Of a DNA stretch of 64,000 bases, positions 1 through 64,000 are shown in pieces. Made by a program: the position numbers and the translations under genes. The notes below the pieces were generated by a model, which was not told where the DNA came from, did no database searches, and saw only the letters and a list, made by a program, of their open reading frames with translations. This DNA is from Thermococcus siculi (GTDB lineage: Archaea; Methanobacteriota_B; Thermococci; Thermococcales; Thermococcaceae). The stretch lies in the NCBI RefSeq assembly GCF_002214505.1, contig NZ_CP015103.1:1860001-1924000 (forward strand), in the 5' to 3' direction. Each line of letters begins with the position of its first letter. The first letter of the stretch is position 1.

Positions 1-189
1 GAGAGGGTTGTTCTGCTTCACAATGGGAAGAAAGTCTTCGACGGCCCTGTGGAGGGGTTCTTCTCGCTTGAACTTCACGATTACGGGCTTGAAAAGCCCG
101 AACTGTTGAGAATAAGCGAGAGGGTCGGGGCAGGTTTCGTGAGAACCCCCGCCGAGCTGGTAGAGTTCCTGGCTGGTGGTGCGGGATGA
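1..189 (+). CDS. ECF transporter ATP-binding protein, C-terminal end (partial)
   Basis: The window opens inside this gene; only the last 62 codons are present, read in frame from base 1 to the TGA at 187-189. The fragment carries a stretch like the post-nucleotide-binding tail of EcfA/CbiO ATPases (HNGKKVFDGPVEGFF, resembling the 'G+v...G...evf' strand after the H-loop). The stop codon overlaps the ATG of the next gene, an EcfT transmembrane component, as ATGA. That pairing is typical of energy-coupling-factor vitamin or metal importers, so the identification rests mainly on context; no Walker motif lies in the window. Substrate cannot be told because the S component is not in view. Confidence 0.7.
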   Translation, partial: ERVVLLHNGKKVFDGPVEGFFSLELHDYGLEKPELLRISERVGAGFVRTPAELVEFLAGGAG

Positions 190-947
190 TATACCCATTC
201 TACTCGGAGAAGGATTCACTCCTCCATTCCCTCGATCCGAGGGTCAAAATAATCGGTGCCGCCCTCGGGATAGCGGCCATAATGCTCTACAACGACCCGA
301 AGATACTCATCCCGCTCTTCTTCGTCTTCCTGCTCATCGGGATGTTCCTCGGAAAGGTCGCGGTTGGGGAGCAGCTCAGGCTCCTGAAGCCCCTCCTGCC
401 GATAGTCATCATAACGATAATCGTGTGGCCCCTCATCTACGAGCCGAGGCTCAAGGGGCTCCTATTCGGAATCTCCTTCGCGACCAGACTGCTCACCTTT
501 GCCCTCATAACCTTTCTGCTGCTGATGACGACGAGTCAGCGCGACCTCATACTTGGCTTCGTCCGGCTTGGCATGCCCTACGAGTTCGGCCTGACCATAT
601 CCATATCCCTCCGCTACATTCCGACCCTTTACATCCTCTCCAGGAACATAATGGACGCCCAGAGGAGCCGTGGATGGGAGGTGGAGAAAGGCAACTTCCT
701 CGTGAGGGCGAAGAAGATGACGGCGGTTTTAATCCCTCTCCTGGTCGCGTCGCTCAAGACGGCCCACGAGCTGAGCATAGCCCTCGAGAGCAGGGGCCTC
801 GGGGCCTCTGAAAAGCGGACGTTTCTCTACGACATCAAGATGGGGAGGAGGGACTATCTGGCCATGGGTGTTATCCTGGTACTCTTTGCTCTTACCCTCT
901 ACGCGCGCTACGGCCTAGGAATAGGGCACGTGGAGATATACTCCTGA
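186..947 (+). CDS. ecfT: ECF transporter transmembrane component EcfT (CbiQ family)
   Basis: A 253-residue integral membrane protein with about five to six hydrophobic segments. The cytoplasmic coupling region carries the two short Ala-Arg-Gly type motifs that define EcfT and dock on the ATPases: AQRSRGWE near residue 158 and ALESRGLG near residue 199. EcfT transmits ATP hydrolysis to a substrate-specific S protein to import vitamins or Co/Ni ions. It overlaps the upstream ATPase gene by 4 bp, so the two are co-translated. The ATG is preceded by GGTGGTGCGGG. Length is usual for the family. Which S component it serves is unknown from this window. Confidence 0.9.
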   Translation: MIYPFYSEKDSLLHSLDPRVKIIGAALGIAAIMLYNDPKILIPLFFVFLLIGMFLGKVAVGEQLRLLKPLLPIVIITIIVWPLIYEPRLKGLLFGISFATRLLTFALITFLLLMTTSQRDLILGFVRLGMPYEFGLTISISLRYIPTLYILSRNIMDAQRSRGWEVEKGNFLVRAKKMTAVLIPLLVASLKTAHELSIALESRGLGASEKRTFLYDIKMGRRDYLAMGVILVLFALTLYARYGLGIGHVEIYS

Positions 948-965
948 GGACTCCGGAAGAGCGCT

Positions 966-1604
966 TCAGCCTTTGAGGAACGGTTTTACGAGGGAATCAA
1001 TGGGAATCGAGTGGTCGCCGACGCTGCCAACGTACTCGGCGGGCGCGCGGAGAACCGTGAGGTTCATCCTGTAATGACCGCGGTAGGAGCTGGTTCTAAT
1101 GACGAGAAGGGCCTCGAACAGCTCCGGGAGGTCGTACAGTTGCCTGAACTCTCCCGGAAGATCGAGTTCGTTAAGATCCATCGTTGAGTGGGAGAGGGTC
1201 AGAATAAGACCCTTCTCATCGACAAGTTTTCTTATCTCGACGAGTTTCTCGGCGGAGCGGTTGAGAAGGGCTGGATACCTCGTTACAATAACCACGGAAC
1301 CGTCCTCCACGACGTTGAGTGCCCCGACCAGCTCATCGGCGGAATACACGTTTCCAGCGTAGAGGCTGGATAGATCCTCCGCGAGCTTTTTGAGGGTTCT
1401 GATGGAGGGACCGCCGGGTCCGATGTAATAGACTGGGCCATCGCCAAGGGAAGTGGCCATAAGATGGTACAGAAAGACCGTCTCGGCGAGTTCGTCTGTA
1501 AACACTACTCCAGCTAGACCCCCCTCTGGTAAGGCCAGGGGGAACGCATCGAAGGGTTTTATCTCCCGGGATTCAATCTCGGCCGGCTTGAAGAACATGG
1601 CCAT
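966..1604 (-). CDS. Hypothetical protein, possible degenerate RecA-like fold
   Basis: A 212-residue soluble protein of unknown function. Alternating hydrophobic strands and helices (GVVFTDELAETVFLYHL, GPVYYIGPGG, SVVIVTRYPALL, LILTLSHS) recall the core of RecA/KaiC-like ATPases, but where a Walker A would stand there is GPGGPSIRT, without GKT/S. It may be a nucleotide-binding-dead paralogue; this is inference. Two ATGs (1604 and 1598) compete for the start. A TATA box (about 1625-1634) lies roughly 26 bp before the ATG and no Shine-Dalgarno sequence is visible, so the mRNA is probably leaderless. It is transcribed convergently toward ecfT with an 18-bp gap. Confidence 0.6.
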   Translation of the reverse strand: MAMFFKPAEIESREIKPFDAFPLALPEGGLAGVVFTDELAETVFLYHLMATSLGDGPVYYIGPGGPSIRTLKKLAEDLSSLYAGNVYSADELVGALNVVEDGSVVIVTRYPALLNRSAEKLVEIRKLVDEKGLILTLSHSTMDLNELDLPGEFRQLYDLPELFEALLVIRTSSYRGHYRMNLTVLRAPAEYVGSVGDHSIPIDSLVKPFLKG

Positions 1605-1685
1605 CGGAGGAGTTTGGTTCAGGAAATATTTATAATTTTCTGAGCCGGCAGTCCAACCACCCGAACGAGGTCAAAAAGGGAGAGG

Positions 1686-2069
1686 TCAAAAGGCCGCCAG
1701 CGCCCCAAGTGTGAAGAGGCCCAGCGCCGCCAGAACCATCATGACCACGGCGGCTATCACCGCCGCCAGTATCCAGGCGAGGAAGGCCTTGAGCCAGCCC
1801 GTGTCAAAGACGGTTTTTATGACCCAGAGATTTGTCAGGAAGGCCAGGAAGGGCGCGAGTGGGGGAAAGACTGCCCCGACCACCACCGCCACGATTCCAC
1901 CCAGTATTCCACCGCCGAGTATCGCTATCATTGACCTGCCAATCGAGGCTCTCTCGATGCCTATCAGCTTCCCGGCCAGCCACAGGAATATCGCCGCTAT
2001 GAAGAGTCCAAGCAAGAAGGCAAGCACACCCGCGGCACCCAGGGCGATGAGCGGTCCGTGTCCGTACAT
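1686..2069 (-). CDS. Small multi-spanning membrane protein, unknown function
   Basis: A 127-residue, very hydrophobic protein with four likely membrane helices rich in Gly, Ala, Val and Ile and only a few charged residues, mainly in the loop KLIGIERASIGRS and around KTVFDTGWLK. The start is secure: GGAGGTGAT sits six bases before the ATG. No catalytic or transport motif is recognisable. It stands alone between a leaderless gene on the same strand and the divergent DUF63 gene, whose promoter (TATA-like GAACTTTAAAC near 2127) shares the intergenic space. Confidence 0.7.
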   Translation of the reverse strand: MYGHGPLIALGAAGVLAFLLGLFIAAIFLWLAGKLIGIERASIGRSMIAILGGGILGGIVAVVVGAVFPPLAPFLAFLTNLWVIKTVFDTGWLKAFLAWILAAVIAAVVMMVLAALGLFTLGALAAF

Positions 2070-2168
2070 GGCATCACCTCCATCGACTATGAAACAGACC
2101 CCCTAATAAGTTTCTCCCAACCCAAAAGAACTTTAAACGAACCCCCCGATTATGGGTGGGGGGAGAAG

Positions 2169-2975
2169 ATGCTGGAATCACTGTGGTACAGGATATGGGA
2201 GTTCTTCTACACGTACTTCTGGGAGCCTATGTTTACGAGGAGCGGCTACAACCCGATAAACACCCTCGTCTACGCCCTGCTCCTCGGCTTCGGAGCGATA
2301 TACACCTACCGCTACATACTCAAGCCCCTCAGGATAAAAATCGACCAGAACATGTTCATAGCGGTCACCCTGATGGTAATTTTTGGCTCAACCGTCAGGG
2401 CACTCGTCGACGGCGGAATCCTGCCAGAAAACCCCCTGATTCTGACGCCGGGGATATTCTTCACGACGTTCTTCATAATGCTCCCCGTGATAGTTCTGGA
2501 CGCCAAGCTCAAGCTCTATCCCCGGCTGACCTTCGGCTGGGGACTGATATTGGCCCTGGCGGTCAACTACGTCCTCGTAACCCACGCGAAGAGCTGGGAG
2601 CCGTACGAGCTGACGCTCATTCACACTGCAATCTCGTTTATTCCGGTACTCCTATTATACAAGTACAGGCCCTTCGACAGGCTCTACCTCTACGCGACCC
2701 TCGCCCACTACTACGACATCGCTTCCACCGTCGTTGCCATACACTTCTACGGCTACCGCGAGGTGCACTGGCTAGAGAACATCCTCGTCCAGCACTTCGG
2801 GGCCTACTTCTACTACCCATGGATAACCATTATCCTTCTGGTCGTCTACTACGGCCTCAAATACCTGGTCCAGGACGAAGAAGAGAGGCACCTCTGGTAC
2901 CTGATGGTCTACGTCCTCGGCCTCGGCCCAGCCATAAGGGATCCGGCGCAGCTGGTGCTTCAGATAGGGGGCTGA
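2169..2975 (+). CDS. DUF63 family membrane protein (copy 1)
   Basis: A 268-residue archaeal membrane protein of the DUF63 family with about seven membrane helices. Shared family landmarks are the N-terminal GYNPINTLVYALLLG, the segment RALVDGGILPENPLILTPG, HYYDIASTVVAIHFYGYREVHWLEN and the C-terminal LGLGPAIRDP. I place the start at the ATG at 2169, after GGTGGGGGGAG, because an upstream extension to 2058 would run through the TATA-like element near 2127. Function is unknown for the family. A second member, equal in length, is at 53100-53912; the two align along their whole length. It ends 3 bp from the convergent helicase gene. Confidence 0.85.
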   Translation: MLESLWYRIWEFFYTYFWEPMFTRSGYNPINTLVYALLLGFGAIYTYRYILKPLRIKIDQNMFIAVTLMVIFGSTVRALVDGGILPENPLILTPGIFFTTFFIMLPVIVLDAKLKLYPRLTFGWGLILALAVNYVLVTHAKSWEPYELTLIHTAISFIPVLLLYKYRPFDRLYLYATLAHYYDIASTVVAIHFYGYREVHWLENILVQHFGAYFYYPWITIILLVVYYGLKYLVQDEEERHLWYLMVYVLGLGPAIRDPAQLVLQIGG

Positions 2976-2978
2976 GGC

Positions 2979-5579
2979 TCAGCCAGTCCTCCTTCTTTTC
3001 ATCCCCTGCCGGTTCCGAGACGCCCTATTCCCCTGGACCCGGGAGTTTGAGGGCTTCCTGTAACTCTCCTTCAGGTCTCTCCCTTGTATCGTCCTGCCCT
3101 CCTCGATCTCGCGCCTGAGGAGCTTAGCCTCCTCCTCGGTTTTTCTCACGCGGAAGACCCTCGCTATCCTCTCTATGGCCTCGAGTTTTCTCACAATGCC
3201 ATCGAGCCACGTGAAGACGTCGCCGGGGTAGACTATCAGACCGTAGACCTTCCTGAAGTGCTCCGCTATCTGGGTAGGGTGCCTTCCGCGTCTCCTCAGC
3301 TCGATTATCATGTCGCTGACGCGCTCCATCGCATACTCGGTGCAGTCCTCCTCTTGGCACATGAAGAACTCCTGGTAGAGCGTGAAGAGTCTCTCCGCCG
3401 CGTTGGGACTCAGTTCGGGAATCACCCTGTCCAGCTCCTCCAGGATCGAGGCAAAGCTCGGCGAGAAGACGTTTGCGCTCAATCTTCCTCTGACAGCCCC
3501 CTCAAGCTCCCTCTGGAGGGTACCGCTGAGGTAGAGGTTCTCGAAGGGGAGCAGTTTAACCGCTATCCATTGGGCAGGCTTCTTTCCGAGGTTTTCCCTG
3601 ATAAAGGCGGCCTCTTTGGGGAGCAAAAAGCTCATGCTCACGGCCCTTCCGTAGGGCGTGACTTCAACTATTGGTTTTTTCATCCTCACGAAGCCGAACT
3701 CGGCCAGCTTCTCAAGGACTCTCTCGGCATTCTGGTTGGCGCCCAAACATCTGGACTGAACTTCCTCGATGACGTCCAGCCTGTTGAAGACGCAGGAATG
3801 CGCCAGAACGTTGTCCTGCTCAAGCTCGTCGCTCCACTCAACGATGACCGGCTCAATCGGCGCCGTTAGAATCTTGAAGGCAACCTCATCCTCCGAACTC
3901 TCCATCTGGGCGGAGTACTTTCTGCCAGGCTCGACTATGAGGTAGACCTTTCCCTTCTCGTGGTAGAGCGGCCTTCCGGCCCTTCCGAGCATCTGGTGGA
4001 ACTCCCTGACTGAGAGCCACTTGTTGCCCATGGCGAGGCTCTCGAAGATGACCTGACTCGCTGGAAAATCAACGCCCGCCCCAAGTGCCGCGGTGGTTAC
4101 AACGACGTCGAGCATCTGGGCCTGGAACTCCATCTCCGTGAGCTTCCTCTGCCTGTACGGCAAACCGGAGTGGTAGGGCTTCGCCTTCAGCCCCTTGCTC
4201 GTGAGGTAAGCCGCCAGCTCGTGCGTCCTCTTCCTTGAGAAGGTGAAGACTATGCTCTGACCCTTGTAGCCCTGTTTTGACTTTCTCATGGCCTCGGCGC
4301 GGCAGAGAACGGCTATGTGCCTCCACTTCTCGCTCTCATTCCTCGCTATGATGATGTGCCTCTCCAGATCAACCGGTCTCTCGTCGTAAAGAACGAGCTT
4401 GAGGCCCAGCTCCTCCGCCATCTCCTCCGGGTTGCCTATGGTGGCGCTCAAACCTATGAACTGGGCCATTGGATAGAGCTTTCTCAACCTTGAGATGAGG
4501 CCGTCCAGGCGGGGTCCTCTCTCCTCGTCGTCCAGCATGTGAATCTCGTCGATGACTATCGTCCCGACGTTTCCTATCTTCCTGCCCGCGCGGAGGAGGT
4601 AGTCTATGCCCTCGTAGGTTCCCACGATTATGTCCGCGTCTATGCCGGTATCAACCACCACAAGCTCGTCCTTTGTCTTGATGCGGCTCATTCCAACCCT
4701 TATCGCCACGCGGAGGCCGAGCCTGGAATATCTACGCTTAAAGTCCTCGTACTTCTGATTCGCCAAAGCGACGAGGGGAACGAGGAAGAGCATCTTCTGG
4801 CCCCTCATCGCCTTTGGAACTCCCGCAAGCTCGCCGATTAAAGTTTTTCCGCTCGCGGTTGCCGAGACAACGAGGAGGCTCTCGCCATCGAGGAGGCCGT
4901 GCCTGATGGCCAGGCTCTGAACCGGAAGGAGTTCTTTTACACCCTCAGATTTGATTACCTCCCTGAACTTCTCCGGAACCGGAAGTTCATCGACCTTAAT
5001 CCGCTCAACCCTGACGTGCTTCGCCTTCAGCTCGTCCCACTTGGTTATCTCCGGGTGCCTCGTCGGGTCGAAGCGCGGGTCGAAGGCGTAGAGAACTTTA
5101 TCCAAATCCCTGAACCTCTCCAGGAGCTTCTTTGCCTGGTCAAACATGGCGACGCTCCTGAAGCGGAAGCGGAGTTCTCTCTTGAGTTCGTCTTCCGCAC
5201 AGCGCTCGCATATGTATTCGTCGCGGTACTTTATGCGGTTCCCCTCGGTGAGGACGGTTATTTTGCCCTCAAGAAGGCAGAGGCGGCAGAGTTCCGCCTT
5301 CTCAACACGCTTGTTCTGGAGTCTCCTCTTGAAGTAGTCCTCCCACTCGCCGGCGTTCACCAGAACTATCCTCGACTGGCGGAGGAGTTTTTCCATCTCC
5401 TTCGGGTTCCGGTACTGGCTGCCTTCAAGGACCTTGAAGAGCCTACCCTCGCGCATTATGAAGCGATATATAGCGTCAGCTTTGAGGTTCTTCATTTGAG
5501 TGAGCTTCTCCGGCTCGTTCTCGATGAAGAAGGCCTCAAGCTCGTTCTTCTTCCTCCCGGGTCTCACGACGAAAAGCAT
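2979..5579 (-). CDS. Ski2-like DEAD/DEAH superfamily 2 helicase with N-terminal zinc motif
   Basis: An 866-residue SF2 helicase. An N-terminal domain of about 190 residues contains a four-cysteine cluster (CRLC ... CERC) near residues 100-135, then the motor: Walker A SATASGKT, Walker B DEIH, motif III SATIGN, and the motif VI region HQMLGRAGRP. The C terminus is long and helical with a strongly basic tail (RQGMKRRRTG) likely to bind nucleic acid. The order and the DEIH box fit the Ski2/Hel308 superfamily but the zinc-bearing N-terminal domain sets it apart from Hel308; role in DNA repair or RNA turnover is inferred only. A GTG at 5594 is possible, but GGTGAGG is spaced for the ATG at 5579. 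Confidence 0.85.
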   Translation of the reverse strand: MLFVVRPGRKKNELEAFFIENEPEKLTQMKNLKADAIYRFIMREGRLFKVLEGSQYRNPKEMEKLLRQSRIVLVNAGEWEDYFKRRLQNKRVEKAELCRLCLLEGKITVLTEGNRIKYRDEYICERCAEDELKRELRFRFRSVAMFDQAKKLLERFRDLDKVLYAFDPRFDPTRHPEITKWDELKAKHVRVERIKVDELPVPEKFREVIKSEGVKELLPVQSLAIRHGLLDGESLLVVSATASGKTLIGELAGVPKAMRGQKMLFLVPLVALANQKYEDFKRRYSRLGLRVAIRVGMSRIKTKDELVVVDTGIDADIIVGTYEGIDYLLRAGRKIGNVGTIVIDEIHMLDDEERGPRLDGLISRLRKLYPMAQFIGLSATIGNPEEMAEELGLKLVLYDERPVDLERHIIIARNESEKWRHIAVLCRAEAMRKSKQGYKGQSIVFTFSRKRTHELAAYLTSKGLKAKPYHSGLPYRQRKLTEMEFQAQMLDVVVTTAALGAGVDFPASQVIFESLAMGNKWLSVREFHQMLGRAGRPLYHEKGKVYLIVEPGRKYSAQMESSEDEVAFKILTAPIEPVIVEWSDELEQDNVLAHSCVFNRLDVIEEVQSRCLGANQNAERVLEKLAEFGFVRMKKPIVEVTPYGRAVSMSFLLPKEAAFIRENLGKKPAQWIAVKLLPFENLYLSGTLQRELEGAVRGRLSANVFSPSFASILEELDRVIPELSPNAAERLFTLYQEFFMCQEEDCTEYAMERVSDMIIELRRRGRHPTQIAEHFRKVYGLIVYPGDVFTWLDGIVRKLEAIERIARVFRVRKTEEEAKLLRREIEEGRTIQGRDLKESYRKPSNSRVQGNRASRNRQGMKRRRTG

Positions 5580-5606
5580 CTCGCATCGCCTCACCGGTGG
5601 TTGGAA

Positions 5607-6086
5607 CTACCTCGAGTCCGAGGGCCTCCTCACAGGTAGCCAGCACTCCTTGAACTCGTCTATCACGAGCGTTGCCTCGACCCTCTCAAGGTTCTTACCG
5701 AAGAGGCGCTTCAGCCTTCCGGCGAAGGCCTTGACCTCCTCGGTATCGCTGAAGTGGGCCTTGACGAGTATCTGCATGTCGCCGCTCCTCCGGTAAACTG
5801 CTTCAACGTTCTCCATTCCCGCTATCTTCCTGAGTATGGGGTCGACGGTATGGTCGTCTATCGCGAGCTTAAGCTCGAAGAATACCGAAACGTACTCCCC
5901 GAGGAACGTGGGGTTCACGAGGGCGGAATAGCCCCTTATGGCGCCGAGTTTTTCGAGCTTCTCAATCCTGTTCTTAACGCTGGCCGGGGACAGCTTCACC
6001 CGTTTTCCCAGCTCGGTAAGGGTAATCCGGCCCTCCTCTCGGAGAATACGCAGTATCTCCCTGTCCTTCTCGTCAACTCCCGGCAT
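5607..6086 (-). CDS. Lrp/AsnC family transcriptional regulator
   Basis: A 159-residue feast/famine regulator. The N-terminal helix-turn-helix (residues about 5-50, EEGRITLTELGKRVKLSPASVKNRI) is followed by an Lrp-type ligand-binding RAM domain (YVSVFFELKL, MENVEAVYRRSGDMQILVKA). Such proteins form octamers and respond to amino acids. The ATG at 6086 is preceded by GGTGAAG; a GTG at 6095 is the alternative. It lies 27 bp upstream of the helicase gene on the same strand and just downstream of the TyrRS gene, but it cannot be linked to either as regulator from sequence alone. Confidence 0.9.
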   Translation of the reverse strand: MPGVDEKDREILRILREEGRITLTELGKRVKLSPASVKNRIEKLEKLGAIRGYSALVNPTFLGEYVSVFFELKLAIDDHTVDPILRKIAGMENVEAVYRRSGDMQILVKAHFSDTEEVKAFAGRLKRLFGKNLERVEATLVIDEFKECWLPVRRPSDSR

Positions 6087-6131
6087 GGCCTTCACCGAAT
6101 CCGAGGGGTGGGATAAGAAAAGAAAACGGAA

Positions 6132-7259
6132 TCAGCGGGTTATCCTCACCTGGTTCATGAGTTCGAGCGGTTCGGGATGCCTCTCGAAGTAGTCCCTGAC
6201 CGGCTTGAGCAGCTCGATGAGATATTCCGCAACTCCGTTCTTGAGGTCGAGCGGGTGGAGCTTTCCTTCCGCGAAGTCCCTCTTCAGCTCCTCGAAGGTG
6301 GTGTAGGTAACGTCGCCGCCGAACTTGGCCGGGCGGTGGATTGTGAACTCCGCGGGTTCCTCGCGGAAGATTATGTGCTCGGCCCAGTCCAGGACGGGGT
6401 TGTATTTGACCTCCCTTGCCGGGCAGAAGGCCTTTCTCAACTTGGCCCTTATTTCCTCCGGCGTGTCGTGTATGAAGACTGCTGAATAGGGCTTGCTCTT
6501 GCTCATCTTCATCTGGGTCTTGAGTTCCTTGAACTGCTCCTCGCTCTCTATCGGCCAGACCGGCGGCTCCTGCAGGCCGAGGAGAAGGTGGTGGTGGAGC
6601 GCGACCGGCTTGAGCTTCTCGCCCTTCCACTCGAGGGCGTGGTACTTGAGCTTCTGGGCAACTTCAATCGCTATGACGTGGGCCTTCCTCTGATCCATTC
6701 CCGCGTGGGCGATGGTCACGCCCTGGTAGAATATGTCGGCCACCTGCATGGCCGGGTAGATAAGCTTGGCGAAGTCTATTGCCTCACCCATCTGGCGGCC
6801 CATTATCGTGATGGAGCGCATCATTCTCGCGAGGGTAACGTTCTTGGAGATGTCTATCACCGTCTGCCAGTAGTCGCCCTTTTCAAGTATCTCGCTCGCC
6901 AGGACGAACTCGACCTTATCGGGATCGCCGCCCATGACCTTTATGCTCTGCTTCATGCCCTCCTTAAAGTAGGTCAGGGCTACCTTCTGGATGACCTCGA
7001 GGTCTCCCCCGAGCTTGTCGTTTATCCAGCTGTGCCAGTCGGCGAGGAAGATCCTGGTTTTTACGCCGGCCTTCTGAAGGTCGGCTATCTTCGCTCCGGC
7101 CATCAGTCCGGTTCCGAGGTGAATGTAACCGCTTATTTCGAAGCCTATGTAGTGCTGCATCGGGATTCCAACCTCGAGGAGGTGCCTCAGGTTCTCCTCC
7201 GTCAAAAGCTCCTCCGTGGGCTTTCTCCTGATGAGTTCTATCCTGCTCTCTATGTCCAT
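6132..7259 (-). CDS. tyrS: Tyrosyl-tRNA synthetase
   Basis: A 375-residue class I aminoacyl-tRNA synthetase charging tRNA-Tyr. The HIGH-type signature is YIHLG (residues 45-49) and the KMSKS loop is intact at residues 251-255. The spacing, the short length and HAGMDQRKAHVIA are typical of the archaeal/eukaryal TyrRS type. The start is the ATG at 7259, after GGTGGTGAGT; an upstream GTG at 7268 lies inside that ribosome site. It is encoded alone and divergent from the secreted protein gene at 7422. Confidence 0.95.
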   Translation of the reverse strand: MDIESRIELIRRKPTEELLTEENLRHLLEVGIPMQHYIGFEISGYIHLGTGLMAGAKIADLQKAGVKTRIFLADWHSWINDKLGGDLEVIQKVALTYFKEGMKQSIKVMGGDPDKVEFVLASEILEKGDYWQTVIDISKNVTLARMMRSITIMGRQMGEAIDFAKLIYPAMQVADIFYQGVTIAHAGMDQRKAHVIAIEVAQKLKYHALEWKGEKLKPVALHHHLLLGLQEPPVWPIESEEQFKELKTQMKMSKSKPYSAVFIHDTPEEIRAKLRKAFCPAREVKYNPVLDWAEHIIFREEPAEFTIHRPAKFGGDVTYTTFEELKRDFAEGKLHPLDLKNGVAEYLIELLKPVRDYFERHPEPLELMNQVRITR

Positions 7260-7381
7260 ACTCACCACCTGAGGGCAAAACGGTGCAAGCCTTTAAGGGT
7301 TTTACTGATTTCTACCCATCCCCCAGGAAACCCTTGGAGGAGTCCAAACTTTAACAGGGCCGAAAAACTTCCGGTTCATAA

Positions 7382-7389
7382 GATTTATA
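7382..7389 (+). promoter_or_regulatory. TATA box for the surface-protein gene at 7422
   Basis: GATTTATAA at 7382-7389 is a near-consensus archaeal TATA element. With initiation about 25 bp on, it leaves a leader of roughly 10-15 nt holding the GGTGATACC ribosome site before the ATG. Confidence 0.6.
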
Positions 7390-7421
7390 ACTCCTTAAGC
7401 CTTAGATAACCCGGTGATACC

Positions 7422-8474
7422 ATGAAGAAGGCTGCAATAATACTTGCAGTGTTTGTGTTCTTTGGTGTTTTTGGTTTTGCCATGGCCAGCGCCACCACCA
7501 TCGGAGTTGACCTCGCCCACGGCGAGAACGACAAGGGTCTGGCAGTGCTCACCGACAAGGATGGCAACGTCATAGCGGACGGAATGATAAAGACCATAAC
7601 CGACGTGGACTGGAAATACATTGGCCCGGCCGACATGGCCGACACCCTCGGAATCCCCCAGGCGGGGGAGATGATAACCTACGATGCCATAAAGGACATC
7701 GATTTCCTCATCATAGGACAGCCGACCCAGGCCTTCACGCCGGATGAGCTGGCCGCCCTCGAGAAGTGGTGGAACGACGGTAACAGGATTCTCTGGATAG
7801 CGGGCGACTCCGACTACGGAAACGGCCCGCAGACCATTGACAACGTTAACGCCGTTCTCGACAGGCTCGGTGTCAGCCTCAGGCTCGACCAGTGCTCGGT
7901 GGAAGACGCCACCAGCAACGCCGGAGCCGGATACCGTGTTGTCGGACTCGTCAATCCCTCATCCGACACCCCCGACAAAGACACCATCACCAAGGACCTC
8001 AAGAACGGAGGAAAGGTCCTCTTCCACGGTCCCGGTGTTGTTGCCTACATTAACGACAAGGGTGAGTGGACCGCCCTTCCGGCCGGAGGCGGCGTTGAGA
8101 ACATCTACGTCATAGTCACCAGCAGCGGCGACGGCCAGATCGTCGAGAACACCGACCCGGCCGCCCAGGCTTACACCGCGGGCGACACCGGCCAGTTCCC
8201 GCTCATGGCCGTTCAGGTCTTCCCGGACAAGAAGAACGTTCTCATCGTCAGCGGTGAGACCCCCTACGGCGGCTACGAGCCGATGTGGAGCCCGCAGTAC
8301 CACGGCGTTGACCTCGACGGCCCGCAGTTCGTTACCAACTTCATCCACTGGACCATAACCGAGCAGCAGAACCTCGGCAAGGAAGAGGGTGGCGGCGGTG
8401 AAAGCACCTGCGGTCCGGCCGCCCTGATAGGTCTCGCCCTCATACCGCTTGCCCTCTACAGGAAGAGGAAGTGA
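7422..8474 (+). CDS. Secreted CGP-CTERM surface protein with GATase-like/DUF4350-like domain
   Basis: A 350-residue exported protein. It has an N-terminal signal peptide (about 24 residues, hydrophobic core then SAT) and a C-terminal CGP-CTERM sorting signal: CGPAALIGLALIP followed by a basic end, preceded by a Gly-rich linker. CGP-CTERM is a Thermococcales signal thought to allow processing and lipid attachment at the Cys. The body (FLIIGQPTQAFTPDELAALEKWWNDGNRILWIAG) resembles the GldG/DUF4350-type class I glutamine-amidotransferase-like fold, without a clear catalytic triad. It precedes an ABC transporter gene set with its own promoter, so it could be an auxiliary surface factor for that transporter; this is inference. 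Confidence 0.75.
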   Translation: MKKAAIILAVFVFFGVFGFAMASATTIGVDLAHGENDKGLAVLTDKDGNVIADGMIKTITDVDWKYIGPADMADTLGIPQAGEMITYDAIKDIDFLIIGQPTQAFTPDELAALEKWWNDGNRILWIAGDSDYGNGPQTIDNVNAVLDRLGVSLRLDQCSVEDATSNAGAGYRVVGLVNPSSDTPDKDTITKDLKNGGKVLFHGPGVVAYINDKGEWTALPAGGGVENIYVIVTSSGDGQIVENTDPAAQAYTAGDTGQFPLMAVQVFPDKKNVLIVSGETPYGGYEPMWSPQYHGVDLDGPQFVTNFIHWTITEQQNLGKEEGGGGESTCGPAALIGLALIPLALYRKRK

Positions 8475-8573
8475 ACCCCTTTCCCTTCTTTTCCATCTAT
8501 TTGTCCGCCGAACCATTAATTTTTTATTGAGTTCCTCGAACATCTTCCGATTGACATAACCGGGTGATAAACC

Positions 8574-10013
8574 ATGAAGAAGCTCGCCTCAATAGGTGTT
8601 ATTCTGCTGCTTGCCCTCAGCGTCGTGGCCAGCGGCTGTATAAGCGGCGGTGGCGGCGAGACCAGCGGCATAACCCTCGTCGTCGTCACCAGACACGATG
8701 CGACCATTCAGTACATGGCCAAGCAGGCCTTCCTCCAGAGCGACATAGCGAAGCAGTACAACATCGAGGACATCAAGTTCATCAAGGTTCCGGAGAGCCT
8801 CTGGCCGACCTACGTCGAGAAGGGAGCGGACGTCGGCTGGGGCGGAGGCCCGACCCTCTTCGACGACCTCTATAAAGCCGGTTACCTCGCCCCAATCACC
8901 GATGAGAAGGTTCTGGGACTCATCGGTAACCCGCTTCCAATCGAGCTGGCCGGAATGCCCATGATCAGGAAGGACGGTGACAAGGTCTACTGGATAGCTG
9001 CCGCGCTGTCTTCCTTCGGTTTCACCGTCAACAAAAAGAAGCTCATGGAGTGGAACCTCCCGACCCCCGAGAAGTGGGAGGACATAGCCAGCGAGAAGTG
9101 GGCGCTCAACCCGCCCCAGTACGGTATAGCTGACCCGACCAGGAGCACCTCCAACACCAGGATATACCAGATCATAATCCAGGCCTTCGGCTGGGACCAG
9201 GGATGGCGCATAATGACCCTCATAGCGGCCAACTCGAAGATATACATGCAGAGCGACGCTGTTAGGGACGCCGTCATAAACGGCGAGATAGCCGCAGGAA
9301 ACACCATCGACTTCTACGGCTACACCGCCATGCAGCAGAACCCCGACTGCCAGTACATAGTCCCGAAGGGAGAGAGCATCATAAACGGCGACCCGATAGC
9401 CCTCCTTGCCAAGGCCCAGCACCCCGAGGCGGCACAGGCCTTCATCTACTGGGTCCTAACTGAGGGCCAGGCCATCTGGATGAGTCCCGACGTCAACAGG
9501 CTGCCCATCAACCCGCAGATATTCGACACCGAAGTGACCAAGGAGTACGCAGACATAATCTTCAAGGGCCAGCATGAGGGAGAGACCTACGGTGAGGCCA
9601 GGCCCTCACTCGAGAAGGCCTACCAGGACGCCATAAACGCCGAGGGAATCCCGTTCGATGACAAGCGCGCCCTCGAGACCGTCAGCGCACTCCAGTACTA
9701 CTTCAAGGCCACACTCGTTGACCCGAACCAGAAACTTCACGACGCATGGGTCGCCATAGTCCAGGCATACAGGGATGGTAAGATAACCGAGGAGCAGTTC
9801 AACCAGCTCAAGGACGAGCTAACTGCGCCGATAGAGTTCAAGGATCCGGAGACCGGCAAGATGGTGACTTTCACCGAGGACTACGCCAAGAGCATAAACG
9901 ACAGGATAACGAAGGACAGGAACTTCCAGGACCAGCTCGTCCAGGAGTGGCGCCAGGCCGCCGGCAACAAGTACGACAAGGTTCTTCAGGACCTCCAGAA
10001 CATGATCGGCTGA
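8574..10013 (+). CDS. ABC transporter substrate-binding lipoprotein (family 1 solute-binding)
   Basis: A 479-residue exported binding protein. The signal peptide ends in a lipobox (VASGC, Cys22), so it is lipid-anchored outside the membrane, with a Gly-rich linker after it. The body follows the type-2 periplasmic binding fold of iron/anion-type binders (VVVTRHDATIQYMAKQAF, WGGGPTLFDDLYKAG, GFTVNKKKLMEWNLPTPEKWEDIA, PIALLAKAQHPEAAQAFIYWVL). A C-terminal extension of about 120 residues is longer than usual. Permease and ATPase genes follow. Ligand is not evident; Fe(III), phosphorylated sugars or similar anions are all possible for this group. Confidence 0.88.
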   Translation: MKKLASIGVILLLALSVVASGCISGGGGETSGITLVVVTRHDATIQYMAKQAFLQSDIAKQYNIEDIKFIKVPESLWPTYVEKGADVGWGGGPTLFDDLYKAGYLAPITDEKVLGLIGNPLPIELAGMPMIRKDGDKVYWIAAALSSFGFTVNKKKLMEWNLPTPEKWEDIASEKWALNPPQYGIADPTRSTSNTRIYQIIIQAFGWDQGWRIMTLIAANSKIYMQSDAVRDAVINGEIAAGNTIDFYGYTAMQQNPDCQYIVPKGESIINGDPIALLAKAQHPEAAQAFIYWVLTEGQAIWMSPDVNRLPINPQIFDTEVTKEYADIIFKGQHEGETYGEARPSLEKAYQDAINAEGIPFDDKRALETVSALQYYFKATLVDPNQKLHDAWVAIVQAYRDGKITEEQFNQLKDELTAPIEFKDPETGKMVTFTEDYAKSINDRITKDRNFQDQLVQEWRQAAGNKYDKVLQDLQNMIG

Positions 10014-10164
10014 AGGTTGATGCCTTCCTGCACATTTCTTCCCTTTTCCCCCAACTTTTCACTACGGAGAAATCAACAAATTTTTGGAAATATTTAAATA
10101 GGCCAGACTTCGACCAACTCAGAGTGACGTGTGTGGCCTGAAGCGGAACGGAGGTTGATGCTCA

Positions 10165-12006
10165 ATGAAGGTTAGCAAGTGGAGCGAGAGACTCTTCGGA
10201 ACGCCGATATTCGACCCGGTCGTGACGACGTCGTTCATGTTTCCACTCCTGTACCTGATAGCGTTTCTCATAATACCAGTGCTGGCGATGCTGGCCATAG
10301 CCTTCGTCTACAACGGCCATTTCTCCCTGTACTGGTTCAAGAACATCCTGACCTCTGACTACTACATCAGTTTCAGACCGACGGGAGAGTTCTACAGACT
10401 CGTCACGATGCCCAGCGGGGAGCAGATATACTACGTCCAGGGCGTTGACTTTGGAGTTATACTAAACTCGATAATAGTGTCCCTCAGCGTCATGTTCCTG
10501 ACGACCATCCTCGGAACGATATTCGCCTTCGTGATGGCCCGCTACAACTTCCCGGGCAAGAACATCGTCAGAATCCTGCTCTTTGTGCCCCTCCTGGTTA
10601 CGCCCTTCGTCAACGTCTTCATCGTCAAGAAGATGTTCCTCCCCGACGGACTCATCAACTGGATCTTCTACGACATCCTGCACGTCTTCCCGCACAGGAT
10701 CGTTATCGACGGTCTCGTCGGCGTCGTGGTTGCCCAGGCCATGACGTACTACCCGATAGTCTACCTCAACGCCTACGCGAGCTTCATCAACATCGACCCA
10801 ACGCTCGAGGAGCAGGCCGAGAACCTTGGAAGCGGGAGCTTCCACCTCTTCAGGACGGTGACCTTCCCGCTCGCCCTTCCGGGAATAGCTGCCGGAGCGA
10901 CTCTCGTCGGCATATTCAGCCTCGAGGACCTCGCGGCCCCGATAGTCTTCCAGGGCAACCCGCTGGCGAGGAAGCTCATGTCCTTCCAGATCTACAGCGC
11001 CTTCACGAGCGGTTTCAACGTCGGAAGCCCGCAGCTGGCGGCGCTGGCGATAATTATGCTCACAATAGCCATTCTGATGTTCCTTGGAATCAGGAAGTAC
11101 GTCAGCATGAGGCAGTACGCGATGCTCAGCAAGGGCGGAAGGTGGAAGCCCAGGATAGCGAAACCCAAGGGCTGGCAGGGGGCCATAATCTACCTCCTCG
11201 TTATCCCGATGCTCCTCATATCGATATTCCCGCAGGTCGGTGTCGTCCTGCTGGCCTTCAGCGAGAGCTGGTCAGGAACGTGGCCGGAGGGCTTCACCAC
11301 CGAGCACATAATGAGCATCGTAACTCAGCCGGACATAGAGAGGGTGATAATGAACAGCATCATGTACTCCACCGCCGCCATAATCGTCATCCTTCTCCTC
11401 TCACTAACGGCCTCCTACGCCTCAAGCAGGTTCAAGAAGAGCCAGCTCGGCCCGGTTCTCGACAGCCTCTCCACCATACCGATAGCGGTTCCCGGTATAG
11501 TCATAGCCATGGGGTATTTCTTCTTCTTCGCGAAGGTCTTCCCGGACACTCCCCTAGACCCGACGAACCTGCTCGGCTTCAACCCTGCCCTGGTGCTCGT
11601 GCTGGCCTACTCAATCAGGCGTCTGCCCTTCGCGGCGCGCTCGATCTCGGCAGGAATACAGCAGGTTCACGTCTCCCTCGAGGAGGCGGCGCTCAACCTC
11701 GGTGCAGGGAGATGGAAGGCCCTCACGGGAATCCTAATGCCCCTGATACTCCTGAACCTGCTCGGAGGAGCCATGCTCAGCTTCGTCTACTGTATGAGCG
11801 AGACCAGCGTCGGCATCACCCTCGGTTCAATCAACCCCGAGTACTATCCGATAACCGCCAGAATGGTCGAGCTGATGACGAGCGCCGTCGGAAGTGCGAA
11901 CCTCGCGGCCGCTCTCGGCGTGTTCCTCATGGTGGTTCAGATAATCGCCATAGTCCTCGCGAACCTGATAACCAAGCAGAGGTACTCCTTCATAGGTCTC
12001 ACATGA
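10165..12006 (+). CDS. ABC transporter permease, fused double-domain (FbpB-like)
   Basis: A 613-residue permease that holds two binding-protein-dependent transport domains in one chain, with about twelve membrane helices. Both EAA loops that contact the ATPase are visible: EEQAENLGSGSFHLFRTVTF near residue 212 and EEAALNLGAGRWKALTGIL near residue 510. Such fused permeases are typical of iron/anion importers. It has its own TATA box (TATTTAAAT, 10091-10099) and a leader of about 45 nt, so it can be expressed apart from the binding protein. The ATPase gene starts 10 bp downstream. Confidence 0.92.
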   Translation: MKVSKWSERLFGTPIFDPVVTTSFMFPLLYLIAFLIIPVLAMLAIAFVYNGHFSLYWFKNILTSDYYISFRPTGEFYRLVTMPSGEQIYYVQGVDFGVILNSIIVSLSVMFLTTILGTIFAFVMARYNFPGKNIVRILLFVPLLVTPFVNVFIVKKMFLPDGLINWIFYDILHVFPHRIVIDGLVGVVVAQAMTYYPIVYLNAYASFINIDPTLEEQAENLGSGSFHLFRTVTFPLALPGIAAGATLVGIFSLEDLAAPIVFQGNPLARKLMSFQIYSAFTSGFNVGSPQLAALAIIMLTIAILMFLGIRKYVSMRQYAMLSKGGRWKPRIAKPKGWQGAIIYLLVIPMLLISIFPQVGVVLLAFSESWSGTWPEGFTTEHIMSIVTQPDIERVIMNSIMYSTAAIIVILLLSLTASYASSRFKKSQLGPVLDSLSTIPIAVPGIVIAMGYFFFFAKVFPDTPLDPTNLLGFNPALVLVLAYSIRRLPFAARSISAGIQQVHVSLEEAALNLGAGRWKALTGILMPLILLNLLGGAMLSFVYCMSETSVGITLGSINPEYYPITARMVELMTSAVGSANLAAALGVFLMVVQIIAIVLANLITKQRYSFIGLT

Positions 12007-12016
12007 GGTGGTCGAA

Positions 12017-13081
12017 ATGGTCGATGTTAAGCTCGAAAACATTGTTAAGACCTTCGGGGAAACCGTCGCCCTCAAGGGGATAGACCTTCACATAAAAGCG
12101 GGAGAGCTATTCACCCTGCTCGGCCCCAGTGGATGTGGGAAGTCCACAACGCTGAGAATAATAGCGGGCCTCGACTTCCCCGACAGCGGAACGATATACT
12201 TCGGCGACGAGGAAGTTACGTACCTCCCATCCAGCAAGAGGGGAGCCGTGCTGGTGTTCCAGAACTACGCCCTCTGGCCCCACATGAGCGTCTTTGACAA
12301 CGTCGCCTACGGACTGAAGCTCAGGAAGCTCCCCAAGGAGGAGATAAGGAAGAAGGTCGAGTGGGCGCTGGAACTTGTCAAGCTCAAGGGCTTTGAGGAC
12401 CGCTACCCGACACAGCTCTCCGGTGGTCAGCAGCAGCGTGTCGCCATAGCGAGGGCGCTCGTCGTCGAGCCGAAGGTTCTCCTCCTCGACGAGCCGCTGA
12501 GCAACCTCGACGCCAAGCTCAGGCTGGAGATGCGTTCCGAGATAAGGAGAATCCAGCGCGAGCTGGGAATAACCGTCATCTACGTTACCCACGACCAGGA
12601 AGAGGCAATGGCCATAAGCGACAGGATAGCGGTCATGAACGTCGGAACCGTCGAGCAGGTCGGAACGCCCAAGGAGATATACGAGACGCCGAGGACGGAG
12701 TTCGTGGCCTCGTTCATGGGCAAGACCAACGTCATTCCGGCTAAGGTCGTCGAGAGGAACGGGGACAGGGTTACCGTTGAGTTCGAGGGCATAAGGCTCG
12801 ACGGCCTCCACTACACGGAGAAGAGCGACGACGTCGTCATAGTCATCAGGCCCGAGAGGATAAAGCTCCACCCGGTCGAGAACGCCGTCTCGTTCACCGG
12901 AACCGTCGACCTCGTCGAGTACTACGGCTTCTTCATCGAGGTCGTCGGCCTCTTTGGGGAGACGAGGATCATAGCAAGGACCATAAGCGACAGGGACGTT
13001 GCCGGCCTGAGGCCCACCCAGCCGGTGACCTTCTACGTGGAGAGGGACGACATCATCGTCCTCCCGAAGCAGCAGCTTTAA
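12017..13081 (+). CDS. ABC transporter ATP-binding protein (FbpC/MalK-like)
   Basis: A 354-residue ATPase. Walker A is GPSGCGKST, the Q-loop is FQNYALWPH, the signature is LSGGQQQR, Walker B is VLLLDEPLSNLDA and the H-loop is YVTHDQEEA. After the core there is a TOBE-type C-terminal domain of about 110 residues (IRPERIKLHP), as in MalK/FbpC/PotA. The ATG at 12017 with GAGGTGGTC upstream is preferred over the GTG at 12008. It completes the transporter with the two preceding genes; the tight spacing to the permease shows co-transcription. Confidence 0.95.
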   Translation: MVDVKLENIVKTFGETVALKGIDLHIKAGELFTLLGPSGCGKSTTLRIIAGLDFPDSGTIYFGDEEVTYLPSSKRGAVLVFQNYALWPHMSVFDNVAYGLKLRKLPKEEIRKKVEWALELVKLKGFEDRYPTQLSGGQQQRVAIARALVVEPKVLLLDEPLSNLDAKLRLEMRSEIRRIQRELGITVIYVTHDQEEAMAISDRIAVMNVGTVEQVGTPKEIYETPRTEFVASFMGKTNVIPAKVVERNGDRVTVEFEGIRLDGLHYTEKSDDVVIVIRPERIKLHPVENAVSFTGTVDLVEYYGFFIEVVGLFGETRIIARTISDRDVAGLRPTQPVTFYVERDDIIVLPKQQL

Positions 13082-13112
13082 ACCCCCCTTTTCTATTACA
13101 TTTGGTGGTCGC

Positions 13113-13709
13113 ATGGAGGTGCTGGAACTCCTCAACGAGGGTCAGGTCTACGAGGTTCTGCTCGTTACCAGGTCGAACGTTACCCCCGTTGGAGTCGTGA
13201 GGAAAGGAAACCGGCTGTTCTTCAAGCTCTTTGGGGGAAGGAGCGCGGAAGAGATCAGGGGGTATCCAAGGGCGTCGGTTCAGGTTACAAACGACGTCGA
13301 ACTTCTCGTGAAGCTCGCCCTCAACTTTGAAGCCGAGCTGGAATTCGAAGGGGAAGGGGGCCACAGGTGGATAAGGGGACTGCCCGGGGTCTATGGAATG
13401 GTGGAATTCAGGGAGGAGCTTCTCGAGGACGAGCTAGGTCCCGCCAAGGTGTTGAAGTGCTCGCTCACCCCGGAAGGGGAGATCGAGGGCAAACTGCCGC
13501 CAAAGCCAATTAGCAGGGCTGACAACTACCTCCTCGAGATGGCGGTGAACCTAACCAGGCTCCTCGTGGCGGTGAGGAACGGGCGGAGGGCGGAGGCGGA
13601 GAGGTTACACCGGGAAGTTCTTTCTAACCACGGAATGTACAAAAAGTTCGGGGGAAGCTCGGAATTAGCCGGAAGGATGCTGAAAATGGCGGGGGACATC
13701 TTTGGGTAG
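13113..13709 (+). CDS. DUF447 family protein, flavin-binding split-barrel type
   Basis: A 198-residue protein matching the DUF447 pattern: YEVLLVTRSNVTPVGVVRKG, then a variable loop, then PRASVQVTNDVELLVKLAL, and a helical C-terminal third ending in a four-helix-like segment. Structures of the family show an FMN-type split barrel, so a flavin- or cofactor-binding role is possible, but function is unknown. It starts 31 bp after the ABC ATPase with GGTGGTCGC before the ATG, and is probably part of that operon. Confidence 0.65.
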   Translation: MEVLELLNEGQVYEVLLVTRSNVTPVGVVRKGNRLFFKLFGGRSAEEIRGYPRASVQVTNDVELLVKLALNFEAELEFEGEGGHRWIRGLPGVYGMVEFREELLEDELGPAKVLKCSLTPEGEIEGKLPPKPISRADNYLLEMAVNLTRLLVAVRNGRRAEAERLHREVLSNHGMYKKFGGSSELAGRMLKMAGDIFG

Positions 13710-13776
13710 AATCCACCCCGGAAGACCCGAGGGAAAGCTTATAATACGTTCCCGCCCCATTTAAGGCGGTGATATC

Positions 13777-15777
13777 ATGAAGTGGAAAGGGGTTCTGGCC
13801 CTTGTGGTAGCCCTTTTTGCAATAGCAGCAATACCTCTGAACAGCGTCTCCGCTGCCTCGAACAGCTCAGCGCCCGGTGAAATCCTGATTCAGCCGCTTC
13901 CGGGCGTTCCAGCAATAGGAAAGCCGGGGGATGTTGTTGAGATAGTCCCAGCGGAAGGGGTTTCAATACAGTCCCTCCAGATAATATCGATACTCAACGG
14001 CCCGTACGACCTCCAGATAGTCGAAAACGAGAACGGCGTTGTGAAGGCGAAGATACCCGAAAACGCAGCCCCCGACGTTTACTTCTTGGTCGTCAAGAGT
14101 GACAAAGGGGAAATCACGATACCCAATGGCGTTTGGGTCATGAAGGAGAACCCGAAGCTCCTCAAGATAGCCCATTTGAGCGACCTTCACGTCACCAGCG
14201 GTGCAAAGATAGGCTTCGTCTGCGGCGACTACTTCCAGAAAAGCCTGCCGGAGATACTCCAGTACTGCAAGCACCCCTACGCGATGCACAGCTACACCGC
14301 CGAGGTCAGCGCGATGACCTACTACGCCATGACCGGCCTTCAGGGGCAGGACGTGGTCAACCTCATAATCAGCACAGGTGACGACGTTGACACCAGCGGC
14401 GACCAGGAAGGCTACAAGATGTTTGACCATGGAGTTCTCCTGGGAACCGCGGCAGGAACACCTGTCATAAGCATAAAGGGAAACCACGACCATCCACCGG
14501 TCTACTACACCAAGTACCTGGGTCCGAGATACTTCTACGAGGTCATCGGCGACTTCCTCATCATAGGCCTTGACAGCAGGGGAGAGGAGAGGCACCCCGA
14601 GATGGAGCAGCTCCAGTGGATGGAGGACGTGCTCAAGAACCACCCGAACAAGACCGTCATAGTCCTCGTCCACCACCCCTTCTGGTACAGCACCCCTGAC
14701 GGCTCGTGGGGAGGAACCATAAAGGGTTACACCGCCTTCGACGACAGCGACTGGGAGGCCCTCACCAAGTTCATAAGCTGGGACTGGGAGGGCAAGAACG
14801 GTGAGTACGACGACATAGCCAGGTACTTCCTCCAGCTCGTTGAGAAGTACAACGTCAGGCTCGTCCTCGCCGGCCACATCCACAAGGACAAGCCCGTCCT
14901 CTACGTGGACAAGGACGGCAACGAGCACTGGTTCTGGACCGTAACGACCACAGGTGCCCCGGACAAGACCAGCAACCCTCCGAGCGAGAAGGACAAGGCC
15001 AGGGGCTACACCACCCCCAGCTGGTACGGCTCGCAGGTGGTTTACGTCTACTCCAACGGCAGCGTTGAGTTCCCGCTCGCTGGGGACGTCCTCCACGAGG
15101 GTATAAGCTCCCTGCCCGTTCCCCAGAAGTTCATAGTCTACCGCCAGAATGGCGAGGATGGAACCGCGATAAAGTTCGTGAACGAGCTTGATCAGAGTGT
15201 CAGCGGACCTATAGTCCTTCAGGTTCCCGAGGGGGCCAAGGTTGACCCGGAGCACACCAACATAACCTACACCGTCCTCGGCGAGAGGGAGATAGGAGGA
15301 AACCACTACATTCTCCTCAACATCACGGTTCCGGAGGGTATCAGCCAGATAACGGCAGTCAAGGAGGCCGATACCAAGCCGCCCGAGGTCAAGATAGGGT
15401 ACCTGACTCCCAGCAAGCCCAAGCCGGGCCAGCACTTTAAGGTCTACATCACCGCGAACGACAACGTTGGCATAAGGGACATGAAAGTGCAGATAATCCA
15501 GGACGGAAAGGTAATCGCGGAGTACCCAGCGTTCTCGATGAAGCCGTCGCTGGTTGCCTCCACGTACCTCACGGACATTCCGGGCGTTGATGCCAGCCAG
15601 TTCACCATAAAGGTCATAGCCACGGACTTCCACGGCAACAGCGCCGAAGCCACCTACGAGGTGAGCAGTACCAGCACCCCGACCCAGACCACGACCGAGA
15701 GCCAGGGGAGCACCTGCGGCCCGGCCGCCCTGGTGGCCCTTGCAATACTTCCCGCAATTCTCAGGAGGAGGAAGTGA
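13777..15777 (+). CDS. Secreted metallophosphoesterase with CGP-CTERM anchor
   Basis: A 666-residue exported calcineurin-like phosphoesterase. After a 26-residue signal peptide and a strand-rich N-terminal domain, the five metal-site motifs appear in order: DLH (AHLSDLHV, near residue 133), GD (STGDDVD), GNHD (KGNHDHP), HH (LVHHPFW) and GHIH (LAGHIHKD). C-terminal beta-rich modules lead to a Thr/Ser-rich linker and a CGP-CTERM signal (CGPAALVALAILP then RRRK). It would hydrolyse phosphoesters at the cell surface. Own promoter: GCTTATAAT near 13736. Lying just behind an anion-type ABC transporter, it may release the transported ligand; this is inference. Confidence 0.9.
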   Translation: MKWKGVLALVVALFAIAAIPLNSVSAASNSSAPGEILIQPLPGVPAIGKPGDVVEIVPAEGVSIQSLQIISILNGPYDLQIVENENGVVKAKIPENAAPDVYFLVVKSDKGEITIPNGVWVMKENPKLLKIAHLSDLHVTSGAKIGFVCGDYFQKSLPEILQYCKHPYAMHSYTAEVSAMTYYAMTGLQGQDVVNLIISTGDDVDTSGDQEGYKMFDHGVLLGTAAGTPVISIKGNHDHPPVYYTKYLGPRYFYEVIGDFLIIGLDSRGEERHPEMEQLQWMEDVLKNHPNKTVIVLVHHPFWYSTPDGSWGGTIKGYTAFDDSDWEALTKFISWDWEGKNGEYDDIARYFLQLVEKYNVRLVLAGHIHKDKPVLYVDKDGNEHWFWTVTTTGAPDKTSNPPSEKDKARGYTTPSWYGSQVVYVYSNGSVEFPLAGDVLHEGISSLPVPQKFIVYRQNGEDGTAIKFVNELDQSVSGPIVLQVPEGAKVDPEHTNITYTVLGEREIGGNHYILLNITVPEGISQITAVKEADTKPPEVKIGYLTPSKPKPGQHFKVYITANDNVGIRDMKVQIIQDGKVIAEYPAFSMKPSLVASTYLTDIPGVDASQFTIKVIATDFHGNSAEATYEVSSTSTPTQTTTESQGSTCGPAALVALAILPAILRRRK

Positions 15778-15834
15778 ACCTTTTCCTCCTTTTATACCTC
15801 CCCCGCTAACTTTTTGTTCGTCCATTGAGGGAAG

Positions 15835-15843
15835 AGTTTTTAA
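15835..15843 (+). promoter_or_regulatory. TATA box that fixes the start of the next gene
   Basis: AGTTTTTAAACC spans this site. A TATA element here places transcription start near 15862-15866, so a TTG at 15825 cannot be the initiation codon and a GTG after GGTGGTG must be used. Confidence 0.55.
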
Positions 15844-15875
15844 ACCGTCTCCATAAGCCCCCACTGGTGGTGAAG

Positions 15876-16487
15876 GTGAAGTTCAAGGGCAAGGCCTTCG
15901 GTAACATAGTGAGGATGGAATTCGATATCCTCACGCTCAGCGAGCTTAAAATAGACGACCTGCGAGACTTTGATGTCGACTCGATTAAGATAGAACTCAA
16001 GCCAACATCGTCCGGTATAAAGATCATCGGCATATGGGAGGGCACCGTTGATGAGGCCGGAGAGGGTATAAAGAAGGCGCTCCTCGAGAGTTACAGGCTT
16101 CGCGAGAGGATTCTCAACAGGATAAAGAGCAAGACCGAGGCCATAAGGAGCACCATGCGCCAGCTCGGCTTCAAGGAGGAGGTCGAAGGCTACGGGAGCG
16201 CCCTGCGCTTCATAAAGAAGGTGGGCGTGTACAACATAGTTGTCGTGGCCTCAACCACCGACGACGTGGTGCGGGTTGAAGTCTACGGCAACGACAAGAA
16301 GATCATCAGCCCGGAGCTGGAGAGCATCTTCGAGGACGTTGAGGTAGAGGAGCTGGAGATATACGACTTCGACGAGGGCAAGGAGGAGAGGCTCGTCATA
16401 AACCTCGAGATACCCAGGAACGAGGAGAAGCCGGAAAAGAAGATAGTGGAAGCCATAAGGATGATAGAGAGCATGCTGATGACGTAG
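15876..16487 (+). CDS. Hypothetical protein, alpha/beta, unknown
   Basis: A soluble protein of about 203 residues, rich in Lys and Glu, with strands such as KFKGKAFGNIVRMEFDIL, GIKIIGIWEGTVDEAGEGI and VGVYNIVVVASTTDDVVRVEVYG. No known motif is recognised. I choose a GTG start at 15876 behind GGTGGTG (15866-15872); GTG at 15870 is possible. It is convergent with the nuclease-like gene, leaving 19 bp. Confidence 0.6.
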   Translation: MKFKGKAFGNIVRMEFDILTLSELKIDDLRDFDVDSIKIELKPTSSGIKIIGIWEGTVDEAGEGIKKALLESYRLRERILNRIKSKTEAIRSTMRQLGFKEEVEGYGSALRFIKKVGVYNIVVVASTTDDVVRVEVYGNDKKIISPELESIFEDVEVEELEIYDFDEGKEERLVINLEIPRNEEKPEKKIVEAIRMIESMLMT

Positions 16488-16506
16488 CCCTTCTCCGCGA
16501 TCTCTC

Positions 16507-18651
16507 TCATTTGTACTTGTTCTCCAGCTGGAACTGCTTCAGCTTCGCGGTTATACCCTTCAGGGGGGCCTTGTCCTCGCTCACCACTTTCCCGGTTCTG
16601 ACGTCGATTCTGGCGTAGTAGAGCGTCTCCTTCCCCGCGACCTTTATGTGGACGTAGCCCTTCTCCTCGTAGAGGGTCATGCGCTCTATAACGGGGTTCT
16701 CCTCACCGTGCTTCTCCCTCACGCGGGAGAGGTAGGCCTCCTTTATGGCCATCTCGGTGAAGCGGACGTCGCTCTTCACGACCTCCCCAGTGGCCCTGTC
16801 GAGAACCAGCCTGCCCGTCTTGGTTCTGCCCGCGAAGACAACCTCCCAGTTATCGTTCAGGGCGAGGCTCTTTATTACGGCCTCATCGTCTATTTCCCTG
16901 GCGGCTCTACTGGCCAGCTCCTCCGCCAGCTCCCTTCTGAGGACGCGGTCGGTTTCCTCTATGAGCTTGCCGTCCTTGCTCACCTTCAGGGTAACCACGT
17001 GGAGGTCGTTCTCGGCCCTGAGGACGTACTCCGCCTCGCCGCTTTCCAGAACGACGACCTCGAAGTTCGGATACTTTCCAGAGGCCAGCTCCCGGGCACG
17101 CTCAGGGGTTACCTCCGCCATGTAGTCAAGCACATCCCCCGTCTGCCCGTCAACCTTTATGATTGCCTTTCCATCGGCGCTCTCCATCGTTAGCTCGAGG
17201 TACTTGTGCTCGAGCACGCGGTAGGATTCAAGCCCCAGGTTCCTCAGCGGGAAGTTCTCCTCTATGACCCCCTTGGCCTTCTCGAAGGCCTCCGATGGTG
17301 AGGGGAGCTTCCTGACCTCTACGTGTTCCCCGCTGGTGAGGTCAACCTGCATCACGGCTATCCCATCGTCCACGAGCACGTCTGCAACGGCGACCTTCTT
17401 ACCCTTCTCGAGGTTGATGACCTGACCGTCGGGGTACGTCTCTCTCAGAAGATCCTCGAGGGCCTTGTCGCTCATAAGAGCCTCCATTCCGAGGAGCTTT
17501 CCCGTGTACTCGTTGAAGGATAGCTCGAAGGAGAACCTCTCCGTCCTTCCAGAGACCCTGACCTTTCCACCTTTCCTCTCGAGGCCCTGCTCAAGGGGGG
17601 TCTCCCCGGTCTGCAATGCCACCGCATCGGAGGCATTCCTCAGGAAGTACTCGTCAGGCAGTGGACTTATCTCGAAATCAAGCTCATCCTTCTCGAGGTT
17701 CACCGAGGCTTTGGCGGTGTTCTCGCCCACTATCAGGGCCAGTTCAGCCCTCCTGGGAACGTACACCTTCTTCCTCTCATGTATCGTTATCCTGCCCTCC
17801 GGAACGCCAAGCTCCCTGGAGGCCCTCTCCTTCAGTATGAAGACGGCCTCGCTCGGACTCACCGGCACCTCTATCTCCCTCTCGGTGGCCCGGATTACGG
17901 AGCCATCGTTGAGGAGTGCCTTGGTAACCGGGACACTCAAGGTCTTATCCCGGGTCGCCCTGAGAACCATCTTATCCTTGGAGAAGACGACCGCCTTGTC
18001 CTTCTCCTCCCCCTCGTCCCCCTCAACCGACCAGGAGAATATGTACGCGCTCGCGAGGAGAACCGAGACCGAGTCGAGTTTCACCTCTTCGGGCTTTATC
18101 GGGTATTTCGAGGAGATTGCCGAGGCCACCTTCTTGAGAACCGCCTCCGGAGAAAAGTCGTAGAGCAGGGGCGCGTCAAGCTCAAACTCCTTCAGCTTCT
18201 CCTCCTCTTCCTTCTCCCTGCCCCGCCTTTCAGCCGCCTTCAGAAGCTCCTCCTGCGGCTCGATGGAATAGTTGTTGAAGAGTGAGGCCAGCTTCTCGCC
18301 GTCCCACGGCACTATCCTGCCCCTGTGTTCCCTGGATATCAGAACCTTGGCATCCTTCGTAAAGCCAACGGGAGAAATAAGTATGCCCTTGTCGGCCCTG
18401 TACTTGTCAACGAGGTCGGCGAAGACGTTGACGTCCTTCGAGGATGCGAGTCCCTTGGAGTGGAGCGCCAGAACGACCTTCTCGGTTCCTGCTATCGGGT
18501 CGTCCCTTATTGCGACCACGTCTATACCCCACTCCTTCTTGCTCGAGACCCTCTCGTAGTCCCTGAAGCCCATCCTCTTAAGTAACTCGATGATGTTTTC
18601 GATCAGAGCTTCCTCTGAGGCCAGTCTTATTAAATCCGACGTCCACTGCAT
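16507..18651 (-). CDS. Nuclease-like N-terminal domain fused to tandem PepSY-like repeats
   Basis: A 714-residue protein. Residues about 1-125 resemble an Mrr/PD-(D/E)XK restriction-endonuclease fold: an N-terminal helix, WGIDVVAIRDD (the metal-binding Asp) and VVLALHSKGL (the Lys strand), followed by DKGILISPVGFTKDAKVL, a hallmark of the Mrr group. In the second motif the usual Glu/Gln before x-Lys is His, so activity may be altered. The remaining two thirds contain repeated PepSY-like hairpins (IKVDGQTGDV, LVLDRATGEV, ARIDVRTGKV, among others). No signal peptide or membrane segment is clear. The ATG at 18651 follows GGTGAG. Its TATA box (ATTTATAAAATA) lies in the space shared with pgk. Confidence 0.65.
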   Translation of the reverse strand: MQWTSDLIRLASEEALIENIIELLKRMGFRDYERVSSKKEWGIDVVAIRDDPIAGTEKVVLALHSKGLASSKDVNVFADLVDKYRADKGILISPVGFTKDAKVLISREHRGRIVPWDGEKLASLFNNYSIEPQEELLKAAERRGREKEEEEKLKEFELDAPLLYDFSPEAVLKKVASAISSKYPIKPEEVKLDSVSVLLASAYIFSWSVEGDEGEEKDKAVVFSKDKMVLRATRDKTLSVPVTKALLNDGSVIRATEREIEVPVSPSEAVFILKERASRELGVPEGRITIHERKKVYVPRRAELALIVGENTAKASVNLEKDELDFEISPLPDEYFLRNASDAVALQTGETPLEQGLERKGGKVRVSGRTERFSFELSFNEYTGKLLGMEALMSDKALEDLLRETYPDGQVINLEKGKKVAVADVLVDDGIAVMQVDLTSGEHVEVRKLPSPSEAFEKAKGVIEENFPLRNLGLESYRVLEHKYLELTMESADGKAIIKVDGQTGDVLDYMAEVTPERARELASGKYPNFEVVVLESGEAEYVLRAENDLHVVTLKVSKDGKLIEETDRVLRRELAEELASRAAREIDDEAVIKSLALNDNWEVVFAGRTKTGRLVLDRATGEVVKSDVRFTEMAIKEAYLSRVREKHGEENPVIERMTLYEEKGYVHIKVAGKETLYYARIDVRTGKVVSEDKAPLKGITAKLKQFQLENKYK

Positions 18652-18729
18652 CAGTCTCACCCATGAAAGTGAACTCCACCCGAGTTTTTTTCGTCCTTAT
18701 TTTATAAATCTCTTTCCCCGGAGAGGGCT

Positions 18730-18761
18730 TATCACCGCGGGTGTTCAAAATAAACTTTTAA
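18730..18761 (+). promoter_or_regulatory. Thermococcales glycolytic motif (TGM) and TATA region of pgk
   Basis: TATCAC-CGCGG-GTGTTC at 18730-18746 matches the known TATCAC-N5-GTGATA motif with an intact left half and a 4/6 right half. It is bound by the sugar-responsive regulator Tgr/TrmBL1. It sits immediately upstream of the AT-rich BRE/TATA (AAAATAAACTTTTAA, to about 18761). Motifs upstream of TATA are those at which the regulator activates gluconeogenic genes, which fits pgk in organisms that bypass it in glycolysis through GAPOR. Confidence 0.6.
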
Positions 18762-18793
18762 CGGCGGCGGTTTAACAGAAGCCTGGTGATGGA

Positions 18794-20029
18794 ATGTTCA
18801 GGCTCACCGAGTTCAACTTTCACGGCAAAACCGTGTTTCTGAGGGCTGACCTGAACTCACCGATCAAGGACGGGAGGATAATCAGCGACGCACGCTTTAG
18901 GGGGGTTCTCCCAACGATCATATACCTCCTCGAGCACGGGGCAAAGCTCGTCATAGGAACCCATCAGAGCAAGCCCTACAAGGGCGACTACACGACCACG
19001 GAGGAGCACGCGGAGATACTGAGCAAACTCCTCGGTCAGGAGGTGGAGTACGTTGAGGACATCTTCGGAAAGTATGCCCGCGAGAAGATAAAGGGGCTGA
19101 AGCCCGGGGAGGCCCTGATGCTCGAAAACCTCCGCTTTGCGGCTGAGGAGGTAAAATACAAACCGATGGAGGAGTGCGAAAGGACGTTCTTCGTGAGAAA
19201 ACTTGCCCCGCTCATTGATTACGTCGTGAACGATGCCTTCGCGGCGGCGCACAGAAGCCAGCCCTCACTGGTCGGCTTCGCCCGGCTGAAACCGATGATA
19301 ATGGGCTTCCTCATGGAGAAGGAAGTCGACGCCCTAACCAGGGCCTACGGGACCGAGGAGAAACCAAGGGTTTACGTCCTCGGTGGGGCCAAGGTTGACG
19401 ACTCTCTCCGCGTCGCGGAGAACGTCCTTAGGAACGGAAGGGCAGAGTTGATACTAACCGGCGGCCTCGTCGGCCACGTCTTCACCCTCGCCAAGGGCTT
19501 CCACCTCGGTGATGCAAACCTTGAATTCATGGAGAGGAAGGGTCTCCTCGAACTCGTGGACTGGGCGGAGAGGATTCTCGACGAGTTCTACCCCCACGTG
19601 AGAACCCCGGTCGACTTCGCCGTGGATTACAGGGGGCAGCGCGTCGAGGTGGATCTGCTAAGCGACGAGAAGAGGCTCTTCGACGAGCATCCGATACTGG
19701 ACATAGGGTCGAGGACCGTTGAGAAGTACCGCGAGGTACTCATGAAAGCGAGGATCATAGTCGCCAACGGGCCGATGGGAGTCTTTGAGAGGGAGGAGTT
19801 TGCCCTTGGAACCGTCGGTGTTTTCAGGGCAATAGGCGAGAGTCCAGCTTTCAGCGTCGTGGGCGGGGGGCACAGCATAGCGAGCATTTACCAGCACAAC
19901 ATAACAGGGATAAGCCATGTTTCGACCGGCGGCGGCGCGATGCTGAGCTTCTTCGCCGGGGAGAAGCTTCCTGTTCTTGAGGCTTTCAGGGTAAGCTACG
20001 AGAGGTTCAAAGAGAGTATCAGAGGGTGA
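18794..20029 (+). CDS. pgk: Phosphoglycerate kinase
   Basis: A 411-residue archaeal-type PGK catalysing 1,3-bisphosphoglycerate + ADP to 3-phosphoglycerate + ATP. Landmarks are FLRADLNSPI at the N-terminal substrate site, LMLENLRF, NDAFAAAHRSQPS, VLGGAKVDDS in the nucleotide domain, and VVGGGHSIASIY with STGGGAMLSF near the C terminus. In Thermococcales carbon flow through PGK is mainly gluconeogenic. GGTGATGG precedes the ATG. The promoter carries a TGM-type element. The 3' end overlaps the convergent membrane gene by 11 bp. Confidence 0.96.
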   Translation: MFRLTEFNFHGKTVFLRADLNSPIKDGRIISDARFRGVLPTIIYLLEHGAKLVIGTHQSKPYKGDYTTTEEHAEILSKLLGQEVEYVEDIFGKYAREKIKGLKPGEALMLENLRFAAEEVKYKPMEECERTFFVRKLAPLIDYVVNDAFAAAHRSQPSLVGFARLKPMIMGFLMEKEVDALTRAYGTEEKPRVYVLGGAKVDDSLRVAENVLRNGRAELILTGGLVGHVFTLAKGFHLGDANLEFMERKGLLELVDWAERILDEFYPHVRTPVDFAVDYRGQRVEVDLLSDEKRLFDEHPILDIGSRTVEKYREVLMKARIIVANGPMGVFEREEFALGTVGVFRAIGESPAFSVVGGGHSIASIYQHNITGISHVSTGGGAMLSFFAGEKLPVLEAFRVSYERFKESIRG

Positions 20030-20525
20030 GCAAAAACACCACCAGAACCGCGGCCAAAACCACCATCAGGGACAGCATGAGGAGCCAGTCTATCCTCTCC
20101 ATCAGTTTTTTGTTGGAGTAGAGGACCTGGCCAGAGATTCCGAGGAGGAAAGAAGCCAGTATGAGCATGGTCTCCTCAATGGACTCCAGCCCGGTTAACA
20201 GGGTGTACAACACCCCAATCGCCCCGATGAGGAGCACGGCACCGAAGATCGTGAATATCGGCCTCAGCTTTCTCACGTTGGACAGGTAGAACGTGATCAT
20301 GAAGGCGGTTAGGAAAATGAACATCGCCTGTATCTCCAGGGGCACCGCCACCTCGCTTCCGTGGAGAAGTCTCTCGGGTATCCAGACGATGCCGGAGATG
20401 ATCGTGGACACTACCAGCGCCATCACAAAGATGTTGTGTATATGATCGGCTATGGTGAGGGCCTCCTCAAGCTCCTCAATCTCGTTGGGGTGCCCTTCAC
20501 CCCTGGCATCGATTTTCCCGGACAT
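20019..20525 (-). CDS. Four-helix membrane protein, unknown function
   Basis: A 168-residue protein with a charged N-terminal segment (MSGKIDARGEGHPNEIEELEEA) and four hydrophobic helices. No motif is recognised. The reading frame stays open upstream to 20867, but that extension is antisense-like and rich in Arg/His/Pro, so the ATG at 20525 is chosen. The 161 bp ahead of it (20526-20686) hold only a spaced inverted repeat, TACCCCAT at 20528 and ATGGGGTA at about 20643; I see no gene there. It overlaps the end of pgk by 11 bp. Confidence 0.65.
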   Translation of the reverse strand: MSGKIDARGEGHPNEIEELEEALTIADHIHNIFVMALVVSTIISGIVWIPERLLHGSEVAVPLEIQAMFIFLTAFMITFYLSNVRKLRPIFTIFGAVLLIGAIGVLYTLLTGLESIEETMLILASFLLGISGQVLYSNKKLMERIDWLLMLSLMVVLAAVLVVFLLTL

Positions 20526-20686
20526 CTTACCCCATAGAAAAATGGACCGTTTTGGATTTAACTCTATCGGAATCTCAGGACCCCTACCGTTGGGGCAGTG
20601 CCCGTGGGAGAACCCCGGGAGTTCGATGGAGAAAAACGATCGATGGGGTAGTGCTAAATGCCCACCACCCCGAAATCCCGCGCCCC

Positions 20687-21451
20687 TCACTCTATCGTTG
20701 CCTTCCTGAACTCGATGGCAGCAATCCCAGCCAAGATCGCCGCCAGCGCCGTGAGCACCAGCCAGTCGGTGGTTATGGCGAAGGTGGGGGCAACGCCGGC
20801 CAGGTAGTAGCGAGAGCCGTCGACCGCGTAGGTGAGCGGGTTTATCCTCGCCAGCCACTGCATCCACTCGGGCATCGTCTTTATCGGGTAGAAGGCCCCG
20901 CTCAGGAAGGTCATGGGGAGCATTATCATCATGATGACCATCTGGAAGCCCTCCATGCTCGTCATCCTCAGCGCTATGGCAACGCCCATCCCGGCTATCG
21001 CTATGCCAACGATGAAGCCCATGCCCAGTGCGGGCAGAACCCCTGAGAGATTCAGATCAGCGAGGGCGAAGCTTAGAGCCAGGATTATGACGCCCTGTAT
21101 CAGGGCCATTATGGCGCCGCCGGTTATCCTCCCGAGTATCGCCTCCGTCCTGCTGGCGGGGGCGACGAGAATCTCCTTAAGGAAGCCGAACTGCTTGTCC
21201 CAGATTATCGTTATCCCCTGCATGAAGCTCATGTTGAAGATTGTCATCGCCACGATTCCAGGCACGAGGTAGGTCATGTAGTCGACGCCGCCGAAAATCG
21301 GAGCCGCCATTGGGTTGTCGAAGACCCCGGCCCAGCCCTTTCCGAAGAAGATGAGCCAGATGAGCGGGTTGATTATGCTCCCTATGACCCTCGCGCGCGA
21401 GTGGGAGAATCTCTTCAGTTCCCGGTAGACCATCGTAGTAAATACCCTCAC
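20687..21451 (-). CDS. ABC-2 type exporter permease (DrrB-like)
   Basis: A 254-residue permease with six hydrophobic segments in the ABC-2 arrangement: a cytoplasmic N-terminal part (YRELKRFSHSRARVIGSIINPLIW), the conserved FLKEILVAPASRTEAILGRI coupling segment, and PMTFLSGAFYPIKTMPEWMQWLARINPLTYAVDGSR, a hallmark of daunorubicin-type and related exporters. GGAGGTGAT decides a GTG start at 21451. It pairs with the ATPase gene just upstream (overlap of several bases) and the PadR regulator. Substrate is unknown. Confidence 0.9.
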   Translation of the reverse strand: MRVFTTMVYRELKRFSHSRARVIGSIINPLIWLIFFGKGWAGVFDNPMAAPIFGGVDYMTYLVPGIVAMTIFNMSFMQGITIIWDKQFGFLKEILVAPASRTEAILGRITGGAIMALIQGVIILALSFALADLNLSGVLPALGMGFIVGIAIAGMGVAIALRMTSMEGFQMVIMMIMLPMTFLSGAFYPIKTMPEWMQWLARINPLTYAVDGSRYYLAGVAPTFAITTDWLVLTALAAILAGIAAIEFRKATIE

Positions 21452-21455
21452 GCCA

Positions 21456-22463
21456 TCACCTCCTTCCAAAGCGCATCCTCTGCTTCATCTTTGCCTTCAT
21501 CGCTCCCCTCTCGTCCGCCTCGTCCCTTATCTCCCTGCCCGTCAGGTGGAGGAAGACATCGTTAAGCGTGGGCCGGTGGTAAGTGGCCTCAAGGATTTTG
21601 ATGCCCGACCTGGATGCGAGTTCAAAGACGCGAGGAAGGGCCTCTGTGGCGTTCTCAACGTCGAGTCTCACCCTACCATCGGGGAGCAGCCTGCACCCCC
21701 TGATGAACTCGGCGTTGAGGCACTTGACGTCCTCCGGGGCCTCGAGCCGGAGGTAGACCACGTCGTTGCCAACGAGCCGCTTAAGCTCCTCGGGAGTCCC
21801 CTCTGCGATAATCTTCCCGTGATCCATTATGGCTATCCTGTCGGCGAGCTGTTCCGCCTCATCCATGTAATGGGTGGTGAGGAAGACGGTCATATCGTGC
21901 TCCTCCTTCATTGCACGGATGTAGTCCCAGATGTGGGCCCTCGTCTGCGGGTCGAGGCCTATGGTCGGCTCGTCAAGGAAGAGGATTTCAGGCTCATGGA
22001 GAAGCGAGCGCGCTATCTCCAGCCTTCTCTGCATGCCACCGCTGAAGGTCTTGACCTGCTTATCCCTGAACTCCCACAGCTCGACGAACTTGAGGAGGCG
22101 CTCTATCTTTTCCTTCAGATCGTTTCCGCCCAGCCCGTATATCCTGCCGTGGATGTACATGTTCTCGTAGGCCGTCAGCTCGCTGTCAACGCTTGGATCC
22201 TGAAAGACTATGCCTATCTTCCTCCTTACGGCGTCCGGTTCGTTCACAACGTCGTGTCCGGCAACGATGGCCCGTCCGGAGCTGGGTTTTAGAAGCGTTG
22301 TCAGGACGTGGACGGTCGTGGTTTTGCCCGCGCCGTTAGGGCCGAGGAACGCGAATATCTCGCCCTTTTTGACCCTGAAAGAGATGCCCTTGACGGCCTC
22401 GAAGTCGCCGTACCTCTTGACCAGGTTTTCGACCTCGATTGCGTGCTCACTCATCTCCGCCAT
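21456..22463 (-). CDS. ABC-2 exporter ATP-binding protein (DrrA-like)
   Basis: A 335-residue ATPase. Walker A is GPNGAGKTT, the Q-loop is FQDPSVDSELTAYENM, the signature is FSGGMQRRLEIARSL, Walker B is ILFLDEPTIGLDPQTR and the H-loop LTTHYMDEAE. A C-terminal domain of about 100 residues ending in a basic tail follows, as in DrrA-type exporters. The start may be the ATG at 22463 or at 22454. The gene overlaps the end of padR upstream and abuts the permease downstream, so the three form one operon for efflux of an unknown, possibly toxic, compound. Confidence 0.93.
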   Translation of the reverse strand: MAEMSEHAIEVENLVKRYGDFEAVKGISFRVKKGEIFAFLGPNGAGKTTTVHVLTTLLKPSSGRAIVAGHDVVNEPDAVRRKIGIVFQDPSVDSELTAYENMYIHGRIYGLGGNDLKEKIERLLKFVELWEFRDKQVKTFSGGMQRRLEIARSLLHEPEILFLDEPTIGLDPQTRAHIWDYIRAMKEEHDMTVFLTTHYMDEAEQLADRIAIMDHGKIIAEGTPEELKRLVGNDVVYLRLEAPEDVKCLNAEFIRGCRLLPDGRVRLDVENATEALPRVFELASRSGIKILEATYHRPTLNDVFLHLTGREIRDEADERGAMKAKMKQRMRFGRR

Positions 22464-22920
22464 CCCCCAGCTCCCCGAGTAGAATGAGCCTCACCCTCTT
22501 CGTGAAGTCAGAGAACTCCCCCGCGAGGGCTTTCTTCTGGCCATCGGTGAGCGAATCCAGGGAGTTGAAAACCTCCCTGAGGACGAGTCCGAGTTCCCTG
22601 CCCCCGAGCCTCGAGAACTCTCTAAAACGCTCCATGAGTTCCTCTATCTCCCTCAGTTCGTCGGCGTGCTCCGTGAGGTATTCTCTCCCCTTATCGGTTG
22701 CTTTGTACAGGCGTTTCTCCCTCTTTCCCTCTCCGACGGTCTCGATGAGGCCCCCCCTCTTAAGGGATGCCAGTATCGGGTATACCGTCCCCGGACTGGG
22801 GTGTGGAATCCCGTATGTCCTCTCGAGTTCGGCCATTATCCCGTAGCCGTGCATGGGCTTCTCGGCGAGCATTTTGAGAATGAGAAGCTTGAGGTGCCCC
22901 TTGAAGTGCGGACGTTCCAT
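22447..22920 (-). CDS. PadR family transcriptional regulator
   Basis: A 157-residue regulator. The winged-helix part (residues 1-85, LKLLILKMLAEKPMHGYGIMAELERTYG, PSPGTVYPILASLKRGGLIE) is typical of PadR; a C-terminal helical region mediates dimerisation. PadR proteins usually repress neighbouring efflux genes and are released by the drug. The operon order padR-ATPase-permease and a dyad between TATA and start codon fit autorepression. The ribosome site GGTGATACT precedes the ATG. Confidence 0.92.
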   Translation of the reverse strand: MERPHFKGHLKLLILKMLAEKPMHGYGIMAELERTYGIPHPSPGTVYPILASLKRGGLIETVGEGKREKRLYKATDKGREYLTEHADELREIEELMERFREFSRLGGRELGLVLREVFNSLDSLTDGQKKALAGEFSDFTKRVRLILLGELGDGGDE

Positions 22921-22931
22921 AGTATCACCGA

Positions 22932-22947
22932 TATGTCGGTCGATATA
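22932..22947 (-). promoter_or_regulatory. Candidate PadR operator between TATA and start codon
   Basis: An imperfect dyad, TATGTC-GGTC-GATATA on the plus strand (5 of 6 positions paired), lies 12 bp ahead of the padR ATG and just after a TATA-like TTATAAAC (about 22950-22957). Binding there would block transcription start. Assignment is positional inference. Confidence 0.35.
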
Positions 22948-23002
22948 TTTGTTTATAAGGGTTTCGGCTGGGAAACGGAACGGGAGACTCGCCAGAACAA
23001 AC

Positions 23003-23659
23003 TCACAAAAGCTCCGCGAACAGGAGGTCCTCCTTCCTTCCCCCGGCTTTCAGAAAGACCTTCTCGCTCCAGGAGACCCTTCCAACCCCCGCAGGAAAGT
23101 GAGCATCGCTCGCGAAGGTGAGCTTTATGCCCCGCTTTATGCACTCCGCGATGAAATCCCGATCGGGAACCTTGTAGCGGGAGCTTATCTCGAAGGCCTT
23201 TCCGTTCGCTTCCGCCAGTTCCAAAATCTCCTCAAGCTCTTCCCTCCCCGGGAACCCTATGTACGGGAAGTTGGCCCCGAAGTGACCGATGACATCAACG
23301 TTCCCGTCCATCAGGGCGATTTTGACCAGCCCCAGGTATTCCTCCGGCGTTTCAAGCCACTCGTGGACGCTGGCTATCACGAAGTCGAGCTTTTTGACCA
23401 TGAACTCGGGAACGTCGACGCCGTTCACGGTGATATTGCCCTCGATCCCAGCTAGGACGGTCACTTCCGAGTCCTCCGCCCAGCGCCTTACATCGCGGAC
23501 GTAGCGGTTTATGCTCCTCGGCCCCAGGTAGTGGCTGTGGTCTGTTATCGCCAGGACTCCAAGACCCCTCTCCTCGGCGGCCGCTATGTTGTCCGCTATC
23601 GCGCCAGTGCCGTCCGAATAGACGGTGTGGGTGTGAGCATCATGGGGAAACTCAAGCAT
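23003..23659 (-). CDS. PHP domain phosphoesterase
   Basis: A 218-residue protein of the PHP family (metal-dependent phosphoesterases such as histidinol phosphatase and YcdX). Metal-binding motifs: DAHTHTVYSDG at residues 6-16, ITDHSHYLG, a central Glu (GIEGNITVNG), a His in ASVHEW, GHFGAN and the C-terminal FASDAHFP. The length suits the stand-alone enzyme. The ATG at 23659 starts directly before the first HxH motif; longer frames upstream do not add a domain. It is divergent from the mutase gene. Substrate unknown. Confidence 0.85.
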   Translation of the reverse strand: MLEFPHDAHTHTVYSDGTGAIADNIAAAEERGLGVLAITDHSHYLGPRSINRYVRDVRRWAEDSEVTVLAGIEGNITVNGVDVPEFMVKKLDFVIASVHEWLETPEEYLGLVKIALMDGNVDVIGHFGANFPYIGFPGREELEEILELAEANGKAFEISSRYKVPDRDFIAECIKRGIKLTFASDAHFPAGVGRVSWSEKVFLKAGGRKEDLLFAELL

Positions 23660-23780
23660 GGTTTGGGATACCCAGCAGAGATTAAAAAGGCTTCTGGACA
23701 AAATATCCAACGTAAAGCCCGACCTTGAACTTTGACAAAGATTTAAATATCCCCAGGCCCAAAAAAGTGCGGTGGTGAAA

Positions 23781-24212
23781 ATGGTCGAGCGCTCCAAGGT
23801 TAGGGTTCTCGTTGCAAAGCCGGGACTTGACGGTCACGACAGAGGCGCTAAAGTCGTCGCAAGGGCCCTTCGCGACGCGGGTTTTGAGGTCATTTACACG
23901 GGCATAAGGCAGACCCCCGAGCAGATAGTCGAGAGCGTCGTTCAGGAGGACGTCGATGTCCTTGGAATAAGCATACTCTCAGGCGCGCACATGGTTCTGA
24001 TACCCAAGATACTCAAGCTCCTCGAGGAGAGGGGCCTCAGGGTCAACGAGGACGTTCTCGTCATAGCCGGTGGCATTATCCCGCCCGACGATGCCGAGCA
24101 GCTGGAGAAGATGGGCGTTGCCAAGGTCTTCGGCCCCGGAAGCCCGATCGAGGGCATAATCGCGTTCATCGACGAGAACGTGCCGAAGCTGAAGAAGTTC
24201 AGGGAGAGCTGA
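23781..24212 (+). CDS. mcmA2: Methylmalonyl-CoA mutase small subunit, B12-binding
   Basis: A 143-residue cobalamin-binding domain protein. The base-off/His-on signature DGHDRG (DxHxxG) is near residue 18, followed by [10 protein letters not shown] (SxL) and [11 protein letters not shown] (GG). In archaea and some bacteria the mutase is split and this subunit joins a catalytic large subunit, which is not in this window. It heads a cluster with meaB and the epimerase gene. TATA box GATTTAAATAT near 23743; GGTGGTGAAA precedes the ATG at 23781. Confidence 0.93.
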
Positions 24213-24259
24213 GCAACCTTTATAATTTCTTAACCGGATAATTTATCCGAGTGATGACG

Positions 24260-25219
24260 ATGATAGACGACCTCATCGATAGAATGCTCAGGGGCGACAA
24301 ACGCGCCACCGCGAGGCTCATAACCCTCGTGGAGAACGACGAGGAGAAGGCCCGGGAGATAATCTCTAAAATCTATCCCCACACCGGCAACGCCTACATC
24401 GTCGGCATAACCGGTCCGCCGGGCGCGGGAAAATCGACGCTTCTCGACAAGCTCATCAGGGTCGCGAGGGAGGAGGGTAAAATCGTCGGGGTTATAGCGA
24501 TAGACCCGACGTCCCCCTTCACCGGCGGCGCGCTCCTCGGCGACAGGATAAGGATGCAGCGTCATTCGACCGATCCCGGCGTTTTCATAAGGAGCATGGC
24601 CACCCGCGGCTCCCTCGGTGGTCTGGCAAAGGCCACGAGCGATGCCATAAAGGTTCTCGATGCGTACGGCTGCGACGTCATCTTCGTTGAAACCGTCGGA
24701 GTTGGGCAAATCGAGATAGACATCGTGAAGACCGCCGATACGGTCGTTCTCGTAACCGTTCCCGGTCTGGGCGACGACATACAGGCCATAAAGGCCGGCC
24801 TCATGGAGATAGCGGATGTTTTTGTTATCAACAAGGCTGACAAGGAAGGGGCGGATGCGACCTACTTCGAGCTGAACCTCATGCTCGACCTCGAAAAAGA
24901 GCGCTGGGAGAAGAGGGGATGGAGGCCGCCGATAGTCGAAACCGTTGCGACGACGATGAGGGGTATACGCGACCTATGGAAGGCCATAAACGACCATCGA
25001 AAGTCCCTTGAGGAAAGCGGAAGGCTGGCCGAGAAGAGGAAGTTCCGCGCCGAGGAGGAGGTCAAGACAATCGTGTCGGGAAGGATAGCCCGTATCGTTG
25101 AGGAGAGGCTCGACGACGAGGAGGTTTCGTCTTTGATAGAGGGGGTCGTCAAACGGGAGATAGATCCCTACTCTGCCGCTGATACCGTTCTTGAAAAAGC
25201 CCTGGGGGTGAGGGTATGA
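24260..25219 (+). CDS. meaB: Methylmalonyl-CoA mutase-associated GTPase MeaB
   Basis: A 319-residue G3E-family P-loop GTPase. Walker A is GPPGAGKST, the switch/base motifs are [25 protein letters not shown] and NKAD, and the C terminus forms the helical dimer arm. MeaB protects and reactivates the B12-dependent mutase; the name ArgK in old annotations is a misnomer. It lies 47 bp after mcmA2 and overlaps the epimerase start. The ATG at 24260 is preferred because of GAGTGATG upstream; 24254 is possible. Confidence 0.95.
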
Positions 25220-25620
25220 TAAGGAAGATAGACCACGTTGGCATTGCCGTTAAGAACCTTGAGGAGGCCATGAAGGTCTGGGAGGGCCTCGGCCTCAAGG
25301 TTGAGGAGATAGAGGAAGTTCCTGACCAGAAGGTCAGGACCGCGATAATCCACGTCGGGGAGAGCAGGATAGAGCTTCTGGAGCCGACCGCCGACGACTC
25401 ACCGATAGCCAAGTTCATAGCCAAGCGTGGTGAGGGCATACACCACATAGCCCTCGGAGTGGACAACATTGAGGAGCACCTTGAGAAGCTCAAGGAAGAG
25501 GGGTACAGGCTGATCGATGAACAACCCAGAATTGGGGCCGGAGGTGCGAAAATCGCATTCATCCACCCCAAAGCAGTAACCGGCGTTCTGCTCGAACTTT
25601 GCGAAAGGAAGGAAGAGTAA
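25216..25620 (+). CDS. mce: Methylmalonyl-CoA epimerase
   Basis: A 134-residue VOC-fold enzyme interconverting (R)- and (S)-methylmalonyl-CoA. Metal ligands and active-site residues fit the family: [13 protein letters not shown] (His), [10 protein letters not shown] (Glu), [14 protein letters not shown] (His), and VLLELCER (Glu) at the end. The start codon overlaps the meaB stop as ATGA. Together with mutase and meaB it forms the propionyl/succinyl-CoA interconversion pathway. Confidence 0.95.
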
Positions 25621-25795
25621 TCGAGAACAACATTCTATGGTTTTCAACATTTTGTAATTTTTCCATTTTGTATGGGGCCTTTTTGAATTATCGCAAGTAT
25701 TCCAACAACACACAGTAACGTTTATAAAGTTGTGGTACGAACTTGCATTGGCCGTAAGAGAAGATGTGATATACGTTAGTAATTGGTGTGAAGTG

Positions 25796-26227
25796 ATGTC
25801 TATGTTGTTAAGGACTCGACCCGGATACGATGGGTCGCGGGTGGTTGATTACAGACGCCTGGAGGACATTCTCAGGAAGAACCGTCACCGTAAAAAGATC
25901 GTGATAACAAGGCGAGCTCCTTCTGAACTCAACGGTCACAACGTCAATCACATCTGGGTCACGAAGGTACCGCATCCCAACGCGGTGCCCCCCACCAGAC
26001 TGCACGTCATTGAACAGATGGTGTGGGAGCAGATTCAAAGGGAGAACACGGATGTTATTCTCGACGCTATTGAGTACCTCATGATAGAGAACGGTGTTGA
26101 GCCAACGCTCAGATTCGTCGGGAAACTCAGGGATATGACGGTTATGAGCGATCTGGACTTCTACGTTACGGTTAGCGACGGCCTCGATAGGAGGATCATC
26201 AACATCCTCCGCAGGATCGTCGAATGA
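25796..26227 (+). CDS. DUF835 family protein
   Basis: About 143 residues, matching the archaeal DUF835 domain: a strand VIDYRRL-like region, KIVITRRAPSELN, VNHIWVTKVPHPNAVPPTRLHVIEQMVWEQI, and the diagnostic TDVILDAIEYLMIENGVEPTLRFVGKLRDMTVMSDLDFYVTVSD. Members often sit in signalling contexts; function unknown. A TATA box at 25721-25728 rules out a TTG at 25730; the ATG at 25796 behind GGTGTGAAG or at 25802 is right. The 175-bp AT-rich gap before it separates it from the mutase cluster. Confidence 0.75.
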   Translation: MSMLLRTRPGYDGSRVVDYRRLEDILRKNRHRKKIVITRRAPSELNGHNVNHIWVTKVPHPNAVPPTRLHVIEQMVWEQIQRENTDVILDAIEYLMIENGVEPTLRFVGKLRDMTVMSDLDFYVTVSDGLDRRIINILRRIVE

Positions 26228-26282
26228 TTCACAGGTAAAGTTATATAACCTTCTTCGTCATTTTCCAGTTTAGGTGTGGGAC

Positions 26283-29200
26283 ATGCCGTACATTGAGAAG
26301 ATTGAAATGAAGGGCTTCAAATCTTACGGTAACAGAAAAGTTGTTGTCCCGCTTTCTAAGGGGTTCACTGCTATCGTCGGTGCCAACGGTTCAGGGAAAA
26401 GTAACATCGGTGACGCGGTTCTCTTCGTTCTCGGAGGTCTCTCGGCGAAGGCTATGCGTGCGACCAGGATAAGCGACCTCATATTCGCGGGCACAAAGAC
26501 GGAGCCGGCTGCGAAGTACGCCGAGGTCGCCATGTACTTCAACAACGAAGACAGGGGATTTCCGGTAGACGAGGATGAAGTCGTCATCAAGAGGCGCGTT
26601 TACCCAGACGGCAGAAGCACCTACTGGCTCAACGGAAAGAGAACCAGCAGGAGCGACATCCTCGACGTCCTGAGCGCGGCAATGATATCCCCCGAGGGCT
26701 ACAACCTCGTCCTCCAAGGAGACATCACGAAGTTCATCAAGATGAGTCCCACCGAGAGGAGGCTCCTCATCGACGAGATTTCAGGCATTGCCGAGTACGA
26801 CGCCAAGAAGGAGAAGGCCCTGAAGGAGCTAAAGCAGGCGGAGGAGAACCTCGCCAGGGTTGACCTTCTAATACGCGAGGTCAAGGCCCAGCTGGACAAG
26901 CTGGAAAAGGAGCGCAACGATGCTTTGAGATACCTCGACCTCAAGGACCGCGTCGAGAAGGCCAAGGTCACCCTCCTCCTGGGCGAGATAAGGAAGCTCC
27001 AGAGCCTCATAGAGGAGAGCAACCTCCGTGACAAAGAGATAGAGGCCGAGATAGCGGCGATGGAAGCGAGGCTCAAGGACATCGCCAAGGAGATAGTCTC
27101 CAGGGAGAAGGAGCTGAACGCCATAGAGAAGGAGCTGGAGGAGAAGAGCGAGGACGGCATCCTTGAAGTCACGAGGAAGATAAGCGAGGTTCAGTCCAGG
27201 ATAGAGATGGCCAAGAAGAACATCGAGCTTGCCCACAAGGAGATAGAGGACAGTCAGAGGAGGCTCGCCAAGGCCAAGGAGGAGCTGAAGAAGGTATCCG
27301 AGGAGATAGAGAAGAGCAAAAACGCGATAAACCGCTGGAGCAAGAGGCGCGAGAAGCTCAAGGCCGAGATCAAGGAGAAGGAGGTCGTCAAGAACGAGCT
27401 GGTGATCAAGCTCGGCGAGATAGACAGGGACTTTGCAGTAGCCAAGGAGGAGTTCGACAAGGTGGTCAACGAGCTTGAGGAGGCAAAGAAGAACCTCTAC
27501 ATGAAGGAGAGTGACATCAAGAAGTTCGAGGAGGAGATAGAGCGCGCGAAGGCAAAGATAGCCCAGAACAACGCAAAGAGGGTTGCCATGAAGTCCAAGA
27601 TAGAAGAGGCCAAGAAGTCCCTTGAATCGAAGCGCTCGGAACTGGGTGAGATAGAGGGCAAGATGTCCAGGGCCGAGGCCCGCCTCAAGAAGGCAGAGAA
27701 GGAGCTGGAGGAGAAGACGAAGGCCCTCAGGAAGGTTGAGGGCGAGCTGGCCAGGGCAAGGGAGGAGCTGATAAAGGCCGAGGCCCAGCGCGAGGTTCGC
27801 GGAAACCGCGCCGTGGAGTTCCTCAAGAAGCAGAACATACCCGGTCTCTACGGCACCCTCGGCGAGCTGATAACCGTCGCCGACGAGAAGTACGCTCTGG
27901 CCGTTGAGGTTGCCCTCGGCGGCAACTATGACAACGTTGTTGTTGAAGACGACCGCGTCGCGGAGAGGGCGATAAAGCTCCTAAAGGAGAAGAAGCTCGG
28001 AAGGCTGACCTTCCTGCCGCTCAACAAGATAAAGCCGCGCTCCATGAGGGAAAAGCCGTCCCTCGGAATCCCTGCCCTTGACGTAGTCCAGTACGACCCC
28101 CGCTTTAAGAACGCCGTTGCCTACGCCCTCGGGGACACCCTCATAGTCGAGGACATGGACGAGGCAAGGACGGTTGGAATCGGGAAGGTCAGGATGGTCA
28201 CCCTCGGCGGCGAACTCCTCGAGCGGAGCGGTGCCATAACCGGCGGTCACTACCGCCCGCGCGGGAAGCTCGGCATAAACGTCGACGAGATAAGAAAGAA
28301 GGTTGAAAGGCTAGAACGCGAGAAGGAAGGCCTTGAATCGGCCGTCAACGCGCTCAAGCTCGAAATCAAAGGTCTGGAGAACGAGCTCTTCAACCTGCGC
28401 ATGAAGAAGAGCGAGCTGAGTAAGGATCTTCAGGTCGTTCAGAAAGAGATGGAGAGGCTCCTGGCGGAGGATAGAAATCTCTCGGAGGAGATCGAGGAGA
28501 ACGAGAAGCTCATAGAGGCACTCGAGAAGAGAATCCACGAGACGAAGGGCGAGATGGCGAAACTCCGCGGTAGGATCGAGAGGCTGGAGAAGAAGCGCGA
28601 GAAGCTCAAGAAGGCCTTGGAGAACCCCGAGGCCAGGGAGATCAACCAGCGCATAAGGGAGGTCGAGCACGAGATAAGCAAACTCAGGGAGGAACTTGGA
28701 AAGGTGGAGAGCAAGCTCGAAGGACTTGAGGTCAGAATAAACGAGGAACTCCTTCCGAGGAAGGCCGACCTTGAGGAGGAGATAGAGAGCCTCATCAACA
28801 GGATAAACGCCCTCAGGGCCAACATCGAGGAGAACGAGAGGTCAATAAAGGAGTTTGAGGCGGAACTTGAGGAACTCAGAAAGGCCGAGGAGAACGTCAA
28901 GGACGAACTCAAGGAGCTGCGCGAGAGGCGCGAGAGGATAAAGAACGAGATAATAGACCTCCGCTCGGAGAAGGACGAACTCAGCTCGAAACTTCAGGAG
29001 CTTCGTATAGAGGCCAACACCCTCAAGATAAAGCTCGCCCAGTACGAGGCGACGCTGAAGGAGAGGCAGGACGAACTGAAGCACTACGATTCCAAGCTCA
29101 TCAAGAGCATCAAGGAGGTCCCGCTCGAACTCGATGCCCTCAGAGAGCAGATAGAGAAGATGGAGGAGGAGATACGCTCCCTCGAACCTGTGAACATGAA

Positions 29201-29849
29201 GGCCATAGAGGACTTCGAGGTGGTCGAGAGGCGTTACCTCGAGCTCAAGAGCAAGCGCGAACAGGTTGTCGCCGAGAAGGAGAGCATTGAAGAGTTCATC
29301 GAGGAGATAGAGGGTCAAAAGAGGAACGTCTTCATGCAGACCCTCAACGAGATAGCCAAGAACTTCTCAGAGCTATTCGCCAAGCTCTCCCCAGGAGGAA
29401 GCGCCAGGCTCATCCTCGAGAACCCGGAGGACCCATTCGCGGGCGGCCTTGAGATAGAGGCGAAGCCGGCAGGAAAGGACGTTAAGAGGATAGAGGCCAT
29501 GAGCGGTGGTGAGAAAGCACTAACTGCTCTTGCCTTCGTCTTCGCGATACAGCGCTACAAACCGGCGCCGTTCTACCTCTTCGACGAGATCGACGCCCAC
29601 CTCGACGACGCCAACGTCAAGCGCGTTGCAGACCTCATCAAGGAGGCCTCCAAGGACAGCCAGTTCATCGTCGTTACCCTGAGGGACGTCATGATGGCAA
29701 ACGCGGACAAGATAATAGGCGTCAGTATGAGGAACGGCGTGAGCAGGGTCGTCGCCCTCAGCCTCGAGAAGGCAATGAAGATCCTTGAGGAGGCCAGGAA
29801 GAGGAGCGAGGCCGAGCACGCCGAGATGTTCGGGCATTTGAGCGGGTGA
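26283..29849 (+). CDS. smc: Chromosome segregation ATPase SMC
   Basis: A 1188-residue SMC protein. The N-terminal head carries Walker A GANGSGKSN (about residue 32-40) and the Q-loop YNLVLQGD. Two long coiled coils rich in Glu/Lys flank a hinge (about 500-660: IPGLYGTLGELITVADEKYALAVEVALGG to GAITGGHY). The C-terminal head has the ABC signature AMSGGEKALTALAF, Walker B YLFDEIDAHLDD and a D-loop. SMC compacts chromosomes with kleisin ScpA, whose gene follows directly. TATA near 26241; GGTGTGGGAC precedes the ATG at 26283. Confidence 0.97.
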   Translation: MPYIEKIEMKGFKSYGNRKVVVPLSKGFTAIVGANGSGKSNIGDAVLFVLGGLSAKAMRATRISDLIFAGTKTEPAAKYAEVAMYFNNEDRGFPVDEDEVVIKRRVYPDGRSTYWLNGKRTSRSDILDVLSAAMISPEGYNLVLQGDITKFIKMSPTERRLLIDEISGIAEYDAKKEKALKELKQAEENLARVDLLIREVKAQLDKLEKERNDALRYLDLKDRVEKAKVTLLLGEIRKLQSLIEESNLRDKEIEAEIAAMEARLKDIAKEIVSREKELNAIEKELEEKSEDGILEVTRKISEVQSRIEMAKKNIELAHKEIEDSQRRLAKAKEELKKVSEEIEKSKNAINRWSKRREKLKAEIKEKEVVKNELVIKLGEIDRDFAVAKEEFDKVVNELEEAKKNLYMKESDIKKFEEEIERAKAKIAQNNAKRVAMKSKIEEAKKSLESKRSELGEIEGKMSRAEARLKKAEKELEEKTKALRKVEGELARAREELIKAEAQREVRGNRAVEFLKKQNIPGLYGTLGELITVADEKYALAVEVALGGNYDNVVVEDDRVAERAIKLLKEKKLGRLTFLPLNKIKPRSMREKPSLGIPALDVVQYDPRFKNAVAYALGDTLIVEDMDEARTVGIGKVRMVTLGGELLERSGAITGGHYRPRGKLGINVDEIRKKVERLEREKEGLESAVNALKLEIKGLENELFNLRMKKSELSKDLQVVQKEMERLLAEDRNLSEEIEENEKLIEALEKRIHETKGEMAKLRGRIERLEKKREKLKKALENPEAREINQRIREVEHEISKLREELGKVESKLEGLEVRINEELLPRKADLEEEIESLINRINALRANIEENERSIKEFEAELEELRKAEENVKDELKELRERRERIKNEIIDLRSEKDELSSKLQELRIEANTLKIKLAQYEATLKERQDELKHYDSKLIKSIKEVPLELDALREQIEKMEEEIRSLEPVNMKAIEDFEVVERRYLELKSKREQVVAEKESIEEFIEEIEGQKRNVFMQTLNEIAKNFSELFAKLSPGGSARLILENPEDPFAGGLEIEAKPAGKDVKRIEAMSGGEKALTALAFVFAIQRYKPAPFYLFDEIDAHLDDANVKRVADLIKEASKDSQFIVVTLRDVMMANADKIIGVSMRNGVSRVVALSLEKAMKILEEARKRSEAEHAEMFGHLSG

Positions 29850-29854
29850 GAACG

Positions 29855-30517
29855 ATGGAATCGCGCCGTGAGGAGGAGATAACCCCCGTTGACATACTGC
29901 TTCAGCTCGTCACCATGGGCAAGGTCGACCCCTGGAACATCGACATAGTCGACCTCACGGAGAAGTACATCGAGCGTTTAAGGGAAATGAAGGAGCTTGA
30001 CCTTCGCGTCTCGGCGAGGGCAATTTTAGCGGCATCGATCCTCGTCAGGATGAAGAGCGAGGCACTGCTCCACGCCGACGACGAGGAAGAGGAGGAAAAA
30101 CATGAGGAAAGGCTCCACGTTGACGTCGAGCCATTAGCTCCTCCGCTCCGCAGGGTGGAGCGCTACTACACCTTCGACGACCTCCTGGATGCCCTCATGG
30201 ACGCCCTTGAAGAGGCGGAGAAGAGGAAGCCGAGGAAGAAAAAGAAGGTCGAGATAGAGGAGGAAGTCTTCGTCGTCGACGACTTCAGGGTGGACATAGA
30301 GAAGCACGTCTACAGGCTCCACGAGATAGTGGTTGAGATGTACAGGGAGAGCAAGCAGCCCATAAAGTTCTGGGACTTAATATTTGACCCCAGTCCCAAG
30401 ATAGTCGCCAGGACCTTCCTCTACCTCCTGTTCCTCTCCAACATGGGGAAGGTCGACCTTATCCAGGAGGAGCCCTTCGGGGAGATACTCGTCGTCCCCG
30501 TCGAGGAGAACGCTTAG
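29855..30517 (+). CDS. scpA: Segregation and condensation protein ScpA (kleisin)
   Basis: A 220-residue kleisin that bridges the SMC heads. The N-terminal part ([35 protein letters not shown]) is the conserved SMC-neck-binding domain; an acidic linker ([13 protein letters not shown]) leads to a C-terminal winged helix ([39 protein letters not shown]). It follows smc by 5 bp; a GTG at 29846 overlapping the smc stop is an alternative, but GGGTGAG fits the ATG. Its TAG stop is interlocked with the TAA of the convergent gene in the 4 bases TTAG. Confidence 0.95.
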
Positions 30518-30942
30518 TTCACGTTCCTTTCGCTTTTCTTCGCAGGTCTGAGAGTTATAACCAGGAGGGGCGGCTCGCTCCCGACGTAGAGGCTCCTCTT
30601 TTCCCTATTGATGTAGAAGCAGTAGGTTCCGTCCGGGATGCGCTCCAGGAACTTTCTGGGGACGGTTTCTTTGGCAATCCTTTCGTCGAAGAAGACACAC
30701 TCGTAGGTTCCTTTGATGCTTCCAACCCTTTCCATTATCTCGTTTAAGGAAAGCCTCTCGCAGTCGAGCCTGGCGCACACGAGGCTCTTCGTCCCATCGG
30801 TGAAGATTACCACCCTCTCGTTCACCTCGATCTTCCTGGAGCGGTCGAGGAAGTCCCAGAGTTCGGTGTAAACCCTCTCCAGCTTCCTCCTCTTTGCCAG
30901 CCTTTTGACGAGCCTCTCCCTGGCGTGCCTTGTCAGGAGCAT
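30514..30942 (-). CDS. Hypothetical protein, 142 aa
   Basis: A soluble protein of unknown function with a basic N-terminal helix ([34 protein letters not shown]), then mixed strands ([35 protein letters not shown]). The start HARERL resembles the first helix of DUF4258/BrnT-like proteins but the rest does not clearly match. It is divergent from hef with only 50 bp between the start codons, and its stop interlocks with that of scpA. Confidence 0.6.
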
Positions 30943-30961
30943 GGCCCCAACTCGGTCCGAG

Positions 30962-30970
30962 AATTTATAA
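30962..30970 (+). promoter_or_regulatory. TATA box of hef, implying a leaderless mRNA
   Basis: AATTTATAA lies 24-31 bp ahead of the hef ATG at 30993. Initiation at the usual distance falls on or just before the ATG, and no ribosome site is present. Confidence 0.55.
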
Positions 30971-30992
30971 ACTTCGCCACGGAAATAGGGGC

Positions 30993-33374
30993 ATGTATCT
31001 CCGCAGGGACCTAATCGAGCCGCGCGTTTATCAGGAGGTCATATACGCAAAGTGCAAGGAAAGCAACTGCCTCGTCGTCCTCCCGACGGGACTCGGAAAG
31101 ACGCTCATAGCCATGCTCATAGCGGACTACAGGCTCTCCAAATACGGCGGCAAGGTTCTCATGCTCGCCCCTACCAAGCCCCTCGCAGTTCAGCACGCCG
31201 AGAGCTTCAAAAGGTTATTCAACCTCCCCTCAGAGAAGATAAACGTCCTCACGGGCGAGCTTTCGCCGGAGAAGAGACGAAAGGTGTGGGAGGAGAGCAC
31301 CGTTATCACCGCCACGCCTCAGACGGTGGAGAACGACGTCCTAACGGGGAGAATATCCCTGGAGGATGTCTCACTTCTCGTTATCGACGAGGCTCATCGA
31401 GCCGTTGGGAGCTATTCCTATGTCTTCATAGCTAAGGAGTACCTCAAAACCGCGAGGAACCCGCTGGTTCTCGGATTGACCGCCTCCCCGGGAAGCGACG
31501 AGGAGAAGATCCGCGAGATAGTAAAGAACCTGGGGATAGAGCACATCGAGGTCAGAACGGAAAGCTCACCGGACGTCAAGCCCTACGTCCAGCGCATCAG
31601 TTTCGAGTGGGTTAAAGTAGAACTCCCGGGTATCTACAAAGAGGTCCGGTCCCTCCTCCGGGAGATGCTGAAGGAGAGCCTCAAGCCCCTCGCCCAGTTC
31701 AAGCTGGTGAGCACCTACTCGCCGGACATCTCAAAGAGGGAGGTCCTCCAGGCAGGTTCGAAAATAAACCAGGAAGTGGCGAGGGGCAACTACGAGATAG
31801 GAAGGCTCAGAATGTACCAGGCAAAGGCCGTTAAGCTCCAGCACGCCATCGAGCTTCTCGAAACGCAGGGATTGACCGCGCTGAGGGCATACCTGAAGAA
31901 GCTCCGCGAGGACAAGAGGACAAAATCCAGCAGGCAGCTCATGGAAGACCCGCGCATGAGGAAGGTCATCTACCTCCTCGTTCAGGCCAAGGAGAGCGGA
32001 GTAGATCATCCCAAGATGGAGAAGCTGAAGGAGCTGGTTAGGAAACAGCTCGAGAGAAAGCCCGAGTCAAAGATAATAGTCTTCACGAACTACCGCGACA
32101 CGGGGAAGAAGATAGTCGAGGAGCTGACATCGATGGGCATCTCGGCCGAGAGGTTCATAGGACAGGCCAGCAGGGGAAAGGACAGGGGAATGAGCCAGAG
32201 GGAGCAGAAGGAAACCCTGGAGCGCTTCTCTAAAGGAGAATTCAACGTTCTCGTGGCCACGAGCGTCGGTGAAGAGGGCCTCGACGTTCCCGAGGTTGAC
32301 CTGGTGGTGTTCTACGAGCCGGTGCCCTCAGCCATAAGGAGCATACAGCGCCGCGGCAGAACAGGGAGGCACAGGCCGGGAAAAGTCATCATACTGATGG
32401 CGAAGGGCACGCGCGACGAGGCCTACTACTGGAGCTCAAAGCGGAAGGAGAAGGGCATGTTCGACGCGATAAGAAAAATCGCGAGGGAGCTTGAAAGGGA
32501 GAAACCGAGGAGGGCTGAAATAAGGGAGAAAGTTCCGGAGCGTGCCGGGATGAGCAGGGGAAAGGTAACCTCCCTGGATCAGTTTTTGAAACCCAAAAAG
32601 GGTAAAGGAGAAGGGCCTGAGAGGGCCGAGAAAGGCGCGGAGGCAGAATCCGCTAAAAAGAGTGAAGAGACCAAGAAGGAATCCATCGAAAACCTCCCGA
32701 TAAAGCCTATCTTCGTGAGGAAGCCAAAGGGAATAGTCGTCTACGTCGACAACCGCGAGCTGAGGAGCGGGGTTCCCAAGCACCTGAAGGAGCTGGGAGC
32801 GGAGGTTGAGGTAAGAACCCTCGACGTTGCCGACTACGTGGTGAGCGAGGACGTTGGGATAGAGCGCAAGAGCGCCAACGATTTCATCCAGTCGATAATC
32901 GATGGGAGGCTCTTCGATCAGGTGGAGAGGCTGAAGAGGGCCTACGAGAAGCCCGTCATAATCATCGAGAGCGAGCTATACGGCATAAGGAACGTCCACC
33001 CCAACGCAATCAGGGGCGCGATAGCAGCGGTAACCCTCGACTGGGGCGTGCCGATACTCTTCTCCTCCGGCAAGGAAGAGACCGCCCAGTTCATCTACCT
33101 CCTGGCAAAGAGGGAGCAGGAGGAGAGGAAGAAGGAAGTCCGCTTAAGGAGCGAGAAGAAGGCACTAACACTTGCCGAGAGGCAGAGGCTCATAGTCGAG
33201 GGCCTTCCAAACGTCTCGGCGACCCTCGCCAAGAGGCTTTTGAAGCACTTCGGCAACGTCGAGAGGGTCTTCACCGCCACCGAAGAGGAGCTAAAAGAGG
33301 TCGAAGGCATAGGCCCGAAGAAGGCGAGGGAGATAAGGAAGGTCATCACGGCACCCTACGTCGAGGGGGAGTGA
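30993..33374 (+). CDS. hef: Hef: FANCM-like helicase fused to XPF-type nuclease
   Basis: A 793-residue enzyme of archaeal fork repair. The SF2 helicase half has Walker A PTGLGKT, DEAH ([10 protein letters not shown]), the TASPGS motif and [12 protein letters not shown]. After a charged linker (about 545-590) comes the XPF nuclease domain with VDNRELRSG and the catalytic IERKSANDF, then a tandem helix-hairpin-helix ([29 protein letters not shown]) for DNA binding. It unwinds and cleaves branched and stalled fork DNA, with PCNA in other archaea. An open frame reaches 30930, but the TATA position fixes the ATG at 30993. Confidence 0.96.
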
Positions 33375-34072
33375 ACCAGCTGGTAGGTGTATCCGTCCAC
33401 GGTGACCCTTAAGTTCAGTGAATCAGGTACACCGTCGGTTCTGAACGCCAGAACGGCGTAGTTATTCCTCCTTACACTGGAAAACTTCACGCGGAGCATA
33501 GTTCCATTAAGCAGCTTCCCGCTCCCCCCGTAGTACTCGAGCCGCCAGTCCTCCGGCAGGGTGAGCCTGAGTTCCTCAATCTCGTTCTCTCCCGAAAAGT
33601 CCTGGAGACTCACAAAGATGATGGCCCACCTCGAAGCTATTATACCCACCCCATCTATCCTCTGGCTCATGCTAGGAGCTGGACCCTCGAACTGGAAGTC
33701 CGGAGGTGCGGGTGTTTCATTGGTGAAAGTGGAGCGACCGTATATTAGCGTGTCGTTGGCGAAAATGTACGAGAACCCCACGAATCTCCTTTTCCCAGGG
33801 ACGTTGCGGTACATCTCCCTGAAGAGTTCCAGAGGATAGTTAGGACTTCGCTGCTCAAGGTAGGCACTCTCCGCAGCCTTAGCCGTTGCCGCTCCACCGA
33901 TAGTCGGGCTTGCCCTCATGAGGTACTTCATCAGAATTTCGTGATTGACGATTGGACAGGTGCGAATTTCCTCGGAAGTGCTGGAATTAGAGACAATTGC
34001 ATACGAGAGGAGGGCCCCAGTGGCCATGCCCAGGACGATGCCTACAATCAGTACCCGTAGGTTTTCTTTCAT
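33356..34072 (-). CDS. Membrane-anchored hypothetical protein
   Basis: A 238-residue protein with one N-terminal membrane helix (VLIVGIVLGMATGALLSYAIV) acting as signal anchor, then an extracellular, strand-rich domain with several N-glycosylation sequons (NGT, NET, NDT). No known domain is recognised. GGTGAATCC precedes the ATG at 34072 and a TATA (AATATTTAA) lies about 37 bp before it. Its end overlaps the end of hef by 19 bp. Confidence 0.6.
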   Translation of the reverse strand: MKENLRVLIVGIVLGMATGALLSYAIVSNSSTSEEIRTCPIVNHEILMKYLMRASPTIGGAATAKAAESAYLEQRSPNYPLELFREMYRNVPGKRRFVGFSYIFANDTLIYGRSTFTNETPAPPDFQFEGPAPSMSQRIDGVGIIASRWAIIFVSLQDFSGENEIEELRLTLPEDWRLEYYGGSGKLLNGTMLRVKFSSVRRNNYAVLAFRTDGVPDSLNLRVTVDGYTYQLVHSPST

Positions 34073-34195
34073 TGGATTCACCGAGAAATCTTACGCAGCT
34101 AGTGGTTAAATATTTATCGGGGCAAAAAGATCACGAATTGTGAATGAGTATCCGGAAAAGCATGCTGGTAGAACTTAACACCCAAGAGAAGATTC

Positions 34196-34283
34196 TGGTG
34201 CGGGGGCGGGGATTTGAACCCCGGAACCCCTACGGGACGGGACCCTCAATCCCGCGCCTTTGACCAGGCTTGGCAACCCCCGC
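34196..34283 (-). tRNA. tRNA-Leu (GAG)
   Basis: A class II tRNA of 85 nt plus an encoded CCA. Acceptor GCGGGGG pairs with CCCCCGC, the anticodon stem is CGGGA/UCCCG with loop UUGAGGG (anticodon GAG), there is a long variable arm, and the T arm has GGGGUUCAAAUCCCC-type pairing. CCA is encoded (34196-34198). TATA box ATTTATAAAG at about 34312-34321 on the minus strand. It is divergent from tRNA-Lys. Confidence 0.95.
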
Positions 34284-34394
34284 GTCGCCAAACTATAAGG
34301 CTCACGGAGGCTTTATAAATTTTTCTGTCCCCTCTCAGCCCGGAACTGACCGAAAGATTTATAAATCAACCTCCCGTCTATGGTTTCGGGTTGA

Positions 34395-34472
34395 GGGCCG
34401 GTAGCTCAGCATGGTTAGAGCGCGGGACTCTTAATCCCGTGGTCGGGGGTTCGAATCCCCCCCGGCCCGCCA
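34395..34472 (+). tRNA. tRNA-Lys (CUU)
   Basis: A 75-nt tRNA with encoded CCA (34470-34472). Acceptor GGGCCGG/CCGGCCC, D stem GCUC/GAGC, anticodon stem CGGGA/UCCCG around CUCUUAA (anticodon CUU), T arm GGGGG-UUCGAAU-CCCCC. TATA box GATTTATAAAT at about 34354-34364. No intron. Confidence 0.96.
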
Positions 34473-34543
34473 GACCGCGTTTCTTCTCGGCGCGTTCCGT
34501 TTGAGAAGGGATGCGTTTGAGCAACGTATAAGGAGCTAGAAAA

Positions 34544-35848
34544 ATGAGTTTTGAAAGCTTAGGCTTATCCGAGGCCACCCTAGTGGCGGTCAGGCGGAAG
34601 GGTTTTGAAAGACCAACGGACATCCAGAGGGAGGTCATTCCGCGTCTTCTATCGGGCGATGTGGATATAATCGGCCAGTCCCAGACTGGAACTGGAAAGA
34701 CAGCAGCTTTTGCGCTTCCGATAATAGAGGTAATAGACCCCAAGGAGAGGGGCGTCCAGGCGATAATCCTCACGCCCACCAGGGAGCTTGCCCTGCAGGT
34801 GGCGGACGAAATTAAAAGCCTCCGCGGGAAGAAGAGGATCTACGTTTACGCTGTCTACGGCGGCCAGCCGATAGGCCCCCAGATAAGGGCACTTGAGAGG
34901 GGAACGCATATAGTAGTGGGAACCCCTGGAAGGGTTCTCGACCACATAAGGCGTGGCACCATTGACCTCAGCGGAGTTAAGTTTTTCATCCTCGACGAGG
35001 CCGACAGGATGCTCGACATGGGCTTCATCGACGACATTGAAGCGATCTTTAGGGAGACGCCGAAGGAAAAGAGGGTTCTGATGTTCTCGGCAACCATGCC
35101 TCCGGAAATTAAGAGGCTCGCGAGGCGATACATGAAGAACCACGAGGTCATAAGCGTCAGCAGCGACGAGCTGGTGCCGGAGATGGTCGACCAGGAGTAC
35201 GTCGAGGTCGTCCCCGCCAGGAAGCTCACCGTTCTCAGGAAGATACTGGACAGCGGAGAGTTCTACGGCATAGTCTTTTGCGCCACCAAGAGGGAGACGA
35301 GAGAACTCAGCGAGAAGCTCAGGAGAAGCGGCTACCGGGCCGAGGCTCTAAACGGTGACATGAGCCAAGCGGCGAGGGAGAGGACCTTCTGGCGCTTCAA
35401 GACGAAGAAGACGAGGATTCTCGTTGCCACTGACGTTGCCGCAAGGGGTCTTGATGTTCAAGACATAAGCCACATCGTGAACTACTCGCTGCCCATGACG
35501 GCCGAGGACTACGTCCACAGGATAGGCAGGACCGGCAGGATGGGCAAGAGGGGGAAGGCAGTCACCTTCATAATGCCCGGCGAGTTCAGGAGGCTGCGCT
35601 ACATAGCCCAGGTTGCCGGCGTGGAAGTCAGAAAGTCAGAGCTGAGTGAGGAAATTCCGCGTGAGTACCGCGAGAGGTACGAGAGGAACCAGAGGGATTA
35701 CGGCTCAAGGAACTATTCCAGAAACTCCGGGCGCTCCAGGAATTACGGCAGGAGCAGAGGGAATGGAAACAACGGCAGGAACAGGAAAGGCGGAAGGAGA
35801 AACTACTCGGACGATTATTCAGGCGATTACAGGAACCATAGATACTGA
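34544..35848 (+). CDS. DEAD-box RNA helicase
   Basis: A 434-residue RNA helicase. The core has the Q motif (FERPTDIQ), Walker A SQTGTGKT, PTRELA, DEAD (ILDEADRMLDMGF), SAT, and HRIGRTGRMG. The tail from about residue 375 is rich in Arg, Gly, Ser, Tyr and Asn (RSRNYGRSRGNGNNGR), an RGG-like RNA-binding tail. Such helicases are cold-induced in Thermococcales and rearrange RNA structures. AAGGAG lies ahead of the ATG. It starts 71 bp after tRNA-Lys. Confidence 0.94.
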   Translation: MSFESLGLSEATLVAVRRKGFERPTDIQREVIPRLLSGDVDIIGQSQTGTGKTAAFALPIIEVIDPKERGVQAIILTPTRELALQVADEIKSLRGKKRIYVYAVYGGQPIGPQIRALERGTHIVVGTPGRVLDHIRRGTIDLSGVKFFILDEADRMLDMGFIDDIEAIFRETPKEKRVLMFSATMPPEIKRLARRYMKNHEVISVSSDELVPEMVDQEYVEVVPARKLTVLRKILDSGEFYGIVFCATKRETRELSEKLRRSGYRAEALNGDMSQAARERTFWRFKTKKTRILVATDVAARGLDVQDISHIVNYSLPMTAEDYVHRIGRTGRMGKRGKAVTFIMPGEFRRLRYIAQVAGVEVRKSELSEEIPREYRERYERNQRDYGSRNYSRNSGRSRNYGRSRGNGNNGRNRKGGRRNYSDDYSGDYRNHRY

Positions 35849-35875
35849 GCGGAGTATGGAGACAGTCCGGTGAGC

Positions 35876-35944
35876 TGTGCCCCCGGGGAGCGAAGGGGAC
35901 TCACGGCTCGCCGAGGTGCTCATCCCCCGCGGTTTCCCGGGGGC
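35876..35944 (-). ncRNA. Probable H/ACA box guide RNA
   Basis: A 69-nt hairpin on the minus strand. A perfect 9-bp basal stem (GCCCCCGGG, 35936-35944, with CCCGGGGGC, 35879-35887) is followed at once by ACA (35876-35878), the arrangement of archaeal H/ACA RNAs. Above an internal loop (left AAACCGCG, right UUCGCUC) is a stem GGGGA/UCCCC leading to a UGA/GA-containing asymmetric loop that could be the L7Ae-bound kink-turn, then a small terminal hairpin. A TATA-like TAAAACTTAAG lies about 25 bp upstream. It would direct a pseudouridine in rRNA; the implied target is GAGCGAA-UN-CGCGGUUU. The plus strand has the same stem but no ACA. Confidence 0.6.
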
Positions 35945-35975
35945 ATTAAACCCTTTGCCAACTGGAACTTAAGTT

Positions 35976-36818
35976 TTACCTCGTGACTATTGCGTTGACG
36001 CCGGCGGCTGCCAGGATCAGAAGCTCGAATATCCTGTACGCGTCCTCCACGGTTTCCGCGTTGAACTCGACGGTCTTCCCGTCGATGCGCTCCACGAAGG
36101 GCAGGAGCTCGGCGGTGTCGGCAAAGGAACTGCTGAGAAAGCGTATCCTTACGTGAACAGGCTCATCGGTTACCAGCGGCTTTGCATCTCCACGTTCCAG
36201 CCTCTCAACCGCCTCCCTCACGCCTGCTTCTAGCATGCTCCGTATCCTTCCCATCCCGGGACTCTTGGCGGCGTAGCGCGAGACGGATTCCTTGAACGGG
36301 ACACCAACGACCCAGGGGGCGTGTTTCTTCACGTCGGTCTCTATGAGCCTCCTGTCTCCTCCCACAAGGATGACTGGGATTCCCCAGCTTCCGAGGAGGT
36401 ACGCGTTCAGCAGGAACTCGCTCACCTCCACGCCGTTTATCTCCAGCCTGTCCACGCTGGCCCCGCTGTAGGTGTGGTCGAAGGTCGCCCCCGCGCTTCC
36501 GGCCTTTGCGTGGTAGCCCAGGAAAAGCGCCGCGTCGCTTCCCCTCGCGAAGGCCACCATGCTGAGCGGCCTCGGAAAACCCCTGACCAGCTCGACGTAC
36601 TCTGGCATCTCCTCCGGTATCACGTTAACCATCGGCCCGTGGCTGTCGGCCACAACCACTTCATCAAAACCGGCCTCATGGAGGCCTTCTGCGGCGGTCT
36701 TCACTATCTCGGTCGCTATTCTCCTCGCCTCCCCGTAGAGCGCCCCCTTCACGAAGAGGTGCTCCCTGCTGACCACGTACGGGAGACCTTCCAGATCAAG
36801 CGATACGAAAGCCCTCAT
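35976..36818 (-). CDS. M55 family D-aminopeptidase-like protein (DppA-type)
   Basis: A 280-residue zinc peptidase of family M55. Metal and catalytic landmarks are SLDLEG at the N terminus (DxE), VVVADSHGPM, FLGYHAKAG and TFDHTYSG. DppA cleaves D-amino-acid-containing peptides; archaeal substrates are unknown. The ATG at 36818 follows GGTGAGTTCC; the frame is open to 36920 without adding a domain. Its 3' end lies close to the promoter of the H/ACA candidate. Confidence 0.9.
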   Translation of the reverse strand: MRAFVSLDLEGLPYVVSREHLFVKGALYGEARRIATEIVKTAAEGLHEAGFDEVVVADSHGPMVNVIPEEMPEYVELVRGFPRPLSMVAFARGSDAALFLGYHAKAGSAGATFDHTYSGASVDRLEINGVEVSEFLLNAYLLGSWGIPVILVGGDRRLIETDVKKHAPWVVGVPFKESVSRYAAKSPGMGRIRSMLEAGVREAVERLERGDAKPLVTDEPVHVRIRFLSSSFADTAELLPFVERIDGKTVEFNAETVEDAYRIFELLILAAAGVNAIVTR

Positions 36819-36918
36819 GGAACTCACCGAGATGAGAATCGAAGCGATATGAGATAAATCTTTCGAGACGGATATAACCTCCAGGAATATTCGCTCGCGG
36901 AATCGATAATTCCCGCTC

Positions 36919-36948
36919 ATGAAAAAGGTTTTATAGGGCTTTTTTCAT
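36919..36948 (+). promoter_or_regulatory. Inverted repeat centred on a TATA box
   Basis: ATGAAAAA (36919-36926) and TTTTTCAT (36941-36948) are perfect 8-bp arms with the TATA-like GTTTTATAGG exactly in the middle. A second short dyad, GGAAT-CGATA-ATTCC, lies at 36899-36913. A repressor bound here would exclude TBP from the promoter of the small gene at 36969. Confidence 0.45.
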
Positions 36949-36968
36949 AGAATAAAGCGGTGATAGAT

Positions 36969-37208
36969 ATGCAAATTGTCGAACTCGACATTAAACTGCC
37001 CTACGAAGGAAGGGGAAAGATTCTGAGCCGTTTGTACGGCAAGGTTAGGGGCAAGATCCGGGATATACACTTCTTCCCGCCCGACTCAGAGGGCATAAGC
37101 GAAATCAAGATGGAGATCGTTGAAGAGGACGCACCAAGGCTTCTCTCCGAGATCAGGAAAATAATCAAGAACGGAAAGATAACATTCAGGGTTCTATCAG
37201 AGGCCTGA
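36969..37208 (+). CDS. Small conserved-looking protein, 79 aa, unknown
   Basis: An acidic/basic mixed protein of 79 residues (MQIVELDIKLPYEGRGKILSR...). The pattern strand-helix-strand-strand-helix-strand suggests a ferredoxin-like or ACT-like fold, but no ligand motif is seen. The ATG at 36969 follows GGTGATAG. Its promoter is embraced by an inverted repeat, so it is likely tightly regulated. It is convergent with the GGGP synthase gene (3-bp gap). Confidence 0.6.
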   Translation: MQIVELDIKLPYEGRGKILSRLYGKVRGKIRDIHFFPPDSEGISEIKMEIVEEDAPRLLSEIRKIIKNGKITFRVLSEA

Positions 37209-37211
37209 GCC

Positions 37212-37973
37212 TCATCCCTTTATACCCCTGTTCAGCTCCACCAGCTTTTCTCTGGCCTTCTCAATCGAGCCGGCCTTCTCTATCGCTGTTCCCGTGACGA
37301 TTATGTCCGCTCCAGCATTTACCGCCGCTCTGGCCTGTTCCCCGGTTCTTATTCCTCCCCCAACTATCAGGGGGACGTCTATGACGCGCTTCACGAGGGC
37401 TATCATCTCCGGCGGCACCGGCTTGCTGGCCCCGCTTCCAGCTTCGAGGTAAACGAGCCTCATTCCTAGGTACTGGCCGGCCAGCGCGTAAGCTGCGGCA
37501 ATCTTGGGCTTGTGCCTCGGTATGGGCTTGGCATCGCCCACCCAGCCGACGGTTTCTCCCGGTTCGATGATGAGGTAGGCCATTGGTATCGGCTCTATGC
37601 CGTAGCGCTTTACCTGAAACGCTCCCAACGCCTGGGCACCGGTTATGAAGAAGGGGTTCGTTGAGTTGAGCAGGCTCATGAAGAAGATGGCATCGGCGTA
37701 TTTGCTTATCCCGCCGTGGGAACCTGGGAAGAGTATGGTCGGCAGGCCGGACGATTCTTTTATGGCCTTCACAACGCCGTCCAGAACGTCTCCCTCGGCC
37801 CCGGTGGAGCCGCCTATCATTATCGCGTCAACGCCTATTTCCTCGCTCATCTCCGCTATCTTCCCGGCGGTTTCGGGGTCAACGTCATCTGGATCGAGGA
37901 GCACGAAGTGGAGCCTCTCATTTTCGAGCCTTTCGTGAATGTAGGATTCGACCTTTCCAGGCTGGAGCTTCAT
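37212..37973 (-). CDS. Geranylgeranylglyceryl phosphate synthase
   Basis: A 253-residue TIM-barrel prenyltransferase joining sn-glycerol-1-phosphate to geranylgeranyl diphosphate, the first ether bond of archaeal lipids. Landmarks: FVLLDPDDVDPE, IMIGGSTGAEGD, ILFPGSHGGIS, YLEAGSGASKPVP and LIVGGGIRTGEQA (phosphate binding). It overlaps the upstream GIY-YIG gene by 4 bp (ATGA), so they form an operon. Its substrate is made by the G1P dehydrogenase encoded at 51987-53027. Confidence 0.96.
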   Translation of the reverse strand: MKLQPGKVESYIHERLENERLHFVLLDPDDVDPETAGKIAEMSEEIGVDAIMIGGSTGAEGDVLDGVVKAIKESSGLPTILFPGSHGGISKYADAIFFMSLLNSTNPFFITGAQALGAFQVKRYGIEPIPMAYLIIEPGETVGWVGDAKPIPRHKPKIAAAYALAGQYLGMRLVYLEAGSGASKPVPPEMIALVKRVIDVPLIVGGGIRTGEQARAAVNAGADIIVTGTAIEKAGSIEKAREKLVELNRGIKG

Positions 37974-38413
37974 TTTCTCCCACCGAACTCTATAACCTCT
38001 TCCCGACTTTTAACCCTTTTCCAGTTCAGTCCCAGTCGCTCCAGAATACCCACGAGAACACTGTCGGGTTCCTCCTCAAAGCGATAGAGGTTTGTGCTGA
38101 TCCTGACGTCCCCGGCGCCAAAGCCCTCAACCGGTTCTCCGTAGCGCGCCACTTCCACAGAGAGCCTCTCTTCGAGCCTCTCCTCGCTGGGTATCAGATA
38201 AGCCCTCAAAAGCTCTGCCTCCTTCAGGAGGAAGTCTATGTGCCAGTGAAGCTTTTTGTCCCTCGAGAAGTGCCTGGCAACGCGCTTTTCGAGGGAGTTC
38301 ATGGCGGAGCCGACGTAGACGTAGTGGCCCGCCTTCAATGGAAACTCCCTGCCCTTCGTCCTTACGACCGTGTTCTTCCTCAGCAGGATGACAAGGAAGT
38401 AGGAGCCCTTCAT
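37970..38413 (-). CDS. GIY-YIG/DUF123 nuclease-fold protein
   Basis: A 147-residue protein with the GIY-YIG-like core of DUF123: GSYFLVILLRK at the N terminus, GHYVYVGSAMNSLEKRVARHF and the following KLHWHIDFLL. The YVYVGSA strand and Arg are the nuclease-fold signature. Function in archaea is unknown. It heads a two-gene operon with GGGP synthase. It shares a divergent promoter region (CCATTTATAAACC near 38433) with the DUF2095 gene. Confidence 0.85.
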   Translation of the reverse strand: MKGSYFLVILLRKNTVVRTKGREFPLKAGHYVYVGSAMNSLEKRVARHFSRDKKLHWHIDFLLKEAELLRAYLIPSEERLEERLSVEVARYGEPVEGFGAGDVRISTNLYRFEEEPDSVLVGILERLGLNWKRVKSREEVIEFGGRK

Positions 38414-38476
38414 GGAGATGACTTCCTGCCCACCATTTATAAACCCCTAACCCCTAAATCAGGGTAGGTGTGAAGG

Positions 38477-38872
38477 ATGGAGGAGAAGAAAAAGAAGCGA
38501 TCCGTTGACGACTTCGCCTGGCAGGAGTACGACAGGGAGGAGTTCGAGCAGACTTTTCCCGCATTGGCCAGGGAGCTTGAGGAGGAGGGCATTCCCGTCG
38601 ATGCCTACCGGGCCAAGGAGGAGGGCGAGATACTGGAGGAAGAGGAAGAGATGACGGACTTCTCCGGCTACAACCCCACCGTCATCGACTTCCTCAGGAG
38701 ATGCGAGACCGACGATGAGGCACTCGAGATCATCAACTGGATGGAGGAACGGGGCGAGATAACCCATGAGATGGCCAAGGAACTCCGTGTGACCCTCGTA
38801 CAGAAGGGTGTGAGGGCCTTTGGCCCCAAGAAGGAGTGGGGTTGGTACGAGAAACACAGAAAGCGCGGGTAA
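38477..38872 (+). CDS. DUF2095 family protein
   Basis: A 131-residue, very acidic protein. The central part (DFSGYNPTVIDFLRRCETDDEALEIINWMEERGEITHEMAKELRVTLVQKGVRAFG) and the end PKKEWGWYEKHRKRG fit the archaeal DUF2095 family of unknown function. GGTGTGAAGG precedes the ATG. No membrane segment or catalytic motif is seen. Confidence 0.75.
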   Translation: MEEKKKKRSVDDFAWQEYDREEFEQTFPALARELEEEGIPVDAYRAKEEGEILEEEEEMTDFSGYNPTVIDFLRRCETDDEALEIINWMEERGEITHEMAKELRVTLVQKGVRAFGPKKEWGWYEKHRKRG

Positions 38873-38924
38873 TTGCTTCTCTTACCCCCGGATAATCAAC
38901 CAGACAAGTGAAAAAAGAAGCGGG

Positions 38925-40436
38925 TCAGATGTTCCCTATCCTCTGGAGAACCATGCCCTCTATCCTTATGGGTTCGGTTCTCCTGGCGAAGACTATCGCC
39001 TGGTCGAGCCTGGCCTCGCTCTCAGCGTGGATTGTGAAGAGCGGGTCGCCCTCCTTGACCTTCTCCCCGACCTTGACGTAGAGTTCCAGTCCAGCGCCCT
39101 TGTCCTCGGGGGCACCGGCGGCCCTAGCGATTCCCGTGATGGCCCTGTTGTCAATGCCGGTTATATAGCCGCTCGTCGGGGCGGTGAAGGTGTAGGTCTT
39201 GTCTCCAACGGGTATCTCCTCGGGCTTGATGTCGGGGTTCCCGCCCTGCTCCTCGATTATCTCGCGCATCTTCTGGTAGGCCTTTCCGCTCTCGAGTATC
39301 TCCCTGGCCATCTTCTTGCCCATTCCAGCGGGAGCAACGCCGCCCATCTCGAGCAGGACTCCAGCGAGACCGGTGGCCTTCTCTATGAGGCTGCCGGGAC
39401 CGGTTCCGGTCATGAGGGCGGAGAGGGCCTCCCTGGCCTCCAAAGCGGGTCCGACGGTGTGACCTATCGGCTGGCCGCCGTAGGTTATGGCCCCCTCGAC
39501 GTACTGGCCGAGCCTCTTTCCAAGCTCTATGAAGTCCCTCGCGAGTGCCCTGGCGGCGTCAACCGTCTCGACCTTGACGCCCTTTCCGGTCGGGATGTCG
39601 ATGAGGACGTACTGGCTGCCCATGGCGTATTTCTTTGACATTATGCTGGCGAGCATGAGGCCTGTGGGGTCGATGCTGAGTGCCCTCTCGGATTTGATTG
39701 TTATATCGTCGGCGGGGGCGAGGTTCAGGGCGCCGCCCCATACCATACAGGCGCCTATCTTCTCGACTATGCGCTTTATCTCGTCGAGGGAGAAGCTGAC
39801 TTCAGCGAAGACCTCGACGACATCCGCAGTTCCGGCGGCGCTGGTTATTGCCCTGGAGCTGGTTTTGGGTATGGTCAGGCCGGCAGCGGCCACTATGGGG
39901 ACGACGAGTATATTGGTCTTGTTGCCCGGGACGCCGCCTATGCTGTGGACGTCCATGATGGGCTTCCTGTCGATGTCAAGCATGTCTCCCGTTTCGGCCA
40001 TGGCTATTGTCAGGGCCGCTATCTCGTCCATGTCGAGGCCGTTTATCTCGAGGGATGTAACGAAGGAGCTTATCTCTATGTCGCGGAGCTTTCTGTCGAC
40101 GATGTCCTTGACTATGGTCTCTATCTCCACCTTCCTGAGCTTTTCTCCGCGCATCTTCTTCTTGATGTAGCGAACACTCTCGGGGGCACCGCTCGGGAGA
40201 ACCGTGACCAACTCGCCCTCGGAGAAGCTGTGCAACTGGAGAATATCCTTGCTCACACCCACCTCGCCTTCTTTGATGAGGCTGCTTATGACGACGCTAC
40301 CGTAGACCGTCTTCTTTCCGGCCTCAATCTTCACTAGGTCGTCGGGATGCAGTTTCGCTTTTTTCGCCTCTTTCTCGTTTATGAAAACAGAATACCTCCC
40401 GCTGTACATGTCCAGTATCCGAACCTTCGCCTTCAT
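38925..40436 (-). CDS. deoA: AMP phosphorylase
   Basis: A 503-residue enzyme of the thymidine phosphorylase family that in Thermococcales acts on AMP (and CMP, UMP) to give ribose-1,5-bisphosphate and base, feeding type III Rubisco. Landmarks: an extra N-terminal domain (about residues 1-85) absent from bacterial enzymes, [33 protein letters not shown] and [15 protein letters not shown]-like phosphate/ribose motifs, and a C-terminal barrel-sandwich domain. Length equals the characterised T. kodakarensis enzyme. GGAGGGAAGAGT precedes the ATG at 40436. Confidence 0.92.
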
Positions 40437-40565
40437 ACTCTTCCCTCCTTTCACACACGAGTTCACACTACTGAGCAGAAGAGTACTTAAACGTTTTTAA
40501 CTGTATGGCCATCAAAACGCGTCGGGCACACGAACCAACTTAGCAAAGAAATGTAAAACGTGAAC

Positions 40566-40814
40566 TCAGGCACTTATACGGTGGGTGTGTCCAACGGGGG
40601 GAGATACCACTCCCCGTAGCTCCTCCGCATTGATGAGTGCCCTAACAACATCAGCCGCCACTTCCTTTATAGCGGGCGGCAGGAGCCCATCTCCCCTGAC
40701 GTAATAATTAACGACCTCGCTGAGTGGGGCGCTCACGAGGCGGCCCTTAAAAACGTGAACCATTTTTTCATCGACCTCGACTATCCTATCCGGATAGCCG
40801 AGCCTAACCTTCAT
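40566..40814 (-). CDS. Small hypothetical protein, 82 aa
   Basis: An 82-residue protein (MKVRLGYPDRIVEVDEKMVHVFKG...) with a strand-rich first half and a helix-rich second half. No motif is recognised. The ATG at 40814 lies about 25-35 bp after a TATA-like TTTTAAAATTTAA region, so the leader is short or absent. It is followed (reading left) by a 129-bp gap before the AMP phosphorylase start that holds nothing I recognise besides that gene's promoter. Confidence 0.55.
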   Translation of the reverse strand: MKVRLGYPDRIVEVDEKMVHVFKGRLVSAPLSEVVNYYVRGDGLLPPAIKEVAADVVRALINAEELRGVVSPPVGHTHRISA

Positions 40815-40903
40815 AACGCCCCACCCCCAATTTAAAGTTAAAAGAACAGGTCTTTTAAAATTTAACGCCACAGAAATGTTTAATAACAAAAGGGTTAAAA
40901 AGC

Positions 40904-41152
40904 TCAGAGGCTCCTGACCTCTTCATCTATGGACTCTTCGAGGGTTCTCTCCCATTCCTCAACGTCGAAGTCCACAAGCTCGCTCTCAAGGTCCTCCTTG
41001 AGGGTGCTGACACGCCTCTTGAGGGCGCTCTTGGTCTCCTCGTCATAGACGACGTAGTACGGGTTGCTCCTGGCGGAGTAGTAGAGCATCAGCAGGATGA
41101 TGTTGAGGATTATCAGGATAATCACTATCCCGTAGATCAGTGCGTCTGCCAT
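40904..41152 (-). CDS. Small membrane protein coupled to MinD
   Basis: An 82-residue protein (83 from an ATG at 41155) with one strongly hydrophobic N-terminal helix (LIYGIVIILIILNIILLMLYY) and a charged, helical cytoplasmic tail (LKRRVSTLKEDLESELVDFDVEEWERTLEESIDEEV). The start overlaps the MinD stop in ATGATG. The layout suggests a membrane partner or anchor for MinD; no homology is recognised, so this is inference from context. Confidence 0.6.
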   Translation of the reverse strand: MADALIYGIVIILIILNIILLMLYYSARSNPYYVVYDEETKSALKRRVSTLKEDLESELVDFDVEEWERTLEESIDEEVRSL

Positions 41153-41931
41153 CATTTCTTCCCTCCAAACAGTGCTTTGAAGACCCTCTTAATCGGGCTC
41201 TCAGGCTCGGGGGCCTGCCACTTGATGCCGGCGAGCTTCGCGGCGAGCTGCTTGATGGCAATTGCCGCCGGGCTTGTCGGGTTCTTGATGACGAGAGGGA
41301 CACCGTAGGCGCTGGCCCTCTTAACTTCGGGATCCTCCGGTATCATGGCAAGAACCGGAACCTCGAGGATGGCCTCTATCTCCTCCTGGGTAAGCTCGGT
41401 CTTCTCGTTGGTGACCCTGTTGAGTATAGCGCCGAGCGGAAGCGTTCCGAGCTTTTCGGCTATGAGCTTGGTCTTGAGGGAGTCCGTTATTGCCGAGATC
41501 TCCGGGTTGGTGACGATGATAAGCTCCTTACCGATGAGAAGTGCGGTAACCGAGGTCATCTCAAGACCCGCGGGAGCATCTATGAGGACGAAATCGGCCA
41601 TCTGACCTATCTCCCTTATTAGCTGCCTGAGCTTCTCGGGCTTGGCCTTCTTGATCTTCTCAAGGCTGAGTCCACCGGGGATCACCTTTACTCCGGCGGG
41701 TCCCTCGTAGATTGCATCCTTAAGGTCAGCCTCGCCTGCGAGAACGTCGTGCAGGGTTATCGGAATGTCCTCCATTCCAAGGACGAGACTTAGGTTGGCC
41801 ATGGTTATGTCCGCGTCCAGGAGAATTACCTCCTTTCCAAACTGGGCCAGAGCAACGCCCAGATTCGCAACCGTCGTTGTTTTACCCGTTCCACCTTTTC
41901 CCGATGCGAAAACAATTGAACGGCCCTCCAA
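41152..41931 (-). CDS. minD: MinD/ParA-family positioning ATPase
   Basis: A 259-residue deviant Walker A ATPase: SGKGGTGKTT near the N terminus, VILLDADITMANLSLVLG (A' motif) and FVLIDAPAGLE (Walker B). The C terminus (PIKRVFKALFGGKK) is an amphipathic, basic helix like the membrane-targeting sequence of MinD. No MinE or MinC is nearby; archaeal homologues place motility and other polar machinery. No ATG is available: a TTG at 41931, with GGAGGTG 6 bp upstream, is preferred, GTG at 41940 or 41964 being alternatives. TATA GTATAAAA lies near 41992. Confidence 0.9.
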   Translation of the reverse strand: MEGRSIVFASGKGGTGKTTTVANLGVALAQFGKEVILLDADITMANLSLVLGMEDIPITLHDVLAGEADLKDAIYEGPAGVKVIPGGLSLEKIKKAKPEKLRQLIREIGQMADFVLIDAPAGLEMTSVTALLIGKELIIVTNPEISAITDSLKTKLIAEKLGTLPLGAILNRVTNEKTELTQEEIEAILEVPVLAMIPEDPEVKRASAYGVPLVIKNPTSPAAIAIKQLAAKLAGIKWQAPEPESPIKRVFKALFGGKK

Positions 41932-42095
41932 AGTTAACACCTCCAGCGTGATCAGTGTACGCACTTCCCAACAAGCCAGCCTTCGATTTTATACGGAGTA
42001 CCCAGTTTGCGTGTATGAATTATGCAGGCAAGGCTTTTATTTTTTGCGGTTCATCCAGCGGCACGGGAAAAAATAGAAGAAAAGTCATTGATGTT

Positions 42096-42938
42096 TTATT
42101 CACCCGAGGCTTGGGCCTCGGCTTCCTTCTTTTCCTCGGCCTCCTTTTCGAGCTTTATCCTGGCGGCATCCGCGGTATCGGCGAGGCTCCGGAATAGCTT
42201 GAGCATCTCCATCGGGAGTGGCAGTATTATGACGTTGCTCTTGTCGCTGGCGACGTCGCTTATGGTCTGGAGCGTCCTGAGCTGGAGTGCCATCGGGTGC
42301 TGGGACACTATCTCAGCCGCGTCGCGGAGCTTCTCGGCGGCCTGGCGCTCGGCCTCGGCGAGGAGAATCCTTGCACGCCTCTCACGCTCGGCCTCCGCCT
42401 GCCTAGCCATGGCCCTCTGCATGCCGCTCGGCAACTCGACGTCCTTTATCTCGACCGTGCTGACCTTTATTCCCCACGGGTCTGTTGCCTCGTCGATGAT
42501 CTTCTGGAGCTGGAGGTTTAGTTTCTCCCTCTCGCTGAGGAGTTCGTCGAGGTGCGCCTGACCTATGACGCTCCTCAACGTCGTCTGGGCTATCTGGCTG
42601 GTGGCCATTATGTAATTACTGACCTGGGTGACGGCCTTAACCGGATCTATAACGCGGAAGTAGACGACGGCGTTAACCCTGACCGGAACGTTGTCCTTGG
42701 TTATGGTCTCCTGAACCGGGACGTCCAGAACCCTGGTACGCAGGTCGACTATCACCGCCTTCTCGAATATGGGGATTATGAAGAACAGTCCCGGACCCCT
42801 GGCACCAACGACCCTACCGAGCCTGAATATCACTGCCCTCTCGTACTCCTTGACTATCTTTATGGCCGTCACCAGTATAATCAACACAAACAACAAAACG
42901 ATGGCAAGAACCACATTGCCCGCCGTTACGAGAGCCAC
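42096..42938 (-). CDS. Stomatin/slipin family SPFH membrane protein
   Basis: A 280-residue SPFH protein with an N-terminal membrane hairpin ([18 protein letters not shown]), the SPFH domain ([43 protein letters not shown]) and a helical C-terminal part ([27 protein letters not shown]). Slipins assemble membrane microdomains. It starts with GTG 3 bp after the NfeD protease gene, the well-known stomatin operon partner, which in Pyrococcus cleaves the hydrophobic C-terminal region of its slipin. Confidence 0.94.
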
Positions 42939-42941
42939 AAC

Positions 42942-44276
42942 TCATCCCTCCTTCTTTTCGTCAACTTTTTCGACTATGAGAGTCAGCCCATCCACCTTAA
43001 CGACCTTCACCTTCTCCCCGACGGGTATCCTCTCCCCGCTTCTGCTTTCGGCCTTCCAAAGCTCCCCGTGAAGCTTGACGACGCCCTCCGGGTCAAGGTC
43101 TTCCATTACCTTGCCAACCTCCCCCACGAGTTCCTCCTTTCCAGCCTCCGGCTTTCTCTTGTGGGCCCGCACCACGGTAGCAACGCCAAAGAGGAAGAAC
43201 AGACCGAGGAGTATTGCCATCACTATTATAGCCACCCTCAGAACGGCGTACGTTTCACCGGTCACCAGGTACTCACCCCCATTGCCGCTGAAGAGCATTA
43301 TACCACCTATGATGAAGGAAACAACACCCGCAACCGTGAACAGGCCAAAGGTCGGGGTTAGGGCCTCCGCAATGAAGAATATCATCGCAAGACCTATCAG
43401 GAGCAGCCCGGCGCTCTCATAGCCGAAGTAGCCGAGGCCGATTAAACCGAGGACGAGCATTATCGCGCCTATGGTCTCCGGAACGTGCCAGCCCGGTGTC
43501 AGAAAACCGAATATGAGGCCGATCATGCCGAGGTTTATCAGGAGGTATGCTATGGTCGGGTCGGTTATGTACTTGACGACGGTATCCCTGAAGGACGGCT
43601 CGATGTAGACGATGCGGGCGTTTCTGGTGTGCAGAACCACCCTTCCCCTGCCGTCCACGGGGATTTTCGTCTCCATACCGTCCACTTTCTGAAGGAGGTC
43701 GTCCACATCGCTCGCTATGACCTCGATGACGCCGTACTTAAGGGCCTCCTCAGGGGTAACACTCCTGTCTTCAGTTATGAATTCCTCAGCCAGCGTCTCG
43801 TTCCTGCCGCTCATCCTGGCCAGCTCACGTATGTAGGCGATGTAAAAGTTCGTTATCTTCGGCGGGGCCTCGACGATGCTCCCGTTCTGCCCGTAGCCGA
43901 GTATCGGCCTGCAGGCCCCTATAACCGTCCCGGGGGACATAGCGATGATGTGGGAACCGAGCGCTATGTAGGTTCCAGCGGAGGCGGCCATGCCACCGGA
44001 GGGATAGACGTAGATTATGACGGGAACCTTCGAGCTTTGAAGCCTGGAGACAATGGCCTGCATCGCGTCGGCCCTGCCACCGGGGGTGTTCAGCTCGATT
44101 ATCAATGCCTCCGCGTTGTTTTCCTCCGCCTGGGTTATGTACCTGTCGAACTGGTCAACCGTGTAGCCGGTTATCATCCCGTCTACCTTCGCGACGTAGA
44201 CGGTGCCCTGGGCGCTCACGCTGGGAAGGAGCATGATGAACAGAAGGAAGACACCCAGAGCAACGCTTAGCCTCAT
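42942..44276 (-). CDS. NfeD-type membrane serine protease (stomatin operon partner)
   Basis: A 444-residue long-form NfeD. After a signal sequence comes a ClpP-like protease domain: the nucleophile is in AASAGTYIALGS (Ser about 99) and the general base is Lys about 140 in APPKITNF, exactly 41 residues on, as in Pyrococcus 1510-N (S97/K138). Four to five membrane helices follow (about 235-365), then a C-terminal OB-fold NfeD domain (LVGEVGKVMEDLDPEGVVKLHGELWKA). It lies directly upstream of its presumed substrate slipin. TATA TTTAAAT at 44309-44315. Confidence 0.94.
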   Translation of the reverse strand: MRLSVALGVFLLFIMLLPSVSAQGTVYVAKVDGMITGYTVDQFDRYITQAEENNAEALIIELNTPGGRADAMQAIVSRLQSSKVPVIIYVYPSGGMAASAGTYIALGSHIIAMSPGTVIGACRPILGYGQNGSIVEAPPKITNFYIAYIRELARMSGRNETLAEEFITEDRSVTPEEALKYGVIEVIASDVDDLLQKVDGMETKIPVDGRGRVVLHTRNARIVYIEPSFRDTVVKYITDPTIAYLLINLGMIGLIFGFLTPGWHVPETIGAIMLVLGLIGLGYFGYESAGLLLIGLAMIFFIAEALTPTFGLFTVAGVVSFIIGGIMLFSGNGGEYLVTGETYAVLRVAIIVMAILLGLFFLFGVATVVRAHKRKPEAGKEELVGEVGKVMEDLDPEGVVKLHGELWKAESRSGERIPVGEKVKVVKVDGLTLIVEKVDEKKEG

Positions 44277-44339
44277 CCCCACCGCCTGATACTAGTACCA
44301 CTCAAAGGTTTAAATCTTTTGCCTGTCGGCCAAAAGTGA

Positions 44340-44346
44340 TTTATAT
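44340..44346 (+). promoter_or_regulatory. TATA box for the gene at 44368, leaderless arrangement
   Basis: TTTATAT begins 28 bp before the ATG at 44368, and no ribosome site is present between them, so the transcript probably starts at or next to the ATG. Confidence 0.5.
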
Positions 44347-44367
44347 CCCGAACGCCAACCCTTGAAT

Positions 44368-44685
44368 ATGAGTTTAAGAACCCTTGTAAAGCTCTACCGC
44401 GTGGCGAGGGGCGGGGAGAAGGTAGAGAGGGCGTGGGGGCTAGTTCGCGAGGCCGCCAAATACTCGCACAATGAGCCATACTGGGAGTTCCTGAAGGAAA
44501 ACTTTGGAGTCCGGGCGGAGGAAATAAAAGACGCCCTCCGGTTCCTGGAGGAGGCTGGCGAGCTTGAGATCAAGCGCTCCGTCGATGGGAAACGGCTCTA
44601 TGTCTCGACCCTAAAGGATATAAGGGAGAACCCCGTTAGGCTCGACCGATGGCTGTCGATATCGAAAAAACCACCCGCGAGATGA
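44368..44685 (+). CDS. Hypothetical winged-helix-like protein, 105 aa
   Basis: A helical, basic protein of 105 residues. The segment WEFLKENFGVRAEEIKDALRFLEEAGELEIKRSVDGKRLYVST looks like a winged helix (three helices and a beta wing), so a DNA-binding or adaptor role is possible. It overlaps the DNA glycosylase gene by 37 bp, which implies coupled expression. The ATG is probably leaderless. Confidence 0.6.
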   Translation: MSLRTLVKLYRVARGGEKVERAWGLVREAAKYSHNEPYWEFLKENFGVRAEEIKDALRFLEEAGELEIKRSVDGKRLYVSTLKDIRENPVRLDRWLSISKKPPAR

Positions 44686-45476
44686 TACGCAACGGTACGT
44701 GGAAGTTCGAGAACGGCGTATTCTACCAGGCGTTCAGAAACGGAATAGCAGGTTACGACGGGGAAAACTTCTTCTTTCCCGACTCGTGGTCGAAGGGAGA
44801 ACGGAAAGAGGCGATGGAAAAGCTCTCCTTCATTCTGGGCCTCGACACGGATCTGGACTCCTTCTACGCGGAGATAAGCGATTCTCCATTTGCTTTTCTC
44901 GCCGAGGAGTTCCGCGGTTTGACTGTCCCCGCGGCCCCAAGCACGTACCAGGCACTCGTGGAAACCATAGCCCAGCAGCAGGTGAGCTTCGACTTCGCCC
45001 AGAGGACGATAGCGAACCTCGTTGCCCTCGCGGGGAAGCCCATAAATGACCTCTACGCCTTCCCAGGGGCGGAGGACGTAGCCGAAATGGACGAGGAAAA
45101 GCTGAAGGAGGCGAAGCTCGGCTACCGCGCCGGCTACATAAGGAGCCTCACCCTTCTGTACCTGGAAGGGAAGCTCAACCTCGAACTGTGGGACTGGAAG
45201 GTCGAGGATGCCATCAAATATCTCACAAAGTTCCGGGGGATTGGGAAGTGGACGGCGGAGCTTTTCCTCGCCTACGGACTGAGGAAGAACGTTTATCCCG
45301 CCGGAGACCTCGGGCTGAAGAGGGGGATAGCGAAGATTTTTGGGAGGAGTGTGAAAGAGGTTAAGGAGAGGGACGTGAGGGAGGTAATCGAGCCATACGG
45401 GAAGTGGAAGGGCCTGCTGGCATTTTACGTGACCTGCTACGACAGGAAGACCGAGCTGGAGAGGAAGGGGAGATGA
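44649..45476 (+). CDS. HhH-GPD DNA glycosylase (AlkA-like)
   Basis: A 275-residue base-excision glycosylase. An N-terminal beta domain precedes the helical core; the helix-hairpin-helix and catalytic Asp are in FRGIGKWTAELFLAYGLRKNVYPAGDLGLKRG, with Asp in AGDLG as nucleophile-activating residue. No iron-sulfur cysteines are present, so it fits AlkA/3-methyladenine or hypoxanthine-type enzymes rather than EndoIII/MutY. It overlaps both neighbours (37 bp upstream, 4 bp downstream). Confidence 0.85.
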   Translation: MAVDIEKTTREMIRNGTWKFENGVFYQAFRNGIAGYDGENFFFPDSWSKGERKEAMEKLSFILGLDTDLDSFYAEISDSPFAFLAEEFRGLTVPAAPSTYQALVETIAQQQVSFDFAQRTIANLVALAGKPINDLYAFPGAEDVAEMDEEKLKEAKLGYRAGYIRSLTLLYLEGKLNLELWDWKVEDAIKYLTKFRGIGKWTAELFLAYGLRKNVYPAGDLGLKRGIAKIFGRSVKEVKERDVREVIEPYGKWKGLLAFYVTCYDRKTELERKGR

Positions 45477-45808
45477 GCGAGATTCTGATAACGCTTCCGA
45501 AGGAGAAGTTCAGGGATCTGAAAGGACGGGATGTAGGCGAACTGCTCAGGACAAACCTTTCCAGGGTCGAAGAGACTCTCAAAGCCGAGCGCGAGGAGTT
45601 CCTTCGTGAGAGAACGGCAAAGCTGGAGGAAAAGCTCAGGGAGATGGAGAGGGAGATAGAGGAGCTGAGGGAGTTCTACGAGAAAGCTCTGAAGGACAAG
45701 GAGTTGATGATGACCGAGAGGGACCGGCTCAGGAAGGAAAACGCCGAGCTGAGGGAGAAGTTTGAGGCGAAGAGGCGTGGGCTTGAGGGGAAAGTTCACG
45801 AAACGTGA
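45473..45808 (+). CDS. Coiled-coil protein, 111 aa
   Basis: A 111-residue protein: a short strand-like start (MSEILITLPKEKFRDLKGRDVGELLRTNLSRVEETLKAE) followed by about 75 residues of unbroken Glu/Lys/Arg/Leu coiled coil. The ATG overlaps the glycosylase stop as ATGA. Its last codons and stop lie inside the first of three operator-like dyads that precede the HTH-nucleotidyltransferase gene. Function unknown. Confidence 0.65.
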   Translation: MSEILITLPKEKFRDLKGRDVGELLRTNLSRVEETLKAEREEFLRERTAKLEEKLREMEREIEELREFYEKALKDKELMMTERDRLRKENAELREKFEAKRRGLEGKVHET

Positions 45809-45854
45809 ACGACTTGTTCACAGAACGTGAACGAAAAGTTCATAAATCATGAAC
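45794..45854 (+). promoter_or_regulatory. Three phased operator dyads before the MNT/HEPN genes
   Basis: Three 17-bp dyads of the form GTTCAY-N5-RTGAAC lie at 45794-45810, 45816-45832 and 45838-45854. Their starts are exactly 22 bp apart, two helical turns, so bound dimers would line up on one face. All 6-bp arms pair perfectly. The third overlaps a TATA-like CATAAAT about 25 bp ahead of the ATG at 45868, so binding should repress. The protein encoded next has an N-terminal HTH and is the obvious candidate ligand. Confidence 0.8.
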
Positions 45855-45867
45855 GAGAGGTATTTCC

Positions 45868-46476
45868 ATGCACGAACTCCTATCAACTAGGGAACGCGTA
45901 AGAATCCTTGAAGAAGTCCTGCAGAAAAACATTGTTGGGGTAGAGGAAGTTGCGAAGAAACTCGGGGTCAGCAAGGGACTGGTATCAAAGACCCTTCAAC
46001 TTTTAGTGAAGCATGGAATCGCCGTGAAGGCTGGAAGGAGGTTTAGAATTCTCAACATGCCAAAAACACGGGAGTTAAAGCGGTTTTTGAACTTCATGAT
46101 GCTCTCGGAGAAGCTTGAAGGGCTTAGAGAGGACTGGATGATAAGTCTCGGTATTTACGGGAGCTTTGCCTTAGGAGAGAACATGGAGGAGAGCGATATT
46201 GACGTTTGGGTGCTCGCGAGGAGGGATGAGCTAATCAAGTCCGCGAGGCTCAAAAGGAAGATTGCGGAGCTAACGGGCAGGGAGGTGGATCTGATAGTCT
46301 TAACGCCATCGAGGATAGCCAGACTCAGAAAGGAGGATCCGGTCTTTTACTACTCCCTCGTCTACGGCTCAATGGTTATATGGGGTGAGCGGCTTGACAG
46401 GGTTCAATCTTTGCGTGGAGAGAAACCTGCTGAGAAGGATAGCTCCATCCAGAGAGAAGGCATTGCTGAGCATTAA
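45868..46476 (+). CDS. HTH-nucleotidyltransferase (MNT) antitoxin-like protein
   Basis: A 202-residue two-domain protein. Residues 1-65 form a winged helix (VEEVAKKLGVSKGLVSKTLQLLVKHGIAVKAGR). Residues about 85-175 are a minimal nucleotidyltransferase with GSFALG (98-103), Asp110 and Asp112 in ESDIDVWV, and Asp141 in VDLIVL, the full metal triad. In HEPN/MNT modules the MNT partner silences the HEPN toxin, in some cases by AMPylating it. Here the added HTH and the dyads upstream suggest it also controls the operon. It overlaps the HEPN frame by 92 bp. Confidence 0.88.
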   Translation: MHELLSTRERVRILEEVLQKNIVGVEEVAKKLGVSKGLVSKTLQLLVKHGIAVKAGRRFRILNMPKTRELKRFLNFMMLSEKLEGLREDWMISLGIYGSFALGENMEESDIDVWVLARRDELIKSARLKRKIAELTGREVDLIVLTPSRIARLRKEDPVFYYSLVYGSMVIWGERLDRVQSLRGEKPAEKDSSIQREGIAEH

Positions 46477-46831
46477 ACGGGCGGAGGAGTGGCTGGAGGA
46501 GGCCAGAAGGAATATGGAGTTTGGCTCATACAGGACTTCCCTCATGGCTTCGTACCTTGCGATGTTCCACGCCGCCAGAGCAGTGCTGTTCCGAGACGGA
46601 TGGAGGGAGAAAAGCCACTACTGTGTCGCAAGGTATCTTGAAGAGTTCTACGTTAAAAGCGGGAAGCTTGAAGGGTCCTGGGTGGAACTCCTCGACAGGA
46701 TGAGGGAACTCAGGCACGAAGACCAGTACGACATTTCATATACGCCCGAACCCGAGGAAGTTGAAGAGGCTTTAAAAGTCGCCAAGGATTTTATCAAGAT
46801 TATAAAATCCCTCGTTGGTGCAGAACTATGA
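46385..46831 (+). CDS. HEPN domain protein, toxin-like partner
   Basis: A protein of up to 148 residues whose body from about residue 24 is a HEPN four-helix domain: REKALLSIKRAEEWLEEARRNMEFGSYRTSLMASYLAMFHAARAVLF, then HYCVARYLEEFYV and LDRMRELRHEDQYDISY. Arg105 and His111 give an R-x5-H spacing compatible with the HEPN RNase motif, though the match is not textbook. The start is uncertain: GTG at 46385 gives a long overlap with the MNT gene and a later GTG near 46415 is possible. It overlaps the next gene as ATGA. Confidence 0.8.
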   Translation: MSGLTGFNLCVERNLLRRIAPSREKALLSIKRAEEWLEEARRNMEFGSYRTSLMASYLAMFHAARAVLFRDGWREKSHYCVARYLEEFYVKSGKLEGSWVELLDRMRELRHEDQYDISYTPEPEEVEEALKVAKDFIKIIKSLVGAEL

Positions 46832-47226
46832 AACTCATCATCAAACCCGAGAAGGGCTTTGGGAAGATTGAGGTCGAGCTGGATGAAGACCTGGTGAGCG
46901 AGATAAACAGAATGAGCGAGCGCTATGGCGTTTCTCCTGAGAGGATAATCGAGATAGCGCTGACCGGGGAATTCAAAAAAAGCTCCGGCGAGCTTGAGGA
47001 GCTGGAAAGGAAGTTCGGAGAACTCGAAGAGAGAACGTGGGAGCTTGAGAAGGAGTACGCCCCGCTCCGCTTCAAGGCCTATGGCGTGAGCGAGGACAAC
47101 AAGGTACTCGCCATCGAGCTTTCCGGCCTCATAGCGGAGAACAGCCAGCTGAGGAGGTTCCTGGGACTAAGGCCGGAGCGCAACCTCGAGCTGAGAAAGC
47201 TTATATCCTACTATCTCCAAGGCTGA
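46828..47226 (+). CDS. Small protein with RHH-like start and coiled coil, third member of HEPN operon
   Basis: A 132-residue protein. The first 45 residues (KIEVELDEDLVSEINRMSERYGVSPERIIEIALTGEF) have the strand-helix-helix pattern of ribbon-helix-helix proteins; a Glu-rich coiled coil (ELEELERKFGELEERTWELEKEY) and a short helical end follow. It overlaps the HEPN gene by 4 bp, so it is co-translated with it. A role as additional regulator or scaffold is inferred from position only. Confidence 0.6.
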   Translation: MKLIIKPEKGFGKIEVELDEDLVSEINRMSERYGVSPERIIEIALTGEFKKSSGELEELERKFGELEERTWELEKEYAPLRFKAYGVSEDNKVLAIELSGLIAENSQLRRFLGLRPERNLELRKLISYYLQG

Positions 47227-47229
47227 AAC

Positions 47230-47284
47230 GCGGATGATGACAGCGAATTGCGCGGATCGGTGAAGAGCAACGCTATCTGACGCT
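47230..47284 (+). ncRNA. Probable C/D box guide RNA (first of two)
   Basis: Box C AUGAUGA (47234-47240), a 12-nt guide, box D' CGGA (variant, 47253-47256), a 3-nt spacer, box C' GUGAAGA (47260-47266), a 10-nt guide, box D CUGA (47277-47280), with GCG/CGC flanks to close the kink-turn stem. Order and spacings are those of Thermococcales 2'-O-methylation guides. Implied targets are CGCAAUUCGCUG (D' guide) and AUAGCGUUGC (D guide), methylated at the fifth nucleotide from the box. No ORF covers it. Confidence 0.6.
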
Positions 47285-47287
47285 GCT

Positions 47288-47368
47288 CCGGACGGGCTGT
47301 GACGATTCCAAGACGGGCTGAACCGCCTAGCGGTTGTGACGTGCCCTATGAGCGCCGAGCCCGTCCGG
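47288..47368 (+). ncRNA. Structured RNA, C/D-like (second of two)
   Basis: A perfect 11-bp stem (CCGGACGGGCT, 47288-47298, with AGCCCGTCCGG, 47358-47368) encloses C-like GUGACGA (47299-47305), a 12-nt spacer, CUGA (47318-47321), a 6-bp hairpin AACCGC/GCGGTT, C'-like GUGACGU (47336-47342), another 12-nt spacer and CCGA (47355-47358). This is the C/D layout with two imperfect boxes. GACGGGCTG is duplicated inside (47291 and 47312), so the 3' arm could pair with either copy; a switching or regulatory RNA is the alternative. Confidence 0.4.
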
Positions 47369-47520
47369 GGCATGATTTTAAATGAGCTGCCATCTGCACC
47401 TGTAAGACTTTTTCTTGTCCTTTGTCTTTGGAATTTCCAGAAACCTAACATGTCGAGCCGTAAATCTTATAATTTTTCCACTCTAAATATGTGGTCACTG
47501 ATGGACAGGAGGTGGAACAA

Positions 47521-48492
47521 ATGAAATCAAAAGGACTTGTTGTAGCCTTCCTGATCTTGAGTGCCCTCATATGGGTACCCGGAGCCAAGGCCAGCGGAAC
47601 TAATCTAAGCGGATACACCATCTGCGTTGATGCCGGACACGGAGGAAAAGACCCAGGAGCGGTCGGCTACGTTGTCGAGAAGGACGTCAACCTCGCCATA
47701 GGCCTCAAGGTTGCGCAGATTCTTGAGATGGACGGTGCGAACGTCGTGCTCACGAGGGACGGGGACTACTTCGTCACGCTCTCTGGAAGGGTTCAGATAG
47801 CCAACTCCGCCGGCTGTGACATCTTCATCAGCATCCACGCAAACTCCGGTCCAAGTTCCGCGACTGGCTTTGAGGTCTACCACTACTACACCTCAAGCAG
47901 GGGAAGGACCCTTGCCACCTACGTTGACGAAGAGATCGCCAAGCTAGTACCCCTGAAGAACAGAGGGGTTAAGAGTGCCGGCTATTACGTTCTCAAGTAC
48001 ACCCACATGCCGGCCATACTCATTGAGACCGGCTTCGTCACCAACTCATACGATGCCAGTATAATAAACGACGAATCATACCAGTGGAAGTACGCCTACG
48101 CGATCCTCCACGGCGTCCAGCGATACTTCGGCGTTCCCGTCCACGATCCACTACCAACCGTAACGGGAATCCGCTTTGCAGACCACGGAAGCTACTTCCG
48201 CCTTGTACTCGACCTGAGCCAGTCGACTAGGTACCACGTTTACTATACCTCCTACTCAAACGGCTACCACCTCGTTATCCAGGTTGACAATGCCCAGCTC
48301 GCTGACCTTGGTTGGCCAGTCTACAGCGGCTGGTACTACACGTACACCGGTTCGAACACGGCCCCAATAATCTACGCAACCCAGAGTGGGAGCACAGTAT
48401 TCATCGTGGTTGGGCTGAACAGCCCGTACCGCCCATACAGAGACTTCACCCTCTCAAACCCTGACAGAATAGTCGTTGATATCTATCCCTGA
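47521..48492 (+). CDS. Secreted Amidase_3 (N-acetylmuramoyl-L-alanine amidase-like) with AMIN-like domain
   Basis: A 323-residue exported protein. A signal peptide of about 24 residues precedes a complete Amidase_3 zinc site: His40 in [11 protein letters not shown], Glu53 in VEKDVNLAI, His106 in SIHANSG and catalytic Glu169 in LIETGFVTN. From about residue 220 an AMIN-like beta domain follows ([20 protein letters not shown] ... [13 protein letters not shown]). In bacteria such enzymes cut murein; this archaeon has none, so the substrate must be different (S-layer glycan, pseudomurein-like or bacterial prey/competitor walls). TATA near 47464; GGAGGTGG before the ATG. Confidence 0.9.
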
Positions 48493-49001
48493 GGCTTCTT
48501 TCTCCTTTTTTGCTTCTTCCGCTTCCTCTTCGGTATCAGCCTCACGGGGCTACCGCAGTCAGGGCATATGCCATCGGGTGGCATCTCCTCGAACTTCTTC
48601 CCGCAGCCGATGCAGACGTAGTTCCAGCGGATAACGCGCTTTATGCCCCGTTTGAGGGTCCTGAACTCTATCCCGAGGGTCTTCGCGATGTTCTGGAGGT
48701 TGTAGTCGTCGGTAAGGAGAATTCCATTCACCTCGTAAGCCAGTGCCAGGATTTCAACGTCGGCCTCGCTCAGCTCCCCAAGCTCGCCGGTTCTCCTCGC
48801 TGCGTCTTTAACGGCCTCGATGCTCTCCCGCGACGGCACCAGCACACGAACCTTCCCCGCACTGATGAGTCCCTCAAGAAAGAGCCGCGATTCCGGGTCT
48901 CTCACCTCCTCAACGACCTTCGGTGTCGTGACCCCCTCGACGTCCATCCCCTGGATGAATATCGCGGCATCGATCACATGGATTTTCCCGTTTTCCATCA
49001 T
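48483..49001 (-). CDS. nob1: Ribosome-maturation endonuclease NOB1
   Basis: A 172-residue PIN-domain nuclease that in archaea and eukaryotes trims the 3' end of 16S/18S rRNA. Acidic residues of the PIN site are in [27 protein letters not shown] and [11 protein letters not shown] zinc ribbon follows ([21 protein letters not shown]), then a basic tail ([12 protein letters not shown]). The start is ATG 49001 or 48998. It overlaps the end of the amidase gene by 10 bp. Confidence 0.94.
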
Positions 49002-49059
49002 GGTGCCAACTCGGAGAAACCCTTTTTTAGATTTCCGTCGAAAGGGGAGCGGTGAGAGC

Positions 49060-49827
49060 ATGAAGGTTGACCTAAACTCCGACCTCGGGGAGAGCTTCGG
49101 CAGGTACAAACTCGGCCTCGACGAGGAGGTCATGAAGTACATCACCTCGGCGAACGTCGCGACGGGCTGGCACGCGGGAGACCCGCTCGTGATGAGGAAG
49201 ACAGTGAAGCTCGCGAAGGAGAACGGCGTCGCCGTCGGGGCACATCCCGGTTACCCAGACCTCCTCGGCTTCGGAAGGAGGTACATGAAGCTTTCTTGGG
49301 AAGAGGCGAGAAATTACATCCTCTATCAGGTGGGGGCGCTCTACGCCTTCGTTAAAGCGGAAGGTCTGGAACTCCAGCACGTCAAGCCACACGGTGCCCT
49401 CTACAACGCTTTGGTGAAGGAGGAAGAGCTCGCGAGGGCGGTCATCGAGGGGATGGGTGACTTCGATAAAAACCTCATCTTCGTAACCCTCTCGGGTTCA
49501 AAACCGGCCCAGATAGCGGAGGAGATGGGCGTTAAGGTCGCCCACGAGGTCTTTGCCGATAGGGCCTACAACCCGGACGGAACCCTCGTGTCCCGCTCGA
49601 AGCCCGGTGCGGTCATCCACGACAGGGACGAGATAGCCGAGCGCGTGCTTTCAATGGTCAAGGACGGCGGGGTCAGGGCAATAAACGGCGAGTGGGTTGA
49701 GCTGAAGGTGGACAGCATCTGCGTCCACGGCGACAACCCGAAGGCTGTGGAGATAGCGGCACACATCAGGAAAGTGCTGGAGGAGGAAGGGGTTAAGGTA
49801 GTGTCGATGAGGGAGATTGTGCGGTGA
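49060..49827 (+). CDS. pxpA: 5-oxoprolinase subunit A (LamB/YcsF family)
   Basis: A 255-residue subunit of the ATP-dependent 5-oxoprolinase PxpABC, which opens pyroglutamate to glutamate. Family marks: [60 protein letters not shown] and [23 protein letters not shown] sits before the ATG at 49060; a longer open frame upstream is antisense to nob1. The three pxp genes overlap or abut in the order A-B-C. Confidence 0.95.
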
Positions 49828-49832
49828 ATTCC

Positions 49833-50528
49833 ATGCAGCCCGAACTAAAACCTGCCGGCGACTCCGCCCTGCTCATAAGTTTCGGTGAAGTAATAGACGA
49901 TTATGTAAACGACCGTGTCCACGCGATAGCGAGTGCGGTTGAAAAGGCATCCCCAGACTGGCTCATTGAGGTTGTACCTGCCTACTCCTCCCTCCTCGTG
50001 GTTTACGATCCCCTTAAGGCAGGCTATGGGGAGGTTGAGGAGGCGATTAAAGGCTTCTTGGACGCCAAAATCGAGGCCTTTGAGAGCAGGCTCGTCGAGG
50101 TTCCGGTCGTTTACGGCGGCGAGTACGGGCCGGACATTGAGTTCGTCGCCCGGCGCAACGGCCTCACAATAGATGACGTCATCGAAATCCACTCCAGACA
50201 GGTTTACCGCGTCTACTTCCTCGGCTTCCTGCCCGGGTTTGCCTACCTAGGGGGCATGGACGAACGCATAGCTACCCCGAGGCTCGAGAGGCCCCGCCTC
50301 AGGGTGCCGGCAGGTTCAGTCGGCATAGCTGGAAAGCAGACCGGCATCTACCCCCTGGAAAGCCCCGGCGGCTGGCGGCTGATTGGGAGAACCCCGCTGA
50401 GGCTCTTTGACCCTGCCAGAGAGCCGCCGACGCTGCTCCAGCCCGGCGACAGGGTTAGGTTCATCCCAATAGAGGAGAGCGAGTTCAGGGAGCTGTACGA
50501 GCGGGAATGGGGTGTTGAAGGTGATTGA
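49833..50528 (+). CDS. pxpB: 5-oxoprolinase subunit B (KipI family)
   Basis: A 231-residue protein with the KipI/allophanate hydrolase subunit 1 pattern: GDSALLISFGEVID at the N terminus, VPVVYGGEYGPDIEFVARRNGLTIDDVIEIHS, YFLGFLPGFAYLGGMD, and PAGSVGIAGKQTGIYPLESPGGWRLIGRTP. It works with PxpA and PxpC on 5-oxoproline. An ATG at 49833 follows GGTG; a GTG at 49824 overlapping the pxpA stop is the other option. Confidence 0.94.
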   Translation: MQPELKPAGDSALLISFGEVIDDYVNDRVHAIASAVEKASPDWLIEVVPAYSSLLVVYDPLKAGYGEVEEAIKGFLDAKIEAFESRLVEVPVVYGGEYGPDIEFVARRNGLTIDDVIEIHSRQVYRVYFLGFLPGFAYLGGMDERIATPRLERPRLRVPAGSVGIAGKQTGIYPLESPGGWRLIGRTPLRLFDPAREPPTLLQPGDRVRFIPIEESEFRELYEREWGVEGD

Positions 50529-51525
50529 ACTCCTCAAAGTCCCCTCGCTCTTAACCGTCCAGGACTCCGGCAGGCCTGGATACAGAAAACTCGGAGTCCC
50601 CCTTTCCGGCTTTATGGACGATTTTTCCGCGAGAATTGCCAACTACATCGTGGGGAACCCCGGAAACGCCCCACTCCTCGAGTTCCTCCTGGCGGGGCCG
50701 GCACTCAGGTTCAACGCCTCTTCAGTTTTTGCGGTTGCCGGCGATGCCGACCTTAGGCTCAACGGCGTTCCCATCGAGCCGTGGACGAGCCACTGGGCGA
50801 AGAGGGGGGACGTCCTTGAAGTCGGGAGCCTGAGGAGCGGCCTCTACGGATATATTGCCTTCGCGGGCGGGATAAAGTGCGAGAGGCTTTTGGGGAGCTG
50901 CTCGGCCTACCCCAAGGCGGGCCTCGGGAGGCCACTGAAAGCCGGTGACGAACTAAACCTTGGGTATGCGATTTTAACGGGCAAAGACAGTAGGTACCTT
51001 CCCCTCCAGCTGAGGCCGGACTACTCGTCGAAGGAGAGGGAAATTCGCGTCGTCCTCGGACCGAATTTAGAGCATTTTACGGACGGGGGAATTGAGACCT
51101 TCCTGGGTTCGGTCTACACCGTAACGCCGGAGAGCGACAGGATGGGCTACCGTCTGGACGGGCCGGCGGTGGAGCACTCGCGGAGGGGCGCGGACATAGT
51201 CACGGAGCCTTTAGTTCCTGGAACGGTGCAGGTGCCGGCCAATGGGAAGCCCATAGTGATGATGCGCGACGCCCAGACAACGGGTGGCTACGCGAAGATT
51301 GCGACAGTGATAAGCGCCGACCTGCACCTTCTGGCCCAGAGCAGGCCGGGGACGAGGGTGAGGTTCAGGGCGGTGGATGTTGAAGAAGCGCAGGAAATCC
51401 TCAGAAGGCGTGAAAGAACCCTAAACGCGATAGAAAAGTTCCTCAACGGGGAAATGCGTGCCTACAGAATCAGAACCTTTGGAGAAGAGAGGATAGCGTT
51501 CACAAAAGTGGAAAAAGAAGGTTAG
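50521..51525 (+). CDS. pxpC: 5-oxoprolinase subunit C (KipA family)
   Basis: A 334-residue biotin-dependent carboxyltransferase-like protein (allophanate hydrolase subunit 2 fold): [72 protein letters not shown] and [16 protein letters not shown]. It completes the PxpABC enzyme. The start is a GTG (50521, or 50512) overlapping the pxpB end. Its TAG stop interlocks with the TAA of the convergent UPF0179 gene in TTAG. Confidence 0.94.
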
Positions 51526-51956
51526 TCCTTCTTGCGCATGACCTTGACGTGCTTGTAGGTCTTGCCGTTGCACTCGACGTCGCCGAGGATTTCGATTATC
51601 TTGACGTGGTCGCCCTCGAAGAGGCCCTCCGGGCGGAAGAGGGCTTCCTTCTCCCTGTCGTCGCACTCGGCGAACTGGAGCTTTATCACCGAGCCTGCGA
51701 TGGCGAGCCTCGGCTCTATCGCCACCTCTATGCTCGGTTCCACGACTTCCACAACGCGAACCTTGCCCTCGTGGAGCGGGCAGGAGTGCGACGGCATGCT
51801 CCTGACGCGGAGGATTTTATACCTCCGTCCCGGTTCGAGGTTCCCCACGCAGACTCCTGCGAGCTTGCACGTCCTGCAAGGTTCAGCCGGACCGTAGAAT
51901 ATGAACTCAACTCCAGGCCTGGCCAGCTTTTCTCCAACTAACGTGATTATTGCCAT
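51522..51956 (-). CDS. UPF0179 family protein, Cys-rich
   Basis: A 144-residue archaeal protein of the UPF0179 family. Cysteines in [32 protein letters not shown] and AECDD could bind a metal or Fe-S cluster. Function unknown. GGAGGTG precedes the ATG at 51956. It is downstream of the G1P dehydrogenase gene on the same strand (30-bp gap) and may share its transcript. Confidence 0.85.
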
Positions 51957-51986
51957 TCCAAACACCTCCGTCGTGAATGATGACAG

Positions 51987-53027
51987 TCAGATGACTCCCG
52001 TGATTTTAGCGGCCTTTTCAGCTGCTTCCCTCGTCAAACCGTCCTTCCCGAGGATCGTGTAGCGCTCGGGCCTTATCGTGTGGGCTATCGTGAGGGCCTC
52101 GATGATGACATCCGGATCGATTCCCAACTCGTATGCGTTAGTTGGCGCACCCACCCTCTTTAAGGTTTCCCTAACGCGCTCCCACTTTAGGCCGTGGAGA
52201 TAAGACATTATTATGGTCCCAACGCCGACCTGTTCGCCGTGAAGTGCCGGTTTTGGGGCTATCATGTCGAGCGCGTGGCTGAAGAGGTGCTCAGCGCCGC
52301 TGGCAGGCCTCGAGGAGCCGGCTATGCTCATGGCCACGCCACAGGATATGAGGCCCTTGACGACCTTCCTAACGCTCTCCTCGTTGCCGAGCCTTATTAT
52401 GTCGGCGTTCTTTATCACCATCTTGGCGCTCATCAGGGAGAGCGAGGCGGCGTACTCGCTGTAGTACTCGCCCTTTATCCTGTGGGCCAGCTGCCAGTCC
52501 CTCACGGCCGTCAGGTTGCTTATCATGTCGCCGACCCCAGCGGCGAGGTAGCGGTAGGGGGCGGTCTTTATCACCTTCACGTCGGCTATGACCGCTATCG
52601 GCGGGACGGCCTTCACGGAGGTCTTTGCGCCCAGGTCCTTTATCGAGGCGTTGGCGCTCGCTATGCCGTCGTGGGAAGCCGTTGTCGGGAAGCTGATGAA
52701 CGGAACGCCGGCCTTGAAGGAGGCGAGCTTTGCAACGTCGATTATGCTCCCGCCGCCGACCGCTATGAGCCAGTCAACGCCAGCATCCCGGGTTTTATTG
52801 AGAACCCGGTTCACCTCTTCCATCGTGGCGCCCTTTACAGTAACGCCCTCCACGTCGTACTCCTGCGCGAGGCTCCTCTCAACGTCCTTCCCCGCTATCT
52901 CCTTCGTCTTTGGACCGTAGAGCACGAGGGCTTTGGAACCCAGTCCAAGGCGCTTTGCCACGTTGATGACCTCTCCGACAAGATCCTCGCCGAGGAGCAC
53001 TTCTCGCGGGAGCTGCATGAGATGCAC
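51987..53027 (-). CDS. egsA: sn-Glycerol-1-phosphate dehydrogenase
   Basis: A 346-residue NAD(P)-dependent, metal-containing enzyme making sn-glycerol-1-phosphate from DHAP, which sets the archaeal lipid stereochemistry. Landmarks: AVGGGSIIDVAKLASF (nucleotide), FISFPTTASHDGIAS, ADVKVIKTAPYRYLAAGVGDMISN, and metal ligands in AEHLFSHALD and ALHGEQVGVG. A GTG at 53027, 4-5 bp after GGTGGTGAG, is preferred over the ATG at 53018. It provides the substrate of the GGGP synthase encoded at 37212-37973. Confidence 0.96.
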   Translation of the reverse strand: MHLMQLPREVLLGEDLVGEVINVAKRLGLGSKALVLYGPKTKEIAGKDVERSLAQEYDVEGVTVKGATMEEVNRVLNKTRDAGVDWLIAVGGGSIIDVAKLASFKAGVPFISFPTTASHDGIASANASIKDLGAKTSVKAVPPIAVIADVKVIKTAPYRYLAAGVGDMISNLTAVRDWQLAHRIKGEYYSEYAASLSLMSAKMVIKNADIIRLGNEESVRKVVKGLISCGVAMSIAGSSRPASGAEHLFSHALDMIAPKPALHGEQVGVGTIIMSYLHGLKWERVRETLKRVGAPTNAYELGIDPDVIIEALTIAHTIRPERYTILGKDGLTREAAEKAAKITGVI

Positions 53028-53099
53028 TTTTCTCACCACCCCTAACCTTAAGGTGGGAAAAGCTTTAAGGCTATCGGATGAACCCTCTACGGTGGTCAA

Positions 53100-53912
53100 A
53101 TGGGACTCTATCAGTTCTTTTACGAGTACTTCGTGGTGCCCATAAAGGAGAACCAGGGTTACAACCCCGTGAACACGATAGTCTACGCGATAATCCTGGG
53201 CATAGCGGTAATACTCCTGTACAAGATGCTCAAGCGCATGGACATCAGGGTCGAGGGGCGCTTTTTCAAGGCACTGATACCCTACATAATCCTTGGGCCG
53301 CTCATGAGGAGCATGACCGACGTCGGAATCCTGCCGAGAACCTACCTGACGGTCAGTCCCGGCGGCTACTTCGTCATAGCGACCTTCGCGATAGCGTCGC
53401 TCTACGTTGTCTGGAGGCACGTTGGGCCTGGTGAAAGGCTCTACCCCCTCTACCGCGACTTCGGGTGGATTCTGGTAGGGGGCCTTCTCTTCGTGCTGGT
53501 CATAAACCTGGACAAGGTGAACTTTAACTGGGAGGTTCTGAAGTACTTCGTCCCGGCCATCGTGATAGCGGAGGCGGTAATCTGGGTGCTCACAAAGAAG
53601 GTTCAGCTCATCGGAGACAACAAAACCCTCTTCTACACGCACTTCTACGACGCAACAACAACTTTCGTCGGAATCCAGTTCCTGGGCTACTGGGAGCAGC
53701 ACGTACTCGCGAGGTGGCTCATAGACACCTTCGGAACCGCGGCGGTCATGTACCTCGAAAAGTTCCTCATCCTCCTTCCGGTCGTCTGGATACTGGACAG
53801 AGGAATGGGGGACGAGGATCCCGATCTAATCAACTTCGTGAAGCTGACGATATTCATCCTCGGCTTCGGGCCGGGGACGAGGAATTTACTCATAATGCTG
53901 ATGGGTGGTTGA
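53100..53912 (+). CDS. DUF63 family membrane protein (copy 2)
   Basis: A 270-residue membrane protein with about seven helices, paralogous to the one at 2169-2975: GYNPVNTIVYAIILG, MRSMTDVGILPRTYLTVSPGGYF, THFYDATTTFVGIQFLGYWEQHVL and LGFGPGTRN match in order and spacing. Conserved Asp/His residues inside the helices (HFYDATTT) hint at an enzymatic or transport role, but the family is uncharacterised. It overlaps nothing upstream and is 1 bp from the next gene, so it is co-transcribed with the phosphatase and rhomboid genes. Confidence 0.85.
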   Translation: MGLYQFFYEYFVVPIKENQGYNPVNTIVYAIILGIAVILLYKMLKRMDIRVEGRFFKALIPYIILGPLMRSMTDVGILPRTYLTVSPGGYFVIATFAIASLYVVWRHVGPGERLYPLYRDFGWILVGGLLFVLVINLDKVNFNWEVLKYFVPAIVIAEAVIWVLTKKVQLIGDNKTLFYTHFYDATTTFVGIQFLGYWEQHVLARWLIDTFGTAAVMYLEKFLILLPVVWILDRGMGDEDPDLINFVKLTIFILGFGPGTRNLLIMLMGG

Positions 53913-53913
53913 T

Positions 53914-54681
53914 ATGGAAGCATGGAACGAGCTGGCGAGAGAGCTTGCTGGAGAGGTAGAGAAGGTTGTTATGCCGCTCTTCGGGACCTCCAAGGCTGGC
54001 GAGACCGTGGGAACCAACGTAAGCGGTGATGTCACGAAGTACGTGGACAAGGTGGCGGAAGACCTCGTGGTGAGGAGGCTTAGCTCCCTCGGGGTCAACA
54101 TCGTCAGCGAGGAGATAGGTTTCATAGACAACGGGAGCGACTACACGGCAGTCGTTGACCCGATAGACGGCTCCTACAACTTCGCCGCAGGGATACCGAT
54201 ATTCGCCTTCAGCTTCGCGGTCTTCAGGGGAAAGAAGCCGGTTTACGGGGCCATCTACGAGTTCGTGCCGAAGCACTTCTACGAGGCGATTCCCGGGGAA
54301 GGCGCCTTTATGAATGGGAGGCGGATCCACGTTAGGGAGCCAGAGCGCGGAAAGGAGGCCCTCAGCTTCTACACGAGGGGAAGATGCACGGGACTCATAG
54401 AGAAGGTCAAGCGCGTCCGTGTTCTCGGGGCCATAGCCGTCGAGCTAACCTACCTCGCGAAGGGCGCCCTCGACGGGGTTCTCGACATAAGGAACTACGT
54501 CCGCCCGACTGACATAGCTGCCGGGGTTCTCATAGCCAGAGAGGCAGGCGCAATAGTAACCGACGAGCGCGGAAGGGAGTTCGAGGTTCACCTGAGCGCC
54601 ACGGAGAAGACCAACGTGATAGCGGTCAACGACGAATACCTCCTAAAGCTGATCCTGGAGGAGCTGGAAAATGGGCCTTGA
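53914..54681 (+). CDS. Inositol monophosphatase/fructose-1,6-bisphosphatase family enzyme
   Basis: A 255-residue Mg-dependent sugar phosphatase. Metal-site motifs: VSEEIGF (Glu), VVDPIDGSYNF (DPxDGS) and YVRPTDIAAGVLIAREAGA (the C-terminal D-A-G/A motif). Archaeal members act on both inositol-1-phosphate and fructose-1,6-bisphosphate, serving gluconeogenesis and compatible-solute synthesis. The ATG at 53914 lies 1 bp after the DUF63 stop; its end overlaps the rhomboid start by 11 bp. Confidence 0.93.
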   Translation: MEAWNELARELAGEVEKVVMPLFGTSKAGETVGTNVSGDVTKYVDKVAEDLVVRRLSSLGVNIVSEEIGFIDNGSDYTAVVDPIDGSYNFAAGIPIFAFSFAVFRGKKPVYGAIYEFVPKHFYEAIPGEGAFMNGRRIHVREPERGKEALSFYTRGRCTGLIEKVKRVRVLGAIAVELTYLAKGALDGVLDIRNYVRPTDIAAGVLIAREAGAIVTDERGREFEVHLSATEKTNVIAVNDEYLLKLILEELENGP

Positions 54682-55282
54682 GCGCTATTTCTATCGTTAC
54701 GGGAAGGCGACCTTTACGCTCTTCCTGATAAACGTGGCGGTTTACGTGGTGGAGGCCATTTTGAGCGGCAACCCGCTGAGCATAAGCATGGACGTTCTGG
54801 CAACTTTTGGCCAGTGGAACTACGCGGTGCTCAACGGCGCCTGGTGGCAGCTCTTCACGGCAATGTTCGTCCACGTGGGGATACTCCACATAGGCTTCAA
54901 CATGTACTTCCTCCTCGTCATGGGCAGACAGCTTGAGCACGCCCTCGGGCCGAGGAGGCTCGTGATCATCTACCTGATCTCAGGTCTCGTTGGAAACCTG
55001 CTGACTCTACTCCTGCTGCCGCCGGGCACCGTCAGTGCAGGGGCTAGCGGCGCGCTCTTCGGTATCGTGGGAACGCTCATAGTCATGATGGGGGTCATCG
55101 GCGGCAACATGCAGGCGGCACTGGTGAACGCCTTTGTGCTCTTCCTGATAAACAGCATCCTGCCCGGGGTCAACGCATTCGCACACCTGGGCGGTCTCGT
55201 GACTGGAATGGCCATAGGCTACTACTACGGGAAGCAGATAAAGAGGCGCATGGCCCTCGCTTACGGCTACGGCTACTACTGA
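54671..55282 (+). CDS. Rhomboid intramembrane serine protease
   Basis: A 203-residue six-helix membrane protease. WWQLFTAMFVHVGILHIGFNMYFL carries the conserved loop-1/His-Asn region, SAGASGALFGIVG holds the catalytic Ser (GASG), and NAFAHLGGLVTGMAIGYYYG provides the catalytic His. It cleaves membrane proteins within the bilayer. It overlaps the IMPase gene by 11 bp and is the last gene before tRNA-Met. Confidence 0.94.
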   Translation: MGLERYFYRYGKATFTLFLINVAVYVVEAILSGNPLSISMDVLATFGQWNYAVLNGAWWQLFTAMFVHVGILHIGFNMYFLLVMGRQLEHALGPRRLVIIYLISGLVGNLLTLLLLPPGTVSAGASGALFGIVGTLIVMMGVIGGNMQAALVNAFVLFLINSILPGVNAFAHLGGLVTGMAIGYYYGKQIKRRMALAYGYGYY

Positions 55283-55323
55283 CCGCCGCCGAAAGATTTA
55301 AAAAGACCCCTCTGGAGGTATAA

Positions 55324-55337
55324 CCCGAGCGCTCGGG
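55324..55337. repeat. Perfect 14-bp palindrome ahead of tRNA-Met
   Basis: CCCGAGCGCTCGGG lies in the region between the TATA-like TTTAAAAA (about 55295) and the tRNA 5' end, so it is probably in the pre-tRNA leader. Ten of its bases (GAGCGCTCGG) recur exactly in the tRNA at 55365-55374, covering the D stem/anticodon stem junction. Confidence 0.6.
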
Positions 55338-55341
55338 CAGT

Positions 55342-55449
55342 GCCGGGGTAGCTTAGCCTGGTCAGAGCGCTCGGCTCATAGGGCCGCTCCCCTTCGGGGG
55401 AGCCTGAGAAACCGAGAGGTCCGGGGTTCAAAGCCCCGCCCCGGCACCA
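55342..55449 (+). tRNA. Elongator tRNA-Met (CAU) with 30-nt intron
   Basis: Exon 1 is 55342-55380, the intron 55381-55410, exon 2 55411-55446, with CCA encoded at 55447-55449. Acceptor GCCGGGG/CCCCGGC; mature anticodon loop CUCAUAA in a CUCGG/CCGAG stem. The intron sits at the canonical 37/38 position and forms a perfect bulge-helix-bulge: bulges UAG and AAA around the 4-bp helix CUCA/UGAG, with a UUCG-capped hairpin. The anticodon stem lacks the three G-C pairs of initiators, so it is the elongator. Confidence 0.94.
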
Positions 55450-55794
55450 TTACAAACTTCGCCTTCGCGAAGTTTGATCAAGGCTCGTGGTTCCTTCTCA
55501 AATTGCTTTTCTACGAAGATTTTCACAATATATGAACTAAGAAGGCATGAATTCTCTAACTGCCAGCCTTCTAAAAGGAGTTTCCAACACCTTGACGCCC
55601 TCCGGGCGTCGATTAAAAAGCAAACTCGCAGAAGGATGGATCTGTTTAAAATTTGGAATTCATGAATAGGGAGCAAGTTTTTAAAGAAAATCTCCTAAAA
55701 ACTGCACTTTTGACAAGAACCACGGACTTTAATGAGGCTCTTTGCTTGCAAAGTTTCAACTCTGGAGGAAAGGTACGGACTGTTTAACCTGCTT
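55450..55794. other. Gene-free AT-rich stretch with three hairpins
   Basis: No gene is supported in these 345 bp. Features seen: a 10-bp hairpin CAAACTTCGC/GCGAAGTTTG (55453-55476) directly after the tRNA; GACGCCC/GGGCGTC (55594-55610); CTTTGC/GCAAAG (55740-55753), related in sequence to the first hairpin; and the spaced inverted pair CGTGGTTC (near 55486) and GAACCACG (near 55717). Short open frames exist on both strands but have no ribosome site and poor composition. It may be a decayed mobile or integrated element beside the tRNA; this is inference. Confidence 0.5.
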
Positions 55795-57726
55795 TTACCG
55801 CCCGTTGCTCCAGAACCGCTTCAGGTAGAGCTTCATTCTGCCTAGGTCTACCGGTCTCATCGTCTCGACCATCCAGTCAGGTAAGTCCTTCCTTATGCCC
55901 CTCCAGAGCAGGCGGTAGTCGAGGACTATTATCGAGCCTTTCTCCTCTGCCGAGCGGTGAACCCTCCCCGCCGCCTGAACCAGCTTCCTGTGGGCCGGCA
56001 GGTAGTAACCGTAGTAGCGCCCCTTCTCCGGGAACTTCCTCTCGAAGTAGCGTATCTGGGCCTGGACCCTCGGAGTCGGCCTCGCGTAGGGTATTCCAAC
56101 GAGGATAACGCCGTTCATCTCATCCCCGCTGTAGTCCTGCCCCTCGCTGTTCCTCCCACCCATCACCCCAAGAAGAACCGCACCATTGCCCCTCGCGTGG
56201 GCCTTAAAGCTCGCCACCATTGCGTCGTTTTCCGCCGAAGGAACGCCCTGCTTCTCGATGAATATCGCCTTTCCGGTTTCCTCCAGCCGGACCTGGAGGT
56301 TGGCCGAGAGCAGGCCCTGGAGGACTTCATAAGAAGCGGTGAAAACACCGACGTTCTTCGGGATTATCTTTGCAGCCTCAACTATGTAGTCCACCATCCT
56401 CCTGTAAGCCTGCAGGGTGCGCTCATCTCCCCGAGTGGAGACATCCTTTGCAACCAACACCTGGGCGTTTTCGCGCTTCACCATGCGCGGGAACTTTTTC
56501 AGGCGAGCATTCTCGATGCCCATGATATCCCTGAAGGCCTCGAGCGGGGTAAGAGTGCCGGACATAAAGATGGCGCTCTGGACGTCCCTTATGAAACCCA
56601 GAGCCTTCGCCGGGTCGAGGGCGACCAGTTCCAGACTAAGACCGCGGTCCCTGCTCATTATGAAGAGGTAGTCCTCCCTCCCGATGAGGGACAGCCAGAG
56701 GAGCAGGAACTCTCCGACGCGACCGATGTAGGAGCGCGGGGGCTTGCCCTTCTCTATCCGATCTTCCCTTATTGAATCCCCTATTGCCACCATGTCGTTG
56801 AGCGTCTTCACGAGCCAGCGCGTGTCGAGGCCGAGGACATCGACGACGTGCTCGAAAACCAGCTCAGGCTGAATCGGCGTCTCCTGGACGTCCCTGCTGC
56901 CGAGCTTCTCCTGGAAGAGTATCTCCAATCCTCGTCCAAAGATGCTCAGGAAGTTTGCTATTTCATGCTCGTTGTACTCGTCGGCCTCCTTTATCGCCCT
57001 GTTAACCGTGTTGATGCTTATTTTATCGCTCAACGCCGAGATCGCCTGGTCGGGAAGGTTATGGGCCTCGTCGAAGACTACTATGAGGTCGGAGTAGTCC
57101 ACATCGAGCGAACTGATGAAGTTCTCCCTTATGCTCGGGCTGAGAAGGTAGAGGTAGCTCGCCACTATAACGTCCGCCTTTTCCGCCATGCGCTTCGTTA
57201 AATCGTAGGGGCACAGCTCAAGAGTTTCCGCGTAGCTGAGTATCTCGGCCGGATGGCTGGGGCTTTCAAGGAAGAACCTGACCAGCTCGTCAAACTCGGC
57301 CTTTTTCTTCTTCTCGTTCTCGTAGAAGGGGCACTTGCCCATCTTCTTGAGGTTCTTGCAGACGACCATGGCAGTATAGGCGTCGCTGGTGAACTGGGTG
57401 AGGTAGTTGTGGAGGCACAGCTCCTTCCTGCTCCTCAGCTCAACCCCGGAGACGGGGCTTTTCCCACTTATCGCCTTTAGCTCCTCTATGACCCTGTCCA
57501 TCTGCCTGTGGGTTCTCGCGAGGTAGAGAACCTTGTAGCCCTCTTCCTTTGCGTAGGGGAGGATACCGGCCAGAACGCTCACTGTCTTTCCAAAGCCTGT
57601 GGGTGCCTCGATTATGGCGTTCTCTCCGTTTCTAACCGCCTCAGAGACCAGTTCTATGAACTCCCGCTGGTTCGGCCGCATCGCCTCGTACGGAAAGTAC
57701 TCGAATGCCTCACTGGATTCGCTCAT
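55795..57726 (-). CDS. xpd: XPD/Rad3-type DNA helicase with Fe-S cluster
   Basis: A 643-residue SF2 helicase unwinding DNA 5'-3' in repair. Walker A is APTGFGKT, the Fe-S cysteines are in RKELCLH, VVCKNL, GKCPFYE and LELCPYD, Walker B is VFDEAHN (DEAH), and the second motor domain has FMSGTLTP, VGVFTASYEVLQ, LLGVMGGRNSEGQDY and QAAGRVHRSAEEKG. The ATG at 57726 is chosen; an upstream open extension adds a hydrophobic, non-conserved stretch antisense to the divergent gene's promoter. Confidence 0.95.
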   Translation of the reverse strand: MSESSEAFEYFPYEAMRPNQREFIELVSEAVRNGENAIIEAPTGFGKTVSVLAGILPYAKEEGYKVLYLARTHRQMDRVIEELKAISGKSPVSGVELRSRKELCLHNYLTQFTSDAYTAMVVCKNLKKMGKCPFYENEKKKKAEFDELVRFFLESPSHPAEILSYAETLELCPYDLTKRMAEKADVIVASYLYLLSPSIRENFISSLDVDYSDLIVVFDEAHNLPDQAISALSDKISINTVNRAIKEADEYNEHEIANFLSIFGRGLEILFQEKLGSRDVQETPIQPELVFEHVVDVLGLDTRWLVKTLNDMVAIGDSIREDRIEKGKPPRSYIGRVGEFLLLWLSLIGREDYLFIMSRDRGLSLELVALDPAKALGFIRDVQSAIFMSGTLTPLEAFRDIMGIENARLKKFPRMVKRENAQVLVAKDVSTRGDERTLQAYRRMVDYIVEAAKIIPKNVGVFTASYEVLQGLLSANLQVRLEETGKAIFIEKQGVPSAENDAMVASFKAHARGNGAVLLGVMGGRNSEGQDYSGDEMNGVILVGIPYARPTPRVQAQIRYFERKFPEKGRYYGYYLPAHRKLVQAAGRVHRSAEEKGSIIVLDYRLLWRGIRKDLPDWMVETMRPVDLGRMKLYLKRFWSNGR

Positions 57727-57775
57727 GGGAAAGAGTTTTAACGGTCCGCTTTTAACTTTTCCCCAGGTGAAGGTA

Positions 57776-58117
57776 ATGGAAGAGAGGGACAGCAGGCTCA
57801 TCGAGTACACCATCGAGGCCCTCCTGGTGGCGTGGCTTGGCTACCTCTTCCTCTACCAGAACTACCTGCTCTACCACTGGCACCGCGGGTTGCCGTTGCC
57901 CTCGAGGTTTCCCTTCGTGGTGGCCGGGATAATCCTTGGAATCCTGTTCTTCTGGTACGAGTGGTCAAAGTTCGAAAAGGAGCTTGAAAAGAGGAGTCAC
58001 GCGGAGACGGCCGTCCCGGTGGTTTCAAAGAACCAGAAAACAGATCAATCCCCCGAGACCGATGGCGGCAATCAAAATGGAGAAAGCGGGTCTGAGGACG
58101 GGGAAGAAATCAGGTGA
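57776..58117 (+). CDS. Small two-helix membrane protein with acidic tail
   Basis: A 113-residue protein with two membrane helices (IEALLVAWLGYLFLYQNYLLY and FPFVVAGIILGILFFWYEW) and a low-complexity, charged C-terminal tail (DQSPETDGGNQNGESGSEDGEEIR). No domain is recognised. AGGTGAAGGTA lies before the ATG at 57776; the frame is open to 57599 but that part is antisense to xpd. It overlaps the end of the convergent gene by 8 bp. Confidence 0.6.
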   Translation: MEERDSRLIEYTIEALLVAWLGYLFLYQNYLLYHWHRGLPLPSRFPFVVAGIILGILFFWYEWSKFEKELEKRSHAETAVPVVSKNQKTDQSPETDGGNQNGESGSEDGEEIR

Positions 58118-58808
58118 CCCTTATCGCGTACTCCCCTCTTGTTTCTACCCCTCCAAAGTCCTCCTCAGCAACTTCCAGCACGCTTCTTTCGACCTCCGTT
58201 ATCGAGCTGCCGGAGGGGGATTCGTACTCCACCCTCGTCACGATGTTATCCTCAACTTCGACCGTGAACCTCTCCACCCGGTTCTCGCCGTTTATCCTGA
58301 ACGTCGGCGTTCCAACGTTGAAGCGGACGTACCTCACCGTGTGCGGAAGCAGAGAGGACGTGAAGTTCCGGATTATGAAGTCCTTCGGCGAGCCAAAGGC
58401 CCTCAAAGAAACCAGGTGATGGCTCTCAGCCATCCTCGCGATCGCAAGGGCGGAGTTCTCGGCCAGGAACTTCAGCTTCTTTCCGAGACCCCTCTCGCCG
58501 GGAATATCCGCGGAGGCCCTCGCGATGAGCTTTCCATCGAGGGCGGCAAAGGAGAGCACCAGGAGTCCCTTCTCCCCCTTGAGGATGTAGGTGGCGTGTG
58601 GCTCGTTGAAGGCGAACTCCATCCTCCCCTCGAACTCGAACTTCGTGAAGAACCTTCGAAATGACAGCCGAACTTGAAGTTTCTCACCGGATCTGGCAAC
58701 GGCTACCCCGTAGGGGAACGTAGGGAAGAGCTTCTCCGGCATGTAGGCGACTCCAATAAGGGCCTCCCAGCCGGCATTGAACGGCACTTCTGCCATCCTG
58801 GACTCCAT
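58110..58808 (-). CDS. Hypothetical protein, 232 aa
   Basis: A soluble, strand-rich protein without recognised motifs (FNAGWEALIGVAYMPEKLF, YGVAVARSGEKLQVRLSFRRFFTKFEFEGRMEFAF, RYVRFNVGTPTFRINGENRVERFTVEVEDNIVTRVEYES). The pattern suggests a beta-sandwich or lipocalin-like fold, but I cannot name a family. ATG at 58808 or 58796. The 80 bp between it and the M42 gene end contain no other feature. Confidence 0.55.
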   Translation of the reverse strand: MESRMAEVPFNAGWEALIGVAYMPEKLFPTFPYGVAVARSGEKLQVRLSFRRFFTKFEFEGRMEFAFNEPHATYILKGEKGLLVLSFAALDGKLIARASADIPGERGLGKKLKFLAENSALAIARMAESHHLVSLRAFGSPKDFIIRNFTSSLLPHTVRYVRFNVGTPTFRINGENRVERFTVEVEDNIVTRVEYESPSGSSITEVERSVLEVAEEDFGGVETRGEYAIRVT

Positions 58809-58897
58809 GGGGCACACCCTTGTACACTGTCCCCCTAATAGATGCCCGCCCCGGTTTTTAAAGTTGATGCTGAGGGAAGAATAGAGGAGGAAATGAA

Positions 58898-61350
<2,453 letters not shown>

Positions 61351-61351
61351 G

Positions 61352-61383
61352 ATTATCCACCAACTGGATTATCCACCAACTGG
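61352..61383. repeat. 16-bp tandem repeat in the promoter of the ATPase-DUF234 gene
   Basis: Two exact copies of ATTATCCACCAACTGG (61352-61367 and 61368-61383), followed by ATAA. Each contains the dyad ATCCA-CCAAC-TGGAT, so the block offers overlapping palindromic sites. It begins 1 bp from the ATG of the minus-strand gene (61350) and runs to its TATA-like TTTTTAT, covering the transcription start. This is the layout of a repressor site. Confidence 0.75.
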
Positions 61384-61410
61384 ATAAAAAGTTTGCGCTG
61401 GAACCATGGC

Positions 61411-62007
61411 TCACGGATAAATCCTCACCCCCATCGTCCTCTCGCCGTTGTCGTATATCTCCCTGATTTTGAAGAGATATGCGGGCGTTTTTCTCCAGTC
61501 CCTCGGCCTCTTTGGCCTGTGAAAGACGTCGTGGACGGCGTTGGTGTACTCCCAGACCTCGTCGCCCTCGTGAACCTCCACCTCACAGCGAACCTCGTAG
61601 GAAGTGCTCGGTGGTGTGAAGAATAGTATCGTCGCCTCCCTGCTTCCTCCCGTGATGTTTGTCCACGTGTGCTTTTTGGCCAGCTCAAGGGACACCAGCT
61701 TGGTGAAGTCTATCTTCTCCCTCACGTAGATCTCGTTGAGGAGGAAGTTCAGGGCTTCTCGCGGGTTGTAGGGATTCTTCAGCCCCTCCCGGAGCTTCTG
61801 GAGAGTTTCCCCCAAATATTCCTCCCTATGAATGAAACCTATTCCCTTGATTGACCCGTTCGGTCCTGCCCTTCCGCAGGTTATTATCGCCGGGTTGTGC
61901 CGCGTAAAGCCGAGCAGAACTGACGGGTCAAACTTCCCTGCGGCCAGTTTTCTTATTCCGGCGACCCTCTCCTCGAAGGCATATTGGATAAACTCCTCGG
62001 GTATCAT
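61411..62007 (-). CDS. Hypothetical protein, 198 aa
   Basis: A soluble alpha/beta protein of unknown function. It begins MIPEEFIQYAFEERVAGIRKLAAGKFDPSVLLGFTRHNPAIITCGRAG and ends in strands VRCEVEVHEGDEVWEYTNAVHDVFHRPKRPRDWRKTPAYLF. I do not recognise a family. No signal peptide or membrane segment is present. It is divergent from sfsA with 59 bp between the start codons. Confidence 0.6.
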   Translation of the reverse strand: MIPEEFIQYAFEERVAGIRKLAAGKFDPSVLLGFTRHNPAIITCGRAGPNGSIKGIGFIHREEYLGETLQKLREGLKNPYNPREALNFLLNEIYVREKIDFTKLVSLELAKKHTWTNITGGSREATILFFTPPSTSYEVRCEVEVHEGDEVWEYTNAVHDVFHRPKRPRDWRKTPAYLFKIREIYDNGERTMGVRIYP

Positions 62008-62066
62008 CGAACCACCGTCCAGGATTTGCCCTAAAGTTAAAAACGCCTTTCGGCCAATTTAACCCC

Positions 62067-62783
62067 ATGAAGGAAAAATCCGTGTTGATGAAGCTCAACG
62101 TCATCCCCTGTACTTTCCTTGAGAGGCTCAACCGATTCGTCGCCCTGGTGGAGGTGAACGGCGAAACCAGAAAAGCCCTCGTCACCAACACCGGCAGATT
62201 AGAGGAGTTCATGGTTAAGGGCAGAAGAGCCTTCTGCACGCCGAAGAGCGGGGGGAAGACGGACTTCGTTCTCGTGGCCTTCGAGGACTCGGAAGGAAAG
62301 GGGGCGATAATAGACACCAGAACACAGGCCAGGGCCTTTGAGCGGGCCGTTCAACTCGGTCTTGTTCCCTGGCTCAAGGACTGCAGGATAAAGCGGAAAG
62401 AGGTAACCGTTGGGAACTCCCGCCTGGATTACCTCTTCGAGTGCCCCGGCGGTGAAATATTCGCCGAGATGAAGAGCGCGGTTTTGAGGGGAGGAGAAAG
62501 GGGAGAGTACGCGATGTATCCCGATTGCCCCAGCGTGAGGGGGCAAAAACACATAAGGGAGCTGATAGGACTCTCAAAGGCAGGGAATAGGACCATGATA
62601 TTTTTCATCGGGGCGATGCCCGGTGTCGAGAAGTTCAGGCCCTACGAGAGGGGCGACCCCGAGATAGCGAGGCTTCTGAGGGAAGCGAGAAAAGCCGGCG
62701 TTGAGATCCACGCCCTGAGCATCTCGCTCCTCCGGGACGGGCGGATTGTTCTCGAGAGGCCGAGTCTGGAGGTGGAGCTTTAG
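62067..62783 (+). CDS. sfsA: SfsA family protein
   Basis: A 238-residue member of the sugar fermentation stimulation family: N-terminal OB-like part (CTFLERLNRFVALVEVNGETRKALVTNTGRLEEFM) and a C-terminal nuclease-like domain (RLDYLFECPGGEIFAEMKSAVLR, YPDCPSVRGQKHIRELI). DNA binding and a PD-(D/E)XK fold are reported for the family; role unresolved. The ATG at 62067 is about 25 bp beyond a TATA-like AAAGTTAAAAA; ATG 62088 is an alternative. Its TAG interlocks with the TAA of the next, convergent gene in TTAG. Confidence 0.92.
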   Translation: MKEKSVLMKLNVIPCTFLERLNRFVALVEVNGETRKALVTNTGRLEEFMVKGRRAFCTPKSGGKTDFVLVAFEDSEGKGAIIDTRTQARAFERAVQLGLVPWLKDCRIKRKEVTVGNSRLDYLFECPGGEIFAEMKSAVLRGGERGEYAMYPDCPSVRGQKHIRELIGLSKAGNRTMIFFIGAMPGVEKFRPYERGDPEIARLLREARKAGVEIHALSISLLRDGRIVLERPSLEVEL

Positions 62784-64000
62784 CCCATGGTCCTCGGGGT
62801 CTTGTACCACACCTTCTTGGCTTTCCTGCCCTCCCATAGGCCCGCGAGGGATATAAACACCCAAATCTGGGAGTAGGTGTAGTACATGAACGGGGCGAGG
62901 AGCCAGCAGCTGAGACTCTTTATCCTGCCGTCGTAGAGACCTGCGAATATCTCAAGGAGGAACGCAAGATAAACGAAGCTGAGAATAAGCCCCGTGAACC
63001 AGGTTATGTTCCCAAAGGTCAAAAAGAGGGCCACAAAGGCCACATCGGCCACTATAACCGCTATGGCGAGGAGGTAGTATATCATCAAAGTCAGAAGGAG
63101 GTCGATTCTTAGTCCCCAACCCGGTATCTCTCCGAGGTGTTTGATGTGCGTGGCAACCGTATAGACGTTTCCAGCCGCCCACCTGACCCTCTGGCGGAAC
63201 CAGACACGCCAGCTCTCGGGTTCTTGTTCCCAAGTCACTGCGAGTGGATTGTAAGCAATTCTCTTGCCCTCGGCGATGACCCTGAAGGAAAGCTCTAGAT
63301 CCTCAGCCATGGCCCTCTCGTCCCAGCCACCCACTACCTCGAGGAAATCCTTTCTAATCACGAAGTTGGTCCCGGGAAGTATGGCCGTCCCATATAACCT
63401 GCTCTTCCCGCTCTGCCCCGCGAGCTGGAAGTAGAGGTACTCCATACAGATGAACCTCGTTAGGATGTTTTTCTTCCAGTTTATCGTCCTGACCTTCCCC
63501 GTAACCGCAGGGGTTTCATCGTCCAGCATCGAGACTAGCCTCTTAAGCGCGTCCGGTTCCGGCCGATTGTCCGCGTCGTAGACCGCTATAACCTCGCCCT
63601 TCGCGAGCTTGAGTCCGTAGTTGAGGACGTAGCTCTTGCCCCTTCCGCCGCCTTCGACGCTGACCACCCTTATGAACGGGTACTCCGAGGCCACTTCCCT
63701 GGCCCGCTCAAGGGTGTCATCCGTTGAACCATCGTCCAGAAGGAGAACCTCGAGCCTGTCCTTGGGGTAGTCGAGGTTTGCCATCGCCAGAAGGGTCTCC
63801 CGTATCACCATCCCCTCGTTTCTGGCGGGTATCATTATCGTGACGAAGGGTAGCTCGTCGTCGGGGGGAATAGGGGGCTGGATGAACCTGGAGTTGTACC
63901 TCAACCCGGTAAAGGTGAGCGTGAGGTAGTACAGGAAAATCGGATATATGACCACTCCCGCAAATATCCAGATGATGTAGAGGATGGAAATTACGATCTC
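62780..64000 (-). CDS. Family 2 membrane glycosyltransferase (processive type), 5' end outside window
   Basis: At least 406 residues; the frame is open to the window edge and the first membrane helix (ILYIIWIFAGVVIYPIFLYYL) begins at the edge, so the start codon lies beyond 64000. The GT-A domain shows VTIMIPARNE, LLLDDGSTDDT, AVYDADNRPEP, AEDLELSFRV and QRVRWAAGN (QxxRW), the signatures of cellulose/hyaluronan/poly-GlcNAc synthase-like enzymes. Four further membrane helices follow. It probably makes or exports a surface polysaccharide. It overlaps the sfsA stop by 4 bp. Confidence 0.92.
   Translation of the reverse strand, partial: EIVISILYIIWIFAGVVIYPIFLYYLTLTFTGLRYNSRFIQPPIPPDDELPFVTIMIPARNEGMVIRETLLAMANLDYPKDRLEVLLLDDGSTDDTLERAREVASEYPFIRVVSVEGGGRGKSYVLNYGLKLAKGEVIAVYDADNRPEPDALKRLVSMLDDETPAVTGKVRTINWKKNILTRFICMEYLYFQLAGQSGKSRLYGTAILPGTNFVIRKDFLEVVGGWDERAMAEDLELSFRVIAEGKRIAYNPLAVTWEQEPESWRVWFRQRVRWAAGNVYTVATHIKHLGEIPGWGLRIDLLLTLMIYYLLAIAVIVADVAFVALFLTFGNITWFTGLILSFVYLAFLLEIFAGLYDGRIKSLSCWLLAPFMYYTYSQIWVFISLAGLWEGRKAKKVWYKTPRTMG

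Follow-up and report, generated by a model that had tools for sequence, protein, structure and literature searches.

The window analysed here, a stretch of 64,000 nucleotides from the genome of Thermococcus siculi, carries a two-gene HTH-MNT/HEPN module between two flanking coiled-coil genes, CCup and CCdown (Table 1). The HTH-MNT protein matches PF01909 (E 2.4e-9) and is made up of a winged HTH (residues 1-61), an MNT nucleotidyltransferase domain (residues ~68-175) with the motif GSX10DXD, and a disordered C-terminal tail (residues 184-202). Its AlphaFold2 model (mean pLDDT 86) predicts a winged HTH joined to an MNT fold like that of MntA, the nearest folds being MntA structures such as 7bxo and 6m6v, and residues G98, S99 and D110-x-D112 are invariant in the alignment. 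The third acidic position of the transferase is D (REVDL) in the window protein and in a paralogous group encoded beside nadM (nadM-type), and N (REVNL) in many of the orthologues encoded at the coiled-coil locus (CC-type); catalytic competence may therefore differ between lineages.

The HEPN gene overlaps the 3' end of the HTH-MNT gene by ~80-90 bp, and the overlap (46385-46476) encodes an extra, low-confidence C-terminal tail of the CC-type HTH-MNTs that is missing from the g12 and nadM-type proteins. Its product matches PF05168 (E 1.1e-24), has 2hsb/AF0298 as its nearest solved relative, and conserves the motif RxLRHxxQYD with an invariant Y91; the RX4HXY motif is absent from the alignment. 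On the right flank, CCdown has matches in 93 of 94 Thermococcales genomes, frequently with a second diverged copy, and no Pfam match. The N-terminus of CCdown weakly matches an RHH BrnA-antitoxin model (E 0.0014), with a coiled coil behind, and is predicted to be strand-helix-helix in a low-confidence model (pLDDT 60), and the RHH reading is therefore tentative.

Table 1. Features of the HTH-MNT/HEPN locus, in window coordinates
Feature	Position	Strand	Basis or remark
CCup, upstream coiled-coil gene, left flank of module site	45473-45808	+	ORF, locus comparison
Dyad 1 (distal), GTTCACGAAACGTGAAC, GTTCA-N7-TGAAC	45794-45810	.	arms intact at almost every orthologous locus
Dyad 2 (middle), GTTCACAGAACGTGAAC	45816-45832	.	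centre not YGGAGYG here
Putative BRE GAAAA, the spacer between dyads 2 and 3	45833-45837	+	kept across orthologues, 1.73 bits/column
Dyad 3 (proximal), GTTCATAAATCATGAAC	45838-45854	.	overlaps the TATA-like element
Putative TATA element CATAAAT, inside dyad 3	45841-45847	+	position, conservation
HTH-MNT protein, 202 aa, proposed autorepressor	45868-46476	+	domain matches, alignment, structure model
HEPN protein (PF05168)	46385-46831; start GTG 46385 or TTG 46394	+	domain match, motifs
CCdown, downstream gene, right flank of module site	46828-47226	+	ORF, locus comparison

Ahead of the module lies an array of three dyads of the form GTTCAY-N5-RTGAAC, with start-to-start distances of 22 and 22 bp. 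A sequence-only reading of this DNA had described three perfect dyads with a 22-bp period, and this description is exact at all three positions. These are also the only exact matches in the genome (2,029,167 bp, one contig), in which a reversed-pattern control gave 0 matches. When the window was shuffled 200 times with its dinucleotides preserved, exact dyads occurred with a mean of 0.01 and a maximum of 1, and no pair of dyads at 22 bp was found. The same reading placed the first dyad over the stop codon of the upstream gene and the third over CATAAAT, and both overlaps are as it described, the stop TGA of CCup (45806-45808) sitting within dyad 1. Its placement of the sites on a single helix face is reasonable, 22 bp being ~2.1 turns. 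The half-site is better given as TGAACGA, making the array a series of six half-sites spaced alternately 12 and 10 bp from centre to centre. A one-mismatch dyad at 55521, which is isolated, lies ~70 bp 3' of a tRNA-like stretch and belongs to no array, was set aside.

It had also been claimed that only the arms of the dyads are conserved. Although the centres do vary among the three dyads of the window, this does not hold across the 21 CC-type loci, in which the core of dyad 3 (1.64 bits/column) and the GAAAA spacer before it (1.73 bits/column) are level with the arms. The arm columns themselves score 1.61-1.67 bits, a figure pulled down by two loci that are one base off register, and the cores of dyads 1 and 2 and the first spacer score 0.77-1.13 bits/column. 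Dyad 3 is thus the only dyad of which both the core and the 5' spacer are conserved in these loci, as would be expected from embedded TATA and BRE elements. In archaeal promoters the TATA element is centred ~27 nt, and the BRE ~33 nt, before the start site (PMC5316973), which would put the start of transcription close to the ATG. We infer that the predicted HTH-MNT transcript is leaderless or nearly so, with its start at about 45868-45872.

These features also bear on whether the palindromes might function as RNA hairpins, in termination, translational coupling or mRNA stability, instead of as DNA sites. Stems of six base pairs are possible, a stop codon lies under dyad 1, and a Shine-Dalgarno sequence lies under dyad 2 in genomes that lack the module. 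However, the arm sequence is near-invariant, with no compensatory pairs seen at the five arm positions and with a sixth pair that varies; a strict 22-bp phase and a dyad on the putative TATA and BRE would be unexpected of an RNA element; and the dyad 3 part would fall upstream of the predicted transcript start. We therefore regard a role as RNA as highly improbable.

The occurrence of the dyads follows that of the module. HTH-MNT genes were detected (E <= 1e-15) in 26 of 94 Thermococcales genomes. All 21 CC-type loci carry three dyads, at -74/-52/-30 from the ATG (-75/-53/-31 in two of them), the third dyad ending 13-14 bp before the ATG in every case; arm mismatches occur in five of these loci and are isolated. 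The nadM-type loci, whose HTH-MNT proteins are paralogous and 46-50% identical, lie between an S-adenosylmethionine hydrolase gene and nadM, upstream of nadM, and all eight carry two dyads at -52/-30 that share the half-sites and the 22-bp phase. In three genomes of another Thermococcaceae genus, three dyads accompany HTH-MNT and HEPN genes without the flanking coiled-coil genes. Direct comparison thus shows the array wherever the module occurs, always at a fixed position, across two loci and several genera. A search for the dyads ahead of homologous HTH-MNT genes had been put forward as a check on the sequence-only reading, and it recovered them at 29 of 29 loci (21 CC-type and 8 nadM-type), none of which keeps the genes without the dyads.

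Conversely, no dyads were found in genera and loci without a trace of the module. In outgroup genera and in two Thermococcus genomes (G030 and G087) the flanking genes overlap directly and there are no dyads, and the hydrolase gene and nadM are directly adjacent in many genomes, likewise without dyads. Since the dyads accompany every copy of the module and are absent where it leaves no trace, they most likely came with it. Further single dyads in module-free genomes (e.g. GTTCATCAACTATGAAC) are taken as chance or coding sequence.

The half-site extends well beyond these orthologues and paralogues. Upstream of distant HTH-MNTs that are only 27-30% identical (PDC-M05A-type; other genera, family f4 of the class, with two outside Thermococcales), TGAACGA/TCGTTCA half-sites are arranged around a TTTTATA box; one such locus (L226) reads TCGTTCATTATAATGAACGA-AAGTTTTATAAGA-TGAACGATCGTTCA. 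These loci have 3-4 half-sites (with at most one mismatch) per 80 bp, a number equalled in 0-9 of 500 shuffles per locus. Most matches of the strict pattern TCGTTCA-N2..9-TGAACGA across the 94 genomes belong to the CC locus, to the nadM locus or to the distant HTH-MNT of G099, and the reversed control of the pattern gave 0 matches. Six other strict matches beyond the CC and nadM loci are taken as chance or coding sequence, three of the five checked lying inside long ORFs. A further palindrome, TCGTTCAATAAAATGAACGA, with the half-site TGAACGATCGTTCA ahead of it, occurs at G063:C46:1868-1887 (L252:1501-1520) with no HTH-MNT in the stretch examined; not every strict match is therefore explained. 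Upstream of three more distant HTH-MNTs from other families (L228, L229 and L233), no TGAACGA half-sites were found in the sequence examined, and the half-site is thus not universal to the HTH-MNT architecture. A contig search with alignment reached Thermococcaceae only, plus weak MNT-only matches in Mollicutes. The HTH-MNT/HEPN module is the sole thing seen to be common to the loci with the half-site, which makes the HTH-MNT protein the best candidate for the binder.

Residues S35, K36, G37, V39 and S40 in the region of the recognition helix are invariant between the CC-type and nadM-type groups, and the dyad arms are likewise invariant. An ArsR-like HTH protein (~137 aa), similar over residues 5-84, was also considered as a binder and was rejected, as it has a different recognition helix and no GTTCA-N7-TGAAC near its gene.

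Taken together, the array at 29 of 29 loci, the half-site shared with distant relatives and the overlap with the putative BRE and TATA elements lend good comparative support to autorepression by the HTH-MNT protein, and we consider it likely that the array is the operator for this purpose. The N-terminal winged HTH would probably bind, as a dimer, each GTTCA-N7-TGAAC palindrome with its TGAACGA half-sites; alternating half-sites permit more than one pairing, of which GTTCA-N7-TGAAC is probably the one used. Three dimers would then sit two turns of the helix from one another and occupy roughly the same side of the DNA. The proximal dimer, on dyad 3, would cover the BRE and TATA elements in the manner of a steric repressor site and would thereby block assembly of TBP/TFB, such that the module would repress its own transcription. 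HTH-MNT as the binder, repression and not activation as the outcome, cooperative binding and modulation by HEPN or the nucleotide state are what we infer. Cooperative autorepression, perhaps tied to the catalytic or complexed state of the protein, had been proposed in the sequence-only reading; the phasing of the dyads is the one feature that hints at cooperativity or such a tie, and the position of dyad 3 suggests interference with TBP/TFB.

Two-dyad arrays are also found where the module is missing. At the CC locus, two recognizable dyads persist without the module at 31 Thermococcus loci in 30 genomes (G090 has two), 23 of these loci having perfect arms. CCdown begins directly after the array at these loci, its start codon 3-5 nt after dyad 2 and its Shine-Dalgarno sequence in the dyad 2 core; the centre of dyad 2, which reads YGGAGYG in most relatives with the exception of the window, serves as this Shine-Dalgarno. 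A pure reading of the array as the operator of the HTH-MNT gene does not predict such dyads unless the losses are recent. Either the losses have been recent and recurrent or another protein uses the sites, and the case for use of the operator by the module itself stands under either.

One explanation compatible with the operator reading is that the leftover arrays are plain deletion scars, the module being lost and re-exchanged too often for decay to set in, and to this we would give an even chance. Filled and empty alleles are interleaved on the locus tree, and the arms are visibly decaying in one clade (G074/75/79/80) and in several arrays at the nadM locus. Modules appear to have been caught during loss in G005, G027 and G034 (L184, L015 and L014), in which HTH-MNT/HEPN genes are frameshifted or truncated and the arrays are essentially intact. 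The history of the window HTH-MNT, which groups with those of G029/G095/G022/G010, differs from that of its flanking genes, which group with G061, a sign that the module was exchanged laterally at an unchanged site. Broken modules and lateral exchange together make recent, recurrent losses plausible. Against plain scars, the empty alleles share almost one common junction (dyad 2, 3-4 nt and the start codon in nearly all), which would need repeated independent deletions at a single site or a very short residence in the empty state. In addition, a clade that shares a derived 4-nt spacer has accumulated 0 arm changes versus 12 core/spacer changes.

The slow change of the arms is more general. In a set of 21 empty genomes without any HTH-MNT, from which the decaying clade and G020 were excluded, the parsimony count is 1 arm change over 20 sites versus 40 changes over 12 dyad-1 core/spacer sites. 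It is conceivable, though we hold it less probable than not by some way, that the module-free arrays are functional, either because a host regulator shares the operator or because the operator was taken over for the coiled-coil/RHH-like gene pair. A further-reaching proposal is that another regulator, such as the RHH-like CCdown or some HTH factor, is the main occupant of the sites, and that the module was inserted downstream and uses its operator. The persistence of two dyads at 31 module-free loci, the slow arms, and the position of dyad 2 directly before a gene with a weakly RHH-like N-terminus would all suit this proposal. However, outgroup genera carry CCdown without any dyads, the arrays at the nadM locus and in the other genus occur without the CC genes, and the distant HTH-MNTs have the half-site yet no other gene in common. 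A search of 15 module-free genomes with HTH profiles also returned generic winged HTHs only. A different principal regulator is accordingly unlikely, and autorepression by HTH-MNT remains the preferred reading of the array.

Arrays left at the nadM locus are more worn than those at the CC locus, the module-free adjacent two-dyad arrays being perfect in 2 of 11 genomes. The T. siculi genome itself holds one outside the window, at G000:C1:2011328-2011366 (L069:1929-1967): a decayed two-dyad array with 3 arm mismatches, directly before nadM and with no HTH-MNT there, which is likely a scar of the paralogous module. In Thermococcus, the interval between the hydrolase gene and nadM has the look of an insertion hot spot, for such modules as well as for other small genes.

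Pairs of a nucleotidyltransferase and a HEPN protein have been divided into classes, and the window pair falls in class II as defined in PMC7641770, with PF01909 and GSX10DXD beside PF05168, no RX4HXY and a conserved Tyr; the authors of that study knew of no biochemistry for this class. It does not belong to class I (type VII, MntA-HepT), as RX4HXY is absent and the NF047752 score is 36.7 against a curated 60. Nor is it an AbiE (type IV) system, its partner being a PF05168 HEPN with no DUF1814 match. The closest named system is PDC-M05, a candidate anti-phage system of PADLOC that consists of the nucleotidyltransferase M05A and the HEPN M05B, is enriched in archaea and has its anti-virus activity still pending (PMC12988326). 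The profiles of both components match the window proteins, which are encoded by adjacent genes: PDC-M05A (201 positions) spans both domains of HTH-MNT (E 7.5e-10) and PDC-M05B matches HEPN (E 2.5e-7). A defence role is a candidate one. No operator or autoregulation is described for PDC-M05 in the papers found. At the level of sequence, the locus has what is expected of an autoregulated toxin-antitoxin operon, namely a palindromic candidate operator over the promoter, conserved with the gene of the DNA-binding partner at 29 of 29 loci. The assignment of HTH-MNT as antitoxin and HEPN as toxin in this class II module is a prediction.

Autorepression by an MNT antitoxin is not without precedent. 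In Shewanella oneidensis, the MNT antitoxin of SO_3165/SO_3166 (MntA/HepT, class I, type VII) represses its own promoter (PMC4621449, PMC7641770). As in the window, this is an antitoxin-first MNT-HEPN operon with GSX10DXD and a promoter with palindromes. SO_3165, however, lacks a recognizable DNA-binding domain and the two palindromes there differ from each other, whereas the window module has a winged HTH fused to MNT, three phased, near-identical dyads, and a PF05168 HEPN without RX4HXY. In AbiE type IV systems, AbiEi/Rv2827c repress via inverted repeats in their own promoter (PMC7319586). Here the likeness lies in a two-domain protein with an N-terminal winged HTH, in inverted repeats over its own promoter, and in a component of the system with a nucleotidyltransferase fold. 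In AbiE, however, the two are on separate proteins: the winged HTH belongs to an antitoxin that is not an enzyme, and the toxin is the nucleotidyltransferase. In the window both are found in one protein and the partner is HEPN. Autorepression by an MNT antitoxin, winged-HTH antitoxins that act on inverted repeats, and the HTH-MNT + HEPN pair as the PDC-M05 candidate are thus known already. No account of this operator, or of an HTH-fused class II module regulating itself, appears in the literature searched, from which many subscription papers are missing. Makarova et al. (2009) doubted that the antitoxin of the MNT-HEPN pair regulates transcription and suggested that DNA is bound by a component acting in trans (PMC2701414).

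In the module studied here, the DNA-binding component proposed in trans by Makarova et al. is instead fused in cis to MNT. The putative operator is precise enough for base-by-base prediction of binding sites at two loci and in several genera. A 61-bp probe and a single thermostable protein of 202 aa provide a ready assay for the effect of the nucleotidyltransferase state or of HEPN on repression. In thermophilic archaea, few mobile modules of two genes are as abundant as HEPN/MNT pairs. Genomes with and without the module offer a natural set in which to follow the fate of an operator after loss of its regulator, and if the operator is indeed shared with the host, gain and loss of the module would rewire a pre-existing control site.

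Follow-up and report, generated by a model that had tools for sequence, protein, structure and literature searches.

The window, the whole 64,000-nucleotide stretch of Thermococcus siculi DNA that we analysed, contains at 47521–48492 on the plus strand an open reading frame encoding 323 amino acids (323 codons plus stop), which its Pfam matches and structural relatives identify as a putatively secreted N-acetylmuramoyl-L-alanine amidase gene. An archaeal promoter element, the TATA box CTTATAATTT (47465–47476, +), lies about 50 nt 5' of its start, and a ribosome-binding site, GGAGGTGG (47509–47516, +), follows. Comparison of 14 orthologs revealed that both signals are kept: each has a TTTATAA-type box about 45–50 nt before the start, and most have a GGAGGTG-like ribosome site, which is less clear in two or three. 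The first residues of the protein, up to about 24–25 (47521–47592, +), have the hallmarks of a Sec signal peptide cleaved by signal peptidase I: a K-rich basic start, a hydrophobic core (mean hydropathy 2.7 over residues 5–19) and an A-K-A motif preceding Ser25, with no transmembrane-like stretch downstream in the hydropathy profile. From these features we infer that the amidase is exported. A preliminary description of the locus had proposed a good archaeal promoter and ribosome site, a signal peptide, and a secreted Amidase_3 protein with an AMIN-like domain; the signals were all found, and Pfam together with N-terminal hydropathy confirmed the architecture.

The catalytic domain spans residues 34–200 (47620–48120, +) and matches Amidase_3 (PF01520) over positions 1–173 of the 174-position profile (E 5.9e-56; 189.7 bits against a cut-off of 27). 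The zinc site (His40, Glu53 and His106) and the catalytic Glu169, all four of which had been named in advance, are present and invariant in an alignment of 15 Thermococcus proteins and 28 bacterial and phage homologs, and they correspond to the zinc and catalytic residues described for the family (His17, Glu32, His85 and Glu145 in AmiP; PMC9929850). An AlphaFold2 model, predicted with bacterial homologs accompanying the query, gave block pLDDT values mostly of 88–98 for this domain, and its top Foldseek matches were 4rn7, 5emi and 1jwq, with TM-scores by target of about 0.9. Among solved structures, Nostoc AmiC2 (5emi) and Paenibacillus CwlV (1jwq) have the nearest catalytic domains, at 37–44% identity in the Foldseek alignment.

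Residues 213–321 (48157–48483, +) form an AMIN-like domain, matching both AMIN-like PF24837 (E 1.4e-9; 38.6 bits against a cut-off of 27) and AMIN PF11741 (E 3.1e-7; 30.9 bits against a cut-off of 20.5). All three Pfam matches thus exceed their curated cut-offs, and all three recur in 15 of 15 Thermococcus proteins. The C-terminal part was weak in a first AlphaFold2 run; modelled alone with five bacterial AMIN sequences, it reached a pLDDT of 77.5 and a pTM of 0.74. The best Foldseek match of this model was AmiC (4bin), with a probability of 1.00 and a weak E-value of 3.4e-3, while VIA-align returned Z-scores of 9.3 to the Synechocystis protein 5h3k, 9.1 to residues 30–144 (the AMIN domain) of E. 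coli AmiC 4bin, and 8.0–8.2 to PilQ, the small-heat-shock rows being clearly lower at no more than 5.7. The domain had earlier been described as a septal-ring targeting module; we favour wall binding instead, because AMIN is a peptidoglycan-binding domain according to Rocaboy 2013, as relayed in PMC10268282. The C-terminal domain would accordingly bind murein, although this is not certain for the Thermococcus copy, as AMIN also occurs in proteins such as PilQ that are not amidases.

In AmiA, AmiB and AmiC, a helix carried on an insert blocks the zinc site and has to be displaced by an activator (PMC10268282). These three enzymes align with the Thermococcus protein in two stretches with the insert between them, and AmiC2 and CwlV align with it in one; the alignment against AmiA/B/C thus shows the autoinhibitory insert to be absent from the Thermococcus amidase. 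Judged from the alignment and the model, the zinc site should be open and the enzyme independent of an activator. The preliminary description had held that an occluded active site would speak against its reading; the predicted structures match the open-site amidases AmiC2 and CwlV. We also considered whether the protein is itself a division amidase of the AmiA/B/C type, and rejected this identity since it has no regulatory insert and its AMIN domain is not N-terminal.

Distribution, selection and genomic setting

The Amidase_3 gene is present in 16 of 61 Thermococcus genomes, about a quarter, with one of these copies (G048; G and L numbers are our own labels) being no more than a fragment that carries a frameshift and sits at the end of a contig, and it is absent from all 33 genomes sampled from five other Thermococcaceae genera. 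A phylum-wide sample added one genome from another family of the same class (G107), in which a protein at L153 has a distant Amidase_3 match of 70 bits and a different C-terminal part. Searching Thermococcaceae with the AMIN-like profile returned nothing besides the amidase proteins. Pairwise dN/dS by NG86, for which pairs of very low divergence are uninformative, was mostly 0.03–0.08 for the catalytic domain and about 0.10–0.15 for the AMIN part. As both domains have low values, the gene is maintained by purifying selection and is not decaying; this selection and the E-values together establish that the amidase match is not due to chance. The earlier impression of a functional gene is therefore borne out by intact domains, purifying selection and a conserved promoter.

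Apart from G069, all carriers whose flanks could be read have the amidase between an ORF like that at 46828–47226 and the 3' end of NOB1. In the window, the latter border is a convergent NOB1-like PIN/zinc-ribbon gene (48486–49004, −; PIN_6 8e-19 and synteny). The variable slot is bordered on its other side by an sR-tMet-like C/D box sRNA (47294–47362, +) that scores below the Rfam gathering score (RF02163; 35.2 bits against 50, E 2.4e-4) and is conserved across Thermococcus. It stands in tandem with an sR41-like C/D box sRNA gene (47230–47283, +), likewise below its gathering score, and the pair marks one edge of the slot, whose acquired genes differ from one Thermococcus species to the next. 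Sixteen other Thermococcus genomes have a slot of only 161–215 bp, in which the two sRNA genes abut NOB1; elsewhere its content varies: a P-loop kinase with or without a radical SAM (DUF512) partner, a secreted protein of 512 aa that matches no Pfam family, or a roughly 1010-aa protein. Where the amidase accompanies the radical SAM/kinase pair, it lies on one side of it in some strains and on the other side in others. The secreted protein of about 512 aa occurs in the slot at L106 (G070), L130, L138, L147 and, in part, L114; in G070 it adjoins the amidase, and it is possibly another secreted effector or an accessory protein.

Variably present beside the slot, and at 45868–46831 (+) in the window, are an MNT-type nucleotidyltransferase with an HTH and a HEPN protein, likely a toxin–antitoxin module, with weak PADLOC matches to candidate PDC-M05. 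A search of defence-system families with the amidase itself gave no match. The idea that the amidase forms one system with pxpABC, MNT-HEPN or NOB1 was rejected, as those neighbours persist without it.

The G069 copy, the most divergent ortholog, occupies another chromosomal site (L105:8207–9193) beside nitrilase-like and tRNA-binding-domain genes, and the gene has therefore entered at least two sites. In the amidase tree, G019 and G062 group with the window genome, G028 and G030; in a FastTree of concatenated flank genes, which serves as a local reference only since flanks may recombine and some placements (G001) look wrong, they group with G032 and G043. Imposing the flank grouping on the amidase tree was rejected with a p-AU of 4e-6, a value we treat as indicative because the constrained group was picked after viewing the trees. 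Taken together, the variability of the slot, the separate site in G069 and the conflict between trees show that the amidase gene has been exchanged within Thermococcus.

Bacterial ancestry and domain order

A tree of 114 catalytic domains, whose search centres did not include thermophilic phyla such as Thermotogota, grouped the Thermococcus proteins into a single clade with a support of 99; its stem is long, it lies amid Bacillota and phage-type enzymes, and it has no close sister. The stem and the missing sister led us to give up naming a bacterial donor. The position of the clade nonetheless agrees with the acquisition from bacteria proposed earlier: the gene is almost certainly bacterial in origin, and a single such origin is likely. 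One apparent archaeal relative, on a contig of the Euryarchaeota MAG ARS96 (L073), was set aside, since its amidase nests inside Flavobacteriaceae; that contig is probably mis-binned or mislabelled.

The bacterial two-domain proteins at L054 and L082 carry AMIN ahead of the amidase. The order Amidase_3–AMIN was absent among 80 GTDB loci and 80 viral loci, as well as in about 450 genomes of two phyla, where no match extends past profile position 236; among plasmid sequences, no place matches the amidase query over 80% of its length. The Thermococcus order is the reverse of the bacterial one, although its absence from these samples does not prove it unique, the bacterial, viral and plasmid search not being exhaustive.

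Likely function and its alternatives

No protein of the Mur ligase family (Mur_ligase_M) was found in the organism's own 99.94%-complete genome, whereas the same profile detected members in 12 of 14 control genomes. Because the family is missing, neither murein nor pseudomurein is expected in the host; the preliminary description had likewise stated that Thermococcales have no murein. Building on the domains, active-site residues, predicted fold, selection, promoter, distribution and within-genus transfer, we think it probable that the protein is a constitutively active, secreted murein amidase that is held at the wall by AMIN and lyses neighbouring bacteria, for competition and/or nutrients, and that its gene is a bacterial one moving among Thermococcus strains. 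Removal of the signal peptide would release a mature protein of about 33 kDa. The AMIN-like domain would hold it on the bacterial sacculus through murein, and the catalytic domain, with an open zinc site and no blocking helix, would be always on and cleave the MurNAc–L-Ala amide. The producer, having no murein, would require no immunity, and would gain from the lysis of bacterial neighbours by way of reduced competition and/or the nutrients released. The gene would have come from bacteria, probably once, acquired its genus-specific architecture, and then spread by recombination between strains into the variable slot. Its nearest PHROG families are endolysins, and AmiP, an Amidase_3 enzyme from a Thermus prophage, is lytic and stable to about 100 °C (PMC9929850). 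Patchy distribution and transfer of archaeal peptidoglycan hydrolases have been read as signs of an arms-race weapon (Strock 2025, PMC12352652), and the Thermococcus gene fits that argument in its patchy presence among near relatives, its transfer and the lack of a self-target. Against this, the outer sheath of vent bacteria such as Thermotogales could shield their murein from the amidase.

In a bolder version, the enzyme would be a genus-specific antibacterial weapon of hyperthermophilic archaea whose catalytic-first, AMIN-last order, not known from bacteria, was put together once the gene had been captured, and which Thermococcus strains trade through the slot beside the C/D box sRNA genes. 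This strikes us as rather unlikely as a whole; if true, the amidase would rank as the first antibacterial enzyme from Thermococcales and as a murein amidase active near 90 °C.

Thermococcales feed on peptides, and the amidase could instead trim murein debris of dead bacteria for them, live cells not being killed. The Discussion of PMC12352652 leaves such scavenging possible, and archaea with these enzymes more often encode Opp-type uptake of murein peptides (PMC12352652); yet scavenging would help all relatives, three quarters of the sampled congeners have no such gene, and no murein-recycling genes adjoin it. As sequence cannot separate killing from scavenging, we grant the latter a substantial, if minority, share of the probability. 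A role on the producer's own envelope, with the S-layer glycoprotein or another amide-linked polymer as substrate, would suit a predicted secreted protein under purifying selection. Against this role, most species that have this envelope do without the gene: 45 of 61 congeners lack it, as do all 33 genomes sampled from sister genera, where the S-layer is shared. All strictly conserved active-site residues are, moreover, those of murein amidases, and the AMIN-like domain is found nowhere else in Thermococcaceae, so that we regard an envelope role as improbable. Thus, where the preliminary description had weighed three substrates equally, bacterial neighbours stand, while an S-layer or household role is opposed by the fully conserved murein-amidase site and the murein-binding module that accompanies it, as well as by a patchy distribution in which most close relatives lack the gene.

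The endolysin matches, and the position of the catalytic domain within a radiation holding many phage endolysins, might point to a phage or virus lysin residing in a provirus or integrated element. However, no viral genes lie nearby, the conserved chromosomal flanks (NOB1, pxpABC, AlkA) place the gene at the same site in most carriers, a signal peptide and AMIN are unlike endolysins, and viruses of a murein-less host would have none to lyse; we consider this origin very improbable. Even less credit is due to an inactive relic, for which only the frame-shifted fragment in G048 speaks, and contamination is already refuted: there are 15 intact copies, several of them in complete chromosomes, their dN/dS is well under 1, and both their syntenic flanks and their promoters are archaeal.

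Comparison with known enzymes

Few molecular examples of antagonism between archaea and bacteria are known, and we found none for Thermococcales in the literature searched. These organisms can be manipulated genetically and live at vents alongside Thermotogales and other bacteria, and a single-copy, intact accessory gene that some species have and close relatives lack makes the question of weapon or feeding testable. A hyperthermophilic, activator-free amidase could also serve in applications that call for a heat-stable lytic enzyme. A full-text literature search returned no paper on a Thermococcus enzyme of this kind, and Thermococci are not named in the main text of PMC12352652, in its Primer or in PMC4241558; supplementary tables may already list the gene.

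Peptidoglycan hydrolases of archaea already form a recognised class (PMC12352652, PMC4241558), and as an enzyme kind already known in archaea (Strock 2025; Metcalf 2014) the Thermococcus amidase is a new instance. With a catalytic murein-hydrolase domain, a wall-binding domain and a host without murein, it probably belongs, as judged from its sequence, to the archaeal modular peptidoglycan hydrolases as Strock et al. define them. Like Woldo and Danwoldo of Halogranum salarium (Strock et al. 2025, PMC12352652), it combines a murein-hydrolase domain with a wall-binding domain and a signal peptide, and it shares with the enzymes of that study an archaeal host without murein, a patchy distribution and transfer from bacteria. 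The enzymes tested there are an M23 peptidase or glucosaminidase with PG_binding_1, whereas the Thermococcus protein is an Amidase_3 with AMIN. The GH25 muramidase of Aciduliprofundum boonei (Metcalf et al. 2014, PMC4241558) is likewise a bacterial murein hydrolase that a hydrothermal-vent archaeon acquired, and it was shown to kill bacteria, but it is a muramidase of unrelated fold. Among bacterial enzymes, E. coli AmiC (PDB 4bin) and AmiB have both Amidase_3 and AMIN domains, but with AMIN first rather than last (residues 213–321 in Thermococcus), and AmiC has the regulatory insert with its blocking helix, which the Thermococcus protein does not. Nostoc AmiC2 (5emi) and Paenibacillus CwlV (1jwq) provide the closest solved catalytic domains and have the open zinc site that is predicted for the Thermococcus enzyme, differing in being bacterial and in their other accessory domains.
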